In this document: piece by piece, positions 1 through 64,000 of the stretch
Layout of the letters: each line of letters opens with the position of its first letter
How positions within the stretch are numbered: position 1 is the stretch's first letter
NCBI RefSeq assembly: GCF_013389595.1
Contig: NZ_CP058306.1
Coordinates: forward strand, 1,550,001-1,614,000
Direction of reading: 5' to 3'
From: Flavobacterium sp. I3-2
Lineage (GTDB): Bacteria; Bacteroidota; Bacteroidia; Flavobacteriales; Flavobacteriaceae
DNA: 64,000 nt
Program-made: the position numbers and the translations under genes
The notes under the pieces: generated by a model
What the model saw: only the letters and a program-made list of their open reading frames with translations
Database searches by the model: none
Told to the model about the DNA's origin: nothing

Positions 1-1268
1 AACTTAAAACTATCAAATTTGTACATATTCAGAAGTTTTTGATTGATTATTTTTTCTCCTTTTTGATTGTAAAAATTTGAATATACACTTCCATTATCAT
101 TAACTTCATATATTCCTTTGTAAATTTCTTCTATTTGGGTACCTTTCTTATCAATCTTAAAAATGGTATTCCCCATATAATCCATTACATACGATTCTTT
201 CCGGTTAGAAACAATAATCTGTCCGTAATCATTAAAATAATCGTTATATCTATTAGATTCTAAATGATCTCTTTGTTCGAAAGTCTCTAATATTTTTATG
301 GTTTCAAATTGTTCATTTATAATTTTAACTATGTTTGTTTCCTTACGATACAATGGTTCGCCGTAATAATTAAATTCTTGTTCCTCCAAAATCTTTTCTA
401 AAACGATACAATGTCCTTTGTAGAAATTTGTTAATGGTTTCAATTCACTTTTTATTTTTTTTCCGTTTATATCCATAAAAAGAGCATCTTTTCTGGCTCT
501 TATATTTGTGAAAATTGAACTTTCGATAGGTAATCCATCTAAATTGATAAACTCTTTAGGAACGTTATGTACTTTAGATTTGTAAACAAGGAGGTATTTG
601 TTTTTTGATTTTTTTATTAAGTAGTTTTCTGCATTCCAATATTTCACAATGCTATCTTTTGTTGCAAATAGTTCTTCTCCTGTAAATTTATCAAGTATGA
701 CAGTAATGTTTGTCTTCTTCTCTTTACGTTGATTGAAAAGTAAAGTTCGGTTTCTTGAAAAATTAAAAGGACTTTCTCTATCATCAAACCAACCGATTGC
801 ATCATATTTAAGATCTGTTAGAAATTTGCCATCGGGTGTAACCATTGCATATTTTTCATTGATTAAAACCCAACCATAATCTCCCGTTCGTCCGTCTTTT
901 ATATTACTGAAAGTCAATTCATTTTCAAAAGAATACTTTTCAATTGTTCCAAGTTCTTTCATTAATTCAAAAATGTGGTACGTTTTGCGTTCTGTATTAT
1001 CGGTTGTGTAACAAGGATTACTTGCGTAAATGATGTGTTTATCAGGTGGTGGAACAATCATAGTTTCTATAAACCCCGACGAATCAGGTATATAAGCGTA
1101 AGTGTATTCTTTAGAAACAATTCCTTTATAATCAGTAAAAACGTATCCTTTTTCAGTTTTCTTCAAAGAAAGATAGTCATTTAATTTTATAATATCTCCA
1201 CTTTTATTGAGTTGTGCGTTGGATAAAAATGAATTTATAATGATAAATAATAGAAAAATATTTTTCAA
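1..1268 (-). CDS. Secreted WG-repeat-like protein, 3' end cut by window edge
   Basis: The minus strand is open from position 1268 to the left edge (422 codons, no stop), so the C-terminus lies outside the window. The likely start is a TTG whose product begins KNIFLLFIIINSFLSNAQ, a typical flavobacterial signal peptide ending in Asn-Ala-Gln; no ATG gives a signal peptide. The mature part contains loosely repeated segments such as YGWVLINEKYAMVTPDGKFL and YVMDYMGNTIFKIDKKG, which resemble WG beta-repeats (Trp/Val-x-hydrophobic-Asp-x-x-Gly-Lys). Such repeats are found in exported bacterial proteins of unknown function. It is divergent from the serine hydrolase at 1430. That a real gene is present is well supported by the long open frame; the WG assignment is weaker and the function unknown. 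Confidence 0.75.
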   Translation of the reverse strand, partial: MKNIFLLFIIINSFLSNAQLNKSGDIIKLNDYLSLKKTEKGYVFTDYKGIVSKEYTYAYIPDSSGFIETMIVPPPDKHIIYASNPCYTTDNTERKTYHIFELMKELGTIEKYSFENELTFSNIKDGRTGDYGWVLINEKYAMVTPDGKFLTDLKYDAIGWFDDRESPFNFSRNRTLLFNQRKEKKTNITVILDKFTGEELFATKDSIVKYWNAENYLIKKSKNKYLLVYKSKVHNVPKEFINLDGLPIESSIFTNIRARKDALFMDINGKKIKSELKPLTNFYKGHCIVLEKILEEQEFNYYGEPLYRKETNIVKIINEQFETIKILETFEQRDHLESNRYNDYFNDYGQIIVSNRKESYVMDYMGNTIFKIDKKGTQIEEIYKGIYEVNDNGSVYSNFYNQKGEKIINQKLLNMYKFDSFK

Positions 1269-1429
1269 AATGTGCTGATTTAGTATAGTTTACTAAAATA
1301 ATCAAATATGTTGTTTTATGATATAAATAAATGTTATTACGTTGAAAATGTTTGATGTTTCTGTAAATGAATTATTTCAGTTAGATGATGAATAAAATTT
1401 ATTATCTTTAGTATTCAACAAAAATCGTT

Positions 1430-2593
1430 ATGAAAAAATTCTTTAAAATTCTTTTAAAAATCATAAAATGGATTGTCATAATTCTACTTGTAATTATTTC
1501 ACTTTTATATATTTTTGGGTACGGATATTTAGTTCGTGGCGTTCGAGTTACTTATTTAACTGGTCATAAAACAGCTTTCCTTGATGACTATGAATATTTC
1601 GATAATCGAACCATCGAAAAAGGAACGGCGCAACCTTGGCTTGTTTCAAAAGATTACAATAAAGTTCCTGCAACCGAAAAATTAAATCAAACGCATAAAG
1701 AGTTAGAAACAACCTCATTTTTAATAATCAAAGGCGATAGTATTTGGCACGAAAGTTATTTTGATATTGGAAGTCAAACGTCAAAAACCAACTCGTTTTC
1801 AATGGCAAAAAGTATTGTAACTTCGGCTTTAGGTAAAGCAATCGATTTACAAATGATTCCAAGTTTAGATACCAAAGTTGTTGATTATCTTCCTGAATTG
1901 AAAGGAAAATATGCGAACGAACTTACAGTTGGTGATTTAGCAAGTATGGCTTCTGGACACAGTTGGATTGAAGATTATTACGGACCAACTTCGTTAACTT
2001 CGCAAGCCTATTTTAAGAAAGATTTACGTGAATTGATGTTGAGTTTGCCAGTTGATAAAAAACCTGGACAAGAATTTATTTATCAAAGTGGTGATACAGA
2101 ATTGTTGGCAATGGTTTTAGAAAAAGCAACCAAAATGAAATTGTCTGATTTTGTTTCTAATTATTTCTGGAAACCTTTGGGAATGGAGCAAGATGCGCTT
2201 TGGCAAATTGACCATGAAGGAGATGGTGTAGAAAAAGCTTATTGCTGTATTGCCAGTAATGCTAGGGATTTCGCTCGTTTTGGAAAGTTATATAAACAAG
2301 GCGGAAAGTGGAATGGCGAACAAATTATTTCAGCAGATTTTATTGAAAAATCGATTCATCCGCGTTTCTCAGAAAGTCCACAATATGGTTATGGGTGGTG
2401 GCTTTCGAATTATAAAAATAAGCAAATTTATTATATGCGTGGTCATTTAGGTCAATTTGTGATAGTGATTCCAGAAGACGATTTAATCATTGTTCGCTTA
2501 GGTCACAAAAAAGGCTTGCAAACCAAAACCGATGCACATAGTAACGATTTGTATGTTTATATCGATGAAGCTTTACAAATGATAAATCAATAA
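1430..2593 (+). CDS. Membrane-anchored serine hydrolase, class C beta-lactamase/PBP4 fold
   Basis: This 387-residue protein has an N-terminal hydrophobic segment (about residues 12-32) with no obvious cleavage site, so it is probably anchored with its catalytic domain in the periplasm. The Ser-x-x-Lys motif is SMAK at residues 124-127, with Ser124 as nucleophile and Lys127 as base. A Tyr-x-Ser motif occurs in IYQSGDTE and a His-x-Gly motif in RGHLGQF near the C-terminus, completing the beta-lactamase/DD-peptidase active site. Relatives include esterases, D-aminopeptidases and peptidoglycan carboxypeptidases; substrate cannot be read from sequence, and a role in antibiotic resistance should not be assumed. 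The stop is 4 bp before the next gene, suggesting co-transcription. Confidence 0.85.
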   Translation: MKKFFKILLKIIKWIVIILLVIISLLYIFGYGYLVRGVRVTYLTGHKTAFLDDYEYFDNRTIEKGTAQPWLVSKDYNKVPATEKLNQTHKELETTSFLIIKGDSIWHESYFDIGSQTSKTNSFSMAKSIVTSALGKAIDLQMIPSLDTKVVDYLPELKGKYANELTVGDLASMASGHSWIEDYYGPTSLTSQAYFKKDLRELMLSLPVDKKPGQEFIYQSGDTELLAMVLEKATKMKLSDFVSNYFWKPLGMEQDALWQIDHEGDGVEKAYCCIASNARDFARFGKLYKQGGKWNGEQIISADFIEKSIHPRFSESPQYGYGWWLSNYKNKQIYYMRGHLGQFVIVIPEDDLIIVRLGHKKGLQTKTDAHSNDLYVYIDEALQMINQ

Positions 2594-2597
2594 TAAG

Positions 2598-3311
2598 ATG
2601 TTAGATAAAATTCATTTACAAAATATACTTTTTCTAGATATAGAAACGGTTCCTGAGGTTCATAAATTTTCGGATTTAGATGAAACGAGTCAAACTTTAT
2701 TTGCCGAAAAAACAGCTTATCAGCGTAAAGAAGATGTTTCTCCAGAAGAGTTTTATCAACGTGCCGGGATTTGGGCAGAATTCGGAAAAATTGTTTGTAT
2801 TTCCGTCGGATATTTTGTGATTAAAAATGATGTCCGTCAGTTTAGAACAACTTCTTTTTTTGGGGATGAAATTAAAATACTGCAAGATTTTTCCAATCTA
2901 CTGCAAAACCATTTCGCAAGTCCGCAAATTGTGTTATGCGGACATAACATTAAAGAATTCGATTTGCCTTTTATTGGTCGCCGTATGATTATTCATGGAC
3001 TTGAAATTCCAAGTAAATTAAATGCAATTGGTAAAAAACCGTGGGAAATTCCACATTTGGATACGATGGAATTATGGAAATTTGGCGATTATAAACACTT
3101 CACTTCTTTAAAATTATTGACACATATTTTAGGGATTCCTTCACCGAAAGATGATATAGATGGAAGTCAGGTTGCCGAAATATTTTACGTAGAAAATGAT
3201 ATTGATAGAATAATTATCTATTGTGAAAAAGATGTGGTTGCTGTTGCTCAAGTGTTGTTAAAGCTTAAAAGACAGCCTATTTTAACAGAAAATGAATTGT
3301 TTTCTGTTTAA
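2598..3311 (+). CDS. PolB-like 3'-5' exonuclease (DEDDy family)
   Basis: The 237-residue product matches the predicted PolB-like exonuclease family (DNA_pol_B_exo2 type). ExoI motif is FLDIETVPE at about residues 12-20 with the metal-binding Asp-x-Glu, ExoII is GHNIKEFDLPFIGRR, and ExoIII is YCEKDVVAVAQVLL, where Tyr precedes the Asp by four positions as in DEDDy exonucleases. These proteins are stand-alone nuclease domains, presumably acting on DNA in repair, but the physiological substrate is not established. It begins 4 bp after the serine hydrolase gene. No terminator follows directly; the next 380 bp hold the regulatory region of osmC. Confidence 0.85.
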   Translation: MLDKIHLQNILFLDIETVPEVHKFSDLDETSQTLFAEKTAYQRKEDVSPEEFYQRAGIWAEFGKIVCISVGYFVIKNDVRQFRTTSFFGDEIKILQDFSNLLQNHFASPQIVLCGHNIKEFDLPFIGRRMIIHGLEIPSKLNAIGKKPWEIPHLDTMELWKFGDYKHFTSLKLLTHILGIPSPKDDIDGSQVAEIFYVENDIDRIIIYCEKDVVAVAQVLLKLKRQPILTENELFSV

Positions 3312-3338
3312 GTTCAAGTGTTAATAAAAAGTTAAAAT

Positions 3339-3355
3339 TTAGATTTTTTATCTAA
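3339..3355. promoter_or_regulatory. 17-bp palindromic operator candidate upstream of the osmC leader
   Basis: The sequence is TTAGAT-TTTTT-ATCTAA, a perfect 6-bp inverted repeat with a 5-bp centre. The identical arms and spacing recur at 45422-45438 in front of the methionine operon. It lies about 20 bp upstream of a weak -7-like element (GAGATTTG, 3373-3380), so its right arm would overlap the -33 region. I infer a binding site for a dimeric regulator shared by both loci; the regulator is not identified. Confidence 0.6.
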
Positions 3356-3403
3356 TTTAAAAAATAGTTGCAGAGATTTGCAACATCAAATAAAAAAGAA
3401 AAA

Positions 3404-3478
3404 ATGAATTTTATTAAGCATCATACAATGAAAAATATGTGGGTTTTTACCGACAGAGGTTTTGTATGCGCTAAATAA
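3404..3478 (+). CDS. Candidate leader peptide 1 of the osmC leader
   Basis: A 24-codon ORF with A-rich sequence before its ATG. It begins MNFIKHHTMKNMWVF and contains two adjacent His, internal Met at residues 9 and 12, and Trp at 13. Codons 17-19 (GAC AGA GGT) contain CAGAGG (3454-3459), exactly complementary to CCTCTG (3507-3512) in the 5' arm of the terminator that follows. A ribosome stalled around codons 12-13 would leave that antiterminator segment free, as expected of an amino-acid attenuator. The sensed amino acid is uncertain (Met, His or Trp). Too short for codon statistics; the evidence is placement and complementarity. Confidence 0.5.
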   Translation: MNFIKHHTMKNMWVFTDRGFVCAK

Positions 3479-3503
3479 ATTTATCAAAATATAGCTAATT
3501 AAG

Positions 3504-3535
3504 AATCCTCTGCACATGTAGAGGATTTTTTTTTT
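3504..3535 (+). terminator. Intrinsic terminator 1 in the osmC leader (attenuator candidate)
   Basis: Stem AATCCTCT (3504-3511) pairs with AGAGGATT (3520-3527), extendable by G-U and C-G to a tetraloop, followed by about ten T. It lies 25 bp after the first short ORF and upstream of a second ORF/terminator pair, so it probably acts as a conditional terminator rather than marking a gene end. Confidence 0.7.
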
Positions 3536-3549
3536 GAATTAAAAATAAT

Positions 3550-3609
3550 ATGATGACGATTAATAAAAATTTTAAGATGATGTGCCATTATTCGAAGTTT
3601 CGAATGTAA
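3550..3609 (+). CDS. Candidate leader peptide 2 of the osmC leader
   Basis: A 19-codon ORF, MMTINKNFKMMCHYSKFRM, with five Met (residues 1, 2, 10, 11, 19) and a Cys directly after the central Met pair. The 3' part overlaps a perfect inverted repeat (ATTCGAA and TTCGAAT, 3590-3605), which could be a pause hairpin. A second intrinsic terminator follows 42 bp later and then the osmC start. The Met-Met-Cys content would suit sensing of sulfur amino-acid supply. It could also be chance; no independent coding evidence is available. Confidence 0.42.
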   Translation: MMTINKNFKMMCHYSKFRM

Positions 3610-3651
3610 TGTTCAAATGTGATGTGATTTAATATGTTAAGTGTTTAATAC

Positions 3652-3686
3652 AATCCTTTTGAGCTTTTTCAAAAGGATTTTTTTTA
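3652..3686 (+). terminator. Intrinsic terminator 2 directly upstream of osmC
   Basis: An 11-bp perfect stem, AATCCTTTTGA (3652-3662) with TCAAAAGGATT (3669-3679), and a long T run that ends about 10 bp before the osmC ATG at 3696. A terminator this close to a start codon is best explained as a regulatory terminator. Its 5' arm AATCCTTT can also pair over 8 bp (one G-U) with the 3' arm of terminator 1 (3520-3527), so the two hairpins may be mutually linked. Confidence 0.75.
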
Positions 3687-3695
3687 TAGAATAAA

Positions 3696-4157
3696 ATGAG
3701 TTTACAAAATATATCAGTTTTAGGTTTTTCAAGCAACGACGCACAATTTGTCGTGAAATCTAAAGAATTAAGTATCAAAATTAATAATCAAATTGTAAGT
3801 GATGAATCAGCCGATGGTAATGGTCCGTTGGAGTTTTTACTTGCCGGAATTGCCGGTGCAATTAACGCGGTTGGGAAAATTATTGCTCGCGAACAAAATT
3901 TCGATTTGCAATCTATTCAGGTTGAAATAACTGGAGTTATTGAATCTAAAAAATCTGACGGTATTAAAACGCGTTCTCGTGCAGGATTCAAATCCATTGA
4001 TGTGATTATTAAACCATCTACAAATGCTTCGTTAACCGAGATTAAATATTGGATGGATGAAGTAAAAGCACGTTGTCCAATCTATGATAATTTAACCAAT
4101 GCAACTCCGGTTGTGATGACGGTTGTTAAAGATTACAACGTTTCAAAAGTTGCATAA
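3696..4157 (+). CDS. OsmC/Ohr-family protein lacking the first redox cysteine
   Basis: The 153-residue product has the OsmC layout: N-terminal beta strands, a central helix starting at GPLEFLLAGIAGAINAVG (about residues 43-60), and a C-terminal strand-helix part with CPIYDNL. OsmC and Ohr peroxidases use two cysteines. Here only Cys127 remains; the position usually holding the first Cys on the central helix appears to be Ala55. It is therefore unlikely to be a classical thiol peroxidase and may bind or modify a sulfur or acyl metabolite. The gene stands alone behind two leader ORF/terminator units and a palindrome shared with the methionine operon, which points to sulfur amino-acid metabolism. 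Family confidence is high, function unknown. Confidence 0.85.
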   Translation: MSLQNISVLGFSSNDAQFVVKSKELSIKINNQIVSDESADGNGPLEFLLAGIAGAINAVGKIIAREQNFDLQSIQVEITGVIESKKSDGIKTRSRAGFKSIDVIIKPSTNASLTEIKYWMDEVKARCPIYDNLTNATPVVMTVVKDYNVSKVA

Positions 4158-4203
4158 TGTTGTGTTTTTGTACATAAAAAGTGTTTAGTTTGTTTTTTTA
4201 AAG

Positions 4204-4241
4204 CTGCCTTTAAGATTAGTCACCTTAAGGGCAGTTTTTTT
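4204..4241 (+). terminator. Intrinsic terminator of osmC
   Basis: CTGCCTTTAAG pairs with CTTAAGGGCAG (one wobble), followed by seven T. It separates osmC from the ABC ATPase gene. Confidence 0.85.
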
Positions 4242-4268
4242 ATGAATTCTAATAAATTAAAACTAATT

Positions 4269-4276
4269 TAGTTTTG
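4269..4276 (+). promoter_or_regulatory. -7 promoter element of the ABC ATPase gene
   Basis: TAGTTTTG matches the Bacteroidota TAnnTTTG -7 consensus and lies 13 bp upstream of the start codon at 4290, just after a terminator. Confidence 0.5.
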
Positions 4277-4289
4277 TAATTTTTTTCAG

Positions 4290-5975
4290 ATGAATAAACT
4301 AATTGAGGTTAAAAATATAGTCATTTCTTTTCTTCGTGAAAACGAATGGAATTCGGTAATTAAAGGAAGTTCGTTCGATGTTTATGAAAATGAAATTGTA
4401 GGAATTGTCGGTGAATCTGGTTCTGGAAAATCGGTTACTTCTTTGGCTTTAATGGGATTGTTACCTAAAGATGTTTCTCAGATTTCAGAAGGAGAAATTA
4501 TTTTTAACAATCAAAATATTACGCATTTTTCTTCGAATGATTTTCGAAAAATTCGCGGAAATGAAATGGCAATGATTTTTCAAGAACCGATGAGTTCTTT
4601 AAATCCATCGATGAAATGTGGTCAACAAGTAGTTGAAATGTTTGAAGAACACACAAATCTTACAGAAAAAGAAATCAAAGCCGAGGTTTTAGCTTTATTT
4701 GAAAAAGTGAAATTACCTAATCCAGAAGAAATTTATAATAAATATCCACATCAAATTTCGGGCGGACAAAAACAACGCGTGATGATTGCGATGGCTTTGG
4801 CTTGCAAACCGAAATTATTGATTGCTGATGAACCTACAACTGCACTTGATGTTACCGTTCAGAAAGAAATCATTCATTTACTTAAAGAAATTCAAGCCGA
4901 AACTAAGATGAGCATCATTTTTATTTCACACGATTTGTCGTTGATTTCAGAAATTGCACATCGTGTGTTGGTTATGTATAAAGGTGAAATTGTGGAACAA
5001 GGTTTGAGTTCAGATATTTTTCATCATCCAAATCATATTTATACGCAAGCTTTAATTGCTTCTCGTCCTTCGATGGATGTTCGTGTAAAAAAATTAGCTA
5101 CGATTCAAGATTTTTTAAGTGATTCGGTTCAAACCGAAATTTATACAACCGAAGAAAGAGAAAATCATTTAAAAGAATTGTATGCGCAACCACCTTTATT
5201 AGAAGTTAAAAACCTAGAAAAAGAATATTTTTCTAATGTTGGATTATTCGGAAATAAAAAAGGTTTTAAAGCTGTTAACGATGTGAGTTTTAAAATCTAT
5301 GAAGGCGAAACTTTAGGTTTGGTTGGTGAAAGTGGTTGTGGAAAATCAACCTTAGGAAATGCTATTTTGCAATTGGATAAGCCAACTGCAGGTGCTGTTT
5401 TTTATAAAGGTGTTGACATTACTAAATTAACATCAAAAGAAATTAAGACGCTGCGTAAAGAAATTCAGATTATTTTTCAAGACCCGTTTGCTTCATTAAA
5501 TCCACGAATTACGGTCGGAAAAGCAATTATGGAACCGATGCAAGTTCATAAATTATTTAAGAACGATAATGAACGTAAACAAAAAACTGTTGAGATTTTA
5601 GAACGAGTTGGTTTAGACGAATCGTATTTTGACCGTTATCCACACGAATTTTCTGGTGGACAACGTCAACGAATCGGAATAGCACGAACAGTTGCGCTTC
5701 AACCTAAATTAATTGTTTGTGACGAATCGGTTTCTGCTTTAGATATTTCAGTTCAAGCTCAGGTTTTGAATTTATTGAATGAGTTAAAAGAAAATTTCGG
5801 ATTTACTTATATTTTTATTTCACACGATTTGGCGGTTGTAAAATATATGTCAGACCAAATTATAGTGATGAATAAAGGGAAAATTGAAGAGATGGCTGAT
5901 GCTGACGTTATTTATTCGAAACCTCAAAAAGAATACACCAAAAAACTAATTGATGCGATTCCGAAAGGAATTTAA
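4290..5975 (+). CDS. Tandem-domain ABC transporter ATPase, oligopeptide/dipeptide type
   Basis: A 561-residue cytoplasmic protein with two complete ABC ATPase domains, like a DppD-DppF fusion (YejF/GsiA type). Domain 1 has Walker A GESGSGKS (41-48), signature ISGGQKQRV and Walker [13 protein letters not shown]. Domain 2 has Walker [10 protein letters not shown] (346-354), signature [12 protein letters not shown] and Walker [13 protein letters not shown]. Each is followed by the extra C-terminal segment typical of peptide/nickel importers (for example [17 protein letters not shown]). Permease and binding-protein genes are not adjacent, so the partner is encoded elsewhere. The usual role is energising uptake of di- or oligopeptides; the actual substrate is unproven. 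Both domains look catalytically intact. Confidence 0.9.
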
Positions 5976-6013
5976 TTTTTTTGTATATTTATTTATATGT
6001 AAATTAATAAGTT

Positions 6014-6430
6014 ATGAAAAAAAGTATTTTGTTTTTATGTTTAATTGGGACTATTGTTAGTTGTTCTAATGATGACGAAACGTTAGAAAATGATGATTTT
6101 GTAGGGAGCTGGAAGCTCAAAAAAATTGAAACGTTTTGGAATGAAAATTATGATTTAAATTCAAATGAAGAAGTTATTTATCATTTTAGCTCAGATATGA
6201 GTTTAACAATTGAGAGTAATGTTGAATTTGATGTTCCTATTGGAAATTTAACTGAATCTCAAACAATACCTTATTCTATTTATTATGAAGAAGTTTTGTA
6301 TGAAAATACAGTGGTTAAATTGGGAAGTAATTCAAATCCTTTAGGAGTTTTTTATTTCCATAAAAATGGAAATAGTTTATTACTAAGCGAATACGATGGA
6401 CGCTTTCTGACCTTTGAAAAAGTTCAATAA
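6014..6430 (+). CDS. Lipocalin-like lipoprotein
   Basis: A 138-residue lipoprotein. The signal peptide ends in IVSC with Cys17 as lipidation site, followed by SNDDE, an acidic stretch of the kind that serves as the Bacteroidota surface lipoprotein export signal. The mature part begins FVGSWKLKKIE, the opening strand typical of small lipocalin-like proteins of this phylum, and ends with a strand resembling LLLSEYDGRFLTFEK. Function unknown. It starts 38 bp after the ABC ATPase and converges on the saccharopine dehydrogenase gene across a shared terminator. Confidence 0.75.
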   Translation: MKKSILFLCLIGTIVSCSNDDETLENDDFVGSWKLKKIETFWNENYDLNSNEEVIYHFSSDMSLTIESNVEFDVPIGNLTESQTIPYSIYYEEVLYENTVVKLGSNSNPLGVFYFHKNGNSLLLSEYDGRFLTFEKVQ

Positions 6431-6435
6431 AAAAA

Positions 6436-6467
6436 ACTCCCAATTCTAACTGAATCGGGAGTTTTTG
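6436..6467. terminator. Bidirectional terminator between convergent genes
   Basis: ACTCCCAATTC and GAATCGGGAGT form an 11-bp stem with one non-Watson-Crick position (a wobble when read on the minus strand), with A and T runs on either side. It serves the genes ending at 6430 and 6471. Confidence 0.8.
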
Positions 6468-6470
6468 ATA

Positions 6471-7826
6471 TTACATGATTTCGCCTTCATATGGAACTTC
6501 AATCTCGTTGAAAATAATTCCGTAGCGTTCTAGTTCTTCTAAAATAGGATGGTAAACTTCTTTCTCAATGGGCATAATTACACCTTTTGTAGAAATTTTA
6601 TTGTTTAAAATCAATAACGTTGCTATTGCAACTGGTAAACCAACTGTTTTTGCCATTGCAGTTTGTACTTGGTTTTCGCCAATGCAAACCATCGTTGCGT
6701 CGATTTGTTTAGTTGTGCCATTTATTTCGTATCCGAATTTATGATACATCACAATCATATCTTTGTCATCCGGATCTAACGTCCATTTGTCGGCTAATAT
6801 TTTTTCTAAAATTTGAGCAGGAGTTGCATTAACCAATCCTATTTTATTGGTATCGTTAAATAAATCTAACTCAATTAAACGATCCCAAATTACATCATCT
6901 TGTGGAATACTTAAAGTTAATCGGAATTTAACTTCAACAGAATCCGTTGGATGATAATATAAGAATGAGTTAATAAATTCACGATTGGTCATGTTTTCAG
7001 AACCTTCTATTTGATACGAATCATCGGTCAGTCCCAATTGAACAAATAAATTCCAAGCTCTAGAATATCCAACTCTACGAATCGTTCCTCTATATATAGT
7101 GTGTGCTTTTTCTAAACCATATACTTTTCTGTAACTTAACGAATCTCTATTTGCGTAAGCTTCAAAACGTCCGTAACCTTCAATGTCTAAAAATTCGGTT
7201 CTGCGGAAAATTCGTTGATATGGAATGTATTTATAGGTGCCTTGTTGTAAGAATTTTGCTGCACCACCTTGACCTGCTAAAACTACGTTTCTCGGATTCC
7301 AAGTGAATTTGTAATTCCATAAATTGTTGTCAGATTCAGGAGCTACTAATCCACCACAGAATGATTCGAAATGAATTGGATTTCCACCTTCTTCACGAAT
7401 TTGGTCTAAAACTTTCATGGCGCTCATGTGGTCGATTCCTGGATCTAAACCGCATTCGTTCATGAAAATTAATCCAGCATTTTTAACTTGCTCGTCCAAT
7501 TCACGCATTTCATTACTGATATATGAAGCAGTAACTAGATTTTTTTTGAAAGAGATACAATCTTTAGCAACTTCAATATGCATAAATGCAGGTAACATGG
7601 AAATTACGATGTTTGCTTTTTCAATAGCATTTCGTCTTTCGATTTCGTTACTAATATCAAGAGAAATGGCTGAAGCATTTGGGTGATTGAAAGTGCTTTT
7701 TTTAGCTAGTTCAATGTTTAAGTCGGCGACAGTTAATTTTAAATTTTCTGTTTCGGAATGGTCAAGTAGATATTTAATTAATGCAGTGGCCGAACGACCA
7801 GCACCAATAATTAAGATATTTTTCAT
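6471..7826 (-). CDS. Saccharopine dehydrogenase family protein
   Basis: This 451-residue protein opens with a Rossmann fold, ILIIGAGRSATALIKYLL (residues 4-21, GxGxxA), followed by VADLN, whose Asp would bind the NAD(P) ribose. The central part (NECGLDPGIDHMSAMKVLDQI, SFCGGLVAPESDNN) matches the saccharopine reductase/dehydrogenase (LYS9/LYS1-like) C-terminal domain. Flavobacteria use such enzymes in lysine degradation through saccharopine, and related proteins in carboxyspermidine synthesis, so the exact reaction is uncertain. The gene stands alone and is transcribed divergently from the DUF423 gene. Confidence 0.85.
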   Translation of the reverse strand: MKNILIIGAGRSATALIKYLLDHSETENLKLTVADLNIELAKKSTFNHPNASAISLDISNEIERRNAIEKANIVISMLPAFMHIEVAKDCISFKKNLVTASYISNEMRELDEQVKNAGLIFMNECGLDPGIDHMSAMKVLDQIREEGGNPIHFESFCGGLVAPESDNNLWNYKFTWNPRNVVLAGQGGAAKFLQQGTYKYIPYQRIFRRTEFLDIEGYGRFEAYANRDSLSYRKVYGLEKAHTIYRGTIRRVGYSRAWNLFVQLGLTDDSYQIEGSENMTNREFINSFLYYHPTDSVEVKFRLTLSIPQDDVIWDRLIELDLFNDTNKIGLVNATPAQILEKILADKWTLDPDDKDMIVMYHKFGYEINGTTKQIDATMVCIGENQVQTAMAKTVGLPVAIATLLILNNKISTKGVIMPIEKEVYHPILEELERYGIIFNEIEVPYEGEIM

Positions 7827-7951
7827 TATGAATTTATAGTTTGTTTAGTTTTGGGTTGCTAAAATAGGAATTTTATATTTAAGGATGTGGTTTTTTGCGT
7901 TATTTTTAATGATTAGAAAATGATAAAAACTTATATTTACATAAAAAAACA

Positions 7952-8347
7952 ATGATGAGTATAAAGCTTATTAGGACTGCAATTATTTTTGGACTTATTT
8001 CAATTATTTTGGGCGCATTTGGAGCTCATGCTTTAAAAGCTATTTTAACAGAACAACAACTAACTTCTTTTGAAACAGGTGTGAGATATCAAATGTATCA
8101 AGCTTTGTTTTTGTTGTTTGTAGCAAGTAGTAATTTATTGACTGATAAAGCTAAAAAAATAGCAACTATCATTTTAACATTTGGAGTTGTGTTTTTTTCT
8201 GGTTCAATTTACTTGTTAGCTACACAAGATTTATCAGGGATTAATTTTAAATTTTTAGGTCCGATAACTCCGATTGGAGGACTTTTAATCATGGTTAGTT
8301 GGGCTTTTGTTGCTTTTAATGTAAGGAAACAAAAAAATAATAATTAA
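7952..8347 (+). CDS. DUF423 family membrane protein
   Basis: A 131-residue inner-membrane protein with four hydrophobic segments. The first contains IILGAFGAHALKAIL, the hallmark of the DUF423 family (YgdD-like), and ETGVRYQMYQALFLL follows as usual. The function is unknown. Two adjacent ATG codons (7952, 7955) are possible starts. The next gene, pckA, has its own promoter 25 bp downstream of this stop. Confidence 0.88.
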   Translation: MMSIKLIRTAIIFGLISIILGAFGAHALKAILTEQQLTSFETGVRYQMYQALFLLFVASSNLLTDKAKKIATIILTFGVVFFSGSIYLLATQDLSGINFKFLGPITPIGGLLIMVSWAFVAFNVRKQKNNN

Positions 8348-8371
8348 TATAAATTTATTTAAATAAATTCA

Positions 8372-8379
8372 TAAGTTTG
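8372..8379 (+). promoter_or_regulatory. -7 promoter element of pckA
   Basis: TAAGTTTG fits TAnnTTTG and lies 31 bp upstream of the pckA ATG. Confidence 0.5.
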
Positions 8380-8410
8380 TAGCAAAATAACACAACACAT
8401 AATTATAGAT

Positions 8411-10024
8411 ATGAATGTTTTAAATACATTATCTTTAGATAAATACGGAATTACTGATGTAGAAGAAATTTTCTACAATCCTTCTTATGACGAATTATTT
8501 GAAGCAGAAACAGCGGATGGTTTAGCGGGATATGAAAAAGGACAAGTTTCTGAATTAGGAGCAGTAAATGTTATGACAGGTGTTTTTACAGGTCGTTCAC
8601 CTAAAGATAAATACATTGTTAAAGATGCTGTTACAGAAGATACTGTTTGGTGGACTTCTGATAAAGCGATTAACGATAATAAACCGATTTCTCAAAATAC
8701 ATGGGAAGCATTAAAAGAAAATGCTACTAAAGAATTGTCAGGAAAAAAACTTTATGTAATTGATGCTTTTTGTGGAGCAAATGAAGATACGCGTTTAAAA
8801 GTTAGATTTATTATGGAAGTTGCATGGCAAGCACATTTTGTAAAAAATATGTTTATCCGTCCAACTGAAGCAGAATTAGCAAACTTTGGTGAACCTGATT
8901 TCGTTGTAATTAACGCTTCGAAAACATCATTCAAAGATTATGCAGCTCATGGATTAAATTCTGAAGTTTATGTTGCATTCAACTTAACGGAAAAAATGCA
9001 ATTAATAGGCGGTACTTGGTACGGCGGAGAAATGAAAAAAGGGCTGTTCTCTATGATGAACTATTATTTACCTTTAAAAGGAATGGCTTCAATGCACTGT
9101 TCTGCAAATAAAGGTAAAGATGGAGATGTAGCTGTTTTCTTCGGATTATCAGGAACAGGAAAGACAACTTTATCGACAGATCCTAAACGTGAATTAATCG
9201 GTGATGATGAACACGGATGGGATAACGATGGTGTTTTTAACTTTGAAGGTGGTTGTTATGCAAAAACAATTGATTTGTGTAGTGAAAATGAACCAGATAT
9301 TTTTGGAGCTATCAAAAGAAACGCTTTGTTAGAAAATGTTACTTTAGATGAGAATGGAAAAATTGATTTTAAAGATGGTTCTGTAACGCAAAATACGCGT
9401 GTTTCTTATCCAATCGAACATATTGAAAATATTGTTAAGCCAGTTTCTAAAGCTGGTCATGCTACAAAAGTTATCTTCTTAACAGCTGATGCTTTTGGTG
9501 TAATGCCTCCAGTTTCAATATTAACACCAGAACAAACTAAATATTATTTCCTTTCTGGATTTACTGCAAAATTAGCAGGAACTGAAAGAGGAGTGACTCA
9601 ACCAGAGCCTACTTTTTCAGCTTGTTTCGGAAAAGCTTTCTTGTCGCTTCATCCAACACAATATGGTGAAGAATTAGTTAAGAAAATGGAAGAACATAAA
9701 GCTACGGCTTACATGGTAAATACAGGATGGAATGGTACAGGAAAACGTATTTCTATTAAAGATACGCGTGCTATTATTGATCGTATTTTAGATGGTTCTA
9801 TGGAGAAAGCAGAGGCTACTATTGTGCCTATTTTTAATCTAGCAGTTCCAACAGATTTAGAAGGTGTTCATACAGAAATTCTTGATCCTAGAAATACTTA
9901 TGCAGAAGCTGCTGAGTGGGAAGTTAAAGCAACAGATTTAGCTGAACGTTTTATTAAGAATTTTGTTCAATACACAGATAACGAAGAAGGTAAAGCTTTG
10001 GTAGAAGCTGGTCCTAAATTATAA
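8411..10024 (+). CDS. pckA: Phosphoenolpyruvate carboxykinase (ATP)
   Basis: This 537-residue enzyme interconverts oxaloacetate + ATP and phosphoenolpyruvate + CO2 + ADP, the first committed step of gluconeogenesis in the cytoplasm. The P-loop (kinase-1a) is GLSGTGKT at residues 245-252. The metal-binding segment GDDEHGWD follows at about 264-271, then [14 protein letters not shown]. The upstream segment [20 protein letters not shown] carries the substrate-site residues of ATP-dependent PEPCK. Length is normal for the ATP-type family. It is monocistronic, with its own promoter and a strong terminator. Confidence 0.97.
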
Positions 10025-10027
10025 TTT

Positions 10028-10059
10028 AAAAAGCCAATTAATTTTTTAATTGGCTTTTT
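10028..10059 (+). terminator. Terminator of pckA
   Basis: A 14-bp stem, AAAAAGCCAATTAA with TTAATTGGCTTTTT, around a TTTT loop, ending in a T run. Confidence 0.88.
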
Positions 10060-10078
10060 ACTTGTTGTTATTATTCAA

Positions 10079-10122
10079 AAAAAATCGCTCTTAAAATATA
10101 AACTTTTAAGAGCGATTTTTTT
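10079..10122 (-). terminator. Terminator of hemD
   Basis: AAAATCGCTCTTAAAA pairs with TTTTAAGAGCGATTTT around a 7-nt loop, with A and T runs outside. Immediately follows the hemD stop on the minus strand and could work in both directions. Confidence 0.85.
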
Positions 10123-10864
10123 ATTTGTTTACTTTGGCTAAATATTTTTCTAGAGCCATTGTCATAGAGGGTGATTCTGCACTTGGAGCCATGATATCAA
10201 CTCTAAGATTGTGGTCTAAAGCTTCTTTTTGAGTTGTACTTCCAAAAACAGCTATTCGTGTTTCGTTTTGTTCAAAATCAGGAAAATTCATAAAAAGAGA
10301 GTTTATACCTGTAGGGCTAAAAAAAGCTAAAACGTCATATTTAACATCTCTTAAATCAGATAAATCGCTCATGGCAGTTCTGAAAAACACACCTTGTTTC
10401 CAATCAACATTAAGTTCGTTTAATGTTAATGGAACGTCATCGTTTAATTTGTCAGAAGCAGGTAACAAAAATTTATCATCTTTGAATTTTTTTATCAAAG
10501 GAGATAAATCTTTAAAATCTTTCATTCCAACATAAATTTTGCGTTTTCTGTAAACAACATATTTCTGTAAATAATATGCAATTGCTTCTGATTGGCAAAA
10601 ATATTTAAGAGTTTCTGGAACTTTATAACGCATTTCTTCTGCAACTCTAAAAAAATGATCGACAGAATTTTTACTCGTTAAAATAATTGAAGTGTAATTA
10701 TTTAAGTCAATTTTCTGTTGACGAACTTCTTTTGCTGTAGCACCTTCAACGTGAATGAATGGTCTAAAGTCGATTTTAACTTTATACTTTTGTTGTATTT
10801 CAAAGTATGGTGAGTTTTCTACTTTAGGCTCTGGTTGGGAAACCAAAATTGTTTTCACTTTCAT
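10121..10864 (-). CDS. hemD: Uroporphyrinogen-III synthase
   Basis: The 247-residue product resembles flavobacterial HemD proteins, which cyclise hydroxymethylbilane to uroporphyrinogen III in haem synthesis. Recognisable are the two-lobed layout, the motif IILTSKNSVDHFFRVAEE in the first lobe, and DVLAFFSPTGINSLFMNFP with GSTTQKEA in the second, which correspond to the Thr-Ser-x-N and Ser-P-x-G-x motifs lining the active-site cleft. HemD is poorly conserved overall. Downstream of the DUF4271 gene, a pairing I associate with Flavobacteria, and 13 bp from it. Confidence 0.85.
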   Translation of the reverse strand: MKVKTILVSQPEPKVENSPYFEIQQKYKVKIDFRPFIHVEGATAKEVRQQKIDLNNYTSIILTSKNSVDHFFRVAEEMRYKVPETLKYFCQSEAIAYYLQKYVVYRKRKIYVGMKDFKDLSPLIKKFKDDKFLLPASDKLNDDVPLTLNELNVDWKQGVFFRTAMSDLSDLRDVKYDVLAFFSPTGINSLFMNFPDFEQNETRIAVFGSTTQKEALDHNLRVDIMAPSAESPSMTMALEKYLAKVNK

Positions 10865-10876
10865 GATAAAAATTCT

Positions 10877-11545
10877 TTAAAACTTTGAAGTAGTCAGTAA
10901 TTTATAGATTAATAAATACGGAGCTATTTCTAAAGTGCAAAGATACAAAATAAAATACAATATATGTTTTTGTATTAATTTTTGATGATTCTTTAAAATA
11001 ACACTGTACATTATTAGGTTTGTTAGTAAAATGATAGATAAAATGAAATATATGATGATTATTTCTTGTGTTTTTGTGTAGAAAAGAAACATTAATACAG
11101 GTAGGATCAATAAGCCTAGATAAGTTCTGTAGTTGACTTTTATTAAATTGTACTGTTCTGTAAAATCTTCAATGTTAAAAAAGTTTGCTATGATTTTTTC
11201 TATTAAATATTTTCCAAGTATAAAGAATGTTAAAAAATTGAATACTTTTAAAAAGTCAATTAGCGAATTTATATTGCTAAAATCTAAATAACTCATTGCG
11301 ATATGAATGAAAAAAGAGTAAGAAATCAACTGAATAAAAAACATTGATATCGTAAACCAACTCTTTAAATTACTCGAATCTTTGTATATTTTTAAATATT
11401 TATCAGAATAAATCAAGCGTATATAATCATGAAAACGAACTGCAAATACATTTCTGTTTACAGTTAATAATGCAAAAGTTAGAATAAAAAGTAAGGTTGC
11501 CCAATCTCCCGAGCTCGTTAACCTTGGTATAAAATCTATATTCAT
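10877..11545 (-). CDS. DUF4271 integral membrane protein
   Basis: A polytopic membrane protein with about six hydrophobic segments. The N-terminus MNIDFIPRLTSSGDWATLLF, followed by ALLTVNRNVF and the cytoplasmic stretch SDKYLKIYKDSSN, is typical of DUF4271 proteins. I place the start at the ATG at 11545; a TTG at 11578 would add 11 residues not expected in the family. Genomic pairing with hemD suggests a cell-envelope or haem-linked role, but no function is known. Transcribed divergently from the glycosyltransferase at 11649. Confidence 0.85.
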   Translation of the reverse strand: MNIDFIPRLTSSGDWATLLFILTFALLTVNRNVFAVRFHDYIRLIYSDKYLKIYKDSSNLKSWFTISMFFIQLISYSFFIHIAMSYLDFSNINSLIDFLKVFNFLTFFILGKYLIEKIIANFFNIEDFTEQYNLIKVNYRTYLGLLILPVLMFLFYTKTQEIIIIYFILSIILLTNLIMYSVILKNHQKLIQKHILYFILYLCTLEIAPYLLIYKLLTTSKF

Positions 11546-11648
11546 AATTCGAGGTAAAGTTAATAATTTATTAGACAAGTTTTTATTACATTGATATTAA
11601 GATTTAGTTGTAATAAAAGTTTATTTTTGCATGTAAATAAATAATTAA

Positions 11649-12371
11649 ATGAGTAGAAATATTGTTGTAATTCCAACTTATAATGAAATTGAAAACATTT
11701 CGGACATCTTATTGGCGGTCTTGAGTTTGCCAGTTTCGTTTGATATTCTAGTGGTTGACGATAATTCTCCTGATGGTACGGCAGAACAGGTTTTGAAGTT
11801 TGCTACGATATACCCAAACCGAATTTTTCTTGAAAAACGATTAAAAAAAGATGGCTTAGGAACAGCTTATGTTCATGGATTTTATTGGGCAATCGTGAAA
11901 AAATATGATTATGTATTTGAAATGGACGCTGATTTTTCTCACAATCCAACAGATTTATTACGTTTATTAGAAGCTTGTCAAAATGGAGCAGATGTTTCAA
12001 TTGGCTCAAGATATGTAACCGGTGTAAATGTGGTGAACTGGCCTTTGAATCGTGTTTTGATGTCTTATTTCGCGTCGGTTTATGTACGATTTATCACAGG
12101 AATGACCATTCAAGATACAACTGCCGGTTTTGTTTGTTACAAACGAAATGTTTTAGAACAAATCGATTTAAAGAAAATTAAATTTGTAGGTTACGCTTTT
12201 CAAATAGAAATGAAATATCGTGCCTATTGCAAACAATTTAAAATCGAAGAAGTACCCATTGTTTTTACAGATCGTACAAAAGGAGCTTCAAAAATGTCGA
12301 GTGGTATTTTTAAAGAAGCAGTTTTTGGCGTGTTACAACTAAGAATAAAAAAACTACTAAACAAAATATAA
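11649..12371 (+). CDS. Polyprenol monophosphomannose synthase-like GT2 glycosyltransferase
   Basis: This 240-residue GT-A fold enzyme has VVIPTYNEIENI at residues 5-16, the nucleotide-binding VVDDNSPDGTA (about 36-46), and the metal-binding DxD region EMDADFSHNP, all characteristic of dolichyl/polyprenyl-phosphate mannose synthases (DPM1 type without C-terminal membrane domain). It would transfer a sugar from GDP- or UDP-sugar to a lipid phosphate at the cytoplasmic face of the inner membrane. It overlaps nothing: its stop abuts the pyrC ATG directly, so the GT, pyrC and DUF4296 genes form one operon. Confidence 0.9.
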   Translation: MSRNIVVIPTYNEIENISDILLAVLSLPVSFDILVVDDNSPDGTAEQVLKFATIYPNRIFLEKRLKKDGLGTAYVHGFYWAIVKKYDYVFEMDADFSHNPTDLLRLLEACQNGADVSIGSRYVTGVNVVNWPLNRVLMSYFASVYVRFITGMTIQDTTAGFVCYKRNVLEQIDLKKIKFVGYAFQIEMKYRAYCKQFKIEEVPIVFTDRTKGASKMSSGIFKEAVFGVLQLRIKKLLNKI

Positions 12372-13709
12372 ATGAGTTCAATTCTAATAAAAAACGGAAC
12401 AATCGTTAATGAAGGTTCGGTTTTTACAAGTGATCTTTTGATACAAAACGAACGTATTATAAAGATTGCCGAAAATATCGAGATTTTAGATGGATTTGAA
12501 GTTTTTGATGCAACTGATAAAGTAATACTTCCGGGAGTGATTGACGATCAAGTGCATTTCAGAGAACCTGGTTTAACACATAAAGGAAATATAAACTCTG
12601 AATCTAAAGCTGCAATTGCTGGTGGAACGACTTCGTTTATTGAACAGCCAAATACAGTTCCGAATGCAGTAACACAAGAAATTCTTGAAGAAAAATATCA
12701 AATAGCAAGTGAAACATCTTATGCGAATTTTTCGTTTATGATGGGCGGAACGAACGATAATTTAGATGAAGTTTTAAAAACAAATCCGCGAAATGTAGCA
12801 GGGATTAAATTATTTTTAGGTTCTTCAACAGGAAATATGTTGGTGGATAATCAAGACGTTTTAGAAAAGATTTTTTCGTCGACAAAAATGTTAATTGCAG
12901 TTCACTGTGAGGATGAGCAAACCATTCGCGAAAATCTGGCAAAAGCTAAAGAAACATTCGGTGATGATATTCCTGTTTCTCAGCATCCTGTTATTCGTAG
13001 TGCTGAAGCTTGTTATAAATCATCGTCAAAAGCAATTGAGCTAGCAAAGAAAACGGGTGCGCGTTTGCATGTTTTTCATTTGAGTACCGGAATTGAAACC
13101 GATTTGTTTAGAAATGATATTCCGCTAGAAGAAAAAATGATTACTGCAGAAGTTTGTGTACATCATTTGACTTTTTCGGATGAAGATTATAAAACGAAAG
13201 GAAACTTTATCAAATGGAATCCAGCAGTGAAGTCGGCTACAGATCGAGAAAAAATTTGGGAAGCATTATTGGATGATCGTATTGATGTTATTGCAACAGA
13301 TCATGCGCCGCATACGATAGAAGAAAAATCTAAAAAATATTCCGAAGCTCCTTCTGGCGGTCCTTTAGTTCAGCATAGTTTGGTTGCTATGTTAGAATTT
13401 GTAAAAGAAGGTAAAATCTCTATCGAAAAGGTAGTTGAGAAAATGGCTCATAATCCTGCGAAACTTTTTAAAATCGAAGATCGCGGTTTTATAAAAGAAG
13501 GTTATTTTGCTGATTTGGCTATTGTAGATTTAAATGATCCATGGGAAGTTACTAAAGAAAATGTTGTCGCTAAATGCGGTTGGTCACCGTTTGAAGGTAA
13601 AATATTTTCGGCTAAAGTTGATTCTACGATTGTAAATGGAAATTTTGCAATGAAAAATGGCGTGATTTCTGATGGAAAATTCGGAAAACGTTTATTATTT
13701 AATAGATAA
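12372..13709 (+). CDS. pyrC: Dihydroorotase
   Basis: A 445-residue amidohydrolase of the long (class I/PyrC-bacterial) dihydroorotase type, catalysing cyclisation of carbamoyl aspartate in pyrimidine synthesis. Motifs are DDQVHFREPG (58-67), GTTSFIEQPN, HCEDE and ATDHAPH near residues 310-316, the last holding the catalytic Asp. The canonical metal-binding His-x-His is Gln-x-His here (Gln60, His62). I recall the same change in other Bacteroidota dihydroorotases, so it is probably a lineage trait and not a defect. Translationally coupled to the upstream glycosyltransferase. Confidence 0.93.
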   Translation: MSSILIKNGTIVNEGSVFTSDLLIQNERIIKIAENIEILDGFEVFDATDKVILPGVIDDQVHFREPGLTHKGNINSESKAAIAGGTTSFIEQPNTVPNAVTQEILEEKYQIASETSYANFSFMMGGTNDNLDEVLKTNPRNVAGIKLFLGSSTGNMLVDNQDVLEKIFSSTKMLIAVHCEDEQTIRENLAKAKETFGDDIPVSQHPVIRSAEACYKSSSKAIELAKKTGARLHVFHLSTGIETDLFRNDIPLEEKMITAEVCVHHLTFSDEDYKTKGNFIKWNPAVKSATDREKIWEALLDDRIDVIATDHAPHTIEEKSKKYSEAPSGGPLVQHSLVAMLEFVKEGKISIEKVVEKMAHNPAKLFKIEDRGFIKEGYFADLAIVDLNDPWEVTKENVVAKCGWSPFEGKIFSAKVDSTIVNGNFAMKNGVISDGKFGKRLLFNR

Positions 13710-13710
13710 A

Positions 13711-14112
13711 ATGAAAAAAATAACTCTATTTCTCTTATTACTTTCCATTCTTGGATGTAGTAAAACACTCGAAAAGCCAGCAAAGTTTTTAGATAAAAAC
13801 GAAATGACTGATTTGATGTTTGAATTGTCTTTAGTTACGGCATCGAGATCAAACTATTCTAAAGATTCGGTTTTTAAAGAAGTATTGCCACAAAATATAC
13901 TTAGTAAATATAATTTGGATAGTTTATCATTTATTGAGTTGAACAACTATTATATTCAGCAACCAGAAATTTATTTAGAAATTTACGATTCAATAAATAA
14001 TAGGTTGCAGAAGAGAATTAAATATTTTGAAACTTTACCAGATGATCCAAGAGATACAATCGGTAGCTCACAAGTTGTACGAATAAGAGATTTTAAATCT
14101 GTTTTAAAATAA
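13711..14112 (+). CDS. DUF4296 lipoprotein
   Basis: The ATG at 13711, 2 bp after the pyrC stop, gives MKKITLFLLLLSILGCSK, a lipoprotein signal peptide with lipobox Cys16. An upstream in-frame start inside pyrC would bury this signal and is rejected. The 133-residue protein contains FLDKNEMTDLMFELSLV and a Tyr-rich helix pair (NNYYIQQPEIYLEIYDSI), the pattern of DUF4296. It regularly follows pyrC in Flavobacteriaceae. Function unknown. Its 3' end overlaps the convergent SDR gene by 20 bp. Confidence 0.85.
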   Translation: MKKITLFLLLLSILGCSKTLEKPAKFLDKNEMTDLMFELSLVTASRSNYSKDSVFKEVLPQNILSKYNLDSLSFIELNNYYIQQPEIYLEIYDSINNRLQKRIKYFETLPDDPRDTIGSSQVVRIRDFKSVLK

Positions 14113-15091
14113 TATCTTTTAAGAATTTATCAGATGTTTCAAATTCAAAGTTAAGTGTCTTTTTTATAAGATCATTTTTATATAAATCTTTTGTAAAAGA
14201 AGCTGTAGCAAGATCTCTTGAAAGGCTTCTTTTTTTGTTTGGAATAATTGCTGTTAAAAGCCAATCCATTCGCCAAGCAATTGCCAGCATCCATTTTTTT
14301 GCTTCTAAAAAATTAGTTTTTTTATTTAAAAGGTTACAAATTTTTTCAAATAAATCTTTGTAAGAAATGTTTTCAGAAACTAGAATAAAACGTTGGTTGA
14401 AAATGTTGTTATCCATTAAACCAATCATGCAACTAACCACATCATTTGCAGAAACAACACCCGTTTTGCCATCAGTATAAAACGGAAATCCACTTTTCAT
14501 TTTTGTAATGATTTCACCTGAACCTTGGTCTGGGAATCCGATGCCAAAAATCACACCCGGATTCACAATGACCACATTTAAACCTTCTTGTGCGGCACGC
14601 CAAACTTCAGTTTCTCCGCCAAATTTAGAAATGGCATAATCGCTATGTATTCCATTCGGATTCCAATTACTTGTTTCGTCTATTAAATTCGTACCAATAA
14701 TAGTTTCGTCTAAAGTTGCGATTGAACTGATGTGACAAAATTTTTCAACATCAAAAGCCAACGAAAGATTTACCATGTTTGCGGTGCCTTCGATGTTCAC
14801 TTTCTGCATCTTTTCGTTTTCAGAACCTGTAAAAGTAACCATCGCTGCACAATGATAAACTTCTGTGATGTCGATAAAAGCTTCTTCGAGTTCTGGTACG
14901 TCATTCAAATCAGCTTTAAACCATTCGATTTTTGAAAACAAATTTTCTTTATTCATTATTTCGAATAAGTTCTTTGTTTTAGAAATGTTTTTTTCGTTTC
15001 TAAAAATCGCTCTTACTTTTCGATTATCGTCTGTTAACCGCAATAATAAATGAGCACCAACTAAACCGGTTCCGCCTGTAACTAATATCAT
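14093..15091 (-). CDS. NAD-dependent epimerase/dehydratase (extended SDR)
   Basis: The 332-residue protein begins MILVTGGTGLVGAHLLLRL with the extended-SDR GxxGxxG dinucleotide motif. KADLNDVPELEEAF matches the adenine-site D-x-x-D segment, and the catalytic Tyr-x-x-x-Lys is YAISK (about 151-155) preceded by a Ser-rich active-site segment. Closest in character to dihydroflavonol-reductase-like SDRs. Substrate unknown. Convergent with and overlapping the DUF4296 gene by 20 bp; the usual genomic neighbourhood in Flavobacteria, so not an assembly oddity. Confidence 0.88.
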   Translation of the reverse strand: MILVTGGTGLVGAHLLLRLTDDNRKVRAIFRNEKNISKTKNLFEIMNKENLFSKIEWFKADLNDVPELEEAFIDITEVYHCAAMVTFTGSENEKMQKVNIEGTANMVNLSLAFDVEKFCHISSIATLDETIIGTNLIDETSNWNPNGIHSDYAISKFGGETEVWRAAQEGLNVVIVNPGVIFGIGFPDQGSGEIITKMKSGFPFYTDGKTGVVSANDVVSCMIGLMDNNIFNQRFILVSENISYKDLFEKICNLLNKKTNFLEAKKWMLAIAWRMDWLLTAIIPNKKRSLSRDLATASFTKDLYKNDLIKKTLNFEFETSDKFLKDIILKQI

Positions 15092-15140
15092 AATGCAAAT
15101 TTAGTTTTTTGAGAATTAAATAAATTCAATTTAACTTTTT

Positions 15141-15749
15141 TTATAATTTGATATAAATTTCACTTTCAGAAAATCCATTTTTCTTCACAAATTCTTTAAA
15201 CTGCTTTTTGTTAACCGAATATGTTTTTGGATAAATAGAATCGGAAGTTGTTTGATTTGTGATTTCGTCAAGTAATTCAATTTCAGTTTCATTTGTAATT
15301 TCGCTCAACGTTAAAAAGTTACTTTTAAAATTTAATTTGGAAACGATCCAATTGTCTTGCGCGTTTTTTACATTCAGAAAATAATTCTGATTTAATTTTC
15401 TTAAAACATCACCGTTTTTTAAATTGAAAAGTGTGTCTATAATATTAAATTCTACAATGTAAAGTGAATCTGAAAGTTGAGATAAAAGCTTCATGTTTTC
15501 TGATTCCGTATTTTTAATTTCATTCAAAGAAACGGTATCGATGCTAGAAAATGTTCGAGTGATTAAATCACTTTTAATAGATAATTTGTATCCCAATTCC
15601 GGATTTGTATAAATTCCTAAAACTCGATTGGGTAATTTAGAAAGGTTTTTCTTTTCGCTTGGTTGTGGCTCTGTAAAGTTTGCAATCGGCTTTTTGCAAG
15701 AAGCTAAAGTCAATAAAAAAATTAAAATGGAATATGTTAGATTTTTCAT
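15141..15749 (-). CDS. Hypothetical lipoprotein
   Basis: A 202-residue protein with signal peptide MKNLTYSILIFLLTLASCKK and lipobox Cys18. The rest has no motif I recognise; it is rich in Asn, Ser, Leu and Glu and includes LPNRVLGIYTNPELGYKLSI, suggesting a beta-rich soluble domain. Its start is divergent from tyrS. I cannot assign a function. Confidence 0.75.
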   Translation of the reverse strand: MKNLTYSILIFLLTLASCKKPIANFTEPQPSEKKNLSKLPNRVLGIYTNPELGYKLSIKSDLITRTFSSIDTVSLNEIKNTESENMKLLSQLSDSLYIVEFNIIDTLFNLKNGDVLRKLNQNYFLNVKNAQDNWIVSKLNFKSNFLTLSEITNETEIELLDEITNQTTSDSIYPKTYSVNKKQFKEFVKKNGFSESEIYIKL

Positions 15750-15813
15750 TGTAAGGATTTGTTTTTCTTTGTCTAAAATACATATAATCTTTTTATGCTC
15801 TTTTATTTTCGGT

Positions 15814-15821
15814 TATATTTG
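15814..15821 (+). promoter_or_regulatory. -7 promoter element of tyrS
   Basis: TATATTTG is a perfect TAnnTTTG match, 19 bp upstream of the tyrS ATG. Confidence 0.6.
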
Positions 15822-15840
15822 CATAAATTAATTTAACAAT

Positions 15841-17133
15841 ATGAAAAATTTTATTGAAGAAGTGACTTGGAGAGGTATGCTCCACGACGTAATGCCAGGC
15901 ACAGAAGAACATTTGATGGAGCAGATGCGTGTTGCGTATGTGGGAATTGACCCAACAGCGGATTCATTGCATATTGGACACTTAGTAGGTGTGATGTTAT
16001 TAAAACATTTTCAGATTGCTGGTCACAAACCTTTAGCATTAATTGGTGGTGCAACTGGTATGATTGGTGACCCGTCAGGAAAATCAACAGAACGTAATTT
16101 ATTAGATGAAGCAGCTTTACGCCACAATCAAAATGCAATTAAAGGACAATTAGCTCGTTTTTTAGATTTTGAATCTGATGCAAAAAATGCTGCTGAATTG
16201 GTTAATAATTACGATTGGATGAAAGAATTTTCATTCTTAGAATTTATTAGAACTGTCGGGAAACATATAACTGTAAATTATATGATGGCGAAAGACTCTG
16301 TAAAAAAACGTTTAAATGGCGAAGCTCAAGACGGAATGTCGTTTACAGAATTTACGTATCAATTGATTCAAGGTTACGATTTCTTACATTTATACAAAGA
16401 CAAATCTTGTACTTTACAAATGGGAGGGTCTGATCAATGGGGTAATATTACTACCGGAACGGAATTGGTTCGTAGAATGGAAGCAGGTAAAGCGTTTGCT
16501 TTAACTTGTCCGCTAATCACGAAAGCTGATGGTACAAAATTCGGAAAATCTGAAGGAGGTAATATTTGGTTAGATGCCGAAAGAACTTCACCTTACAAAT
16601 TCTACCAATATTGGTTAAATACATCTGATGTTGATGCAGAAAAATACATCAAAATTTTCACATTCTTATCTAAAGAAGAAATCGAAAAGTTAACAGCAGA
16701 ACATCAAGAAGCTCCACATTTAAGAGCTTTACAAAAGAAATTAGCTGAAGAAATTACGGTAATGGTTCACTCTCGTGAGGATTTTGAAAATGCGGTAAAA
16801 GCATCTGGAATTTTATTTGGAAATGCTTCTGCAGATGATTTAAAACAATTAGATTCTAAAACATTTTTAGATGTTTTTGATGGAGTTCCGCAAGCTGAAA
16901 TTGCAAAATCAGATTTAGAAGCAGGATTAGATATTGTTACGGTTTTAAATGAGAAATCAGGTTTTATGAAATCGAACGGGGAAGCGCGTCGCTCATTAGC
17001 TGAAAATTCAATTTCTGTAAACCGCGAAAAAGTTCAAGAAGGATTTACTTTAACTTCAAACGATTTAATTAATAACGAATTTGTTTTATTGCAAAAAGGT
17101 AAGAAAAACTATTTTGTTTTGCGTTTCGTTTAA
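15841..17133 (+). CDS. tyrS: Tyrosyl-tRNA synthetase
   Basis: A 430-residue class I aminoacyl-tRNA synthetase that charges tRNA-Tyr. The HIGH signature is HIGH at residues 44-47 ([11 protein letters not shown]); the KMSKS loop is KFGKS at 233-237; tyrosine recognition residues lie in [12 protein letters not shown] and [10 protein letters not shown]. The C-terminal 60 residues ([19 protein letters not shown]) are an S4-like RNA-binding domain. Length and domain order are normal for the bacterial TyrS. Monocistronic, followed by a perfect hairpin terminator. Confidence 0.97.
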
Positions 17134-17142
17134 ATCATAAAG

Positions 17143-17174
17143 AAAATGAGTTTCCGCTGAAACTCATTTTTTTT
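17143..17174. terminator. Bidirectional terminator between tyrS and the LuxE-like gene
   Basis: A perfect 12-bp stem, AAAATGAGTTTC and GAAACTCATTTT, around a CGCT loop with a T run, lying between convergent genes. Confidence 0.88.
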
Positions 17175-17176
17175 GT

Positions 17177-18160
17177 TTATTCTAAAACCATTAGGTTGCA
17201 ACCTCTAATATCTGAATTGTCAAATCGACCTAAAACTTCAAAACTATAATCAGGATATTTTTTTCCTAAATCTTGTGTTGCGATAAACGAACACGAATTG
17301 AAATTTGCCAAATCGATTACATTGATTCCTCCTGTTTTTTCATCTTCAAGAATTGTTAATGGGTCTTCGGTGTCACGAATTAAAATATCCATCCAAGGCG
17401 GACATTCAAAAATACCATCACCTAAAGAATAAGCTTGAGAAAGTAATTCGGTCATCCCGTATTCCGAATGAATTTTCGGAACTCCAAAACCTTCGCTTAG
17501 AATCTGATGTAATTCTTCGCGAATCATTTCTTTGCGTTTTCCTTTCATTCCGCCTGTTTCCATAACGATGGTGTTTTTTAGTTCAAATTTTTGCAATTCG
17601 ATCAAATCGAATAGGGCATAAGTCACTCCAATTAATAACACATTTTGACCGTCAGAATCAAGTTCGATTAGTTTTTTAGTTAAGGCTTCGTAATCGTTTA
17701 AATAAAATCCGCTATCTGGGTGATTTGAGCCTTCGATTAAATCATTAACCATATAAATTAACGAAGATCCATCGCGTTCTAAATAAGATGGTAAAAGGGC
17801 TAAAACAGTATAATCTTCGATGTTTCCGTAAAATTTAGAAAAACCATTTCTAAAACTGTATTCGTAAAATGATAAATCGGTTACGTGATGTTTTGAAGTG
17901 GCTAATCCTGTTGTTCCGCTACTTGTGAAAGTTTCTTGAATAGGTTCAATTGAACTTAATATTTCTTTTGATTTAAAAAATTCGATTGGTAAAAAAGGAA
18001 TCTCAGTTAAATGTCTAACATTTGAAGGGTCTTTTTGTAAAAGCAAACAGTATTTTTGATATACTTCGTTATGCTCAAATTGATAACGAAATATTTTCAT
18101 TGCAGTTTTATGAAACTCTTTGGTGGTGTGGATTGATATAATATCTTCGGCTGTAAACAC
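17177..18160 (-). CDS. LuxE-like acyl-protein synthetase/acyltransferase
   Basis: The 327-residue product resembles the LuxE/acyl-protein synthetase family of the adenylate-forming superfamily. The nucleotide-binding P-loop is TFTSSGTTGLATS (about residues 80-92), and ETGGMKGKRKEMIREEL and HSEYGMTELLSQAYS match the conserved middle motifs. Such enzymes activate fatty acids or small carboxylates with ATP. No other lux genes are nearby, so bioluminescence is not implied; in Flavobacteria these proteins are stand-alone or linked to envelope biosynthesis. The likely start is a GTG at 18160, as no suitable ATG lies near. Confidence 0.82.
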   Translation of the reverse strand: MFTAEDIISIHTTKEFHKTAMKIFRYQFEHNEVYQKYCLLLQKDPSNVRHLTEIPFLPIEFFKSKEILSSIEPIQETFTSSGTTGLATSKHHVTDLSFYEYSFRNGFSKFYGNIEDYTVLALLPSYLERDGSSLIYMVNDLIEGSNHPDSGFYLNDYEALTKKLIELDSDGQNVLLIGVTYALFDLIELQKFELKNTIVMETGGMKGKRKEMIREELHQILSEGFGVPKIHSEYGMTELLSQAYSLGDGIFECPPWMDILIRDTEDPLTILEDEKTGGINVIDLANFNSCSFIATQDLGKKYPDYSFEVLGRFDNSDIRGCNLMVLE

Positions 18161-18191
18161 GATGTTGAATATTTTTTACAAAAGTACAAAT

Positions 18192-18223
18192 AAAAAAAGC
18201 ATCAACAATTGTTGATGTTTTTT
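18192..18223 (-). terminator. Terminator of the first T9SS cargo gene
   Basis: Perfect 18-bp palindrome CATCAACAATTGTTGATG (18200-18217) with a T run on the minus strand. Confidence 0.8.
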
Positions 18224-18241
18224 AAGTTATAATAAATTTAA

Positions 18242-18976
18242 TTATTTGATAACTAATTTTCTAGAAGCGTTTTTACCATCTTGAGAAATTTTCATGATGT
18301 AAACTCCAGAAGTTAAAGTTGAAACATTTACAGTTTCTTCTGTAGAAGTTTCTAAAACTTTTTTACCTAACATATCATAGATAGCAACATTTTTAGTTCC
18401 GATTTCATTAGAAGTAATGTATACTAATTCAGAAGCTGGATTAGGATAAACTTTTAAACCTTCTATGTTATTGTCTTTGATTGAAGCTGTTTCTTCTGTA
18501 TAAGTAATTGTAATTCCAGCAATTCTTATTTGATTTCCAGAAGTTGCATTAATAGTGTTTTGAAATGTAAATGATTCAGTTGCGGCAATTCCTGAAATGG
18601 TGTATGTGTTTCCAACGGCAGTTATTGATGTTGGAGTTGTGCTGCCGCTTAAGAAATAACCTGCGTCTGGTGTGTAATTTGCATTTCCTGTAATAATAAT
18701 TTCAGAAACAATTATTCCTTCACTAAAATAAAATTCAATTGAATTACCATCTGATTCTCCTGGGTAAAGTCTAATGCTGTTACCATTGGTAAAGTATTTT
18801 GCTGGTAAAGACGCGGCATTTTGTAATGTAACAAAATTAATGTTTTCATCGATGTCTCCACTAAGATCATCTTCTTCATTTGCAAAGCCAAATTCATTGA
18901 ATTGTTTTGTAACTGTTGTTTGCGCAAAACTTACTGAAGTTATTGCAACAAAAAATAAGGTGTAAATTTTTTTCAT
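18242..18976 (-). CDS. Secreted T9SS type A sorting-domain protein
   Basis: A 244-residue secreted protein with signal peptide MKKIYTLFFVAITSVSFAQ. Residues 20-165 form a beta-rich domain of no recognised family. The last 75 residues are a type A T9SS sorting domain: GLKVYPNPASE, IYDMLGKKV, SGVYIMKIS and terminal RKLVIK. The T9SS moves such proteins over the outer membrane and usually removes the domain. The sorting domain is nearly identical in protein and DNA to that of the next gene (19164-20021), while the cargo parts differ, which indicates duplication or gene conversion. Its own terminator and a 180-bp upstream gap suggest separate transcription. Confidence 0.88.
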   Translation of the reverse strand: MKKIYTLFFVAITSVSFAQTTVTKQFNEFGFANEEDDLSGDIDENINFVTLQNAASLPAKYFTNGNSIRLYPGESDGNSIEFYFSEGIIVSEIIITGNANYTPDAGYFLSGSTTPTSITAVGNTYTISGIAATESFTFQNTINATSGNQIRIAGITITYTEETASIKDNNIEGLKVYPNPASELVYITSNEIGTKNVAIYDMLGKKVLETSTEETVNVSTLTSGVYIMKISQDGKNASRKLVIK

Positions 18977-19105
18977 ATTTTTTCTTAAATTTTAATTAAA
19001 AATATGAAATTGTTTTTTAAATAGCAAATTTTGTAAATTTAATTTTGTTTTATAGTTAAAGATGTAGTAAGTTTTTATTATAGAAAAAAACTATAAAAAC
19101 AAAAA

Positions 19106-19143
19106 AAAATAGGAAAATTCATTAATTGAATTTTCCTATTTAT
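19106..19143 (-). terminator. Terminator of the second T9SS cargo gene
   Basis: Long inverted repeat: AATAGGAAAATTCA pairs with TGAATTTTCCTATT around TTAAT, flanked by A/T runs. It lies 20 bp beyond the stop at 19164. Confidence 0.78.
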
Positions 19144-19163
19144 TAAAAAATTATAGCTAAATA

Positions 19164-20021
19164 TTATTTGATAACTAATTTTCTAGAAGCATTTTTACCA
19201 TCTTGAGAAATTTTCATAATGTAAACTCCAGAAGTTAAAGTTGAAACGTTTACTGTTTCTTCTGTAGAAGTTTCTAAAACTTTTTTACCTAACATATTAT
19301 AAATTGTAACATTTTTAATACCTAACTCATTTGAAGTAATGTTAATTAATTCAGAAGCTGGGTTAGGATACACTTTTAAACCTTCGATGTTGTTATCTAT
19401 TGTTGAAGCAGTGTCAATTTCCTCTCCGCTAATTGTTAAGTTGTCGATTCTCCAAGCTCCACCAGTACCATAATTGGTTCCGACAGGTGCGTATGCTTGT
19501 GTACCAGGTGCGAAAATAGAAACTAATTTAAAAGTTATTGAACCTTGATTATCAGCTGTAGCTGGTAAAGTAACAGAAACTGGATTGTTAAAATCATTAG
19601 CTAATGCTCCGTTGTTGTTTCCTAAAGTTGTCCATGTTGTTCCGTCAGTTGACATTTCATACTGCATCCATTTTGAACCAGTTCCAGATGATCTAGGATC
19701 AAATGAAAGTGTTATGTTTTCATAACCAGTAGTACTTAAAGCGAATTGAAAACCAGCTGTTCCGCTATTTGTTCCTTGTTCTGGAAAAGTTTTAATACTG
19801 TATCCTTTACCACTTGTAGGGTTACCACCTGGCATTGTTCCATCAGTATTTAAATTAAGTTCAACACCTCCGATAATTCCGAAAGTACCTGTTCCTGTTG
19901 AAGGGTTTACTGCTAATGTGTGATCTGCAGCATCAAAATTCCATTGAGTAATGATTTCTGACTGAGCATTTGCAGCAAATGTTGCAGTTAATACAGCAAC
20001 TAAAGTGTAGATTTTTTTCAT
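19164..20021 (-). CDS. Secreted T9SS type A sorting-domain protein
   Basis: A 285-residue secreted protein starting at ATG 20021 (MKKIYTLVAVLTATFAANAQ signal peptide); the TTG two codons upstream is unnecessary. The cargo region, about residues 22-205, has STTGYENITLSFDPRSSGT, WMQYEMSTDGTTW and WRIDNLTISG, which resemble the jelly-roll domains of secreted flavobacterial proteins with carbohydrate- or surface-binding roles. Residues 215-285 are a type A sorting domain (GLKVYPNPASE ... RKLVIK). Substrate unknown; no catalytic motif seen. Confidence 0.88.
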   Translation of the reverse strand: MKKIYTLVAVLTATFAANAQSEIITQWNFDAADHTLAVNPSTGTGTFGIIGGVELNLNTDGTMPGGNPTSGKGYSIKTFPEQGTNSGTAGFQFALSTTGYENITLSFDPRSSGTGSKWMQYEMSTDGTTWTTLGNNNGALANDFNNPVSVTLPATADNQGSITFKLVSIFAPGTQAYAPVGTNYGTGGAWRIDNLTISGEEIDTASTIDNNIEGLKVYPNPASELINITSNELGIKNVTIYNMLGKKVLETSTEETVNVSTLTSGVYIMKISQDGKNASRKLVIK

Positions 20022-20163
20022 ATTCAATTTGATTTAAAAAATTATAGTACAAAATTAATTTATTTTTTCTTTAAAACATAAAGTTAATGTAAAATAATGT
20101 TAAGTAATTGTTATTTGTGAAATCAAATCTGTAAAAAAGGTTTCTAAAGTAAATAATCCTTAA

Positions 20164-20502
20164 TTATTTAATAACTAATTTACGTGTAGCACTAGTGTTG
20201 TTTTCTGTTACTTTAATTAAATAAATGCCAGAATTTAAATTACTTATGTTTATTTCTTTGTTATTTCCATAAAGAATAGTTTCAAAAACTTTTTTTCCTA
20301 GCATGTCATAAATTACGACATCTCTTGAATTTGAGTTTTGATCTGTTGAAATGTATATTCTACCAGTTGTTGCAGGATTTGGAAAAATCTGTAAACCTTC
20401 TATTCCATCAGTTTTTGTAGAATTGTTTTTTTTCTCTTGAGCAAATCCGCTTAAAGTAATAAATAGAAAAAAAAGAATATATAGGATGTATTTTTGTTTC
20501 AT
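20164..20502 (-). CDS. Minimal T9SS protein: signal peptide plus sorting domain
   Basis: Only 112 residues: signal peptide MKQKYILYILFFLFITLSGFAQ, a linker of about 12 residues (KKNNSTKTDG), then a complete type A sorting domain (GLQIFPNPATT, VVIYDMLGKKVFE, SGIYLIKVTE, RKLVIK). There is no cargo domain. The frame is intact and the start is normal, so it does not look like a frameshifted remnant, although it could be a decayed gene that lost its cargo by in-frame deletion. Third member of a tandem of sorting-domain genes. Confidence 0.8.
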   Translation of the reverse strand: MKQKYILYILFFLFITLSGFAQEKKNNSTKTDGIEGLQIFPNPATTGRIYISTDQNSNSRDVVIYDMLGKKVFETILYGNNKEINISNLNSGIYLIKVTENNTSATRKLVIK

Positions 20503-20553
20503 AGTATAAATTTTCGATATAAATATAATATATTTTTTTCAAAAAACATACCA

Positions 20554-20584
20554 AAAAAATAACTCGCTAAAAAAATAGCGAGTT
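20554..20584 (-). terminator. Terminator of the beta-helix lipoprotein gene
   Basis: AACTCGCTA pairs with TAGCGAGTT around an A-rich loop, followed by a T run on the minus strand, 24 bp after the stop at 20608. Confidence 0.8.
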
Positions 20585-20607
20585 AATTGAAAAATAAATA
20601 TAATTAG

Positions 20608-21780
20608 TTATAAACCTATTGTCCAACCTTGAGCCCAAGTTGGCAATGAAGATCCGTTTCCAGCTCCTGTTGCTGCATTGTTTTCTGTATAAATTGCAGA
20701 AACATCAACAGTTGCACCAGCGGTAGTTTTTCCTTTTGATTTTGTTGTTACATTCTCAAATTTAACATTTGTTACTTTTAAAGTTCCGTTTGTAACACCT
20801 GCAATTGATTCGTCATGTTCAACGTTAAATCCAACTGGGAAATTTTTGATTACAACATTGTTGATTGTTGCTAAAGTTCCAACTCTTAATTTAAATGCAT
20901 CTGGCTCACTTCCGTCACCTCTACCAATTAAAGTTACGTTAGAAATAGTAGGATTTGAAATTGGAGTTGCTAAGTGATTACTTGAATTGTTATCTGCTTC
21001 TACACCACGATTTCCAATATCTGCTCTTTGTTCTCCAAACCAATATTCATTTGTTCCGTTCCAACCTTCTGTCCAGTCAAAAGAATCGTCTTCACTTCCG
21101 GTAGAAACGATGTATTTTGTATCAACAGTTCCTCCAAAAAACTCAATTCCATCATCTGAACCTTTGTAAATTTGAACGTATTCTATTTTTGTTCCTTTAC
21201 CAACTCCGAATAGAGAAAGTCCATTAAATTCTTTTTCAGTACTAAAGTTCGCTCCAGAATATTCTATTCTTAAATATTTGATAGAACCTGAATTGTCGTT
21301 TGCGTCAGTTCCACCGTAAGCTAAACCTGTAACTTCTGCTTGAGATGGAATAGCTTTGTTGATTGGTGCTTTTCCGCAAATTACTAAACCTCCCCAACTT
21401 CCTGGAGTTTGATTTGTACTTGTCATTACAACTGGGTTTGTAGCTGTACCGTTAACTTCGATTTTTCCACCTTGAGCTACTGCAATGTAAGATGAAGTTC
21501 CACCAGAACCTATAATTTTAGTTCCTGCGGGAATAATTAAAGTTGCACTATTTTCTACTATAATTGCTCCAGTTAATTTATATGTTTTTGTTGCATCTAA
21601 AGTTACTGTTCCAGATTTGATATTACCTCTGAAATCTTCTGGATTAGCTTTGAAGTCTGAATTGTTAATTGGTTGTTCTTGATTATTATCTGACGAATTG
21701 TCATCGCTACTACAGCTTACAAAAGTTACAGCCGACATTAATAATAAAATTCCAAATGCGTTTCTGATTGATTTTTTCAT
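20608..21780 (-). CDS. Surface lipoprotein with right-handed beta-helix fold
   Basis: A 390-residue lipoprotein. The signal peptide ends FVSC (Cys23) followed by SSDDNSSDNN, consistent with surface export. The body has regular short repeats such as GAIIVENSATLIIPAGTKI, GGKIEVNGTATNPVVMTS and IKYLRIEYSGANFSTE typical of a right-handed parallel beta-helix. Proteins of this kind sit beside SusC-like receptors in Flavobacteria and are often misannotated as multidrug transporters. Downstream of the receptor gene but behind its own terminator and promoter, it is probably its surface partner. Ligand unknown; the adjacent PhoBR-like system makes phosphate or phospho-compounds plausible. Confidence 0.8.
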   Translation of the reverse strand: MKKSIRNAFGILLLMSAVTFVSCSSDDNSSDNNQEQPINNSDFKANPEDFRGNIKSGTVTLDATKTYKLTGAIIVENSATLIIPAGTKIIGSGGTSSYIAVAQGGKIEVNGTATNPVVMTSTNQTPGSWGGLVICGKAPINKAIPSQAEVTGLAYGGTDANDNSGSIKYLRIEYSGANFSTEKEFNGLSLFGVGKGTKIEYVQIYKGSDDGIEFFGGTVDTKYIVSTGSEDDSFDWTEGWNGTNEYWFGEQRADIGNRGVEADNNSSNHLATPISNPTISNVTLIGRGDGSEPDAFKLRVGTLATINNVVIKNFPVGFNVEHDESIAGVTNGTLKVTNVKFENVTTKSKGKTTAGATVDVSAIYTENNAATGAGNGSSLPTWAQGWTIGL

Positions 21781-21914
21781 TTTTTTTGTTTTTAATTTTT
21801 TATTGTGTTGTGTGATACAAAGATGTATAAGTTTGTTTTTAATTGAGTTATCTAAACTTTATTGAATATTTAAGGAAATGCTTTTTTTATGTAAATAAAT
21901 TGTTAGCTGTGTAA

Positions 21915-21949
21915 ATAAAAAAAGCAACTCCTTTGAAAGAGTTGCTTTG
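21915..21949 (-). terminator. Terminator of the TonB-dependent receptor gene
   Basis: AAAGCAACTC pairs with GAGTTGCTTT; on the minus strand a T run follows. It separates the receptor from the lipoprotein, so each has its own transcript or readthrough is partial. Confidence 0.82.
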
Positions 21950-21952
21950 AGA

Positions 21953-24700
21953 TTAAAAAGAATATTTTACTGAAGCACTTATAAAACGACCTAACTTGTA
22001 TGATCTAACTAAGATATCTTCGTTTGTGTTTTCTTGTACACGTTTGATTGCTGGGTTGGTTAAGTTTTTTGCATTTAATCCAACAGAGAAATTTTTGTTT
22101 AATTTCGTTTTTAAAATTAAGTCTAAACTTCCAAAACCTTTGTCAACTAAATTACCTTTTTGTTCTGTACCAATACTATATAAACGGTCCGAATTATAAT
22201 TGTAAGCTAAAGTTGCTATTAAATTTCTTTGATTCCATTCTTTAAAATAAGTAACATCAGCGTTTAGTAATAAATTAGATGCTCCTGTGAAACCACTTGT
22301 TGAATTGGTAAATTGAGCCGAATAATTTGTTTCTGATTTGATTTTTTCATTATCCAATTCTTGATGCGTTTTCATGATGGCTAAATTAACTCCAGCAGAT
22401 AATTTATTGTTATCATCGTCATTAAAGTAGAATAAGTTTTTACGAGCTTCAATTTCAATACCATAAACATATCCGTAATTTCCTGAGTTAACAAATGTTA
22501 AGTCGTTCGCAGATGATGAAATCGTAATCTTATTGATTGGATTTTGAATGTATTTACCAAAAGCTGTTGCAGATAAAACTTCGTCGTTTTGTGGAAACAT
22601 TTCCCATTTTAAATCAAAATTATAATCGTCTGATGCATATAAATTTGGGTTTCCACTTTCTACTTCATCAACTTCTTCATAAATAAAAGGAGCTCTTTCT
22701 TTAAACTGTGGTAACGTATATGTTTTAGAGAATGCAAAACGTAAATTCTGAGTTCCGTTTAATTCATACTTTAAATTTAAACTAGGTAAGAAAGCATTTT
22801 TCTTAAGTGTGTTTTCACCACCTGTAAAATCTAGTTGCGTTTTCCAATCAATTTTTTGATTGATGTTTTCGTAACGAACGCCAACTACAGCAAATAATCT
22901 TGGATTTAATTGGTATTCTAAATTCACAAATCCAGCATTGATACTTTGTTTACCATTATAATATTGAGGCTCTAAAGCATTCGGATTGTTTTTGTTTCCA
23001 CGGAACGTTTCAATGTCAAAATATCCAGCTTCGTAATTTTGTTGGTTAAAGAAACCGTCTAAATTGTTTTCGTCAACTAAATAGTTTTCTTTATATTGAT
23101 TTGCTAATCTTAAAATAAACTGAGTTGCTTCAAAATTACGTTCTTTAAAACGTCCGTTGTAACCAACAATTAATTTTCCTTTGTAAGAATCGTCTTCGTT
23201 TTTATTGAAATTATAATCAACAGAAGCGTTAAAAGCAAATTCTTTTTCTGTTAAACTCTGAAAATATCTATGATTGTCAGATGCTGTTTTTCCAACCAAT
23301 CCATAACCATTAATATTTTCGTTGTACATTAATTTGTTTTGAGTTCTGTCTGGCATTTCATTTTTAATGTGATTGTAAGCAGCTCCCCAATTGAATGTTG
23401 TTTTGTCTGATAAAATGTGTTTACCTAATAATTGATTAACCATCAATTGATTTTGTTCGTAAGTATTTCTATTCAAAATTCCACCTTGTTCCGTTTCTGC
23501 AATGTCACGCATATAACCTCTTAAGTTGTCATTTTTTAAAGAAGAAGTGTTTACCAACAAAAAGTTGTAAGAAATGTTGTTGTTTGCATTGATGTCGTAA
23601 TTTGCATTTAACATTCCAGTTGTGTTGGTGTTGTAACTTGTTGTTTTTTGATATAAATCGTTAGTTGCAATTCCTTGTGCGTTTACCGATTTGTTGATTC
23701 CTTCTTTGAATCCGTAATCGTTAGAAAAGGATAGAGTGGCAAATAAATTTAAAATTCCTTCTGTTCCAACTAAGAATTTTTTACCTCCGCTTAAACCTAA
23801 ATTACCAGCAACTGGAGTTACAGATTTTAATTTGTAAGCATGATTAAAGTTAAATCCATCTAACGAATTATTTGGTTGCTTGTTGTTAGAAAAACCAAAA
23901 TAACTTCTTCCGTCTTGTAACTGAAAATCTTTATGACCAACTGCGTTTGTGTTGATGTTTGCTCCTAAATCGATATTAAAAAATCCGTTCGAATTATTTT
24001 TCTTTGAAATGATATCTACATTTCCTCCAGCAAAATCTCCGTAATTACGTGCTAAATACGTTTTGTCAATTGAGATGTATTCAACAATATCCGTCGGAAA
24101 AATATTTAAATTAATATTTTTTGTATCAGGTTTGTTTGACGGAATAGGCAATCCGTTCATGGTTGTGCTGTTGTAGCGGTCACCTAATCCACGGACAAAA
24201 ATGCCACCTGAACTTTCTTGTTTACTAATTCCAGATGTTTTGGTAACTGCTGTTGCAACATCTCCAACACCTTTTCTAGATAATTCTTGTGAACCAATGT
24301 TTTGTTTAATCTCTAAAGATTTGCGTTGCTCATTAAGTAAAGCAGATTCACTTCCTTTATTTGTTTTGACAGTAATAATAATGTCTTCAAGACTGTTGTC
24401 TTCGGCTTCTAATGAAACTGTAATAATTTGGTCTTTTGCAGTATTAATTAATACTTCTTTCGTTTTGTATCCAACATAAGATATTTCTAATGTATGAATT
24501 CCTTCTGGGGCATCTAAAATAAATTTTCCATTTTCGTCAGAGCTTGCGCCAATTTCCGTACCTTTAATAACAATTGTTGCGTAAGCTAATGGTTCGTTGT
24601 TTGAACCTTGGTCTGTAATTGAACCTTTTATTGTTTTGATGTTTTGTGCATAAGTTACAAAACATAATAAAAGAGTTAATAATAAAAATCTGAATTTCAT
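21953..24700 (-). CDS. TonB-dependent outer-membrane receptor (SusC-like)
   Basis: A 915-residue outer-membrane receptor. After the signal peptide (to about residue 19) comes a carboxypeptidase-regulatory-like domain (IKGSITDQGSNNEPLAYATI ... ISYVGYKTKEV, about 23-95). The plug follows (GVGDVATAVTKTSGISKQES, FVRGLGDRYNSTTMNGLPIP, DFAGGNVDIISKK), then a 22-strand-type barrel ending in the C-terminal Phe of ASVKYSF. It imports a ligand with energy from TonB-ExbBD. The divergent two-component system and phased 11-bp repeats in the shared promoter region suggest PhoB-type control and hence a phosphate-related ligand; that is inference. Confidence 0.92.
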   Translation of the reverse strand: MKFRFLLLTLLLCFVTYAQNIKTIKGSITDQGSNNEPLAYATIVIKGTEIGASSDENGKFILDAPEGIHTLEISYVGYKTKEVLINTAKDQIITVSLEAEDNSLEDIIITVKTNKGSESALLNEQRKSLEIKQNIGSQELSRKGVGDVATAVTKTSGISKQESSGGIFVRGLGDRYNSTTMNGLPIPSNKPDTKNINLNIFPTDIVEYISIDKTYLARNYGDFAGGNVDIISKKNNSNGFFNIDLGANINTNAVGHKDFQLQDGRSYFGFSNNKQPNNSLDGFNFNHAYKLKSVTPVAGNLGLSGGKKFLVGTEGILNLFATLSFSNDYGFKEGINKSVNAQGIATNDLYQKTTSYNTNTTGMLNANYDINANNNISYNFLLVNTSSLKNDNLRGYMRDIAETEQGGILNRNTYEQNQLMVNQLLGKHILSDKTTFNWGAAYNHIKNEMPDRTQNKLMYNENINGYGLVGKTASDNHRYFQSLTEKEFAFNASVDYNFNKNEDDSYKGKLIVGYNGRFKERNFEATQFILRLANQYKENYLVDENNLDGFFNQQNYEAGYFDIETFRGNKNNPNALEPQYYNGKQSINAGFVNLEYQLNPRLFAVVGVRYENINQKIDWKTQLDFTGGENTLKKNAFLPSLNLKYELNGTQNLRFAFSKTYTLPQFKERAPFIYEEVDEVESGNPNLYASDDYNFDLKWEMFPQNDEVLSATAFGKYIQNPINKITISSSANDLTFVNSGNYGYVYGIEIEARKNLFYFNDDDNNKLSAGVNLAIMKTHQELDNEKIKSETNYSAQFTNSTSGFTGASNLLLNADVTYFKEWNQRNLIATLAYNYNSDRLYSIGTEQKGNLVDKGFGSLDLILKTKLNKNFSVGLNAKNLTNPAIKRVQENTNEDILVRSYKLGRFISASVKYSF

Positions 24701-24724
24701 GTGTGTGTGTTGTTAATTTTGAGG

Positions 24725-24752
24725 CAAAGAAATTGCATATTTATTATTACAA
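24725..24752 (-). promoter_or_regulatory. Promoter of the TonB-dependent receptor
   Basis: On the minus strand TTG (24750-24752) and TTTCTTTG (24725-24732, one mismatch to TAnnTTTG) are separated by 17 bp. The -33 element abuts the first of the repeats described at 24751-24805. Confidence 0.45.
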
Positions 24753-24805
24753 TGTTACATGCGAATTAAGAGTTTGTTCCTTTAATGTAATATTAATGTT
24801 ACTAT
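24751..24805. promoter_or_regulatory. Phased 11-bp direct repeats, PhoB/OmpR-type operator candidate
   Basis: AATGTTACATG (24751-24761), AATGTAATATT (24784-24794) and AATGTTACTAT (24795-24805) share AATGTnA. The last two are exactly 11 bp apart and the first is 33 bp upstream, so all three are in helical phase. OmpR/PhoB-family regulators bind such 11-bp direct repeats, and a gene of that family starts 75 bp away. Confidence 0.55.
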
Positions 24806-24879
24806 ATTAAATAATTGTAAACTCGAATTTTGAAACAATTTTATATCTAACTTTACAATCAAATAACAACACGAAACAA

Positions 24880-25563
24880 ATGAAAAATAAAGATATTAAG
24901 ATATTATTAGTCGATGATGATATCGATATTTTAGAAATTGTAGGATTTAATTTAGAAGCTGAAGGTTATGAAATTGTAAAAGCTCATAACGGTAAAGAAG
25001 CGGTACAAGTTGCCAAAAAAGAAATACCTAACTTGATTATTTTAGATGTAATGATGCCAGAAATGGATGGTATTGAAGCATGTGAACAATTAAGAAAGAT
25101 ACCAGAATTAAAGAGTACAATTATTACTTTTCTTACGGCTCGTGGCGAAGATTATTCGCAAGTTGCAGGATTTGATTCGGGAGCTGATGATTATATTACT
25201 AAACCAATTAAACCAAAATTATTGGTTAGTAAAGTTAAGGCACTTTTAAGAAGAGTTAAAGAAGAGCAACCTTTAAATGATGTCTTAAAAGTTGGTGATA
25301 TAGAAATTAATCGTGAAGAATATAAAATAGTTAATAACGGAACTGAAATTATTTTACCACGTAAGGAGTTTGAATTGTTTTATTTATTAGCTTCAAAACC
25401 AGGAAAAGTTTTTAAACGAGAAGAGATTTTAGATAAAGTTTGGGGTAACGAAGTTATTGTTGGAGGAAGAACAATTGATGTTCATATTCGTAAATTAAGA
25501 GAAAAAATCGGAGACGATTTATTTAAAACCATCAAAGGAGTAGGTTATAAATTAGAAATTTAA
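24880..25563 (+). CDS. PhoB/OmpR-family response regulator
   Basis: A 227-residue cytoplasmic regulator. The receiver domain (about 1-120) has the acidic pocket DDD at 12-14, phosphoacceptor Asp56 (LIILDVMMPEMDG), the Thr in FLTARG and Lys in YITKPIKP. The C-terminal winged-helix DNA-binding domain (about 130-227) includes LPRKEFELFYLLAS and GGRTIDVHIRKLREKIG, the OmpR-type recognition helix. It overlaps its kinase partner by one base (TAATG). Resembles the PhoP/PhoB-like regulators of Flavobacteria; the phosphate link rests on similarity and context. Confidence 0.92.
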   Translation: MKNKDIKILLVDDDIDILEIVGFNLEAEGYEIVKAHNGKEAVQVAKKEIPNLIILDVMMPEMDGIEACEQLRKIPELKSTIITFLTARGEDYSQVAGFDSGADDYITKPIKPKLLVSKVKALLRRVKEEQPLNDVLKVGDIEINREEYKIVNNGTEIILPRKEFELFYLLASKPGKVFKREEILDKVWGNEVIVGGRTIDVHIRKLREKIGDDLFKTIKGVGYKLEI

Positions 25564-26612
25564 TGGCTTTAAAATATAGAAAATCATACAGATTTGCACT
25601 TAAATCAACATCGCTAATCACAATTTTTTCAATTGTGATTTTGTTGTTTTTACAATATGTGTTTTTTGAGATAAACTTCTTTTTTACCTTGGTTTTTGCT
25701 TCACTTTTTTTTGTTTTCTCATTTTTTGTGATTCAATATCGAGTTGAAAAATTCATTTATATTGGTATCGAGAAGATCTTTAAAAAAGTTTCCATTCTTG
25801 ATAAATCGGTTCTGAGAAGTCAACCTATAACAACAGATATGCAAACTTTGATGAATGAAATAAATAAGTTTGCAACCGATAAAAAAATCGAAATCGAATC
25901 TTTAAAAGTACGTGAAGAATATCGTCGAGAATTTATTGGGAATGTTGCGCATGAACTTAAAACGCCTTTGTTCACCGTTCAAGGTTATATTTCGACTTTG
26001 ATTGATGGTGAAATCGAAGACAAAAAAATTGTTGAAAAATATTTGAAGCGTGCTGAAAATGGTGTCGAACGATTAATTGAAATTGTTGATGATTTGGATA
26101 TGATTACCAAATTAGAATCAAACGAATTAAAATTAGATGTTACGCGTTTTGATATCGTCGAAGCGTTCAAAGATGTTTTTGATATGTTTGAATTAAAGGC
26201 CGAGGAAAAAGATATTTCTTTAATGTTTGATAAAGAAAATTATCGTAAAATTTTTGTCAAAGCAGATAAAGAAAAAATAAGTCGCGTTATCATAAACTTA
26301 ATCGAAAACTCCATTAAATACGGCAAGCCAAAAGGAGTTACCGAAGTTAGTTTTGTTAACTTAACTGACAATAAACTGATGGTTCGTGTTACCGATAATG
26401 GTTTGGGAATTGATAGAAAACACATTAATCGTATTTTTGAACGTTTTTATCGAATCGAATCAAGTCGTTCACGCGAAGTTGGAGGTTCAGGACTTGGACT
26501 TTCAATCGTAAAACACATCATCGAAGCGCACGACGAACATATTTATTTAGAAAGTAAAATTGGTAAAGGTTCTGAATTTTCGTTTACCATTCAAAAATCT
26601 GCATTGTCTTAG
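25563..26612 (+). CDS. PhoR-like sensor histidine kinase without periplasmic sensor domain
   Basis: A 349-residue inner-membrane kinase, partner of the preceding regulator. Two transmembrane helices (about 14-33 and 38-58) are separated by only a few residues, so there is essentially no periplasmic domain, as in PhoR proteins that take their signal from a transporter or membrane partner. The H-box is GNVAHELKTPL with phospho-acceptor His130. N-box VINLIENSIKYG, G1 VTDNGLGID, F-box RIFERFYRIE and G2 GGSGLGLSIVKHI complete the HATPase domain. All catalytic motifs are intact. Confidence 0.92.
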   Translation: MALKYRKSYRFALKSTSLITIFSIVILLFLQYVFFEINFFFTLVFASLFFVFSFFVIQYRVEKFIYIGIEKIFKKVSILDKSVLRSQPITTDMQTLMNEINKFATDKKIEIESLKVREEYRREFIGNVAHELKTPLFTVQGYISTLIDGEIEDKKIVEKYLKRAENGVERLIEIVDDLDMITKLESNELKLDVTRFDIVEAFKDVFDMFELKAEEKDISLMFDKENYRKIFVKADKEKISRVIINLIENSIKYGKPKGVTEVSFVNLTDNKLMVRVTDNGLGIDRKHINRIFERFYRIESSRSREVGGSGLGLSIVKHIIEAHDEHIYLESKIGKGSEFSFTIQKSALS

Positions 26613-26680
26613 TTTACAGTTTTTGATAACTTCAATTAAATGCGAAATTTATTTTATATTTTTGCATAAAATTAAAAAAA

Positions 26681-27355
26681 GTGGGAAGTAAAAATAAATT
26701 GAAACGCTTCAGAGAAAACGAGACATTCGGAAATGTTTTTCAACCAACTCGTGAAGAAATTGTAGACGCTGTTTTTCCTTTAAAAGGAAATTGGAATGAA
26801 GAAGTTTTTAAGAACAATAATCCTATTGTTTTAGAATTAGGATGTGGAAAAGGTGAATATTCAGTTGGATTGGCAGCTCGTTATCCAGAAAAAAATTTCG
26901 TAGGAATTGATATTAAAGGAGCTCGTTTTTGGAGAGGTGCTAAAACTGCAGTGGAAAATAATTTAAACAATGTGGCGTTTATTCGTACGCAAATTGAATT
27001 GATTGAAGATGTTTTTGCAGAAAACGAAGTGTCTGAAATTTGGATTACTTTCCCAGATCCACAAATCAAATATAAAAGAACTAAACATCGTTTAACAAAT
27101 GCCGAGTTCTTACAACGCTACAAGAAAATTCTGAACGAAGATGGCGTTGTAAATTTAAAAACCGATAGCGAATTTATGCACGGTTATACTTTAGGATTAC
27201 TTCATGGTGAAGGACATGAGGTTATTTATGCAAATCATGATGTTTATAAAAACGAAGGAGCTCCAGAAGTAGTTACTACTATCCAAACATTCTACGAATC
27301 GCAATATTTAGAAATCAATAAAGCGATTACTTATATTCAATTCAGAATTAAATAA
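26681..27355 (+). CDS. trmB: tRNA (guanine-N7-)-methyltransferase
   Basis: A 224-residue SAM-dependent enzyme that methylates G46 of tRNA. The SAM-binding motif is VLELGCGKGEYSVGLA (about 51-66), followed by NFVGIDIKGARFWRGAK, and the catalytic/RNA-binding segment is EIWITFPDPQIKYKRTKHRL. The start is GTG at 26681; the N-terminus MGSKNKLKRFRENETFGNVF is typical of flavobacterial TrmB, supporting that choice. Its stop overlaps the next start (TAATG), so the two genes are coupled. Confidence 0.93.
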   Translation: MGSKNKLKRFRENETFGNVFQPTREEIVDAVFPLKGNWNEEVFKNNNPIVLELGCGKGEYSVGLAARYPEKNFVGIDIKGARFWRGAKTAVENNLNNVAFIRTQIELIEDVFAENEVSEIWITFPDPQIKYKRTKHRLTNAEFLQRYKKILNEDGVVNLKTDSEFMHGYTLGLLHGEGHEVIYANHDVYKNEGAPEVVTTIQTFYESQYLEINKAITYIQFRIK

Positions 27356-27975
27356 TGATTTATGTTTATACATTCCTTGTCGGATTGTTTGCGTCAATAG
27401 TTGGTACTATTTTACCGGGTTTACTAAATGGTAATATCGTAAAAATAGCTGCTAAAGAAGGACGCAAGAAAGCATATATATTTACCTCAGGAGTTTTAGT
27501 AGTCATTTTTTTTCAGACGTATTTAGCTATCAATTTTGCAAGGTTAATTGACCGAAGTGATTTTGTTGCCGAAATAATTCATGAAGTAGGTTTGGCCATT
27601 TTCGCAATTTTGACAATTTATTTTTTATTCTTTGCAAAAAGACCAAAAGAAATTAAAGTTAAGAAAGAGAAAAGTGCGAAAAGACGTTTTTTTTACGGAA
27701 TGTTTTTAGCGGCAATAAATATGTTTCCGATTCCGTATTATGTTTTCGTAAGTATTACAGCGGATCAATATCTCGATTTTGAATTAAGAAATCCATTTAC
27801 TTCTTTGATATCTTTAGGTGTAGTTTTTGGTTCGGCATTCGTGTTTATGCTGTATTTAAATTACTTTAAAAACAAATCGTTAGAAGAGAATTATATATTA
27901 AAAAATATAAACTATTTTATTGGAGGTATTACAGGTATTATTGCCATTTTTACAGCAATAAAAATTTTTTACTAA
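27355..27975 (+). CDS. LysE-family amino-acid exporter-like membrane protein
   Basis: A 206-residue polytopic membrane protein with about six hydrophobic helices. The first helix FLVGLFASIVGTILPGLLNG and the next cytoplasmic segment NIVKIAAKEGRKKAYIF follow the LysE/RhtB pattern (GxxxxxxPGxxN). LysE proteins export amino acids such as lysine or threonine; the substrate is not predictable. Overlaps trmB by one base and ends at a UUCG-tetraloop terminator. Confidence 0.82.
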   Translation: MIYVYTFLVGLFASIVGTILPGLLNGNIVKIAAKEGRKKAYIFTSGVLVVIFFQTYLAINFARLIDRSDFVAEIIHEVGLAIFAILTIYFLFFAKRPKEIKVKKEKSAKRRFFYGMFLAAINMFPIPYYVFVSITADQYLDFELRNPFTSLISLGVVFGSAFVFMLYLNYFKNKSLEENYILKNINYFIGGITGIIAIFTAIKIFY

Positions 27976-28000
27976 AAGAGAGCTTCGGTTCTCTTTTTTT
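27974..28000 (+). terminator. Terminator of the trmB-lysE unit
   Basis: AGAGAGC-TTCG-GTTCTCT forms a stem closed by a UUCG tetraloop and followed by T8. Confidence 0.85.
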
Positions 28001-28067
28001 TGTCTTATAATGATTTTGATGTCTATTTTTTGCACTTTATTAACTTTATATTTTAAGAAATTCGTGT

Positions 28068-28075
28068 TATCTTTG
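28068..28075 (+). promoter_or_regulatory. -7 promoter element of mrp
   Basis: TATCTTTG is a perfect TAnnTTTG match about 70 bp upstream of the reassigned mrp ATG at 28148. Confidence 0.5.
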
Positions 28076-28147
28076 TGATTCAAAATTATTCTATATAAGT
28101 GCTTGGTTTCAAGTGAAAAACAAGATAAATCATTATCTAAAATTAAT

Positions 28148-29275
28148 ATGAAATTAGATCGTAAAGAAATCCTTACCGCATTAGAAACTATTTCTGTTGC
28201 AGGCGAAGGTAAAAATATGGTAGAAAGTGGTGCGGTTCAAAACGTAATGACTTTTGGTAATGAGGTTGTGGTGGATGTTACTTTGCAAACACCAGCAATG
28301 CATATTAAAAAACGTACAGAAACAGATATTACTAATTTAATTCACGAAAAATTTTCGGCAGATGTTAAAGTAAAAGTAAATATCAAAGTTGAAGCTCCAG
28401 AAAAACCTGAAATCAAAGGGAAATCAATTCCTGGAATTTCAAATATTATCGCCGTTTCTTCAGGAAAAGGTGGTGTAGGAAAATCTACTGTTACTGCAAA
28501 TTTAGCAGTTACTTTAGCTACAATGGGATTTAAAGTTGGTGTTTTAGATGCTGATATTTACGGACCTTCAATGCCAATTATGTTTGATGTTGAGAAATCT
28601 CGTCCAATCTCTGTTGAAGTTGATGGAAAATCAAAAATGAAACCAATTTTAAGCTACGGTGTTGAGTTACTTTCAATCGGCTTTTTTACAAGTCCTGACC
28701 AAGCGGTTATTTGGAGAGGACCAATGGCTTCAAAAGCTTTGAATCAAATGATTTTTGATGCTGATTGGGGTGAATTAGATTTCTTATTATTAGATTTGCC
28801 TCCAGGAACAGGTGATATTCATTTGTCATTGATGCAATCGTTACCAATTACTGGTGCCGTTGTAGTTTCGACTCCGCAAGCTGTTGCTTTAGCAGATGCT
28901 AAAAAAGGAGTTTCGATGTTTATGGCAGAAAGTATTAATGTTCCGGTGTTAGGAATTATTGAAAATATGGCGTATTTTACACCTGCTGAATTGCCAGAAA
29001 ATAAATATTACATTTTCGGTCAAGAAGGTGCAAAAAATTTAGCTCAAGATTTAGAAGTTCCATTCTTAGGAGAAGTTCCAATTGTTCAAAGTATTCGTGA
29101 AGCTGGTGACTACGGAAGACCAGCAGCTTTACAAGTTGATTCTCCGGTAGGTGAAGCTTTTGTTCAAATTGCTCGTAATGTTGTAGAACAAGTGGTACGT
29201 CGTAACGAATCTTTACCTCCGACAGAAGCTGTAAAGATTACTACAATGGCTGGATGTTCTCCGTCAAAAAAATAA
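28148..29275 (+). CDS. mrp: Mrp/NBP35-type Fe-S cluster carrier ATPase
   Basis: A 375-residue cytoplasmic P-loop ATPase that carries and transfers Fe-S clusters (ApbC/Ind1 family). The N-terminal DUF59/MIP18-like domain (about 1-85) precedes VSSGKGGVGKSTVTANLA, the deviant Walker A with its signature Lys, then VLDADIYGPSMP and LLDLPPGTGDIHLS. The usual C-x-x-C region is not evident; a Cys occurs near the C-terminus (TTMAGCSPSKK). I use the ATG at 28148: a TTG at 28103 would add 15 residues lacking family similarity. Followed by an Nfu gene, consistent with a shared Fe-S role. Confidence 0.92.
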   Translation: MKLDRKEILTALETISVAGEGKNMVESGAVQNVMTFGNEVVVDVTLQTPAMHIKKRTETDITNLIHEKFSADVKVKVNIKVEAPEKPEIKGKSIPGISNIIAVSSGKGGVGKSTVTANLAVTLATMGFKVGVLDADIYGPSMPIMFDVEKSRPISVEVDGKSKMKPILSYGVELLSIGFFTSPDQAVIWRGPMASKALNQMIFDADWGELDFLLLDLPPGTGDIHLSLMQSLPITGAVVVSTPQAVALADAKKGVSMFMAESINVPVLGIIENMAYFTPAELPENKYYIFGQEGAKNLAQDLEVPFLGEVPIVQSIREAGDYGRPAALQVDSPVGEAFVQIARNVVEQVVRRNESLPPTEAVKITTMAGCSPSKK

Positions 29276-29304
29276 TTGAATTTTAGATTCATAAATAAAA
29301 AACT

Positions 29305-29550
29305 ATGTCTACAGAAAATATTAGATTAAATGTAGAAAAAGCATTAGAAGAAATTCGTCCTTTTTTAAATTCAGACGGGGGTGATATAACGCTAATTTCT
29401 ATAGAAGATGATAAACACGTAAAGGTTCGTTTAGAAGGAGCTTGTACTTTGTGTAGCGTGAATCAAACGACTTTAAAAGCTGGAGTTGAAACAACAATTA
29501 AAAAATACGCTCCAGAAATTGAAACAGTCGTAAATATAAGTGAAGAATAA
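29305..29550 (+). CDS. NifU C-terminal domain (Nfu) Fe-S scaffold protein
   Basis: An 81-residue stand-alone Nfu domain. It has LNSDGGDITL and the cluster-binding Cys-x-x-Cys as CTLC (Cys47, Cys50), followed by LKAGVETTIKKYAPE. Nfu proteins bind a 4Fe-4S cluster between two monomers and pass it to targets. It lies 29 bp after mrp with no terminator between, so the pair is an Fe-S delivery operon; a hairpin terminator follows. Confidence 0.93.
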   Translation: MSTENIRLNVEKALEEIRPFLNSDGGDITLISIEDDKHVKVRLEGACTLCSVNQTTLKAGVETTIKKYAPEIETVVNISEE

Positions 29551-29563
29551 GATTTTCAATATT

Positions 29564-29602
29564 AAAACAGTGATGAGTAGCTGATATTTATCACTGTTTT
29601 TG
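29564..29602 (+). terminator. Terminator of the mrp-nfu unit
   Basis: AAAACAGTGAT pairs with ATCACTGTTTT around a 15-nt loop and is followed by T residues. Confidence 0.75.
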
Positions 29603-29639
29603 TATTTGAATCTACTTAATTTTACCAAAAATTATAAAG

Positions 29640-30692
29640 ATGATTGAAACAGATATATTAATAATTGGAGCTGGTCCAACAGGATTGTTTGCTGTTTTCG
29701 AAGCCGGATTATTAAAACTAAAATGTCATTTAATAGACGGATTGCCTCAACCTGGAGGTCAATTAACTGAATTATATCCCAAAAAGCCAATATTCGATAT
29801 TCCTGGCTATCCATCTGTTGGAGCTGCGGAATTAATCGATAATTTAATGGAACAAATCAAACAATTTGAACCAGGTTTTACATTAAATGAAGTTGCTGAA
29901 ACTATTGATAAATTAGAAGATGGAACTTTTATAGTTACAACAAATAAAGGAACTAAACATCATGCAAAAGCGGTTGCAATTGCTGGAGGTTTAGGGAGTT
30001 TTGAACCTCGTAAACCTGTTATCGACAATATTGCATTTTATGAAGATAAAGGGGTTGAATATTTTGTTAAAAATCCAGAACTTTTCAGAGATAAAAAAAT
30101 TGTAATTGCCGGAGGTGGTGATTCTGCTTTAGATTGGAGTATTTTCTTAGCAGATGTCGCTTCAAGCGTAACTTTAGTTCATCGAAGAAATGAATTTCGT
30201 GGAGCTTTAGATTCTGTCGAAAAAGTACAAGAACTAAAGAAACAAGGGAAAGTTAATTTGATAACTCCTGCAGAAGTTATTGAGGTACACGGAGAAAATC
30301 ATGTAAATGCTTTAACATTGCAGATTGGAGATGAAAAACAACAAATCGAAACTGATTATTTTATTCCTCTTTTTGGATTAACGCCAAAATTAGGACCTAT
30401 TGCAAATTGGGGATTAGAGATTGAAAAAAATGCGATTAAAGTAAATAACGCATTGGATTATCAAACAAATATTCCAGGTATTTACGCAATTGGCGATGTT
30501 AATATTTACCCAGGTAAATTGAAGTTGATTTTGTGTGGATTTCATGAAGCAACTTTAATGTGCCAAAGTGTTTATAATTTAATCAATCCGGGTAAGAAAT
30601 ATGTGTTGAAATATACAACTGTTTCTGGAATTGATGGATTTGATGGAACTCGTAAAGAAGCTGAAAAAGCAGTTGTAAAGTCAATTGATTAA
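29640..30692 (+). CDS. Thioredoxin-reductase-like ferredoxin-NADP reductase
   Basis: A 350-residue FAD enzyme with FAD-binding GAGPTGL (8-14) and NAD(P)-binding VIAGGGDSALDW, and C-terminal YAIGDVNIYPGKLKLI. It has the thioredoxin-reductase fold but lacks the CxxC redox pair, as in YumC-type ferredoxin/flavodoxin-NADP reductases. The gene is followed 19 bp later by a 2Fe-2S ferredoxin, its likely electron partner. Together they could supply electrons for Fe-S assembly or oxygenases. Confidence 0.88.
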   Translation: MIETDILIIGAGPTGLFAVFEAGLLKLKCHLIDGLPQPGGQLTELYPKKPIFDIPGYPSVGAAELIDNLMEQIKQFEPGFTLNEVAETIDKLEDGTFIVTTNKGTKHHAKAVAIAGGLGSFEPRKPVIDNIAFYEDKGVEYFVKNPELFRDKKIVIAGGGDSALDWSIFLADVASSVTLVHRRNEFRGALDSVEKVQELKKQGKVNLITPAEVIEVHGENHVNALTLQIGDEKQQIETDYFIPLFGLTPKLGPIANWGLEIEKNAIKVNNALDYQTNIPGIYAIGDVNIYPGKLKLILCGFHEATLMCQSVYNLINPGKKYVLKYTTVSGIDGFDGTRKEAEKAVVKSID

Positions 30693-30711
30693 TTAGTTAA
30701 ATCAAATTTTA

Positions 30712-31041
30712 ATGAACGATATTAAAATTACAATTATAGACAGAGAAGGTGTTTCACACGAAGTTGATGCACCAACCGATATGAATATGAATGTGATGGA
30801 ATTGATTCGTGCGTACGAATTAGCTCCAGAAGGAACCATTGGTATTTGTGGCGGCATGGCAATGTGTGCATCTTGTCAATGTTATGTCTTGAATGATGTA
30901 GAATTACCCGAAATGTCAGATGATGAAGAAGCGATGCTTTCTGAAGCTTTCAATGTAAAAGAAAATAGTCGTTTAGGTTGTCAAATTCATATAACTCCAG
31001 AAATCGAAGGTTTGCTTGTAGAATTAGCGCCTGAAAATTAA
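30712..31041 (+). CDS. 2Fe-2S ferredoxin, adrenodoxin type
   Basis: A 109-residue ferredoxin with the cluster motif in GICGGMAMCASCQCYVL: Cys46, Cys52, Cys55, with the fourth ligand Cys90 in LGCQI. The C-x5-C-x2-C spacing is that of vertebrate/ISC-type ferredoxins. An extra Cys57 lies next to the third ligand. Strongly acidic, suiting interaction with the reductase encoded just upstream. Confidence 0.93.
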   Translation: MNDIKITIIDREGVSHEVDAPTDMNMNVMELIRAYELAPEGTIGICGGMAMCASCQCYVLNDVELPEMSDDEEAMLSEAFNVKENSRLGCQIHITPEIEGLLVELAPEN

Positions 31042-31159
31042 TTTTAAAAAAATTAACAAAAAACTTGATATTTTAAATCAAAAAGATTAAGTTTATGAAA
31101 GTATTATGATTTAGAATTGTTTTAGATTTTTTATTGGATTTATTTTATTTTTACAGAAA

Positions 31160-31197
31160 AAAAAACGAATTGCGAAAATGCAATTCGTTTTTTGTTT
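31160..31197. terminator. Bidirectional terminator between ferredoxin and DUF3050 genes
   Basis: ACGAATTGC (31167-31175) pairs with GCAATTCGT (31182-31190) around GAAAAT, with A and T runs on both sides. Confidence 0.85.
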
Positions 31198-31198
31198 T

Positions 31199-31963
31199 TT
31201 ACCCGATTTGTTCTTCAATAGCATTCCAAAGTAAATACCTTTTTTCAAGAGCTTCTTTTGAAACAGCTAAAACTTCATTCCATTTTTGTTGGTCATTCTC
31301 ACATAAATAAGCAATCATTTTAAAAGCCATTGGACCGTGTTCGTCTGCGTCAAGTTCTATATGTCTTTCAAAATAGTAAATCAATTTATTTAGGTCAGTT
31401 TCTGGAAAGTTAATCTGAAAATTTTTTAATATTTCAGTAAACATATCCGGAATTAAATCTTCACGTCCAAAAGTAAAAGCGGCAGCAATTTCATGTGTTT
31501 TACCTCGTTGAATAACATCAAAACTAAAGTTTAAAAACGATTTGATATTCGGATGTAATTCACTTTTTTCAATAACTTCGAAAATTGAATTTCCATTTCT
31601 AACATCATTAATAAAATTAAGAACAGTTCTAGTATTTGCATTCGAATCTTTCATTGCGTCAAGGTACATTTCAAAATGACTCAATCGGCTTCCATCTATT
31701 GCAAGGTCAGATTCTTCTGCTAAAACAATCTCATTAATTAAATATCTTGTTTCTGGATTTTCACTTGCAAACCAAGGAGTTGTTGTACAAGTTAATTTTT
31801 GTTGAAGCGCTTTTAAAAGCGACATAAAATCCCAAACCGCATAAACATGTCCTTCAAGGAATTTTTGTAAATCTTCAATTTTTTGGATTTTTTTATATAA
31901 CGAATGATTCAATAATTTATTTCGTTCTACTTTTATTTGTTCGTTGACTTTCTGAATATTCAT
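31199..31963 (-). CDS. DUF3050 family protein (haem-oxygenase-like fold)
   Basis: A 254-residue cytoplasmic protein. VYAVWDFMSLLKALQQKLTC and FERHIELDADEHGPMAF are characteristic of DUF3050, a family predicted to have an all-helical haem-oxygenase-like di-metal fold; His, Asp and Glu residues in HIELDADEHGP are candidate metal ligands. The reaction is unknown. Single gene, with about 190 bp of AT-rich sequence upstream. Confidence 0.85.
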   Translation of the reverse strand: MNIQKVNEQIKVERNKLLNHSLYKKIQKIEDLQKFLEGHVYAVWDFMSLLKALQQKLTCTTTPWFASENPETRYLINEIVLAEESDLAIDGSRLSHFEMYLDAMKDSNANTRTVLNFINDVRNGNSIFEVIEKSELHPNIKSFLNFSFDVIQRGKTHEIAAAFTFGREDLIPDMFTEILKNFQINFPETDLNKLIYYFERHIELDADEHGPMAFKMIAYLCENDQQKWNEVLAVSKEALEKRYLLWNAIEEQIG

Positions 31964-32183
31964 TTGATTTATTGTTTAATCAAATGTAATATTTTGATTT
32001 TTGTTTACTGTACGAAATTGATATATTAAGTTTATAATTGATATTCTTTTTGTGTTTTGTTGATATGTCGATTTATTATTTGTTAAAAAGTTTTTTTTAC
32101 TGAATTTAATTTAAAATATATAAATTAAGTTTGTGGAAATGATTATTTAATTACATTTGACAGATTTTTTTAAAGAACAAAAA

Positions 32184-32504
32184 ATGAAAATGTTGCTTAA
32201 ATATATGAAATGGGCTTTATACTTATTGACTGTTTTATTTATCGGATATTTTATAGCGTTATTAAGTAACGAAGAATTTGCTTCATTATTGAATGATAAA
32301 TATGATTACTATATTTATCTACAACTGATTCATGTTTTCTTGTCCTTAAGTGTTTTATTTGTGATTTGGTCTAATGACCTTTATGATAAATGGCAGAAAA
32401 TTGATCAAACCTTAATTGTTGTTTTCTTTTCGGTAATCGGTTTGTGGATATGGTTTCTGAAATTTTATCCGAAGTTTTTAAAATTTGAAAAAGATAACGA
32501 TTAA
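32184..32504 (+). CDS. Small membrane protein with three predicted TM helices
   Basis: About 106 residues from the ATG at 32184 (MKMLLKYMKWALYLLTVLFI); a TTG at 32157 would add nine residues. Three hydrophobic helices are visible: ALYLLTVLFIGYFIALL, YIYLQLIHVFLSLSVLFVIW and LIVVFFSVIGLWIWFLKF. It ends in a basic/acidic tail. No family recognised. The frame is bounded by its own terminator, and hydrophobic periodicity supports a real protein. Confidence 0.65.
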   Translation: MKMLLKYMKWALYLLTVLFIGYFIALLSNEEFASLLNDKYDYYIYLQLIHVFLSLSVLFVIWSNDLYDKWQKIDQTLIVVFFSVIGLWIWFLKFYPKFLKFEKDND

Positions 32505-32520
32505 TTTTTTTTTATAAAAA

Positions 32521-32558
32521 AAAATCCTGAAATACTTATTATTTCAGGATTTTATATT
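32521..32558. terminator. Bidirectional terminator between the small membrane protein and acyl-CoA dehydrogenase genes
   Basis: AAAATCCTGAAATA pairs with TATTTCAGGATTTT around CTTAT. Confidence 0.85.
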
Positions 32559-32572
32559 TTTGTATATATTGA

Positions 32573-33751
32573 TTATTTAAAGGCAGGGAAACCAGTAACG
32601 TCCATTCCTGTAATCAATAAGTGAATGTCGTGAGTTCCTTCGTAAGTAACTACAGATTCTAAATTCATCATATGACGCATGATTGAATATTCACCTGTAA
32701 TTCCCATTCCACCTAACATTTGACGTGCATCACGTGCAATTGTTAAAGCCATGTCCACATTATTACGCTTAGCCATAGAAATTTGAGCAGTTGTAGCCTT
32801 ACCTTCGTTACGTAAAACTCCTAAACGCCAAGTTAATAATTGCGCTTTCGTGATTTCAGTAATCATTTCAGCTAATTTTTTCTGTTGTAATTGTGTTGCT
32901 CCAATTGGTTTGTCAAATTGAACACGTTCTTTAGAATAACGTAAAGCTGTATCATAACAATCCATTGCAGCTCCGATTGCTCCCCAAGCAATTCCGTAAC
33001 GTGCAGAATCTAAACATCCAAGCGGTGCACCTAATCCAGATTTATTTGGTAATAAATTCTCTTTAGGAACTTTTACATTATCAAAAATTAATTCTCCAGT
33101 AGCAGATGCTCTTAATGACCATTTGTTGTGTGTTTCTGGAGTTGTAAAACCTTCCATTCCGCGTTCAACAATTAAACCATGAATTCTTCCTTCTTCATTT
33201 TTAGCCCAAACAACAGCAATATCAGCAAAAGGTGCATTCGAAATCCACATTTTAGCTCCGTTTAATAAATAATGGTCACCCATATCTTTAAAATTCGTAA
33301 CCATTCCACCTGGGTTTGATCCGTAATCTGGTTCAGTTAAACCAAAACATCCAATCATTTCTCCAGTTGCTAATTTCGGAAGATATTTCATGCGTTGTTC
33401 TTCGTTTCCGTATTTCCAAATAGGATACATTACTAAAGATGATTGTACAGATGAAGTAGAACGAACGCCAGAATCACCACGCTCAATTTCTTGCATGATT
33501 AATCCATAAGAAATTTGGTCTAAACCAGCTCCGCCGTATTCAACAGGAATATAAGGTCCAAAACCACCAATTTCTCCTAAACCTTTTACAATTTGTTTTG
33601 GGAATTCAGCTCTTTGAGCGTATTCTTCGATAATCGGAGAAACTTCTTTCTTAACCCAAGCTCTTGCTGAGTCACGTACTAATTTATGTTCTTCTGTAAG
33701 TAAATCGTCTAATAAGTAATAATCTGGTGCCTGAAATAAATCCGGTTTCAT
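32573..33751 (-). CDS. Acyl-CoA dehydrogenase, glutaryl-CoA dehydrogenase type
   Basis: A 392-residue flavoenzyme with the acyl-CoA dehydrogenase fold. FGLTEPDYGSNPGGM and WISNAPFADIAVVWAK form the FAD/substrate region, and VTYEGTHDIHLLITG near the C-terminus carries the catalytic Glu (YEGT) in the position used by glutaryl-CoA and short-chain dehydrogenases. The N-terminus (DLFQAPDYYLLDDLLTEEHKLVRD) and length fit GcdH, which oxidatively decarboxylates glutaryl-CoA to crotonyl-CoA in lysine catabolism. Exact specificity is inferred. A saccharopine dehydrogenase gene at 6.5 kb could belong to the same pathway. Confidence 0.85.
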   Translation of the reverse strand: MKPDLFQAPDYYLLDDLLTEEHKLVRDSARAWVKKEVSPIIEEYAQRAEFPKQIVKGLGEIGGFGPYIPVEYGGAGLDQISYGLIMQEIERGDSGVRSTSSVQSSLVMYPIWKYGNEEQRMKYLPKLATGEMIGCFGLTEPDYGSNPGGMVTNFKDMGDHYLLNGAKMWISNAPFADIAVVWAKNEEGRIHGLIVERGMEGFTTPETHNKWSLRASATGELIFDNVKVPKENLLPNKSGLGAPLGCLDSARYGIAWGAIGAAMDCYDTALRYSKERVQFDKPIGATQLQQKKLAEMITEITKAQLLTWRLGVLRNEGKATTAQISMAKRNNVDMALTIARDARQMLGGMGITGEYSIMRHMMNLESVVTYEGTHDIHLLITGMDVTGFPAFK

Positions 33752-33907
33752 AAAAATAAATTAATTAGTTGAACTACAAAAATACTTATAATTAGCAGAA
33801 ATACAATTTTTATTTGTTAGAAGTGTATTTTTTATGAATAATTTATTTTTTCATAAAAACATTGTGTATTAAATGATTATTTTTGAATTTTAAAAAAAAC
33901 TAATTTT

Positions 33908-34852
33908 ATGAAAAACACATATTTATTATTGATATTATCTTTTGCGTTGTATTCTTGTGAAAGTGAAGTGGAAGATGATACTCAAAAAAAAGAAGTGAAA
34001 TTTGCGTTTGAGTCACTTGATCAAACTTATTACAATAATGCTTCTGCTGTTTTAACGCAACCTAACTCAAATGTTCGTTTAGATTCAATTGTTTATTTTC
34101 GATATTATCGATTTAATCCAGAAATCAATTCGTCTTATGAACGTGAGAAAGTTGGTGTAAATCAACGAGCTGTTTATGGAGTACCACTACCTGAAGATAC
34201 CAATCGTAGAACAGAAGTCTATAAATACAACAATAAACAACAATTGACCCATATTTTTAGTTATATTAATTTCGAATACAAAACTAAAGATCTTACCAAG
34301 CGTGGAGAAATTGAATATATTAATTATTTTAATTACGATAACAAAGCTAATTTAGTTGAAAAAGGCTATCAAGAATTAGATGACACAGGTACAATGATCA
34401 AAATGAATGATTATGTTTATGACCAATCTAATCGTTTAATAGAAGTGATAAATTCTGGTAATACGAAGTTTAAAATTAATGAGTTAGGTGATCAGATAAA
34501 GATTGAGTTTTTTTTAAATGATGAAATAGATGTAACTGAGACACTTGGCTTAGATGTTTTTAAAAATATTAAAAACAGGCGTTTACAATATAAGATGGAG
34601 CAAGATATTACTTTTGAATACAAGTATCCTAAAAATATATTTAATCCATTTGTAAATTTGTTTCCTAGTAATTTTTATCCCTTCTTGAATTTGAGTTTAG
34701 ATTTAGGAGGATATCAGCATTTTTCAACAGGTGGACAAAATCCGTTCTACGAATTGATTCAAGTTAATAGACTAGGATTTCCAGAGGTTGTTCAAAACGG
34801 AAGTTACGATGATGGTTACCGAACATATTATTACTATTCGACTTATAATTAA
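33908..34852 (+). CDS. Hypothetical lipoprotein with YD-like repeats
   Basis: A 314-residue lipoprotein: MKNTYLLLILSFALYSCESEVEDD with Cys17 and an acidic export-type signal. The mature part contains Tyr/Asn/Asp-rich strands such as YFNYDNKANLVEKGYQEL and DYVYDQSNRLIEVINSG, reminiscent of the YD repeats of Rhs-type or cell-surface proteins, but too few for a confident domain call. No function assigned. Flanked by a shared terminator with the convergent T9SS gene. Confidence 0.75.
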   Translation: MKNTYLLLILSFALYSCESEVEDDTQKKEVKFAFESLDQTYYNNASAVLTQPNSNVRLDSIVYFRYYRFNPEINSSYEREKVGVNQRAVYGVPLPEDTNRRTEVYKYNNKQQLTHIFSYINFEYKTKDLTKRGEIEYINYFNYDNKANLVEKGYQELDDTGTMIKMNDYVYDQSNRLIEVINSGNTKFKINELGDQIKIEFFLNDEIDVTETLGLDVFKNIKNRRLQYKMEQDITFEYKYPKNIFNPFVNLFPSNFYPFLNLSLDLGGYQHFSTGGQNPFYELIQVNRLGFPEVVQNGSYDDGYRTYYYYSTYN

Positions 34853-34857
34853 AAAAA

Positions 34858-34886
34858 AAAGGTCAAGTTTACAACTTGACCTTTTA
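34858..34886. terminator. Bidirectional terminator
   Basis: AAAGGTCAAGTT pairs with AACTTGACCTTT around TAC, between convergent genes. Confidence 0.87.
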
Positions 34887-34894
34887 TATTTGTT

Positions 34895-35791
34895 TTATTT
34901 TTTAATGAATTTAGAAGTTCCTTTACCTTCGTTAGTTTTTACTTCTATTAAGTAAGTTCCTGTAGATAAATCAGAAACATTAATTTTTGTATCGTTTTTG
35001 AATGTTTTTACTTTTCTTCCTGTAAGGTCGAAAATTGAAATATCATTTAATTCTAAACCATTTGTTGCTGTGATGTTCAATTCATCAGATGTTGGGTTAG
35101 GATAGATGGTAAAGTTTTCTTTAAAGAACTCTTCGTTAGAAGCAGTCGGTGTTGTTGTAACTTTGAAATCATCAATCGCAAGTCCAAATTGATCTTGAGA
35201 TACACAGTTGATACCAATATAAACAGGTTGGTTGTTGTATGATGCATCTAAAGTATAAGTATATTCTACCCATTGAGCTGTTGAAGGATTTGCGACAAAT
35301 GCTCCTGGAGAAATGATTGTAAAGTTACCTGGCGCAGTACCTGTAGTTGAAATACCTACTTTAAAACGCTCGTTTCCAAACTCAGCATCGCAAGATTTAG
35401 CCCAAAATGATACAACGTTTCCTTGAGCACCTAAAGTAATTTGAGGAGAAATCAACCAATCATTATTCCAAGGTGCAGAAGTTGCTGCAAAACAAACCAT
35501 TGATTTATCACCTGTTCTAGCTGACCAATTTGATGTTGCAGTGGACGTTAAAGCAGGTGTTGTAGCATTAGAGTTAAAAACTATAAATGCCATAGGTGCT
35601 TGTGCATTTAAGAAAGTAGCGCCGTTAAATCCATAGGTTGCTTTTAAATCTACATCTGTTAAAGTCCAGTTGCCAACATTTGCAATAGCAAAATTTGTGT
35701 AAGTTTCAAAGCTGTCTTCAAAAATAACAGCTTGTGCATTAGCCGTAAGGATTGAACCTAAAAGCATAGCTGAAAGTAATAGTTTTTTCAT
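34895..35791 (-). CDS. Secreted T9SS protein with choice-of-anchor J/MAM-like domain
   Basis: A 298-residue secreted protein with signal peptide MKKLLLSAMLLGSILTANAQ. Residues 22-205 form a jelly-roll domain of the choice-of-anchor J / cleaved-adhesin type, recognised by IFEDSFETYTNFAIANVGNW, DWLISPQITLGAQGNVVSFW and GLAIDDFKV. The last 75 residues are a type A sorting domain (FTIYPNPTSDELNIT, IFDLTGRKV, STGTYLIEVKT). Likely adhesive or glycan-binding. It follows metF by 85 bp with no obvious terminator, so readthrough from the methionine operon is possible. Confidence 0.85.
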   Translation of the reverse strand: MKKLLLSAMLLGSILTANAQAVIFEDSFETYTNFAIANVGNWTLTDVDLKATYGFNGATFLNAQAPMAFIVFNSNATTPALTSTATSNWSARTGDKSMVCFAATSAPWNNDWLISPQITLGAQGNVVSFWAKSCDAEFGNERFKVGISTTGTAPGNFTIISPGAFVANPSTAQWVEYTYTLDASYNNQPVYIGINCVSQDQFGLAIDDFKVTTTPTASNEEFFKENFTIYPNPTSDELNITATNGLELNDISIFDLTGRKVKTFKNDTKINVSDLSTGTYLIEVKTNEGKGTSKFIKK

Positions 35792-35876
35792 ATTATTTAA
35801 TTTTTGTAGTTTGTGGTTAAATTAATATAATTTATTTAGATAAAAAAATGTTATTCATAAATTATTTCGTAAGTTT

Positions 35877-36833
35877 TTAAAAAACTTCTTGCGCGATTGC
35901 TTTAATCGAATCTGATTTGCTCATAGAATAATAATGCACCACCGGAAATCCGGCAGCAATTAATTTCTTACTTTGGTTAATGCACCATTCAATTCCCAAT
36001 TGTTTCACCGCAGCGTTATCTTTTGCTTTTATGGTTTCAATTACCAAATCATCGGGTAAGTCAACATGGAAACGGTGTGGAATTAAATTCAATTGATTTT
36101 TCGTGGCTAAAGGTTTCAATCCAGGAATAATCGGAACTGTAATTCCTGCGGTTCTGCATCTTTCTACAAAATCAAAAAATTTCGAATTATCAAAAAACAT
36201 TTGAGTTACTATATAATCTGCACCGCAATCTATTTTATGTTTCAAGAAATTTAAATCAGTTTCAAAGTTCGGAGCTTCCATATGTTTTTCAGGATAAGCT
36301 GCCACACCAACGCTAAAATTGGTTCGGTGCGAATTTTCCAAATCTTCATCTAAATAAATTCCGTTATTTAAATCATTAATTTGCGAAACCAATTCCGATG
36401 CATATTTATGCCCATTTTTTTCAGGTTTAAAATACATTTCGCTTTTTACCGCATCGCCACGAAGTGCCACTACATTGTCAATTCCAAGAAAATCCAAATC
36501 AATTAAAAAATTCTCGGTATCTTCTTTTGTAAATCCGCCACATAGAATATGTGGAACCGCATCAACTTGAAATTTATTCTGAATGGCTGAACAAATTCCA
36601 ACTGTTCCTGGGCGTTTTCGAACCACTTTTTTCTCAAGTAATCCATCTCGAACTTCTTTGTATTCATATTCTTCCCGATGATACGTTACATCAATAAACG
36701 GTGGATTAAATTCCATTAACGGTTCAATCGTATTAAAAATACATTGAATATTTTGTCCTTTCAACGGCGGTAAAATCTCAAACGAAAACAAAGCCTTTCC
36801 GTTCGCATTTTTAATATGTTCAGTAACTTTCAT
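35877..36833 (-). CDS. metF: 5,10-methylenetetrahydrofolate reductase
   Basis: A 318-residue FAD TIM-barrel enzyme reducing methylene-THF to methyl-THF, the methyl donor for MetH. The N-terminus FSFEILPPLKGQNIQ (Glu19 in the FExxPP motif), then IDVTYHRE, HILCGGFTKEDTENFL and ADYIVTQMFFDN mark the family. I use the ATG at 36833: the longer form begins inside an intergenic repeat and has no family similarity. It is the last gene of the methionine operon, downstream of metH. Confidence 0.95.
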   Translation of the reverse strand: MKVTEHIKNANGKALFSFEILPPLKGQNIQCIFNTIEPLMEFNPPFIDVTYHREEYEYKEVRDGLLEKKVVRKRPGTVGICSAIQNKFQVDAVPHILCGGFTKEDTENFLIDLDFLGIDNVVALRGDAVKSEMYFKPEKNGHKYASELVSQINDLNNGIYLDEDLENSHRTNFSVGVAAYPEKHMEAPNFETDLNFLKHKIDCGADYIVTQMFFDNSKFFDFVERCRTAGITVPIIPGLKPLATKNQLNLIPHRFHVDLPDDLVIETIKAKDNAAVKQLGIEWCINQSKKLIAAGFPVVHYYSMSKSDSIKAIAQEVF

Positions 36834-36847
36834 TTTAATTTCATTTT

Positions 36848-36924
36848 GGGCGTTTCCCTTTGGGTCGGGCTTTTCGTTACAAGCTTTTGTTTCACAAAAG
36901 GCTTTGCACTTCAATCCCTAACGC
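36848..36924 (-). repeat. Flavobacterium-type interspersed intergenic repeat
   Basis: Read on the minus strand this element starts GCGTTAGGGATTGAAG, contains a 9-10 bp inverted repeat around GTGAAAC (AGCCTTTTGT / ACAAAAGCTT) and ends AAAGCCCGACCCAAAGGGAA then ACGCCC. I recognise this layout from a palindromic repeat scattered between genes in Flavobacterium genomes. It is noticeably more GC-rich than its surroundings and sits between metH and metF. No second copy was spotted in the window. Confidence 0.6.
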
Positions 36925-36953
36925 AAGTTTTAATCACAATTAGTTTTCAATTT

Positions 36954-39900
36954 TCATTCGTTGATATTTGGTTGCAACCATTTGGTAGCTTTTTCAACAG
37001 AAATATTTCTGCGTTTTGCAAAATCTGAAACTTGGTCTGACTTAATTTTTCCAACACCAAAATACTTAGCATTTTCATTCGCAAAATAATATCCAGAAAC
37101 GGATGAAGCCGGCCACATAGCTAAACTTTCGGTTAATGAAACACCAATTTCATTTTCTATATTTAAAACATTCCAAATGGTTTCTTTTTCTAAATGGTCT
37201 GGACAAGCCGGATATCCTGGTGCCGGACGAATGCCTTTGTACGATTCGCTTATTAAATCATCGTTAGATAAAGTTTCGTTTGCAGCATAACCCCAAATTT
37301 CTTTTCGAACTTTTTCGTGTAAAAATTCTGCAAAAGCTTCGGCTAATCTGTCCGCTAAAGCTTTAACCATTATCGAGTTATAATCATCATTGGCAATTTC
37401 AAATTCTTTTGCTTTTTCTTCAACTCCAAAACCTGTAGTTACACAGAACAATCCGATATAATCTTGAATTTGAGTTGCTTTCGGAGCAATAAAATCAGCT
37501 AAAGCTATATTTGGAACCTTTCCTGATTTTTGTGCTTGTTGACGTAAGGTTAATAATTGATATTTTTGGTTTTCGTCAATCAACTCAATATCATCATCGT
37601 TAATTTGATTGGCAGGAAAAATGCCGATAATTCCTTTGGCAGTAAACCACCTTTCTGAAATTATCTGAGCCAACATTTCTTGGGCATCGTTAAATAAATT
37701 GGTAGCTTCTTTGCCAACAACGGTGTCGTTTAAAATTGCTGGATATTTCCCGAATAATTGCCACGACCTAAAAAATGGAGTCCAATCGATATACGGAACT
37801 AAATCTGCTAATTCAACTTCTATTTTTTTCTTACCTAAAAAATTTGGCTTTTGAATTTGTTGCGTTTTCCAATCTATTTTAAATTTGTTTTTTCGAGCTT
37901 CATCAATTGATAAGAAATTTTTATCTCTTGCTCTAGATAAAAAGTCGTCTCGTAATTTGTTGTATTCATTACGAATTTCTTCTTTATAAATCTTCTTTTT
38001 TTCGGGTTGCAATAAATCGTTAATTACGGTTACAGCTCGTGAAGCATCGTTTACGTGAACCACAGTTTCTGAATATTCTGGAGCGATTTTTACAGCCGTA
38101 TGTGCTCTTGAAGTTGTTGCTCCACCAATCATAATCGGGATTTTACTTCCAACCTTTTCTAGTTCTTTGGTTAAATAAACCATTTCATCTAACGAAGGTG
38201 TGATTAAACCACTAAGGCCAATAATATCAACCTTTTCTTTTATAGCAGTTTCAATGATTTTTTCGGGTTGAACCATCACGCCTAAATCTATAATCTCAAA
38301 ATTATTACAAGCTAAAACTACCGAAACGATGTTTTTTCCAATATCATGAACATCACCGCGGACAGTTGCCATTAATACTTTTGGAGCCGAACCTTTATCT
38401 GAAGTTGATGGATTTTGCTTCTTTGATTCTTCAATAAACGGAAGAAGATATGCAACAGCTTTTTTCATAACACGTGCTGATTTTACAACTTGAGGTAAAA
38501 ACATTTTTCCTGAACCGAATAAATCGCCAACAATGTTCATTCCGTTCATTAAATAGGTTTCAATTACTTCAATGGGTTTTGAAACGAGTAAACGAGCCTC
38601 TTCAACATCTTGTTCAATAAATTGGTCAATCCCTTTTACTAAAGCATGATTAATTCTTTCTTGAACGATATTATTTCGCCATTCTAAAACTTTAACTTCT
38701 GTTATTTTAGCATCGCTTTTTAAATTTTCTGCATAGTCTAATAAACGTTCGGTAGCATCATCACGTTTGTTTAGTAAAACATCTTCTACATAAATCAAAA
38801 GTTCCGAATCAATTTCGTCATAAATTTCAAGTAGTTCAGGGTTTACAATTCCCATATTCATTCCATGTTGAATTGCATGATATAAAAAAGCAGCATGCAT
38901 GGCTTCGCGAACTTTGTTGTTGCCACGAAATGAAAAAGAAACGTTGCTAACTCCGCCTGAAACGTTTGCAAAAGGTAAATTTTCTCTAATCCATTTTGTC
39001 GCTAAGAAAAAGTCTAATGCATTGTTGTTGTGTTCTGCCATTCCGGTTGCTACCGGAAATATATTTGGATCGAAAATAATATCTTGTGCAGGAAATTTTA
39101 CGTCGTTGACTAAAATGTCATATGAACGTTTGCAAATGTTAATTCTACGTTGTAACGTGTCGGCTTGACCGATTTCATCAAAAGCCATCACCACAACCGC
39201 GGCACCGTAACGTTTTATTAATTTGGCATGATTGATAAAGTTTTCTTTTCCTTCTTTTAAACTGATGGAGTTTACAATTCCTTTTCCTTGAATGGTTTGT
39301 AAACCCGCTTCGATGATTTCCCATTTTGAACTATCAATCATAATCGGAACTCGAGCAATATCTGGTTCAGCAGCAATTAAATTCAGAAAATGAACCATTG
39401 CTTTTTTACCATCTAACATGCCTTCATCCATATTGATGTCGATAATTTGCGCTCCATTTTCTACCTGATTGCGTGCAATTTCTAAAGCTTCGTTATATTT
39501 TTCTTCTTTAATTAATCTAAGAAATTTACGTGAACCTGTTACGTTGGTACGTTCGCCAATATTTATGAAATTAGAATTCTGAGTTACGAAAAGTGGTTCT
39601 AATCCAGAAAGAGCTAAAATTTTTGGTTGTTCTTTTTCATTATGATTATTTCTTTCGATTTGAATTTGCTCCACCGCTTCAGAAATAAGTTGAATATGCT
39701 TTGGAGTAGTTCCGCAGCATCCGCCAATAATCTGAACTAAATCTTCTTTTAAATAATCACGAATCAATTGCTGCATTTCTTCGGCCGTTTGGTCGTATTC
39801 ACCAAAAGCATTGGGCAAACCTGCATTTGGATGCGCCGAAATATTTACCGATGTATGTAAAGCCAATTGTTTTAAATAAGGTTTTAATTGCTCGGCACCT

Positions 39901-40649
39901 AACGCACAATTAAATCCAATGCTCAAAAGCGGAATGTGGGAAATGGAAATCAAAAAGGCATCAACTGTTTGTCCGGAAAGTGTTCTTCCGGATGCATCGG
40001 TAATGGTTCCCGAAACCATTATTGGAATTTCAATATTTCGTTCTTCACGAACTTCATCAATCGCAAATAATGCCGATTTTGCATTTAAGGTATCAAAAAT
40101 GGTTTCTACTAAAAGTAAATCGCAACCACCATCAATTAAAGCTTCAACTTGTTGTTTGTAAGCTACGCGAAGTTCTTCAAAAGTAATTGCTCGGTATCCA
40201 GGATTATTTACATCTGGTGACATGGATGCTGTTCGGTTTGTTGGACCAATTGAACCAGCTACAAATCTTGGTTTATTTGGTGTGATTGAAATAAATTCAT
40301 CACATACTTCACGAGCTATTTTAGCCGATTGAAAATTTAAATCGTACACATAATCTTGTAAATGATAATCAGCCATTCCGATGGATGTCGAAGAAAACGT
40401 ATTGGTTTCAATAATATCGGCTCCGGCTTGTAAATATTTTCGATGAACTTCTTTAACAGCTTGTGGTTGCGTAATCGAAAGCAAATCATTATTTCCTTTT
40501 AATGGATATTCGAAATCTGCGAATTGTGTTCCACGGAAATCTGCCTCAGAAAATTTGTATTCTTGAAGCATGGTTCCCATGGCGCCATCTAAAACGAGCG
40601 TTCGAGTTTTAATGATTTCTTGAATATTTGGTTTTGGATTAGTTTTCAT
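36954..40649 (-). CDS. metH: Cobalamin-dependent methionine synthase
   Basis: A full-length 1231-residue MetH that transfers the methyl group of methyl-THF to homocysteine through cobalamin. Module 1 (about 1-330) binds homocysteine with zinc ligands Cys248, Cys311 and Cys312 ([15 protein letters not shown]). Module 2 (about 355-640) binds folate ([16 protein letters not shown]). The cap and B12 domain (about 650-890) has DVHDIGKN with axial His768. The reactivation domain (about 900-1231) carries [12 protein letters not shown] for SAM binding. All key residues are present and the gene is not split as in some relatives. Overlaps metZ by 11 bp, so the pair is translationally coupled. Confidence 0.97.
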
Positions 40650-41823
40650 TTCCTAAAGCTTGATTGATTTCTGAATAAATATCTTCTAGGTTTTCTAACC
40701 CAATTGAAATTCGGATTAAACCTTCGGTTAAATTAGCTGCTTTTAATTCTTCTGAATTTAATTTACTGTGCGTTGAAGAAGCTGGATGTGTGACTATGGT
40801 TCTGGTATCGCCAAGGTTTGCAGAAACAGAGAAAAGTTTGATGGCATCGATAAATTTCTTACCTGCTTCTTTATCGCCTTTTAGTTCAAAAGCAATGATG
40901 TTTCCACCGAATTTCATTTGTTTTTTTGCGATTTCGTATTGTGGGTGTGATTTTAAGAAAGGATATTTTACCGATGCAACCGCAGGATGATTTTCTAAGA
41001 ATTCAGCAACTTTTAATGCGTTTTCTGAATGTTTTTCAACTCGAAGAGCTAAGGTTTCTAAACTTTTAGATAAAACCCAAGCATTAAACGGAGATAGGGA
41101 AGAACCTGTGTTTCTTGAGAATAAATATATCTCACGAATTAAATCTTTTCTTCCAACTGCAATTCCACCTAAAACACGTCCTTGACCATCGATTAATTTA
41201 GTAGTTGAATGTACCACAACATCAGCGCCGAATGTAATTGGTTTTTGAATGATTGGTGTTGCAAACGTATTGTCGATTACTAAAATTAGATTGTGTTTTT
41301 TAGCAATATTTCCTAAAAGTTCTAAATCTAAAATTTCAACTCCTGGATTTGTTGGTGTTTCTGCAAATAAGATTTTTGTATTTGCATTTATTTTTGATTC
41401 GATAGTTTCTGGTTCATTACAATTAAAATAAGATGTGGTAATATTCCATTTAGGAAAATATTTGGTAAACAAGGTATGTGTTGAACCAAAAATACTACTT
41501 GCCGAAACGATGTGGTCGTCTGCATTTAAGAGAGCAGCTAAAACATTATAAACAGCTGCCATTCCGGTAGCAAAAGCTAAGCCGTCTTCGGCGCGTTCTA
41601 ATTTTACTATTTTTTCAACAAGTTCTGTAGTGTTAGGATTGCTGAATCTGCTGTAAATATTTCGGTCTTTTTCTTCGGAAAATGAACTTCTCATGTCTTC
41701 TGAATCTTCAAATACAAAGCTCGATGTTAAATATAATGGTGTAGAATGTTCTAGAAATTGCGATCGTTCTGTTTGTGTTCTGATTGCGATAGTTTCGTCG
41801 TTGAAATTTTCTTCTGTTTTCAT
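40639..41823 (-). CDS. metZ: O-acyl-homoserine sulfhydrylase / trans-sulfuration PLP enzyme
   Basis: A 394-residue Cys/Met-metabolism PLP enzyme. [19 protein letters not shown] and [12 protein letters not shown] form the PLP-phosphate and substrate region, Asp184 ([10 protein letters not shown]) contacts the pyridine nitrogen, and Lys209 in HSTTKL forms the internal aldimine. The length and the segment [10 protein letters not shown] fit MetZ-type sulfhydrylases, which make homocysteine directly from O-acyl-homoserine and sulfide; cystathionine gamma-synthase (MetB) is the alternative. Lies between the thrA-like gene and metH in the methionine operon. Confidence 0.88.
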
Positions 41824-41842
41824 TTGTATAGATTTTAGTTGA

Positions 41843-44248
41843 TTATTTTTTTTCTGCTAATCTTAAAATATCTCCAAAAACACCACGTGCAGTAACATTT
41901 GCACCGGCTCCGGCACCTTGAATAATAATTGGATTTTCACCGTATGATTCGGTATAGATTTCAAAAAATGAATCGGAACCTTTTAATTGTCCTAAAGCTG
42001 TATTTGCAGGAATGCTGATTAATTTGGTTTCTAAAACACCTTTGTTTTGATGTAAATCACCTGATAATTCACCAACGTAACGAAGTACATGATTGGCTTG
42101 TTGCGAATCTTTAATGGTTTGGAAATGTTCGTTTAATTGAGTTAAATTTTCTAAAAACTCAGTTACTTCTAAATGCTGAAAAGCTTTTGGTATTAAATTT
42201 TCTACTTTTATTTCGTCAAATTCATTTTCCAAATCTAATTCACGAGCTAAGATTAAAAGTTTTCGTGCAACATCATTTCCAGATAAATCTTCTCTTGGGT
42301 CAGGTTCAGTAAATCCTTTTGATATGGTTTCGTTTAAAACGTCACTAAAATTTTTATTTTCATCTGAGAAATGATTGAATAAATAACTTAAGGTTCCTGA
42401 AAAAACACCTTTTATTTTGGTAATGTTTTCACCCGAAAGATGTAATAATTTTATGGTGTCAATTAGTGGTAAACCTGCACCAACATTAGTTTCGTATAAA
42501 TAATCTTTATGATTTGTTTCAAGAGTTTTTCTTAGCTTTTTATAAAAATCGAATGAAACCGTGTTTGCAATTTTATTTGATGAAACTAAATCAAATCCAT
42601 TTTCAGCAAGTGTGATGTAATTTTCTATGAACTTTTGTGAAGCCGTATTATCAATAGCAATTAAGTTTTCTAAATGATGATTTTTCGCGAACTCAATAAC
42701 TTCGTTTATTTGATACGAAATGCTTTTCTCAGCAATTTCTTGTTTCCAATTATCAGAAATGCCATTTTTATTTAAGATGATTTTCTTTGAATTTCCGATA
42801 GCAAAAATATTCAGTTTGATGTTTTTTCTCGATTCAATGTTTTTTGCCGATTCAATGATTTGATTAATTAAAGTTCCGCCAACTAATCCGTGACCAAAAA
42901 TGGCTAAATTTATTTTTTTAGAAATTCCGAAAATTTGTCCGTGAATAACATTTAAAGCCTTTTTAGTTTCGGTTTTATTTACCACAATACTTACATTTTT
43001 ACCGGTTATCGTATTATTAAATAAAATAGGAATGATGTTATTTTGAATTAGTGCGTTGTATGGTTTATGGAAAGTACTTAAATCTTGCCCGATGATTGAA
43101 ATTACTGCAATATCATTGTTAATTGAAATTCGGTTTACATCTTTTGTGTAAAAATCTCTTTCAAATTCTTTTTCTAACGCAATCACAGCTTGCGTTGCTT
43201 TATTTTTTTCGACAATAAATCCAATTCCTCTTTCTGATGAACCTTGAGAAATTACGCTTACGCTGATATTGTTTTCAGAAAGAGCATTGAAAATTCGTGC
43301 ATCGATACCAACTTTTCCAAGCAAACCTCTACCTTCAAAATTTATTAAAGCTACATCAGATAAAACAGATAATGATTTAATTCCGTTTGGAGTCGGTTTT
43401 GCTGAAATTAATGTTCCGTTTTCGTTCGGTTTAAAAGTATTTTTTATTCGCAACGGAATATTTTTTTCTAATAACGGAATAATCGTTTTTGCATGTAAAA
43501 TCGAAGCTCCGAAATTTGCAAGTTCATTTGCTTCATTAAAATTTAATTCTTCAATTTTTTGAGCATCTTTGACCCAATCTGGATTTGCTGTGAAAATTCC
43601 ATCAACATGTGTAAAGTTCTGTAATTCTTCAGCTTCTAAATAATTAGCTAGTAAAGCGGCAGAATAATTACTTCCGTTTCTCCCTAAAGTTGTGGTTTCG
43701 TTATTTTGTGTAGCTGCAATGAAACCTGTAACTATAGCAACCGTTTGAGTTGGAATGTTTTTAAAATAAGCCTGTGTTTTATTTTTTGAAAGATGTTCGA
43801 TTGGTTGCGCATTTCCAAAATTATCATCAGTTACAAATAAATCTCGACTGTCTACAAAAACACTTTTTTGATTTTGTGTATTCAGCGTTTCTGCTACAAT
43901 TTTAGCCGAAATAATTTCGCCTTGAGCCAAAACATTATCTTTAATTTTTAAAGAATAATCTCCTAATAAATTCACGCCCTCAAAGATTTTTTCTAAATCT
44001 GAAAATTCTTTCGATAAATCGATTATTTTATGTTGAGGTTCATTTTTAAAATCTTTAAATTCAGATTTATAGTTTTTTGTTTCTTTTGCTAATTCTAATA
44101 TTTTTTCTAACTTATTTGTTGTTTCATCAATTGCCGAAACAACAATTGCTAATTTTTTTTCTTGTGCGTTCGATTTAATAATTTCGATAACGTTATTAAA
44201 TGCCCCGTAATATGCTAATGACTTTCCGCCGAATTTTAATATTTTCAT
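41843..44248 (-). CDS. ThrA-like aspartokinase/homoserine dehydrogenase with altered kinase active site
   Basis: An 801-residue ThrA/MetL-type protein. The C-terminal homoserine dehydrogenase (about 446-801) is intact: GHGLVGG NAD-binding loop (452-458), NVGAGLPLI and TEPDPREDLSGNDVARK. The N-terminal aspartokinase (1-290) and ACT domains (about 300-440) are recognisable, but conserved kinase residues differ: KFGGKS in place of KFGGTS (Lys9), GRNGSN in place of GRNGSD (Asn194), and FTHVDG in place of WTDVDG. The kinase is therefore probably inactive or altered, leaving a homoserine dehydrogenase dedicated to methionine synthesis. It starts 6 bp after metX. Confidence 0.9.
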   Translation of the reverse strand: MKILKFGGKSLAYYGAFNNVIEIIKSNAQEKKLAIVVSAIDETTNKLEKILELAKETKNYKSEFKDFKNEPQHKIIDLSKEFSDLEKIFEGVNLLGDYSLKIKDNVLAQGEIISAKIVAETLNTQNQKSVFVDSRDLFVTDDNFGNAQPIEHLSKNKTQAYFKNIPTQTVAIVTGFIAATQNNETTTLGRNGSNYSAALLANYLEAEELQNFTHVDGIFTANPDWVKDAQKIEELNFNEANELANFGASILHAKTIIPLLEKNIPLRIKNTFKPNENGTLISAKPTPNGIKSLSVLSDVALINFEGRGLLGKVGIDARIFNALSENNISVSVISQGSSERGIGFIVEKNKATQAVIALEKEFERDFYTKDVNRISINNDIAVISIIGQDLSTFHKPYNALIQNNIIPILFNNTITGKNVSIVVNKTETKKALNVIHGQIFGISKKINLAIFGHGLVGGTLINQIIESAKNIESRKNIKLNIFAIGNSKKIILNKNGISDNWKQEIAEKSISYQINEVIEFAKNHHLENLIAIDNTASQKFIENYITLAENGFDLVSSNKIANTVSFDFYKKLRKTLETNHKDYLYETNVGAGLPLIDTIKLLHLSGENITKIKGVFSGTLSYLFNHFSDENKNFSDVLNETISKGFTEPDPREDLSGNDVARKLLILARELDLENEFDEIKVENLIPKAFQHLEVTEFLENLTQLNEHFQTIKDSQQANHVLRYVGELSGDLHQNKGVLETKLISIPANTALGQLKGSDSFFEIYTESYGENPIIIQGAGAGANVTARGVFGDILRLAEKK

Positions 44249-44254
44249 ATAAGT

Positions 44255-45199
44255 TCAATTAAAGTGGTTTTGTAAAAAATTTGACAATTGTTCGTATTCA
44301 ATTAAAAAAGCATCGTGTCCGTGAATTGAATTTATAACGTGATACTCGTTTTTATTTCCGTTGTTTTTTATGAGTTTGTATGTTGTGCGTTGTTCTTTTT
44401 CAGTAAACATATAATCAGAATCAATCGAAATCATCACAATATTTGTTGATGTTGTTTTTACAAATTCTTTAAAATCACTTACAGATGTTTCACTTCCAAT
44501 GGTTTTCAATAAATGATTCATGAGTTTGTAAGCTTTAAGTTGAAACCGATTGTTTAATGATTTACCATGATAATCTAACCAGTTTTCAACTTCGTATTTT
44601 TGCTCTTTTTCATTAAATTTATTTTCAAATTTTTGATTGATTGATTCTGGTGTTCGATACAAAAGCATGGCATGTTTTCTGGCACCTTCAATCGGATTTA
44701 AAGAATGATTTAGAATGGCTTCCTGAATATAAACATTGCCAATCAACCAATCCGAAGCTTTATTTGTGCAAGCAATTGGAATTAGTTTTTCAATTCGTTG
44801 TGGTTGTTGAATTGCCATTTCCCAAGCAATAGAGCCGCCTAAACTACCTCCGATTATCGCAAATAAGTTTTTTATTTTTAGTAAATTTATTCCATCCCAA
44901 AAAAGTTTTGCAATTTTATTCGTAGTTTGATTTTGATAATCTTCAATCAAATTACTCGTAATTCCATCATATCCATTTCCTGGAATATTAAAAGCTAGAA
45001 CGCAAAATTTATTTGTATCTATGGTTTTATTCGGTCCTATTAAATTTTTCCACCAACCATTTTCGCCTGTAATTTTACTGTTTCCTGTTAATGCGTGATT
45101 GACCAAAACTATCGGAGCAGAATTTATTTCCTGACCAAAAACTTCATAGAATATTTCAATGTCTTTTTTTTGATTATTTCTGACTGTAATCTTTTTCAT
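44255..45199 (-). CDS. metX: Homoserine O-acetyltransferase family protein
   Basis: A 314-residue alpha/beta hydrolase-fold acyltransferase that activates homoserine for sulfur incorporation. The nucleophile is Ser119 in IIGGSLGGSIAWE, with Asp262 (SIDSDYMFT) and His295 (IHGHDAFL) completing the triad; VLVNHALTGNSK is the usual oxyanion region. Acetyl- versus succinyl-CoA use cannot be decided. The start must be the ATG at 45199; an upstream in-frame codon at 45244 lies inside the attenuator hairpin and gives an N-terminus foreign to the family. First structural gene of the methionine operon. Confidence 0.92.
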   Translation of the reverse strand: MKKITVRNNQKKDIEIFYEVFGQEINSAPIVLVNHALTGNSKITGENGWWKNLIGPNKTIDTNKFCVLAFNIPGNGYDGITSNLIEDYQNQTTNKIAKLFWDGINLLKIKNLFAIIGGSLGGSIAWEMAIQQPQRIEKLIPIACTNKASDWLIGNVYIQEAILNHSLNPIEGARKHAMLLYRTPESINQKFENKFNEKEQKYEVENWLDYHGKSLNNRFQLKAYKLMNHLLKTIGSETSVSDFKEFVKTTSTNIVMISIDSDYMFTEKEQRTTYKLIKNNGNKNEYHVINSIHGHDAFLIEYEQLSNFLQNHFN

Positions 45200-45215
45200 A
45201 GCAATTTGTCTAAAT

Positions 45216-45252
45216 AAAAAAAGTCCCTTGAGTAAATTACCCAAGGGACTTT
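45216..45252 (-). terminator. Attenuator terminator of the methionine operon
   Basis: On the minus strand the 12-nt arms 45238-45249 and 45223-45234 pair completely, with one G-U wobble that is a pair only in the minus-strand RNA, around an AUU loop, followed by seven U. The gene start is just 17 bp further on, so this terminator must be conditional. Confidence 0.9.
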
Positions 45253-45274
45253 TTTATAAGTATATAAATTAAGT

Positions 45275-45352
45275 TCAAGTATGGGCGTAAAGATTCGAAT
45301 GCATCATTTGCATCATCATCATAGCCATCATTTGTACTTGAAAAATATTCAT
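45275..45352 (-). CDS. Methionine-rich leader peptide of the met operon
   Basis: A 25-codon ORF starting MNIFQVQ. Residues 8-17 read MMAMMMMQMM, eight Met in ten codons, followed by HSNLYAHT and a TGA stop 26 nt before the terminator stem. Segment 1 (TTCAAGTA, 45335-45342, just before the Met run) is perfectly complementary to segment 2 (TACTTGAA, 45274-45281, over the stop codon). Segment 2 and its 5' flank can in turn pair partly with the 5' arm of the terminator. A ribosome starved of Met-tRNA would cover segment 1, free segment 2 and favour readthrough. Methionine supply would let it reach the stop and allow termination. Confidence 0.88.
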   Translation of the reverse strand: MNIFQVQMMAMMMMQMMHSNLYAHT

Positions 45353-45383
45353 AATTTTAGTTGTTTTGATTTTTTAATCAGTG

Positions 45384-45415
45384 CAAATATTATGATTTAT
45401 TTTCTATAAAACAAA
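45384..45415 (-). promoter_or_regulatory. Promoter of the met operon leader
   Basis: On the minus strand TTTG (45412-45415), a 20-bp spacer, and AATATTTG (45384-45391, one mismatch to TAnnTTTG). The transcript would start about 25 nt upstream of the leader ATG. Confidence 0.55.
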
Positions 45416-45421
45416 TTTATA

Positions 45422-45438
45422 TTAGATTTTAAATCTAA
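45422..45438. promoter_or_regulatory. 17-bp palindromic operator candidate upstream of the met operon
   Basis: TTAGAT-TTTAA-ATCTAA (8-bp arms counting the centre) lies 6 bp upstream of the -33 element. Its outer arms and spacing are identical to the palindrome at 3339-3355 before osmC. Confidence 0.62.
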
Positions 45439-45493
45439 AATATGGTTGTTTTTAATATGTTTATAGGATTATTTTTCTAAATATTTATTTTAT

Positions 45494-45510
45494 TTAGATT
45501 TTTTATCTGT
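45494..45510. promoter_or_regulatory. Second, degenerate copy of the palindrome
   Basis: TTAGAT-TTTTT-ATCTGT, matching the osmC copy in 15 of 17 positions, 72 bp from the first met-operon copy (about seven helical turns). Weaker candidate because the region is very T-rich. Confidence 0.35.
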
Positions 45511-45577
45511 TTTTTTTTGATTGATGATAAAATTTATTTTGATAATTGAGGTTTATAGAATTTATTTTTTTTCAAAA

Positions 45578-45604
45578 AAAAATCAGCTGTTAAAGCTGAT
45601 TTTA
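45578..45604 (-). terminator. Terminator of the rpsP-rimM-trmN6 unit
   Basis: AAAATCAGCT pairs with AGCTGATTTT around a short loop, with a long T run on the minus strand. Confidence 0.85.
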
Positions 45605-46315
45605 CATTTTAAGATAAAAATCTTTAGTCAGATTTTTATAATCTTCGGTATAATTATGTCGTTCAATCTCAATAATTAATTCATCAATTAAAGGATTTTG
45701 TTCTAAACGACAAAATGCTAATAAACTTCGTTTGATTTCTGATGAAGGCGTTCCTTTTACTCTTGTGATTTTAAGAGGAAATAAATTTACTGATTTTGCT
45801 AAAGCAATAAAATTTTCTTCTTCTTTAAACGGAATGATAACAGCGAATATTCCGTTGTCAGATAATAATGCTTGAGCAGATTCGATCAATTCATCAAAAG
45901 GAAGTGATTCTTGAAATCGCGCTTGATCTCTTTTTTCATCACCAGAAGAATAATTCTCTGAATAAAAAGGTGGATTTGAAATGATTAAATCATATTCTTC
46001 TTCCTCTTCAAAAAGTTCTTCGGTGTATTCATTTAAATCAGCATGAAAACAAAATAAACGATCGTTCCATGGACTAGCTTCAAAATTTTCAACACATTGT
46101 TCGTAAGCTTCTTCATCGATTTCAATAGCATCGATTTGTTCGGCATTACTTCGTTGTGCAATCATTAAAGCGATTAATCCAGTTCCTGCACCGATGTCTA
46201 AAACGTTGTACGGATTGTTTATTAATGGAGTCCAAGCGCCAAGTAAAACACCGTCTGTTCCGACTTTCATTGCGCAACGGTCTTGTTGAATGGTAAATTG
46301 TTTAAAGGAAAACAT
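45602..46315 (-). CDS. trmN6: tRNA1(Val) A37 N6-methyltransferase-like protein
   Basis: A 237-residue SAM-dependent methyltransferase of the YfiC/TrmN6 group. SAM motif VLDIGAGTGLIALMIAQR (about 38-55), DAIEIDEEA, and the amino-methylating NPPF motif in LIISNPPFYSE. The N-terminus FTIQQDRCAMKVGTDGVLLGAW is highly characteristic. It methylates A37 of tRNA-Val in E. coli; the tRNA target here may differ. Lies downstream of rimM. Confidence 0.9.
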   Translation of the reverse strand: MFSFKQFTIQQDRCAMKVGTDGVLLGAWTPLINNPYNVLDIGAGTGLIALMIAQRSNAEQIDAIEIDEEAYEQCVENFEASPWNDRLFCFHADLNEYTEELFEEEEEYDLIISNPPFYSENYSSGDEKRDQARFQESLPFDELIESAQALLSDNGIFAVIIPFKEEENFIALAKSVNLFPLKITRVKGTPSSEIKRSLLAFCRLEQNPLIDELIIEIERHNYTEDYKNLTKDFYLKM

Positions 46316-46369
46316 GTTTGATGTTGTTGAAACTCAAAAAGGTAATTTAGCTTTGCTGAAATGATAACA

Positions 46370-46897
46370 TTAATTAATGTATAAATCAACTAAACCTTCG
46401 GGAGTGTTTAAATGAATGGTTTTGTTTTCACGATCTAATTTAAGGATGAATTCATCAATCATCGGAACAAGTATTTGGACACCTTTGTATTCAATTTCAA
46501 ATAATGCTTGAACGTTTGCATCATTAACACCAGTAATGTTTCCAATGAATCCTAAGCGCTGGTCTTGAACTTCAAATCCAATAATTTCGTGAAAATAAAA
46601 TTTGTCACCATCTAATTCTGGCAACATAGTAAGAGGTAAGTAAACTTCGCAACCGATAATTCTATTGGCATCTTCTTCAGAATTCATGTCCTCGAAAAGT
46701 ACTCGAAGAAATTTATTTTTGTGAAGTGAAGCGTTTTCAATAAAAAATGGAACCAAATGTCCGTTGAATTCAACGAACATTGATTCCAAATCTTCATACA
46801 TTTCGGGTTCATCCGTGTCTAAATAAACAAGAACTTCGCCCTTGAAACTAAATTTCTTAGCGATTTTACCTAAATAAAAACAATCTTTTTTACGCAT
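46370..46897 (-). CDS. rimM: 16S rRNA processing/30S maturation factor RimM
   Basis: A 175-residue ribosome assembly factor that binds S19 and aids 30S head maturation. The N-terminal RimM domain begins YLGKIAKKFSFKGEVLVYLD, and the C-terminal PRC-barrel includes FHEIIGFEVQDQ and VPMIDEFILKLDRENKTIHL. It follows rpsP by 18 bp, the usual bacterial order. Confidence 0.95.
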   Translation of the reverse strand: MRKKDCFYLGKIAKKFSFKGEVLVYLDTDEPEMYEDLESMFVEFNGHLVPFFIENASLHKNKFLRVLFEDMNSEEDANRIIGCEVYLPLTMLPELDGDKFYFHEIIGFEVQDQRLGFIGNITGVNDANVQALFEIEYKGVQILVPMIDEFILKLDRENKTIHLNTPEGLVDLYIN

Positions 46898-46915
46898 TTA
46901 AAATCGCTTTAAAAA

Positions 46916-47428
46916 TTATGCTTCAGTTTCTTCAGTTGCAGGAGCTTCAACTTCAGCCGGAGCCTCAGCAGCAGCTTTAGCTTCTAAAGCAGCAGCAACA
47001 CGTTTAGCGTTAACTTCTTTTTCAGCTTCTAATGCTTTTGCTTTAGCAGCAGCTTTAGTTTCAGCTAAACCTGAAGTTTTAGCGTTTAATTTTGCATCTT
47101 TTTCTTCTAACCAAGCAGCGAATTTAGCATCAGCTTGCTCTTGAGTTAAAGCACCTTTACGAACACCTCCGTTTAAGTGGTGTTTTAATAAAGCACCTTT
47201 GTAAGAAAGGATAGCTTTAGCTGTGTCAGTAGGTTGAGCACCTTGGAATAACCATTTTGCAGCAGCATCAACATTTAAGTCGATAGTTGCAGGGTTAGTG
47301 TTTGGATTGTAAGTTCCGATTTTTTCTAAGAATTTACCATCTCTTTTTGCGCGTGCGTCAGCAGCTACTACCCAGTAAAAAGGTTTTCCTTTTTTACCGT
47401 GTCTTTGTAATCTAATTTTTACAGACAT
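46916..47428 (-). CDS. rpsP: 30S ribosomal protein S16 with Ala/Glu-rich C-terminal extension
   Basis: A 170-residue S16; the conserved core is residues 1-85 ([42 protein letters not shown]). Residues 115-170 are a low-complexity Ala/Glu/Lys tail ([24 protein letters not shown]). Extensions of this type are common in Bacteroidota S16 and absent in the roughly 80-90-residue S16 of most bacteria. First gene of the rpsP-rimM-trmN6 unit. Confidence 0.96.
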
Positions 47429-47478
47429 AATCTATTGATTTAATTGAGGTTCCCGACCTCAGGTTTTATTTAAGTTTG

Positions 47479-47508
47479 CAAAGATAGTATTTTTATTTTG
47501 AGATACAA
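47479..47508 (-). promoter_or_regulatory. Promoter of rpsP
   Basis: On the minus strand TTG (47506-47508), 19-bp spacer, TATCTTTG (47479-47486), a perfect match to the Bacteroidota consensus. Confidence 0.65.
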
Positions 47509-47639
47509 GTGTTTAGGGGTTCAAATATCGAGGTTTGCTTTTTTGTTTGTTAAAGTTAATTTTTTATTAAAAAAAATACGCTTTGATAACTAAAAAATTA
47601 TATTTTTGTTTTTTAGACTTTGATAAAAGACAATAATAT

Positions 47640-48146
47640 ATGAAAAAAAGTATAATAATCGTTGCTTTAGCTTTAGGTTTAGGGTTCACTGGATGTGAAG
47701 ATGACGTAAAGTTTAATGATCCTTCATTTCAAGCGCAAAGAAATTATAAGCTTTGGAGAGCTACAAATAGTGTGGCTGAAGTTAAAGATGGAACATTACG
47801 TGTTTATGGAACTGATGGTGTTGAATCTTTAGTGATGACAATTCCGAATTATAGTTTTGGTGCTACTTATGATTTCGGTAACAATGAAACAAATATTGCT
47901 ACATATCGTATTATTGATGAAAATATTTCTTATGTTTTTAAAACAGGATATAATTTAGGTGGAGGACATCTGACATTAGATCCAGTTGAAAAACAAGTTC
48001 CAGGATTTATTTCAGGTACATTTCTTGTTAAAGCATCTCGTGTTGAAGGTGGAGTAGTAGTAGATATGAAGCTGGATCAGGGTGTGTTCTTTAGAATACC
48101 TTTAAGAGAAGTAACTGCGCAAGCGCCTTCAGAAATAGTAGAATAA
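47640..48146 (+). CDS. Hypothetical lipoprotein
   Basis: A 168-residue lipoprotein: MKKSIIIVALALGLGFTGCEDD with lipobox Cys19 and acidic export signal. The mature part is beta-rich (LWRATNSVAEVKDGTLRVYG, GGHLTLDPVEKQVPGFISGT), hinting at a lipocalin-like or beta-sandwich fold. No family recognised. It is monocistronic with a promoter-like TATTTTTG upstream and a strong terminator. Confidence 0.78.
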   Translation: MKKSIIIVALALGLGFTGCEDDVKFNDPSFQAQRNYKLWRATNSVAEVKDGTLRVYGTDGVESLVMTIPNYSFGATYDFGNNETNIATYRIIDENISYVFKTGYNLGGGHLTLDPVEKQVPGFISGTFLVKASRVEGGVVVDMKLDQGVFFRIPLREVTAQAPSEIVE

Positions 48147-48165
48147 TTTTTTTATATTGATATTT

Positions 48166-48194
48166 AAACCACTTCATTTTGAGGTGGTTTTTTT
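48166..48194 (+). terminator. Terminator upstream of dnaE
   Basis: AAACCACTTCA pairs with TGAGGTGGTTT (one wobble), followed by T7. Confidence 0.85.
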
Positions 48195-48258
48195 GTTTCC
48201 TTTTAGTTCGTTTTTTTTGTAAATTTGAAGTTCCTTTCAATTAAAAATAAATTTTCTT

Positions 48259-51200
48259 ATGTATATAATTTTCGATACAGAAACAACCGGATTACCTAAA
48301 AATTGGTCTGCGCCAATAACGGATACGGATAACTGGCCAAGATGTATTCAGATTGCTTGGCAGTTGCACGACGAATTTGGAAATTTAATTGAACATCAAG
48401 ATTATTTAGTTAAACCTGAAGGTTTTGATATACCGTATGATTCAGAACGAATTCACGGTATTTCAACCGATTTAGCTTTACAAAAAGGTATTCCTTTGCA
48501 TGAGGTATTGGTTAAATTCAACGAAGCTTTGTCTAAAGCTAAATTCGTAGTTGGGCAAAACGTTGGGTTCGACGTAAATGTTATGGGGTGTGAATTCTAT
48601 CGTATGCAAATGGATTCACCAATGGCAAAAATGCCTGTGTTGGATACGTGTACAGAAGTTACAGCAAATTTGGTTAAAATTCCTGGAGGAAGAGGAGGTC
48701 GTTTTAAATTGCCGACTTTAACTGAGTTGCACGAATTTTTATTCGGAGTTCCGTTTGGCGAAGCGCATAATGCAACGGCCGATGTAGAAGCAACTACGCG
48801 TTGTTTTTTGGAATTAATAAGAAAAGGAAATTTTACTAAAGAAGAAGTTCAACAACCAGAATCTTATTTTAAAGATTTTCAGGAACATAATCCAGAGCCT
48901 TTTAAATCAATCGGATTAAAACACATTAATCTAAAAAGTGCTTCTGACGAAATTCGTAAGCAATTAGAAAAATCTAATGTGTTTATCAAAGAAGAGGTTG
49001 AGATTTCTCAAGAAACACTTCAAGCATTTGAACAAGCTACTTTTGCTCACTTACATAATCATACGCAATTTTCGGTTTTGCAGTCAACTATTGATATTGG
49101 AGCAATGGTTAAAAAATCTGCCAAAGAAAAAATGTCTGCTATTGCTATGACCGACCACGGAAATATGATGGGAGCATTTAAGTTTGTTAGTGCGATTATG
49201 GATTATAATAAATCGGTGTCAAAAGCAAATCAAGCTGCAATTGAAAATGGTGAAGAACCAACCGATAAAGAAATAAAGCCAATTGTTGGATGTGAATTTT
49301 TTATGTGCGAAAATCACTTGGATAAAAGCCGTAAAGACAATGGTTATCAAATAGTTTTATTAGCTAAGAATAAAAAAGGATACCACAATCTAGCAAAATT
49401 AGCTTCGGCTGCTTCTATTGATGGATTCTATTATGTGCCACGTATCGATAAAGCTTTAGTAGAGCAATATAAAGAAGATTTAATTGCATTAACAGGAAAT
49501 CTTCAAGGTGAGGTTCCGAATAAGATTTTAAATCTTGGTGAAAAACAAGCAGAAGAAGCTTTGTTATGGTGGAAAGAGCAATTTCAAGACGATTTGTATA
49601 TTGAAATCATGCGTCATAATCAAGAAGATGAAGACCGTGTAAATAAAACCTTAGTTGCATTTTCTCGTAAGCATGCTATTAAGCTAATTGCTACAAATAA
49701 TACGTATTACTTAGAAAAATCAGATGCCAATGCGCACGATATTTTATTGTGTGTAAAAGACGGAGAAAAACAAGCAACGCCAATTGGTCGTGGACGCGGA
49801 TATCGTTACGGATTACCAAATCAAGAATATTATTACAAAACGCAAGATGAGATGAAATCTTTATTTAAAGATTTGCCGGATGCAATTATTAATATTCAAG
49901 AAGTCGTTGATAAAATTGAAATCTATTCTTTGTATAGAAATATTTTACTTCCCAACTTTGATATTCCAGAGGAGTTTATAAACTCTGAAGATGCTGTTGA
50001 TGGTGGTAAACGTGGAGAAAATGCGTTTTTAAGACATTTGACTTATAAAGGTGCCGAACGTCGTTACGATGTGATTGATGATGTGGTTACCGAACGATTG
50101 GATTTTGAATTAAAAACAATTGAGAATTCGGGTTATCCTGGATATTTCTTAATTGTACAAGATTTCATTGCCGAGGCTCGTTCTATGGGAGTTTCGGTTG
50201 GGCCAGGTCGTGGTTCTGCGGCTGGTTCTGCGGTTGCTTATTGTTTGGGAATTACGAATTTAGACCCGATTAAATACGATTTGCTTTTTGAGCGTTTCTT
50301 AAATCCTGACCGTGTATCGATGCCTGATATTGATATCGATTTCGATGATGAAGGTCGTTCTCGAGTAATGGATTATGTAATCAATAAATACGGTGCAAAG
50401 CAAGTAGCACAAATTATAACATATGGTAAAATGGCTACGAAGTCATCGATTAAAGATGCTGCTCGTGTGTTGGATTTACCACTTTTTGAATCGGAACGTA
50501 TTGCGAAATTGATTCCAGGTATGATGCCAGGAAAATGGAATATTTCTCGTTTTTTGTCTGAACCTGAAGATGAAATCAAAAAAGCGGTGCGTTCAGATGA
50601 GTTTGATGCGATTAAAGAATTGATTCAATTGGCAAATCAAGGTGATTTAATTTCTGAAACCATTCAGCAAGCTAAGATTATCGAAGGTTCAATGCGTAAT
50701 ACCGGAATTCATGCTTGTGGTGTAATCATTACACCAGATGATATTACCAATTTCGTTCCCGTGCAAACGGCTAAAGATTCCGATTTGTATGTTACGCAGT
50801 TTGATAACTCGGTGGCAGAATCTGCAGGTTTATTAAAAATGGACTTTTTGGGGTTAAAGACTTTAACCTTGATTAAAGATACGGTTGCTTTGATTAAATA
50901 TAGAACAGGTGTTGTAATTGACCCTGAAGAAATTCCGATTGACGATGTAAAAACATATGAGCTGTTTCAACGTGGTGAAACGGTTGGGGTTTTTCAGTAT
51001 GAATCGCCTGGAATGCAAAAATACATGCGCGAATTAAAACCGACTGTTTTTGCCGATTTAATTGCAATGAATGCTTTGTATCGTCCGGGGCCGTTAGAAT
51101 ATATTCCTTCTTTCGTTCGAAGAAAAAACGGAGAAGAACCTATTACGTATGATTTAGATGCTTGTGAGGAGTATTTAAAAGAAACTTACGGAATTACCGT

Positions 51201-52788
51201 TTATCAAGAGCAGGTAATGCTTCTGTCGCAAAAATTAGCTGGATTTACAAAAGGTGAAGCCGATGTATTGCGTAAAGCGATGGGTAAAAAGCAAAAAGAT
51301 GTACTTGATAAAATGAAGCCTAAGTTTGTTGAGCAGGCTTCTGCCAAAGGTCATGATGCCAAAACATTAGAAAAGATTTGGAAAGACTGGGAGGCATTCG
51401 CATCTTACGCTTTTAATAAGTCGCATTCAACATGTTATGCGTGGGTAGCTTATCAAACAGCATATTTCAAAGCGCATTATCCTGCCGAATATATGGCAGC
51501 TGTGCTTTCTAATAATATGAACGATATCAAGCAGGTTACTTTCTTTATGGAAGAATGTCGTCGTATGGGATTGGCTGTTTTGGGTCCGGATGTTAACGAA
51601 TCGCACTATAAATTTACGGTAAATGATAATTATGAAATTCGTTTCGGAATCGGTGCTATTAAAGGAGTAGGAGAAGGTGCAGTAAATACGATTGTCGAAA
51701 ATAGAAAAGACGGAAAATACCGTTCTATTTTTGATTTGGCTAAACGTATCGATTTACGTGCAGCTAATAAACGTGCGTTTGAAAATTTAGTTTTAGCAGG
51801 TGGATTCGATTGTTTTCAAGAAACGCATCGTGCGCAATATTTTCATACCGATGGCGATGCTTTGACTTTCCTTGAAAAAGCTATCAAATACGGTTCTAAA
51901 TTTCAGGAAAATGAAAATTCATCGCAAGTAAGTTTATTTGGTGAGTCAAGCGAAGTTCAGATTCCAGAACCTGTGATTCCGAGTTGTGATGAATGGACAA
52001 CAATGGAGAAATTAGCGCGTGAAAAAGAAGTTGTAGGTATTTATATTTCTGGTCATCCGTTAGATGATTTTAAATTTGAAATGAAATATTTCTGTAATGT
52101 GAATTTAGAGCAGTTAAAAGATTTGACTCCTTTGATTGGTCGAAATTTAAGCTTTGGAGGAATGATTTCAAATGTGCAATTTAGAACATCTGCTAAAGGA
52201 AAAGACTGGGCGATGTTTAATGTGGAAGGTTATGATGAAAGTATGGAGTTTAGGGTTTTTAATGAAGATTTCTTGAAATTTCGTCACTTTTTGTTGAATA
52301 ATACATTTGTGTACTTTAAAGTGATGGCCAAAGAAGGTTGGGTTAAAAAAGATACAAACGAACGTTCAGAACCTAGATTGCAATTCATGGAAATGAAACT
52401 TTTGAATGAGGTGATTCCGACTTATGCTAAAAAACTGATTATAAATATTGATGTGAATGAATTAAAAGCAAATCAAATCGAAAAGATTCGAATGATTTTA
52501 GATGAGCATCAAGGAAGTAAACCAGTGACTTTTGAGATTTATGAATTGGAGAAAATTCAAAAGCGAATCGAAACGGAAATCGTAAATAATATGTTATCAG
52601 AAGTTGATATCGATAATATAGATTCAATGGAAAGTCTTGAGCAAGTTGATTTTGAACCTGTTTTGCCAGAAGTTGAATATAAAATTAAAAACATGCTCGA
52701 AATGCCAAGTCGAAATACAAGAATCGAAATTTCGGCCGAATTATTAGAAGCGTTAGAAGGTATTCAAGTGAATTTTAAACTGAATTAA
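48259..52788 (+). CDS. dnaE: DNA polymerase III alpha subunit with fused proofreading exonuclease
   Basis: A 1509-residue replicative polymerase. Residues 1-190 form a DEDDh exonuclease (epsilon-like): Asp6 and Glu8 in IFDTETTGLP, Asp105, His170 and Asp175 (EAHNATADVEA). From residue 262 follows the PHP domain (AHLHNHTQFSVLQ, MTDHGNMMGAF). The polymerase core has GPGRGSAAGSAVAYCLG and the catalytic PDIDIDFDD (689-697). The C-terminal part (about 1290-1400) is an OB-fold with IGRNLSFGGMISNV. The N-terminal exonuclease fusion is a recognised trait of Bacteroidota DnaE and means proofreading is built in. All catalytic residues are intact. Confidence 0.96.
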   Translation: MYIIFDTETTGLPKNWSAPITDTDNWPRCIQIAWQLHDEFGNLIEHQDYLVKPEGFDIPYDSERIHGISTDLALQKGIPLHEVLVKFNEALSKAKFVVGQNVGFDVNVMGCEFYRMQMDSPMAKMPVLDTCTEVTANLVKIPGGRGGRFKLPTLTELHEFLFGVPFGEAHNATADVEATTRCFLELIRKGNFTKEEVQQPESYFKDFQEHNPEPFKSIGLKHINLKSASDEIRKQLEKSNVFIKEEVEISQETLQAFEQATFAHLHNHTQFSVLQSTIDIGAMVKKSAKEKMSAIAMTDHGNMMGAFKFVSAIMDYNKSVSKANQAAIENGEEPTDKEIKPIVGCEFFMCENHLDKSRKDNGYQIVLLAKNKKGYHNLAKLASAASIDGFYYVPRIDKALVEQYKEDLIALTGNLQGEVPNKILNLGEKQAEEALLWWKEQFQDDLYIEIMRHNQEDEDRVNKTLVAFSRKHAIKLIATNNTYYLEKSDANAHDILLCVKDGEKQATPIGRGRGYRYGLPNQEYYYKTQDEMKSLFKDLPDAIINIQEVVDKIEIYSLYRNILLPNFDIPEEFINSEDAVDGGKRGENAFLRHLTYKGAERRYDVIDDVVTERLDFELKTIENSGYPGYFLIVQDFIAEARSMGVSVGPGRGSAAGSAVAYCLGITNLDPIKYDLLFERFLNPDRVSMPDIDIDFDDEGRSRVMDYVINKYGAKQVAQIITYGKMATKSSIKDAARVLDLPLFESERIAKLIPGMMPGKWNISRFLSEPEDEIKKAVRSDEFDAIKELIQLANQGDLISETIQQAKIIEGSMRNTGIHACGVIITPDDITNFVPVQTAKDSDLYVTQFDNSVAESAGLLKMDFLGLKTLTLIKDTVALIKYRTGVVIDPEEIPIDDVKTYELFQRGETVGVFQYESPGMQKYMRELKPTVFADLIAMNALYRPGPLEYIPSFVRRKNGEEPITYDLDACEEYLKETYGITVYQEQVMLLSQKLAGFTKGEADVLRKAMGKKQKDVLDKMKPKFVEQASAKGHDAKTLEKIWKDWEAFASYAFNKSHSTCYAWVAYQTAYFKAHYPAEYMAAVLSNNMNDIKQVTFFMEECRRMGLAVLGPDVNESHYKFTVNDNYEIRFGIGAIKGVGEGAVNTIVENRKDGKYRSIFDLAKRIDLRAANKRAFENLVLAGGFDCFQETHRAQYFHTDGDALTFLEKAIKYGSKFQENENSSQVSLFGESSEVQIPEPVIPSCDEWTTMEKLAREKEVVGIYISGHPLDDFKFEMKYFCNVNLEQLKDLTPLIGRNLSFGGMISNVQFRTSAKGKDWAMFNVEGYDESMEFRVFNEDFLKFRHFLLNNTFVYFKVMAKEGWVKKDTNERSEPRLQFMEMKLLNEVIPTYAKKLIINIDVNELKANQIEKIRMILDEHQGSKPVTFEIYELEKIQKRIETEIVNNMLSEVDIDNIDSMESLEQVDFEPVLPEVEYKIKNMLEMPSRNTRIEISAELLEALEGIQVNFKLN

Positions 52789-52829
52789 ATCAGTTGTTTA
52801 TGGAGTGATAGATAAAAGTTATGTGAAAT

Positions 52830-52862
52830 TTTGAAGTACTTTTAAAAAAATTCCTATTTTTG
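52830..52862 (+). promoter_or_regulatory. Promoter of trxA
   Basis: TTTG (52830-52833), 21-bp spacer, TATTTTTG (52855-52862), 29 bp before the trxA ATG. Confidence 0.6.
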
Positions 52863-52891
52863 TTTTTTACTAAGATTTAAATAATAATAAT

Positions 52892-53209
52892 ATGGCATTA
52901 GAAATAACAGATGCTACTTTTGAAGAAGTAGTATTAAAATCAGATAAACCAGTAGTTGTTGATTTTTGGGCAGAGTGGTGTGGTCCTTGTAAAATGTTAG
53001 GTCCAGTAATTGAAGAATTAAGTGGAGATTTCGAAGGAAAAGTGGTTGTAGGTAAAGTTGATGTTGATGCAAATCAAGATTTCGCTTCTCAATACGGAGT
53101 TAGAAGTATTCCTACAGTATTAATTTTCCAAAACGGAGAAATCGTAGGTCGTCAAGTAGGTGTTGCTCCAAAGCAAACTTATGCAGATGCAATCAGTGCT
53201 TTGTTGTAA
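52892..53209 (+). CDS. trxA: Thioredoxin
   Basis: A 105-residue cytoplasmic thioredoxin with the active site WCGPC (redox Cys30 and Cys33) in [21 protein letters not shown], the buried Asp, and the cis-Pro in [12 protein letters not shown]. General disulfide reductant for ribonucleotide reductase and other enzymes. Own promoter and terminator. Confidence 0.96.
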
Positions 53210-53234
53210 TCCATGATTATATTGAAAATATAAA

Positions 53235-53264
53235 ACGAGTTGAGAAATCTTCTCGTTTTTTTTT
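53235..53264 (+). terminator. Terminator of trxA
   Basis: ACGAG (53235-53239) pairs with CTCGT (53252-53256) around a 12-nt loop that can fold further, followed by T9. Confidence 0.7.
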
Positions 53265-53338
53265 GTGTTTGTAAATTGTTGAGGTTAAGTTGCTTTTGTG
53301 TTTTGATGAAAAAAAGTTTAAATTCTTTTTCTAAAATG

Positions 53339-53369
53339 TTTGCAGAATTAAAAATGCGTTGTATATTTG
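53339..53369 (+). promoter_or_regulatory. Promoter of tRNA-Asp unit A
   Basis: TTTG (53339-53342), 19-bp spacer and a perfect TATATTTG (53362-53369), 24 bp before the first tRNA. Confidence 0.7.
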
Positions 53370-53393
53370 CACCGTTGAAAACAACAACGCTCT

Positions 53394-53467
53394 GGTTTGG
53401 TAGTTCAGTTGGTTAGAATACATGCCTGTCACGCATGGGGTCGCGGGTTCGAGTCCCGTCCAGACCG
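53394..53467 (+). tRNA. tRNA-Asp(GUC), copy 1
   Basis: A 74-nt tRNA. Acceptor GGTTTGG pairs with CCAGACC (one G-U); anticodon loop CTGTCAC gives GUC; T-loop GGTTCGAGTCC. CCA is encoded at 53468-53470. The 3' flank holds a small GAGTTTAAGAAACTC hairpin shared with copy 4. Confidence 0.97.
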
Positions 53468-53534
53468 CCAGAAGAGTTTAAGAAACTCAAACTTACGACG
53501 TGTAAGTTTTAAATTGAAATAGAATAAGAATCTT

Positions 53535-53608
53535 GGTTTGGTAGTTCAGTTGGTTAGAATACATGCCTGTCACGCATGGGGTCGCGGGTTCGAGTCCCGT
53601 CCAGACCG
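53535..53608 (+). tRNA. tRNA-Asp(GUC), copy 2
   Basis: Identical 74-nt sequence; followed by CTAAG, so CCA is not encoded. A terminator follows. Confidence 0.97.
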
Positions 53609-53619
53609 CTAAGATTAAA

Positions 53620-53648
53620 TAGCCCTTCGGTTACGAGGGGCTTTTTTG
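53620..53648 (+). terminator. Terminator after tRNA-Asp copy 2
   Basis: AGCCCTTCG pairs with CGAGGGGCT (9 bp, one wobble) around GTTA, followed by T6. Confidence 0.8.
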
Positions 53649-53698
53649 CCCTCTTTGATTTTTTATTTAATCTATTAAGATTTAAGTGTTTAAATATT

Positions 53699-53772
53699 GG
53701 TTTGGTAGTTCAGTTGGTTAGAATACATGCCTGTCACGCATGGGGTCGCGGGTTCGAGTCCCGTCCAGACCG
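53699..53772 (+). tRNA. tRNA-Asp(GUC), copy 3
   Basis: Identical 74-nt sequence, no encoded CCA. No TAnnTTTG promoter is visible in the 50 bp between the preceding terminator and this gene, so it may depend on readthrough. Confidence 0.96.
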
Positions 53773-53823
53773 CAACTCTTTTTTGAGGAATAATAGTTGT
53801 GTTGTTAAGGTACGCGAGTACCT

Positions 53824-53840
53824 GGTTTAGTAGTTAGACC
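53824..53840 (+). pseudogene. Probable internally deleted tRNA-Asp relic
   Basis: GGTTTAGTAGTT matches the first 12 nt of the tRNA-Asp genes at 11 positions and is directly followed by AGACC, which matches the last part of the acceptor 3' strand. It looks like a tRNA gene that lost nucleotides 13-67. It lies in the same orientation in the tRNA cluster and is followed by a terminator. Short, so chance is possible. Confidence 0.4.
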
Positions 53841-53844
53841 AATG

Positions 53845-53876
53845 AAAAGCTTTCCAATTTTTTGGAGGGCTTTTTT
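53845..53876 (+). terminator. Terminator after tRNA-Asp copy 3 and relic
   Basis: AAGCTTTCC pairs with GGAGGGCTT (two wobbles) and is followed by T6. Confidence 0.75.
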
Positions 53877-53955
53877 ATTTTCAAAATAAGATGATATTGC
53901 AATTGTTTGGTAATAAGTAGATTAAAAAATAGTTGTAAAAAAAGCTTCTGAAGTC

Positions 53956-53985
53956 TTGTAGATGCTAGAAAAGTAACTATATTTG
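53956..53985 (+). promoter_or_regulatory. Promoter of tRNA-Asp unit B
   Basis: TTG (53956-53958), 19-bp spacer and TATATTTG (53978-53985). The sequence after it (CACAGTTGAAAA) matches that of unit A, showing the promoter was duplicated with the tRNAs. Confidence 0.7.
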
Positions 53986-54007
53986 CACAGTTGAAAAACA
54001 AAATTCT

Positions 54008-54081
54008 GGTTTGGTAGTTCAGTTGGTTAGAATACATGCCTGTCACGCATGGGGTCGCGGGTTCGAGTCCCGTCCAGACCG
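54008..54081 (+). tRNA. tRNA-Asp(GUC), copy 4
   Basis: Identical 74-nt sequence with encoded CCA (54082-54084). The following 20-odd bases equal those after copy 1. Confidence 0.97.
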
Positions 54082-54132
54082 CCAGAAGAGTTTAAGAAAC
54101 TCAAAGCCTTTTTAGGTTAAAAAAACAAACAT

Positions 54133-54206
54133 TGGTTTGGTAGTTCAGTTGGTTAGAATACATGCCTGTCACGCATGGGGTCGCGGGTTCGAGTCCCGTC
54201 CAGACC
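54133..54206 (+). tRNA. tRNA-Asp(GUC), copy 5
   Basis: Identical 74-nt sequence, followed by CTAATG as copy 2 is followed by CTAAG; no encoded CCA. A terminator follows. Confidence 0.97.
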
Positions 54207-54214
54207 GCTAATGT

Positions 54215-54245
54215 TAAATCCCGTTCGAAAGAGCGGGATTTTTTT
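54215..54245 (+). terminator. Terminator of tRNA-Asp unit B
   Basis: ATCCCGTTC pairs with GAGCGGGAT around a GAAA tetraloop (one wobble), followed by T7. Confidence 0.85.
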
Positions 54246-54275
54246 GTATATTTATAACTTATCGAGAAAACTCTT

Positions 54276-55130
54276 ATGAAGCTTTTAAAATTATTTATTT
54301 TACTTTTTACATTCGTTACTTTTAATTCAAATGCACAGGATGTTTCCAATATAAAAACTTTCGTTCAACAAAAAGCTGGTCCACATGAAGGTTTACAAGA
54401 ATTTTACGAAAACTTTGTTAAAGAATTTAAAGTACCAAAGCTACCTTCAAATCAGAATCAATTAAAACTTGTTGTGAAATTCATTGTTGAAAAGGATGGT
54501 TCTTTTTCAGATATTACCGTTCCTGACCAATCAGAAGAAATTGTATACGAAATTATACGTGTTTTGTCTAAAATGCCTAAATGGAAACCTGGTTATCATG
54601 AAGGCGAACCCGTTCGTTCTTCTTTTAATCTTCCTGTTACAATAAGATTAAATGATTATGATGAGAATGAAGAGAATTTTAAAAAAGATGTCGCAGCTTA
54701 TCGTACGGTTTTAAAAAAATACACGCAAGAAACCGATTATTTTAAGTTTGATTGTAATTGTGTTACGTTAACGACAGTTATTGAACCAGATGGAATTTCC
54801 GAATTTTTTCAGTATGAAACTTTGGATAAAATTGGTTTGTATAATATTGGGATTAAGAAATTTCAAAAAGTTAATAAAAAAGCATTTTTTAAAGACTTGA
54901 TTAAACAAATTTCAAAAGGTGAGGTTAAATATAAAAAAGTAAAACTAGGAGATACGGAAGCTTTAGATGTCGAGTGGTCTGAGACTTGGGAAGGTAATAT
55001 GGTTTGTAACCGTTCGATTTTCTTTTTTGAAGATGATATTTTATATACTTTAAATTTTGCTTCAAATAGTACAGAAATAACAAATATTGTCTTTGAAGAA
55101 TTACTTCAATCTTTCCAAATCAAACAATAA
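54276..55130 (+). CDS. Secreted protein, TonB-C-like module plus Cys-x-Cys module
   Basis: A 284-residue exported protein with signal peptide MKLLKLFILLFTFVTFNSNA-Q. Module A (about 25-128) resembles the TonB C-terminal domain: FIVEKDGSFSDITV, RVLSKMPKWKPGYHEGEPVR and SFNLPVTIRL. Module B (about 145-284) is of unknown family, with FKFDCNCVTL (Cys-x-Cys), YETLDKIGLYNIGI and a C-terminal LLQSFQIKQ. There is no N-terminal membrane anchor or Pro-rich spacer, so it is not a functional TonB energy transducer; the module may act in protein binding in the periplasm. First of five tandem relatives spaced 8-17 bp apart. Confidence 0.82.
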   Translation: MKLLKLFILLFTFVTFNSNAQDVSNIKTFVQQKAGPHEGLQEFYENFVKEFKVPKLPSNQNQLKLVVKFIVEKDGSFSDITVPDQSEEIVYEIIRVLSKMPKWKPGYHEGEPVRSSFNLPVTIRLNDYDENEENFKKDVAAYRTVLKKYTQETDYFKFDCNCVTLTTVIEPDGISEFFQYETLDKIGLYNIGIKKFQKVNKKAFFKDLIKQISKGEVKYKKVKLGDTEALDVEWSETWEGNMVCNRSIFFFEDDILYTLNFASNSTEITNIVFEELLQSFQIKQ

Positions 55131-55138
55131 ATAAAAGG

Positions 55139-55669
55139 ATGAAATATTTTAAAATTATTCTATTAATGATGTTTGTGATTCCATTTTACGGGAATGCGCA
55201 AAAAAATAATACTTTACAAATTCCAGATTTAGAAACATATAAAAAGCTACTTGAATCGACAGTTCAAGAAACGGAATCTTTTAGTTTTAAATGCAATTGT
55301 GAGATGTCTAAAAATATAATCGATGATAAATCACAATTAGTATATTATGAATTTGAAACTTTAGATAAAATTGGATTGTATAGTGTAGCGATTTCTCAAA
55401 TTCCTTCGACTGATGAGATAAAAACTTTTGATAAGTTTATCGAAGACATAAAAAACAAAAATGGAACATTTAATTATATCAATCTTGATAATCAAAAAGC
55501 TTTAGTTTTATCAGGGAAACATGAAATTCAAGATGCAAAATTTTATTATCGAACCGTTCTTTTTTTTGTTGACGGCAAGCTTTGTGTAATAACTTTTGGT
55601 TCTGGAGTTGATGAAATTACAGCGATTGTTTTAGATGGGCTTCTGAATTCTTTTCAATTAAAAAAATAG
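55139..55669 (+). CDS. Secreted protein with Cys-x-Cys module only
   Basis: A 176-residue exported protein (signal MKYFKIILLMMFVIPFYGNAQ). After a short linker it consists solely of module B: ETESFSFKCNCEMS with Cys-x-Cys, YEFETLDKIGLYSVAI and the end GLLNSFQLKK. The conserved Cys pair could form a vicinal disulfide or bind metal. Family unknown. It starts 8 bp after the previous gene in an apparent operon. Confidence 0.78.
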   Translation: MKYFKIILLMMFVIPFYGNAQKNNTLQIPDLETYKKLLESTVQETESFSFKCNCEMSKNIIDDKSQLVYYEFETLDKIGLYSVAISQIPSTDEIKTFDKFIEDIKNKNGTFNYINLDNQKALVLSGKHEIQDAKFYYRTVLFFVDGKLCVITFGSGVDEITAIVLDGLLNSFQLKK

Positions 55670-55686
55670 CTTAAACCACTTATATT

Positions 55687-56508
55687 ATGAAATACTTTAA
55701 AATATTTCTGTTGTTCTTTATCTTCAGCTTTTCTGTTTCAGAAGCTCAAGAAGTGATAGTAGAATCAGCATTTGACCAAAGAGCTGAACCATATGAAGGG
55801 TTAGCAGTTTTTCGTAAAAATTTTATTAATAAATTAAATGTAAGTAAAGCAAATGGCAATGCCGTTAATATTACATTAAAGTTTGTTATTGATGTTGATG
55901 GTTCGTTCACCGATATAACGGTAAGTAAAGATAAATATGACTTAGGTAAAGATGTTATTTTAGCACTAAAAAAAATGCCTAAATGGAAACCAGCTTATGA
56001 TAAAGGTAAGCCAATTCGTTCCACATTTACAATGCCGATAGTTATCGAAGCTGATGACCGTCAAGATTTTATTGAAACTATTTTTGATGAGAAACTAGAA
56101 AATGTAGAAATGGAAACATTATTTTTTAAATTCAGTTGTAATTGTATTGCATCAGAACAACAAATTGATGAAACGGATATAAAATATCAATTTGAATATT
56201 TAACAAATACCGGAATGTATAAATTGGTTGTAATCAAGGCAGACGAAAATAACTTTGAACAAATTAAATATTATCAGAGAGATTTCTTAGATTCTCGTGA
56301 GATTCAAATTGAAGAAGTTGAATATTTAGGAGTTCATTCTTTGAATTATGATGAAGCTTTAGATATTGAGGAAGGTGTCTTTTATTCTAAAAATAGATTT
56401 TTTTACAAAGATGATTTGGTCTATATGCTTTTTTATATGTCCAAAGATAAAACTGAAACAGAGCGTGTATTTAACGAATTACTGGAGTCATTTCAAATTA
56501 AAAAATAA
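55687..56508 (+). CDS. Secreted protein, TonB-C-like module plus Cys-x-Cys module
   Basis: A 273-residue exported protein with the same two-module architecture as the first gene of the cluster. Signal MKYFKIFLLFFIFSFSVSEAQ. Module A has EPYEGLAVFRKNFINKLNV, FVIDVDGSFTDITVS, KMPKWKPAYDKGKPIRSTF. Module B has LFFKFSCNCIAS, YQFEYLTNTGMYKLVV and ELLESFQIKK. Function unknown. Confidence 0.8.
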   Translation: MKYFKIFLLFFIFSFSVSEAQEVIVESAFDQRAEPYEGLAVFRKNFINKLNVSKANGNAVNITLKFVIDVDGSFTDITVSKDKYDLGKDVILALKKMPKWKPAYDKGKPIRSTFTMPIVIEADDRQDFIETIFDEKLENVEMETLFFKFSCNCIASEQQIDETDIKYQFEYLTNTGMYKLVVIKADENNFEQIKYYQRDFLDSREIQIEEVEYLGVHSLNYDEALDIEEGVFYSKNRFFYKDDLVYMLFYMSKDKTETERVFNELLESFQIKK

Positions 56509-56517
56509 TCAAAACTT

Positions 56518-57258
56518 ATGAACTATTTAAAATTATTTTTAGTACTTGTTTTTATGACGTCATTTTATGGAAATGCGCAACAAGATAAAAAGATAGAAGA
56601 TGATAAAGTCTATTCATTAGTTCAAAAAAAAGCATCACCTCAAGAAGGGTTTAAAGTATTTCATCAGAATTTTAAAGAGGAATTTGATTTACACTCGTCA
56701 TTACCTGAACATAATTCTGTAAAATTTACTTTTGAATTTATAGTTGAAAAAGATGGTTCTTTGTCAGATATAATTGTGCAAGGAGTTGATGAACTTTATG
56801 CTAAAGAAGCTATAAGAGTTTTGAAAACTTTTGACAAATGGATTCCAGCTCAAGAAAATAATGTAATTGTTAGGTCTAAGTTTAGATTGCCAATTACTAT
56901 TTATATACCTAAAGAATTAATACCTGAACTTGGGTCTGTTATGGCAAGACCAGATGAAGGTCTATCTTCATTTATGGATAATTTTTGGAATGAGTTTAAA
57001 TTTGAAAAAGATTTAATTCCAAATGGTGAAATAGGGAGTTTTACAATAAATTTTACAGTTGAAGCAGACGGAAGTCTTACTAATATATTTGTAACAGAAG
57101 ATAAATTTAATATAGCAGCTGATGTAGAAAGGGTTATTAAGTTGATGCCAAAATGGAAACCCGCAACAAAAAATAATAAAGATATTAAATCGCAATTTTA
57201 TATACCAGTAGAAATAAATCTAGATAAGAATACAAAATCGTATTGGAAGGCAATTTAA
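56518..57258 (+). CDS. Secreted protein with two TonB-C-like modules
   Basis: A 246-residue exported protein (MNYLKLFLVLVFMTSFYGNAQ). Two module A copies: one at about 30-135 (EGFKVFHQNFKEEF, FIVEKDGSLSDIIV) and one at about 140-240 (RPDEGLSSFMDNFWNEFKF, FTVEADGSLTNIFV, LMPKWKPATKNNKDIKSQF). No module B. The copies are clearly diverged from each other. Its signal-peptide DNA is nearly identical to that of the next gene. Confidence 0.8.
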   Translation: MNYLKLFLVLVFMTSFYGNAQQDKKIEDDKVYSLVQKKASPQEGFKVFHQNFKEEFDLHSSLPEHNSVKFTFEFIVEKDGSLSDIIVQGVDELYAKEAIRVLKTFDKWIPAQENNVIVRSKFRLPITIYIPKELIPELGSVMARPDEGLSSFMDNFWNEFKFEKDLIPNGEIGSFTINFTVEADGSLTNIFVTEDKFNIAADVERVIKLMPKWKPATKNNKDIKSQFYIPVEINLDKNTKSYWKAI

Positions 57259-57273
57259 AAAAAATCAAAACTT

Positions 57274-57672
57274 ATGAACTATTTAAAATTATTTTTAGTA
57301 TTTATTTTTATGACGTCATTTTATGGAAATGCACAACCTAAAGATGTTTTACCAACGCCAGAATTTAAAGCAGAACCAGTTGATGGAATGCGAAATTTGT
57401 ATTTGAATTTTATAGAAAAATTTAATTCTCCAAAAATAGCTTCTAATCAAAACGAGATTAAAGTTAAACTGAGTTTTTTTGTAGAAACAGACGGTTCTTT
57501 ATCTGAAATTACGGCTGAAGGTGAAACCGAAGAAATTCGTAATGAAATGATTCGTGTAATGAAATTATTACCTAATTGGAAACCTGCGATGACTAACGGA
57601 GAACCTATTCGTTCAAGATTTATCATGCCAATTACCATAAAAGTAACCAAAGATAATCCGCCTAAAAAATAA
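57274..57672 (+). CDS. Secreted protein with one TonB-C-like module
   Basis: A 132-residue exported protein (MNYLKLFLVFIFMTSFYGNAQ) with a single module A: EPVDGMRNLYLNFIEKFN, FFVETDGSLSEITA, KLLPNWKPAMTNGEPIRSRF and IMPITIKV. The upstream AAAACTT and first 60 bases match those of the preceding gene almost exactly, so it arose by recent tandem duplication of the 5' end. Last gene of the cluster. Confidence 0.8.
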   Translation: MNYLKLFLVFIFMTSFYGNAQPKDVLPTPEFKAEPVDGMRNLYLNFIEKFNSPKIASNQNEIKVKLSFFVETDGSLSEITAEGETEEIRNEMIRVMKLLPNWKPAMTNGEPIRSRFIMPITIKVTKDNPPKK

Positions 57673-57699
57673 AAGCTTTCTTATAGGGAAGCTTTTATT
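57671..57699. terminator. Bidirectional terminator after the TonB-C-like cluster
   Basis: AAAAGCTTTC pairs with GGAAGCTTTT (wobbles near the loop) around TTATAG. Confidence 0.7.
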
Positions 57700-58200
57700 T
57701 TAAAACCAAATATTCCAATTTACAATAACTTCTTTGATATAAAAACCTAAAAAAGCCATACAAACTACAAACTTCATAAAAGTAGAAGCTAAAAAACCGA
57801 TAAACGAACCTGTTGCAGCCTTTAAAGCTCTTTTAGAATCGTCACGTTTGTATATTAACTCGCCGATAAATGCACCAACAAACGGACCTAAAATGAAACC
57901 AAATGGAATTGGAAATAGAATACCAATTATCAAACCGATATTGGTTCCCCAAACGCCATATTTACTCCCTCCAAAACGCTTGGTACCTTGTGCCGGAATT
58001 ACAAAATCTAAAATTGTAATTAGTATTGTAAGAATTAGTGCAATTCCTAAAATCCAATAATTCATTTCGATTCCCTTAGTAAAATACAAAACTAAAAGTC
58101 CAATCCAACTTAGTGATGGTCCTGGTAAAACAGGTAATAAGCTTCCTATAAGACCAGATATAATCAATATAAAACTCAGTAATAGTAATATATATTCCAT
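57700..58200 (-). CDS. DUF456 family membrane protein
   Basis: A 166-residue inner-membrane protein with about four helices. IISGLIGSLLPVLPGPSLSW and the glycine-rich KYGVWGTNIGLIIGILF, PFVGAFIGELI match DUF456, whose two halves repeat a GxxGxxLPxxPG-type motif. Function unknown. Divergent from the lipoprotein gene at 58245. Confidence 0.85.
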   Translation of the reverse strand: MEYILLLLSFILIISGLIGSLLPVLPGPSLSWIGLLVLYFTKGIEMNYWILGIALILTILITILDFVIPAQGTKRFGGSKYGVWGTNIGLIIGILFPIPFGFILGPFVGAFIGELIYKRDDSKRALKAATGSFIGFLASTFMKFVVCMAFLGFYIKEVIVNWNIWF

Positions 58201-58244
58201 AAAAAAGATGTATTTTTGTACCTAAAATTACGTATTATTTCTTT

Positions 58245-58712
58245 ATGAAGATTCAGTTTGGTTTGTCATTTATTTTTTTAACGATGATTTCCTGTGTTTC
58301 AGACAAAAAAGTTCCTGATCCACAAGAATTGTTGCGTAAAGAATTGCATACCATTGATTGGACTAAAGTTGATGAATATCCTACGATTGACGCATGTGAT
58401 TCAATAAAGGATAAAGAAGAAAATAGATTGTGTTTTTTTAATACAGTCACTCTTGAATTAAAAACTAAAATAAAACAAGATTCCTTAATAAATCAAATAA
58501 AAGGACTGAAAGAAATGAATATTTTGGTTACAGTTACCAAAGATTCCAAAGTTTTTTTTGAGTGTGAACCTAAAGATTCTGTTCGTTATAATATAAGATT
58601 TTTGAATACTTTGATTCAGAATAAAAATGAAAATTTCACACCGATTCAACCGGCTTTAAAACGTGGGATTCCTGTAACTACGAAATTTGTTTTACCTATT
58701 TCTCTTGAATAG
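58245..58712 (+). CDS. Hypothetical lipoprotein, possible distant TonB-C-like relative
   Basis: A 155-residue lipoprotein: MKIQFGLSFIFLTMISCVSD with Cys17. DWTKVDEYPTIDACDSIKDK and LCFFNTVTLELKTKI place two cysteines near each other, and the C-terminal IQPALKRGIPVTTKFVLPISL resembles the closing strand of the TonB-C-like module in the cluster just upstream. I infer a distant relation. The 3' end overlaps the convergent membrane-protein gene by 17 bp. Confidence 0.72.
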   Translation: MKIQFGLSFIFLTMISCVSDKKVPDPQELLRKELHTIDWTKVDEYPTIDACDSIKDKEENRLCFFNTVTLELKTKIKQDSLINQIKGLKEMNILVTVTKDSKVFFECEPKDSVRYNIRFLNTLIQNKNENFTPIQPALKRGIPVTTKFVLPISLE

Positions 58713-59646
58713 TTTTATTGGGTTTATAAAAAAGTACAAACAAACTTCCGATGCTAATTGGAATCACTAAATTCAACATCCAAATTAAAGTTGCAACAAT
58801 CGCAATTACCCATTCGTTTACACCGAATAATCCAAACAAGAAAATAGCAACGCTTCCTTTTAAAGCAAAATCGATAATCTGAAAATTAGGTAACGAAGAA
58901 GCTAATAAATAAACCGCCGAAACAACTCCGATTAAAACAAAATAAGGAATTTCTACATCGAATAATTTGTATAAAAAGTAGTATTGATTCATCAAAACAA
59001 AATAGCGACAAAAAGCTAAAATCAAGTTTTTACGATGAATACTTTTTTTGATTTCTCCAATGTATTTAAAAATCGATTCAAGCGAAAAACCTTTAATTTG
59101 AATATTTTTGATGCTTAAAATTAAAATTACAGCAGCGCTTAAAATCAAAAATAAATACAAGAAATAAATATCAGGAATAAAATTATGTAAATGATTGATG
59201 TAAAAAACGCCAATTAATCCGAAAGAAATCGCATAAATAACCTGAACACCGTTGCAAATCATATTCAAAAGAATCACTTTTCCGGCATCTTCTTTTTTAT
59301 AAAATAAAACTTTTCCAGCGTATTCTCCAATTCCGTTTGGAGTAAAGATTCCTAAAGTAATGGCGCTTAAAACTTGCTTGGTTGATTCCCAAATCGAAAT
59401 CTTTTCAATAACCTGAATTAAATTTCGCCACTTTAAAATTTCGATAAATCGATTTAAAAACGTCAACAACAAAATGATAAAAATATACAAATACGCATAT
59501 TTTCCGTTTAAGCTTTCTCTTAAAATATCTAAATTCAAAGGCTTTTCTGCCAACTGATTTTTAACAAAATAAAAAGCCAAACCAATAATGGTAAGTTTAA
59601 TAATTAATGTTAAGAATTGTTTAGCTTTGTTGTTGAGAATTTTCAT
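58696..59646 (-). CDS. Lysylphosphatidylglycerol synthase TM-region/flippase-like membrane protein
   Basis: A 316-residue polytopic protein with about eight helices of the AglD/UPF0104 (LPG_synthase_TM) family. LNRFIEILKWRNLIQVIEK and the conserved TLGIFTPNGIGEYAGKVLFYKK are diagnostic. These domains flip or handle lipids in aminoacyl-PG synthases and occur alone in many bacteria; the lipid is unknown. The ATG at 59646 is preferred to a start five codons upstream. Divergent from ruvC. Confidence 0.85.
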   Translation of the reverse strand: MKILNNKAKQFLTLIIKLTIIGLAFYFVKNQLAEKPLNLDILRESLNGKYAYLYIFIILLLTFLNRFIEILKWRNLIQVIEKISIWESTKQVLSAITLGIFTPNGIGEYAGKVLFYKKEDAGKVILLNMICNGVQVIYAISFGLIGVFYINHLHNFIPDIYFLYLFLILSAAVILILSIKNIQIKGFSLESIFKYIGEIKKSIHRKNLILAFCRYFVLMNQYYFLYKLFDVEIPYFVLIGVVSAVYLLASSLPNFQIIDFALKGSVAIFLFGLFGVNEWVIAIVATLIWMLNLVIPISIGSLFVLFYKPNKTIQEK

Positions 59647-59699
59647 ACTACAAAGAAACAAATTTACTTTAAGGTAAGAAACTATTTTAACGAAACGAA

Positions 59700-60257
59700 T
59701 TGAGTACAGAACGCATTATATTAGGAATCGATCCTGGAACAACCATCATGGGTTTTGGGTTGATCAAAGTGGTAAAAAACAAAATGGAATTTATTCAGTT
59801 AAACGAATTACAACTGAGTAAAATGGACGATCATTATATGAAATTGCGTCGTATTTTTGAACGTACCATTGAGTTGATTGACACGCATCATCCGGATGAA
59901 ATTGCGATTGAGGCCCCGTTTTTTGGTAAAAATGTACAATCGATGTTGAAGCTAGGACGTGCCCAAGGTGTTGCCATGGCGGCAGGTTTATCTCGCGATA
60001 TTCCGATTACCGAATACGAACCTAAAAAAATTAAAATGGCCATTACAGGAAACGGAAATGCATCGAAAGAACAAGTAGCAAAGATGTTACAGCAATTGTT
60101 AGGTTTGAAAGAATTACCTAAAAATCTCGATTCTACCGATGGTTTGGCAGCTGCAGTTTGTCATTTTTTTAATTCAGGAAAAACCGTTGTCGGAAAATCT
60201 TATTCAGGTTGGGAATCATTTGTTAATCAAAATCAAGAGCGCGTAACCAAAAAATAA
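59700..60257 (+). CDS. ruvC: Crossover junction endodeoxyribonuclease RuvC
   Basis: A 185-residue Holliday-junction resolvase. The metal-binding acidic residues are Asp11 (LGIDPGTT), Glu71 (AIEAPFF) and the pair Asp143/Asp146 (LDSTDGLAAAVCH). The start is TTG at 59700; MSTERIILGIDPG is the family N-terminus. It overlaps hemW by one base (TAATG). Confidence 0.95.
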   Translation: MSTERIILGIDPGTTIMGFGLIKVVKNKMEFIQLNELQLSKMDDHYMKLRRIFERTIELIDTHHPDEIAIEAPFFGKNVQSMLKLGRAQGVAMAAGLSRDIPITEYEPKKIKMAITGNGNASKEQVAKMLQQLLGLKELPKNLDSTDGLAAAVCHFFNSGKTVVGKSYSGWESFVNQNQERVTKK

Positions 60258-61381
60258 TGGCAGGTATTTACATTCATATTCCGTTTTGCAAGCAAGCTTG
60301 TCATTACTGCGATTTTCATTTTTCTACAACGATGAAAAAGAAAGATGAAATGATTGCGGCTTTGATTCATGAAATTCATTTGCGTAAAAATGAAATTAAC
60401 GAACCTGTTGAAACGATTTATTTCGGTGGTGGAACACCAAGTGTGCTTTCGAATGCTGAAATTGATGCAATTTTAGAAACGATATTTTCTTTGTTTGATG
60501 TTGTTGAAAATCCTGAAATTACTTTAGAAGCGAATCCTGATGATTTAAATACAGACCGAATTATCGAATTATCGAAATCTAAAATCAACCGGTTGAGTAT
60601 TGGAATTCAATCTTTTTATGAAGAAGATTTACAATTGATGAATCGCGCGCATAATGCAGAAGAAGCTTTGCAATGTTTGAAAACCGCGACCCAATATTTT
60701 GATAATATTTCGATTGATTTAATTTACGGAATGCCGAATATGAGTTTAGATAAATGGCGTTCAAACGTAAATTTAGCTTTGAGTTTAAACATTCCGCATA
60801 TTTCGAGTTATGCTTTAACAGTTGAACCAAAAACCGCTTTGGCAACTTTAATTAAAAAAGGGAAAATAGCGAATACCGATGATGGTTTGGCTCACGAACA
60901 TTTTTTAGCTTTGGTTGAAATGCTTGAAAATGCTGGTTTTGTGCATTACGAATTATCTAATTTTGGAAAACCTGAGTATTTTTCTAAAAACAATTCAGCT
61001 TATTGGTTAAGAAAAAAATATGTAGGAATTGGACCATCGGCGCATAGTTTTGACGGCGAAAACCGTTCGTGGAATATTGCCAATAACGCCATTTATATTC
61101 AGAAAATCCAAGCAAACGAATTGCCTAATGAAGTGGAAACCTTAAGTATTCAAGATCGTTATAACGAATATGTAATGACGGGTTTACGAACTATTTGGGA
61201 CGTCTCGTTATCGAAAATTGATAACGATTTTGGAACTGCTTATCTAAATTATCTTTTAGAAAACGCTGCTTATTTCATCAAGAAAGAACAATTAATTATT
61301 GAAAATAACGTTTTAAAAACAACTTTAAAAGGAAAGTTTTTCTGTGACGGAATAGCTTCTGAATTGTTTATGATTGATTAG
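60257..61381 (+). CDS. hemW: Radical SAM haem chaperone HemW
   Basis: A 374-residue radical SAM protein. The 4Fe-4S motif is Cys-x3-Cys-x2-Cys at 11, 15 and 18 (PFCKQACHYCDF), followed by TIYFGGGTPSVL and IGIQSFYEEDL. Lacking the Cys that follows the motif in HemN, it belongs to the HemW group, haem-binding insertases often misnamed coproporphyrinogen oxidase. The C-terminal part includes RYNEYVMTGLRTIWDV, typical of HemW. Coupled to ruvC. Confidence 0.93.
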   Translation: MAGIYIHIPFCKQACHYCDFHFSTTMKKKDEMIAALIHEIHLRKNEINEPVETIYFGGGTPSVLSNAEIDAILETIFSLFDVVENPEITLEANPDDLNTDRIIELSKSKINRLSIGIQSFYEEDLQLMNRAHNAEEALQCLKTATQYFDNISIDLIYGMPNMSLDKWRSNVNLALSLNIPHISSYALTVEPKTALATLIKKGKIANTDDGLAHEHFLALVEMLENAGFVHYELSNFGKPEYFSKNNSAYWLRKKYVGIGPSAHSFDGENRSWNIANNAIYIQKIQANELPNEVETLSIQDRYNEYVMTGLRTIWDVSLSKIDNDFGTAYLNYLLENAAYFIKKEQLIIENNVLKTTLKGKFFCDGIASELFMID

Positions 61382-61551
61382 TTTTTTGTCTTAGCCACAG
61401 ATGCACAGAATTTACTAAACCTCTCGTTTTATTAAACTTGGACAAAATCTAATTGAGTTAATATAATTCAAAATATTTATCCAAGTACTTATCGTTAATT
61501 TATAATTTGTTTTTATATATTTATCTGAGCGTTTTAGCTAAATAACATACC

Positions 61552-62319
61552 ATGAAAACAAGTATTCAACACAATCATAAAACCTACGAAATAGATTTAT
61601 CTAAACCTTTAGATATTTCGTTACCAATTCAAAACAACGAGCAAAACCCAATTGCTTGGTATTTAGATAAACCTGAAATTATTCCAGTGGTTATGGGAGA
61701 TTTTGTAGGAAGCGTTTCTTCAGGGAAATCATCAACCAATTTTAATAATATTTTGTTTAATCCGCACGGACACGGAACGCATACCGAGTGTTTAGGGCAT
61801 ATTACCAAAGATTTTTATTCGATCAATCAAACCTTAAAACAATTCTTTTTTATAGTTGAATTGATTTCGGTTGAACCTCAAACTTTCGAATCGGATTTTA
61901 TCATTACAAAAAATCAAATCGAAAAAGCTTTAAACGGAAAAACACCTGAAGCTTTGGTTATTCGTACGATGCCAAATCTTTCCGATAAAAAGCATAAGAA
62001 TTATTCGAATTCAAATCCGGCATATCTAACCGAAGAAGCTGCAATTTACATTCGAGAAATAGGAGTGAAGCATTTGTTGATTGATTTGCCAAGCGTAGAT
62101 AAAGAAGTTGACGAAGGTAAATTGTTAGCGCATAAGGCTTTTTGGAATGTGCAAAATACACAAATTGTTAATGAAGATGCACGTTTTGATTGTACAATTA
62201 CCGAACTTATTTTTGTTGAAGATGCAATTAAAGATGGTGCTTATGTTATTAATATGCAAATAGCTTCGTTTGAAAACGATGCGTCGCCAAGTAAACCTAT
62301 TTTATATCAAATATTTTAG
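61552..62319 (+). CDS. Cyclase-family metal-dependent hydrolase (kynurenine formamidase-like)
   Basis: A 255-residue protein of the cyclase/KynB family, with the metal-binding segment NPHGHGTHTECLGHI (His72, His74, His77). The second conserved part is LLIDLPSVDKEVDEGKLLAHKAFW. Family members hydrolyse amides or cyclise small substrates, kynurenine formamidase being best known. No other tryptophan-catabolism gene is adjacent, so specificity is open. The 170 bp upstream show nothing beyond AT-rich sequence; the stop is 3 bp before the yjbR-like gene. Confidence 0.85.
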   Translation: MKTSIQHNHKTYEIDLSKPLDISLPIQNNEQNPIAWYLDKPEIIPVVMGDFVGSVSSGKSSTNFNNILFNPHGHGTHTECLGHITKDFYSINQTLKQFFFIVELISVEPQTFESDFIITKNQIEKALNGKTPEALVIRTMPNLSDKKHKNYSNSNPAYLTEEAAIYIREIGVKHLLIDLPSVDKEVDEGKLLAHKAFWNVQNTQIVNEDARFDCTITELIFVEDAIKDGAYVINMQIASFENDASPSKPILYQIF

Positions 62320-62322
62320 CTT

Positions 62323-62688
62323 ATGCAACTCGATCAGTTTTACGATTTTTGTTTGAATTTAAAAGGAACCACCGAACATTTTCCGTTCGATGAGGATACG
62401 TTGGTTTTTAAAGTTGGCGGTAAAATCTATGCACTTTCTTCGCTTTCTGAATGGGAAAACGGAAATCCGAAGGTGAATCTTAAATGCGATCCTGAGAAGG
62501 CAATTGAACTTCGCGAAAGTTATTCAGGAATCGAAGCGGGTTATCACATGAACAAGAAACATTGGAATACAGTTAAAATTAACGAAGATGTTCCGTTGGT
62601 TTTGCTTCGTGAATTGATCCAACAGTCGTATGATTTGGTATTTAAAAGTTTGTCTAAGAAAGCACAGATTGAAGTTAATGAAAATTAA
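62323..62688 (+). CDS. MmcQ/YjbR family protein
   Basis: A 121-residue CyaY-like-fold protein. FPFDEDTLVFKVGGKIYALS, VNLKCDPEKAIELRESY, GYHMNKKHWNTVKI and LLRELIQQSYDLV are the family hallmarks. Often called DNA-binding on weak evidence; the role is unknown. It is co-transcribed with the cyclase-family gene. Confidence 0.9.
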   Translation: MQLDQFYDFCLNLKGTTEHFPFDEDTLVFKVGGKIYALSSLSEWENGNPKVNLKCDPEKAIELRESYSGIEAGYHMNKKHWNTVKINEDVPLVLLRELIQQSYDLVFKSLSKKAQIEVNEN

Positions 62689-62779
62689 AATGTTTTGATA
62701 AATAAATTTATTGATGTAATTTTAATTGATAAATCTCAGTCGTGAATTCGAATTGAGTTTTTTAAAAAAGAAATCATTT

Positions 62780-63514
62780 ATGTTAGATAATTTAAAAAAG
62801 ATTTTAAACGAAGACCAAGATCCAAAAGCAATAGAAAAAATCACTGAAAAGTTAGATAATCTTTTAATGCAAGGTGAGGAAATTGGTTACATTGGTGTTC
62901 AGAAAAAACCTGCTTTGACGGTTTTTCCTGATAGTATTGTGATGACTAATAAAAGGATCATTATTTGTAAACCTAAAAATTTAGGATTGTCAATGAGTTT
63001 TACAGATTATGATTGGCAAGAAATTGTTGCGCCAATGGTTAAGGAAAATTTATTAGGATCTGAATTTTCTTTTGTAACAAAAACCGATATTACAGAAACC
63101 ATCGATTATATTCCAAAGAATCAAGCTAGAAAATTATATACGTTTGCTAAAGAACAATTGGAATTGAGCAAGCAATCAACTTTGTTTTCAAAATTCGAAG
63201 CTCACGTCGAAGAAGCAGAAATTGTAATAGACGAGGCAGAAATAATTCCTGAAGTTGTTGTTGAGGAAGTGACTGATTTTTCTTCTTTAATTGAGCAGCC
63301 TAAGCAATTGATTGCAACTGATGATTTCAAAGAAGAAGTTGCCGAAGTAATTGCTCAAAATCAAGAAATGGCAAAAGAAAATAAATCTTTAAATCAATTG
63401 ACAAAAGAAGAATTATTTGAAAAACTTCAGAATTATAAAAAACTATTAGATAACGGTTTAATTCTTCAAGGCGAATATGATGCGTTAAAAAATGAAATAA
63501 TTAAGTTTTTATAA
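62780..63514 (+). CDS. PH-domain protein with C-terminal SHOCT-like helix pair
   Basis: A 244-residue cytoplasmic protein from the ATG at 62780; a TTG 54 bp upstream is rejected as lacking support. The N-terminal half carries a bacterial PH-like domain (YIGVQKKPALTVFPDSIVMT, NKRIIICKPKNLG, SFTDYDWQEIV). A Glu/Val-rich acidic linker follows (about 145-210), then QLTKEELFEKLQNYKKLLDNG with LILQGEYDALKNEII, a SHOCT-type short helical motif. SHOCT domains often mediate oligomerisation or nucleic-acid or partner binding. Function unknown. Confidence 0.78.
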   Translation: MLDNLKKILNEDQDPKAIEKITEKLDNLLMQGEEIGYIGVQKKPALTVFPDSIVMTNKRIIICKPKNLGLSMSFTDYDWQEIVAPMVKENLLGSEFSFVTKTDITETIDYIPKNQARKLYTFAKEQLELSKQSTLFSKFEAHVEEAEIVIDEAEIIPEVVVEEVTDFSSLIEQPKQLIATDDFKEEVAEVIAQNQEMAKENKSLNQLTKEELFEKLQNYKKLLDNGLILQGEYDALKNEIIKFL

Positions 63515-63527
63515 TGTGATTTTTGTT

Positions 63528-63567
63528 AAAATGCCCTAAACGTTAAAAACTTTTAGGGCATTTTTTT
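63528..63567. terminator. Bidirectional terminator
   Basis: AATGCCCTAAA pairs with TTTAGGGCATT around an 11-nt loop, with T runs, between convergent genes. Confidence 0.87.
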
Positions 63568-64000
63568 ATTTTTTTATAGAAAGTGTAACAGGTAATTTCA
63601 TAGTTGATTTAACTTTTTTGCCATTCTCAACTGCAGGTTCCCAAGGAGTACATTTGGCAAGCGCTCTTTTTACTGCTTTGTTTAAATATTCGTCAGGTTT
63701 TTTATCTACAATTGTTTTGATATTTTCAAATTTACCTTCTTCATTGATGGTAAATTCAATCATATATCTAAACTCGTTCGAAGTCTTATTTTCTCCTGTA
63801 TCGTAAGCGCCTTTTTTATAATAATATCTTTCCCAAAAATCTCTCGGATAAATCATATGCGTATTGAATTCATAATAAAAGGCTCTATATTCTGCCTCAA
63901 GCGCTCTCCTTTTTTCAATACTATTTTCGCTTTTTTCGTAATCTGGTAAACTAAAATTTATAGTTATTGGTATTGAAGTGTATGAAGAAACGTTTATCCC
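63566..64000 (-). CDS. TonB C-terminal domain protein, 5' end cut by window edge
   Basis: The minus-strand frame stays open to position 64000, so the visible 144 codons are the C-terminal part of a longer gene; an internal Met at 63856 is not the start. The domain at about 65-144 of the visible part has YMIEFTINEEGKFENIKTIV, ALAKCTPWEPAVENGKKV and STMKLPVTLSIKK, the TonB_C pattern also seen in the 54.3-57.7 kb cluster but clearly diverged. Whether it has a membrane anchor (true TonB) lies outside the window. Confidence 0.78.
   Translation of the reverse strand, partial: GINVSSYTSIPITINFSLPDYEKSENSIEKRRALEAEYRAFYYEFNTHMIYPRDFWERYYYKKGAYDTGENKTSNEFRYMIEFTINEEGKFENIKTIVDKKPDEYLNKAVKRALAKCTPWEPAVENGKKVKSTMKLPVTLSIKK

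Follow-up and report, generated by a model that had tools for sequence, protein, structure and literature searches.

A candidate Met-codon transcription attenuator before a flavobacterial metX operon, and its sulfur-amino-acid leader family

Control of methionine genes is usually ascribed to SAM riboswitches, T-boxes or repressors. On the minus strand of a 64,000-nucleotide stretch of the Flavobacterium sp. I3-2 genome (the window), a Met-rich leader ORF is followed by a strong intrinsic terminator and then by metX-thrA-metZ-metH-metF, raising the question of whether translation of the leader sets transcription of the operon. We consider it very probable that a ribosome-mediated transcription attenuator of the trp/his type, sensing charging of Met-tRNA, lies at 45216-45352 (-), and that it belongs to a flavobacterial sulfur-amino-acid family whose members often stand in tandem and mostly carry both Met and Cys codons.

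Anatomy of the metX leader

The initial annotation of this DNA described a 25-codon ORF with eight Met among residues 8-17, an 8-bp perfect complement between the segment before the Met run and the segment over the stop codon, and a 12-bp terminator 17 bp before metX. The ORF was identical on recomputation, and the complement lies where it had been placed, TTCAAGTA (45342-45335) pairing with TACTTGAA (45281-45274). The terminator, AAAGTCCCTTGGGTAATTTACTCAAGGGACTTT at 45252-45220 (-), is present with a seven-T run at 45222-45216, but its stem is longer than described (15 bp by the scanner, 18 bp by RNAfold), and 16 bp rather than 17 separate the T-run from the metX ATG at 45199. Segment 2 has two alternative partners: segment 1, via 45281-45274, or the terminator 5' arm, where GCCCA would pair with UGGGU, and GA and CUU with AAG and UC (Table 1). 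The metX element is single and of the class 2 type described below, with no tandem partner there, and its leader lacks the Cys codons present in most relatives. Bacteroidota promoters have the -7 consensus TAnnTTTG, and a similar element precedes the leader (Table 1); such motifs lie within 100 nt of 14 of the 47 first leaders found in related loci, against 0.12 per shuffled sequence, a weak signal of mild enrichment.

The gene names originally proposed for the operon hold for ThrA, MetH and MetF, which score above their NCBIfam cut-offs, but MetX and MetZ fall below theirs. The product of the operon, Met, is the cognate amino acid of the leader codons. Between metH and metF, on the same strand as the genes, lies a Flavo-1 RNA (RF01705, 51.8 bits) at 36859-36929 (-); Flavo-1 also occurs in four related loci (L047, L053, L065 and L102), in which it runs opposite to the met genes. 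Elsewhere in the window, five consecutive tRNA genes with identical Rfam scores occupy 53394-54207 (+).

Table 1. Positions of leader elements and associated genes in the window
Feature	Coordinates	Strand	Basis and remarks
Leader peptide ORF MNIFQVQMMAMMMMQMMHSNLYAHT	45275..45352	-	25 codons plus stop; sequence read and recomputed scan
Control region, eight Met codons (residues 8, 9, 11-14, 16, 17)	45302..45331	-	read from sequence
Segment 1, TTCAAGTA, immediately 5' of the Met run	45335..45342	-	complement and folding states
Segment 2, over and after the leader stop	45271..45286	-	folding states; 2:3 helix in relatives
Segment 3, terminator 5' arm	45238..45252	-	scanner and folding
Segment 4, terminator 3' arm (to 45220) plus T-run (45222-45216)	45216..45234	-	scan, fold and stem covariation
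Promoter-like -7 element TAATATTTG	45384..45392	-	one extra base relative to consensus; transcription start site inferred
metX, homoserine O-acyltransferase-like, first operon gene	44255..45199	-	best NCBIfam match, under curated cut-off
thrA, bifunctional aspartate kinase/homoserine dehydrogenase I	41843..44248	-	NCBIfam, above cut-off
metZ-like, O-succinylhomoserine sulfhydrylase family	40639..41823	-	best NCBIfam match, under cut-off
metH, methionine synthase	36954..40649	-	NCBIfam, above cut-off
metF, methylenetetrahydrofolate reductase	35877..36833	-	NCBIfam, above cut-off; start inferred
Second element, class 1: leader MNFIKHHTMKNMWVFTDRGFVCAK (3404-3478), terminator (3503-3528) plus T-run	3404..3536	+	R2 match
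Second element, class 2, degenerate: leader MMTINKNFKMMCHYSKFRM (3550-3609), terminator (~3652-3679) plus T-run	3550..3686	+	R3, 26.1 bits
OsmC-like gene after the tandem	3696..4157	+	PF02566, 48.8 bits

Chance does not account for this arrangement. When we scanned for an intrinsic terminator with a short ORF ending at most 130 nt upstream and holding at least 4 Met in 10 residues, the 64-kb window contained no match but the metX leader, and none arose when the window was dinucleotide-shuffled 30 times. The leader RNA folds with z = -7.8 (0/200 shuffles as good). Covariance model R3, built from 34 class 2 sequences with the window excluded, scores the metX element at 70.3 bits (E 2.4e-14), the runners-up in the window being the opposite strand of the same terminator (33.4 bits) and a site at 3550-3687 (26.1 bits). 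We conclude that the Met-rich leader and terminator before metX are confirmed as real.

A leader family across flavobacteria

We sampled relatives as 80 named loci from a MetX alignment (A1); MetX query sequences started at 45196, one codon past the ATG. Applied anywhere in a locus, the scan found a Met-rich short ORF with a terminator on the coding strand in 47 of the 80 loci and on the other strand in 1 (37 and 0 when at least 5 Met were required). The next amino acids in the same scan, coding strand versus other, were Cys (12 vs 2 of 80), Leu (12 vs 3) and Lys (11 vs 2). Class 1 or class 2 elements occur in 50 of the 80 metX loci, 46 of them recognised through the scan and L042, L045, L061 and L071 through strong matches of R1, a class 2 model applied to 37 of the loci and the window; L061 counts among the 47 scan matches through a third leader type only. 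With the element required to lie at most 650 nt upstream of the gene, that gene is OAHS in 39 loci and metX in 6; five leader loci outside this rule (L039, L044, L045, L067 and L071) are absent from these counts.

Searched more widely, R1 had matches in 135 of 150 genus genomes at E 0.01; many of these score low (below ~55 bits), are probably ordinary terminators and are excluded as members. At E 1e-10 it matched 15 of 299 family genomes, from 11 of 236 genera, the window's own genome included, and at E 1e-9 it matched 19 of 246 order-level genomes, all within the family (the non-family share of the 246 is unstated). The best matches from the genus, family and order searches, including the window's own, make up 61 R1 loci. 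The nearest recognised gene by tblastn was OAHS in 55, metX in 3, OsmC in 2 and none in 1 (L161), a recount that supersedes an earlier tally by ORF start (53 OAHS, 3 metX, 2 OsmC, 3 none) and that used only seven references (MetX, ThrA, MetZ, MetH, MetF, OsmC and OAHS), other genes going unnamed. The gap between element and gene is at most 350 nt in 59 of 60 R1 loci, L179 alone exceeding it. The conservation check suggested in the initial annotation came out in its favour: Flavobacterium, Myroides and some other genera have Met-rich leaders and stems that track each other ahead of their metX/OAHS operons, related sequences not being independent samples. A sequence pattern, ATGATGNNNATGATG, was also tried as a locator and was useless, as it matched all 397 family genomes; hisG, sought in the window's own genome for comparison with a his leader, was not found there.

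A frequent layout is a tandem, with a class 1 element upstream and a class 2 element downstream; both elements have a leader ORF and a terminator of their own. Most class 1 leaders (peptides such as MNFTMCNMCMMMWNNPQRKPIA or MKLMMCNMCCMMWKTSAGRSIV) keep the RNA word UCCGCAGAGG/UCCGCAGGG, which pairs with the terminator arm CCUCUGC; in class 2 (for example MKTIVNKMMMCCMMRMCIPICYCQKQRI) the word UAUUGCCAAAAG pairs with CUUUUGGUAA of the terminator. Because the CCGCAG word of class 1 is kept in two reading frames (NPQR versus SAGR), it is the RNA rather than the peptide that is conserved there. A class 1 model containing no window sequence (R2) found, above 47 bits, a class 1 element in 42 of the 61 loci that R1 had chosen for class 2, so tandems are common, although some of these genomes had also fed R1 and R2. 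Tandem counts from the Met scan are too low, since its 4-Met threshold passed over class 1 leaders that have 3 Met together with Cys (L047, L053, L054, L055, L063, L069 and L070). A third type of leader with a terminator (for example MKQNYSNIQVAICKSKTMMCINTMMCVCIC) is found in L060 (5432-5595), L062 (5369-5530) and L061 (7820-7991), in L060 before a second OAHS-like gene. In class 1 leaders such as those of L046 and L060, a Trp codon right after the last Met (MMW) is frequent, with Trp at 4.7x background; this codon may be either a control codon or an RNA constraint.

The initial reading of a single attenuator holds at the window's metX, but relatives are often tandem, and the window itself carries a second, tandem copy at 3404-3686 (+). 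R2's best match in the whole 3.55-Mb genome is the upstream half of this copy (3404-3533 (+), 38.2 bits, E 3.1e-4). The terminator of the degenerate class 2 half was read by eye and in the fold, and this downstream half shows no fold excess (z -0.7). In L034, too, an OsmC gene lies downstream of an element of this kind.

Helices, spacing and a proposed mechanism

In the trp and his attenuators of enterobacteria, helices 1:2, 2:3 and 3:4 alternate, the control codons lie between segments 1 and 2, and the stop codon lies near segment 2. The window element shares this helix logic and this placement of control codons and stop, and differs in the amino acid sensed, in phylum, and in the frequent tandems of its family. 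The initial annotation had ascribed the same logic to the metX leader, and all three helices do track across class 2 loci. We compared native duplex energies with random re-pairing across loci (20000 permutations) in 25 class 2 and 15 class 1 non-redundant leaders, with class 3 leaders (the downstream copies of L060, L061 and L062) standing outside these tests. In class 2, native pairing gave z of -6.2 for 1:2, -6.9 for 2:3 and -9.3 for 3:4, with 0/20000 permutations as good for each; in class 1, 2:3 and 3:4 gave z of -4.4 and -6.4 (0/20000), and 1:2 is weak (z -2.6, 146/20000). Shuffling one partner left native-minus-cross differences of -0.39 to 0.01 kcal/mol in 1:2 and 2:3 against real values of -1.19 to -2.88 kcal/mol, so that composition does not explain the tracking of these two helices.

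Covariation was read from alignment A2, which holds 35 of 38 class 2 leaders (leaving out L036, L079 and L081); its class 1 counterpart, A3, holds 22 of 26 (leaving out L036, L049, L051 and L056). Across A2, the 3:4 helix is paired in 99.3% of cells, with 30 double-changed cells against 7.6 in shuffles, and the 2:3 helix in 88.4%, with 8 against 2.3; 3 pairs of 2:3 carry a double change, no excess over shuffles (124/500 as high). Many individual duplexes do no better than shuffles: compared with dinucleotide shuffles at single loci, p<0.05 was reached in class 2 by 1:2 in 15/39 and by 2:3 in 25/39, and in class 1 by 3/25 and 5/25, respectively. In the window, the energy of the 8-bp 1:2 duplex was reached in none of 200 shuffles. 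The partial complementarity of segment 2 to the terminator 5' arm, also noted at the outset, is predicted to pair with a ribosome on Met14 or Met17, but the duplex (-8.1 kcal/mol) is short and interrupted, with a shuffle p of 0.45. An antiterminator 2:3 exclusive with the terminator is therefore supported at the level of the family and weak in the window alone.

Spacing points the same way as the original proposal that the Met codons are placed to cover segment 1. Over the 35 class 2 sequences, the last Met codon begins 11-32 nt (median 20) upstream of segment 2, and the stop codon starts 0-12 nt past that segment. Judged against the footprint of a ribosome, these distances fit trp/his-type stalling, in which a stalled ribosome would leave segment 2 free and a ribosome at the stop would cover it. 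Folding of the window sequence gave corresponding states. In the absence of a ribosome, helix 1:2 forms ahead of the synthesis of segment 4; when a ribosome occupies Met14 or Met17, segment 2 is paired to the terminator 5' arm (-9.1 kcal/mol); when it occupies the stop, segment 3 is left free and the terminator forms (-24.1). In all completed transcripts folded, equilibrium favours the terminator, which means that antitermination has to be kinetic, decided while transcription is under way.

From this anatomy we infer how stalling, termination, readthrough and a response to Met would proceed in the cell. When charged Met-tRNA is short, a ribosome would stall in the eight-Met run and cover segment 1; segment 2 would then pair with the terminator 5' arm, and polymerase would read into metX-thrA-metZ-metH-metF behind the stalled ribosome's leader. 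With Met-tRNA charged, it would instead go on to the stop and cover segment 2, and the 3:4 terminator would form; were the leader untranslated, 1:2 would form and the terminator would form too. Met shortage should also lower charging of the initiator tRNA and hence translation of the leader, counter to what a Met sensor needs, and a sensor that itself requires initiator Met could give a two-phase response, on if elongation stalls and off if initiation fails. If the mechanism works, it requires coupling of transcription and translation in Bacteroidota, and the leader would make such coupling directly testable.

The very strong terminator, winning at equilibrium, would also suit a fixed partial terminator that sets basal expression, beside which the Met-rich ORF has no regulatory effect. 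A passive terminator, however, needs none of the features conserved here (the Met/Cys runs, the 2:3 and 1:2 helices and the spacing), nor would it lead codon content to follow the downstream pathway, and we regard this explanation as very unlikely.

Met and Cys codons, and known systems

Of the residues in class 1 and class 2 leaders, 22-23% are Met and 7-10% are Cys, ~19-20x and 17-24x their frequencies in long ORFs of the same loci; Met served to find the leaders and Cys did not, and some of the Cys stems from the kept word UAUUGCC. That word also accounts for part of the Cys residues in the 36 of 38 class 2 leaders with at least one. The family is wider than the initial description of a Met-sensing leader, with Cys in nearly all class 2 leaders and mostly Cys-rich members before cysE. 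Metal-binding peptides are also rich in Met and Cys, and the ORFs might accordingly encode functional small peptides, metal-binding ones for example, with the terminator incidental. We find this extremely improbable: conservation of the C-terminal half of class 1 is at the RNA level, across two reading frames, the N-termini vary, and the ORFs precede OAHS, metX, osmC or cysE genes together with tracking attenuator helices.

In F. luminosum (L071), class 1 and class 2 elements with Cys-rich leaders precede serine acetyltransferase-like and cysteine synthase-like genes. The L071 acetyltransferase, used as a query, has matches in 90 of 150 genus genomes; the best 30 loci, together with L071 and L073, formed a cysE set of 32, scanned for at least 4 Met+Cys in 10 residues. 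This rule found 9 leader peptides, mostly Cys-rich, in 8 of the 32 loci and no leader in the other 24, and cysE and cysK homologues follow the leaders in L071, L073 and the leader-bearing loci among the best 30. The median Cys share is 0.75 in the 9 cysE peptides against 0.33 in 85 peptides from 53 met loci (Mann-Whitney p 5e-6, over rows that are phylogenetically non-independent); Cys outnumbers Met in 6 of the 85, and L184 (4 Met, 3 Cys) is the exception among the cysE leaders. Codon content agrees in this way with the pathway encoded downstream. R2 places class 1 elements before cysE in L071, L073 and L182 (50.6-58.9 bits) and in L183 and L184 (90-92 bits), and gave no match to the cysE leaders of L191, L193 and L194, which may be unrelated to the family. 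Upstream of cysE in these three loci and L199 are Cys-containing leaders with terminators, unmatched by R2 there, which are perhaps a separate, independent cysteine attenuator. A connection between absence of cysE and the Cys-free window leader was considered and rejected, as other genomes without a cysE match keep Cys in their leaders.

For the family as a whole we entertain, at a little under even chances, that one RNA scaffold serves as a retargetable sulfur-amino-acid sensor, in which two serial attenuators jointly read the charging of Met and Cys tRNAs, a swap of Met for Cys codons sets the pathway, and the whole occupies the position that the SAM-I riboswitch has in sister lineages. This group of flavobacteria seems to rely on ribosome stalling at Met and Cys codons for its methionine genes, and the occurrence of one scaffold in Met-rich and in Cys-rich versions amounts to a natural codon-swap experiment.

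Canestrari in 2020 reportedly described polycysteine attenuators in mycobacteria. Cys-codon leader ORFs precede cysteine genes in Actinobacteria, and the 2005 paper found no conserved terminator hairpin in the mycobacterial Cys leaders; the runs of Cys codons are alike, whereas the elements here also have an intrinsic terminator, an antiterminator and Met codons (PMC1262725). A Met leader peptide, although a Met-codon attenuator in Bacteroidota was initially called unusual, is not unprecedented: the MetL leader peptide before metBA of Campylobacter jejuni was proposed in 2013 (PMC3847290), and Ribo-seq supports its start site (PMC11955535). By its description, MetL resembles the window leader in being a short ORF that carries Met codons and lies upstream of methionine genes; a short RNA ends past its stop, and stall-dependent antitermination was proposed, as here (PMC3847290). 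Unlike the window leader, it has 20 aa and 3 Met codons and is given for C. jejuni, C. coli and C. doylei only, and the passages on MetL describe no tandem or Cys variant, both of which occur here (PMC3847290). Tandem attenuators are found in Salmonella mgtCBR, with two short ORFs per leader as in our tandems, controlling an operon for a Mg2+ transporter and virulence protein rather than sulfur amino acids (PMC3641672). Within the same genus, 5' leaders of F. psychrophilum gave strong clues for leader-peptide attenuation before amino-acid operons; a methionine leader is unnamed in section 19 of that paper, and the F. psychrophilum copy (L045) may already be in its Table S7 (PMC9723704). Among the open-access papers listed by searches for leader-peptide attenuation with methionine, no title or abstract opening described a Met leader in Bacteroidota. 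What is unusual relative to known attenuators is the tandem arrangement and the swapping of Met and Cys codons, a Met leader itself having already been proposed.

The SAM-I riboswitch (RF00162) senses SAM directly, and in other flavobacteria it stands at the same genes and position as the leaders. With all 80 loci scanned against Rfam, SAM-I precedes OAHS in 19, a leader does so in 39, and both do in 0; 31 leader loci have a SAM-I at another place in the locus, such as upstream of metH in L055, of a second metX copy in L062 or of a fused metX-thrA gene in L097. Neither was found in L040, L068, L089, L098 and L110, two of which have weak R1 matches (26.9 and 30.1 bits). The shared position before OAHS could suggest that the leaders too are metabolite riboswitches or protein-bound leaders (SAM, MetJ-like or T-box) with chance ATG repeats. 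We judge this highly improbable, since the elements match no Rfam family at gathering score in the window or the 80 loci, Rfam models found no SAM-I in the window or its own genome, and the ATG runs are in frame within leader ORFs; scans of the window likewise gave no SAM-II and, over all Rfam families at gathering score, no T-box. If the leaders are ribosome-mediated attenuators, the fact that they and SAM-I alternate upstream of one and the same gene raises the question of when it suits a cell to sense charged tRNA rather than the cofactor. SAM-II riboswitches were seen on the opposite strand in L039 (2520-2580), L034 (2115-2174 (-)) and others; that of L034 lies beside leader elements and before a 417-aa gene whose start is MetK-like, as labelled by eye.
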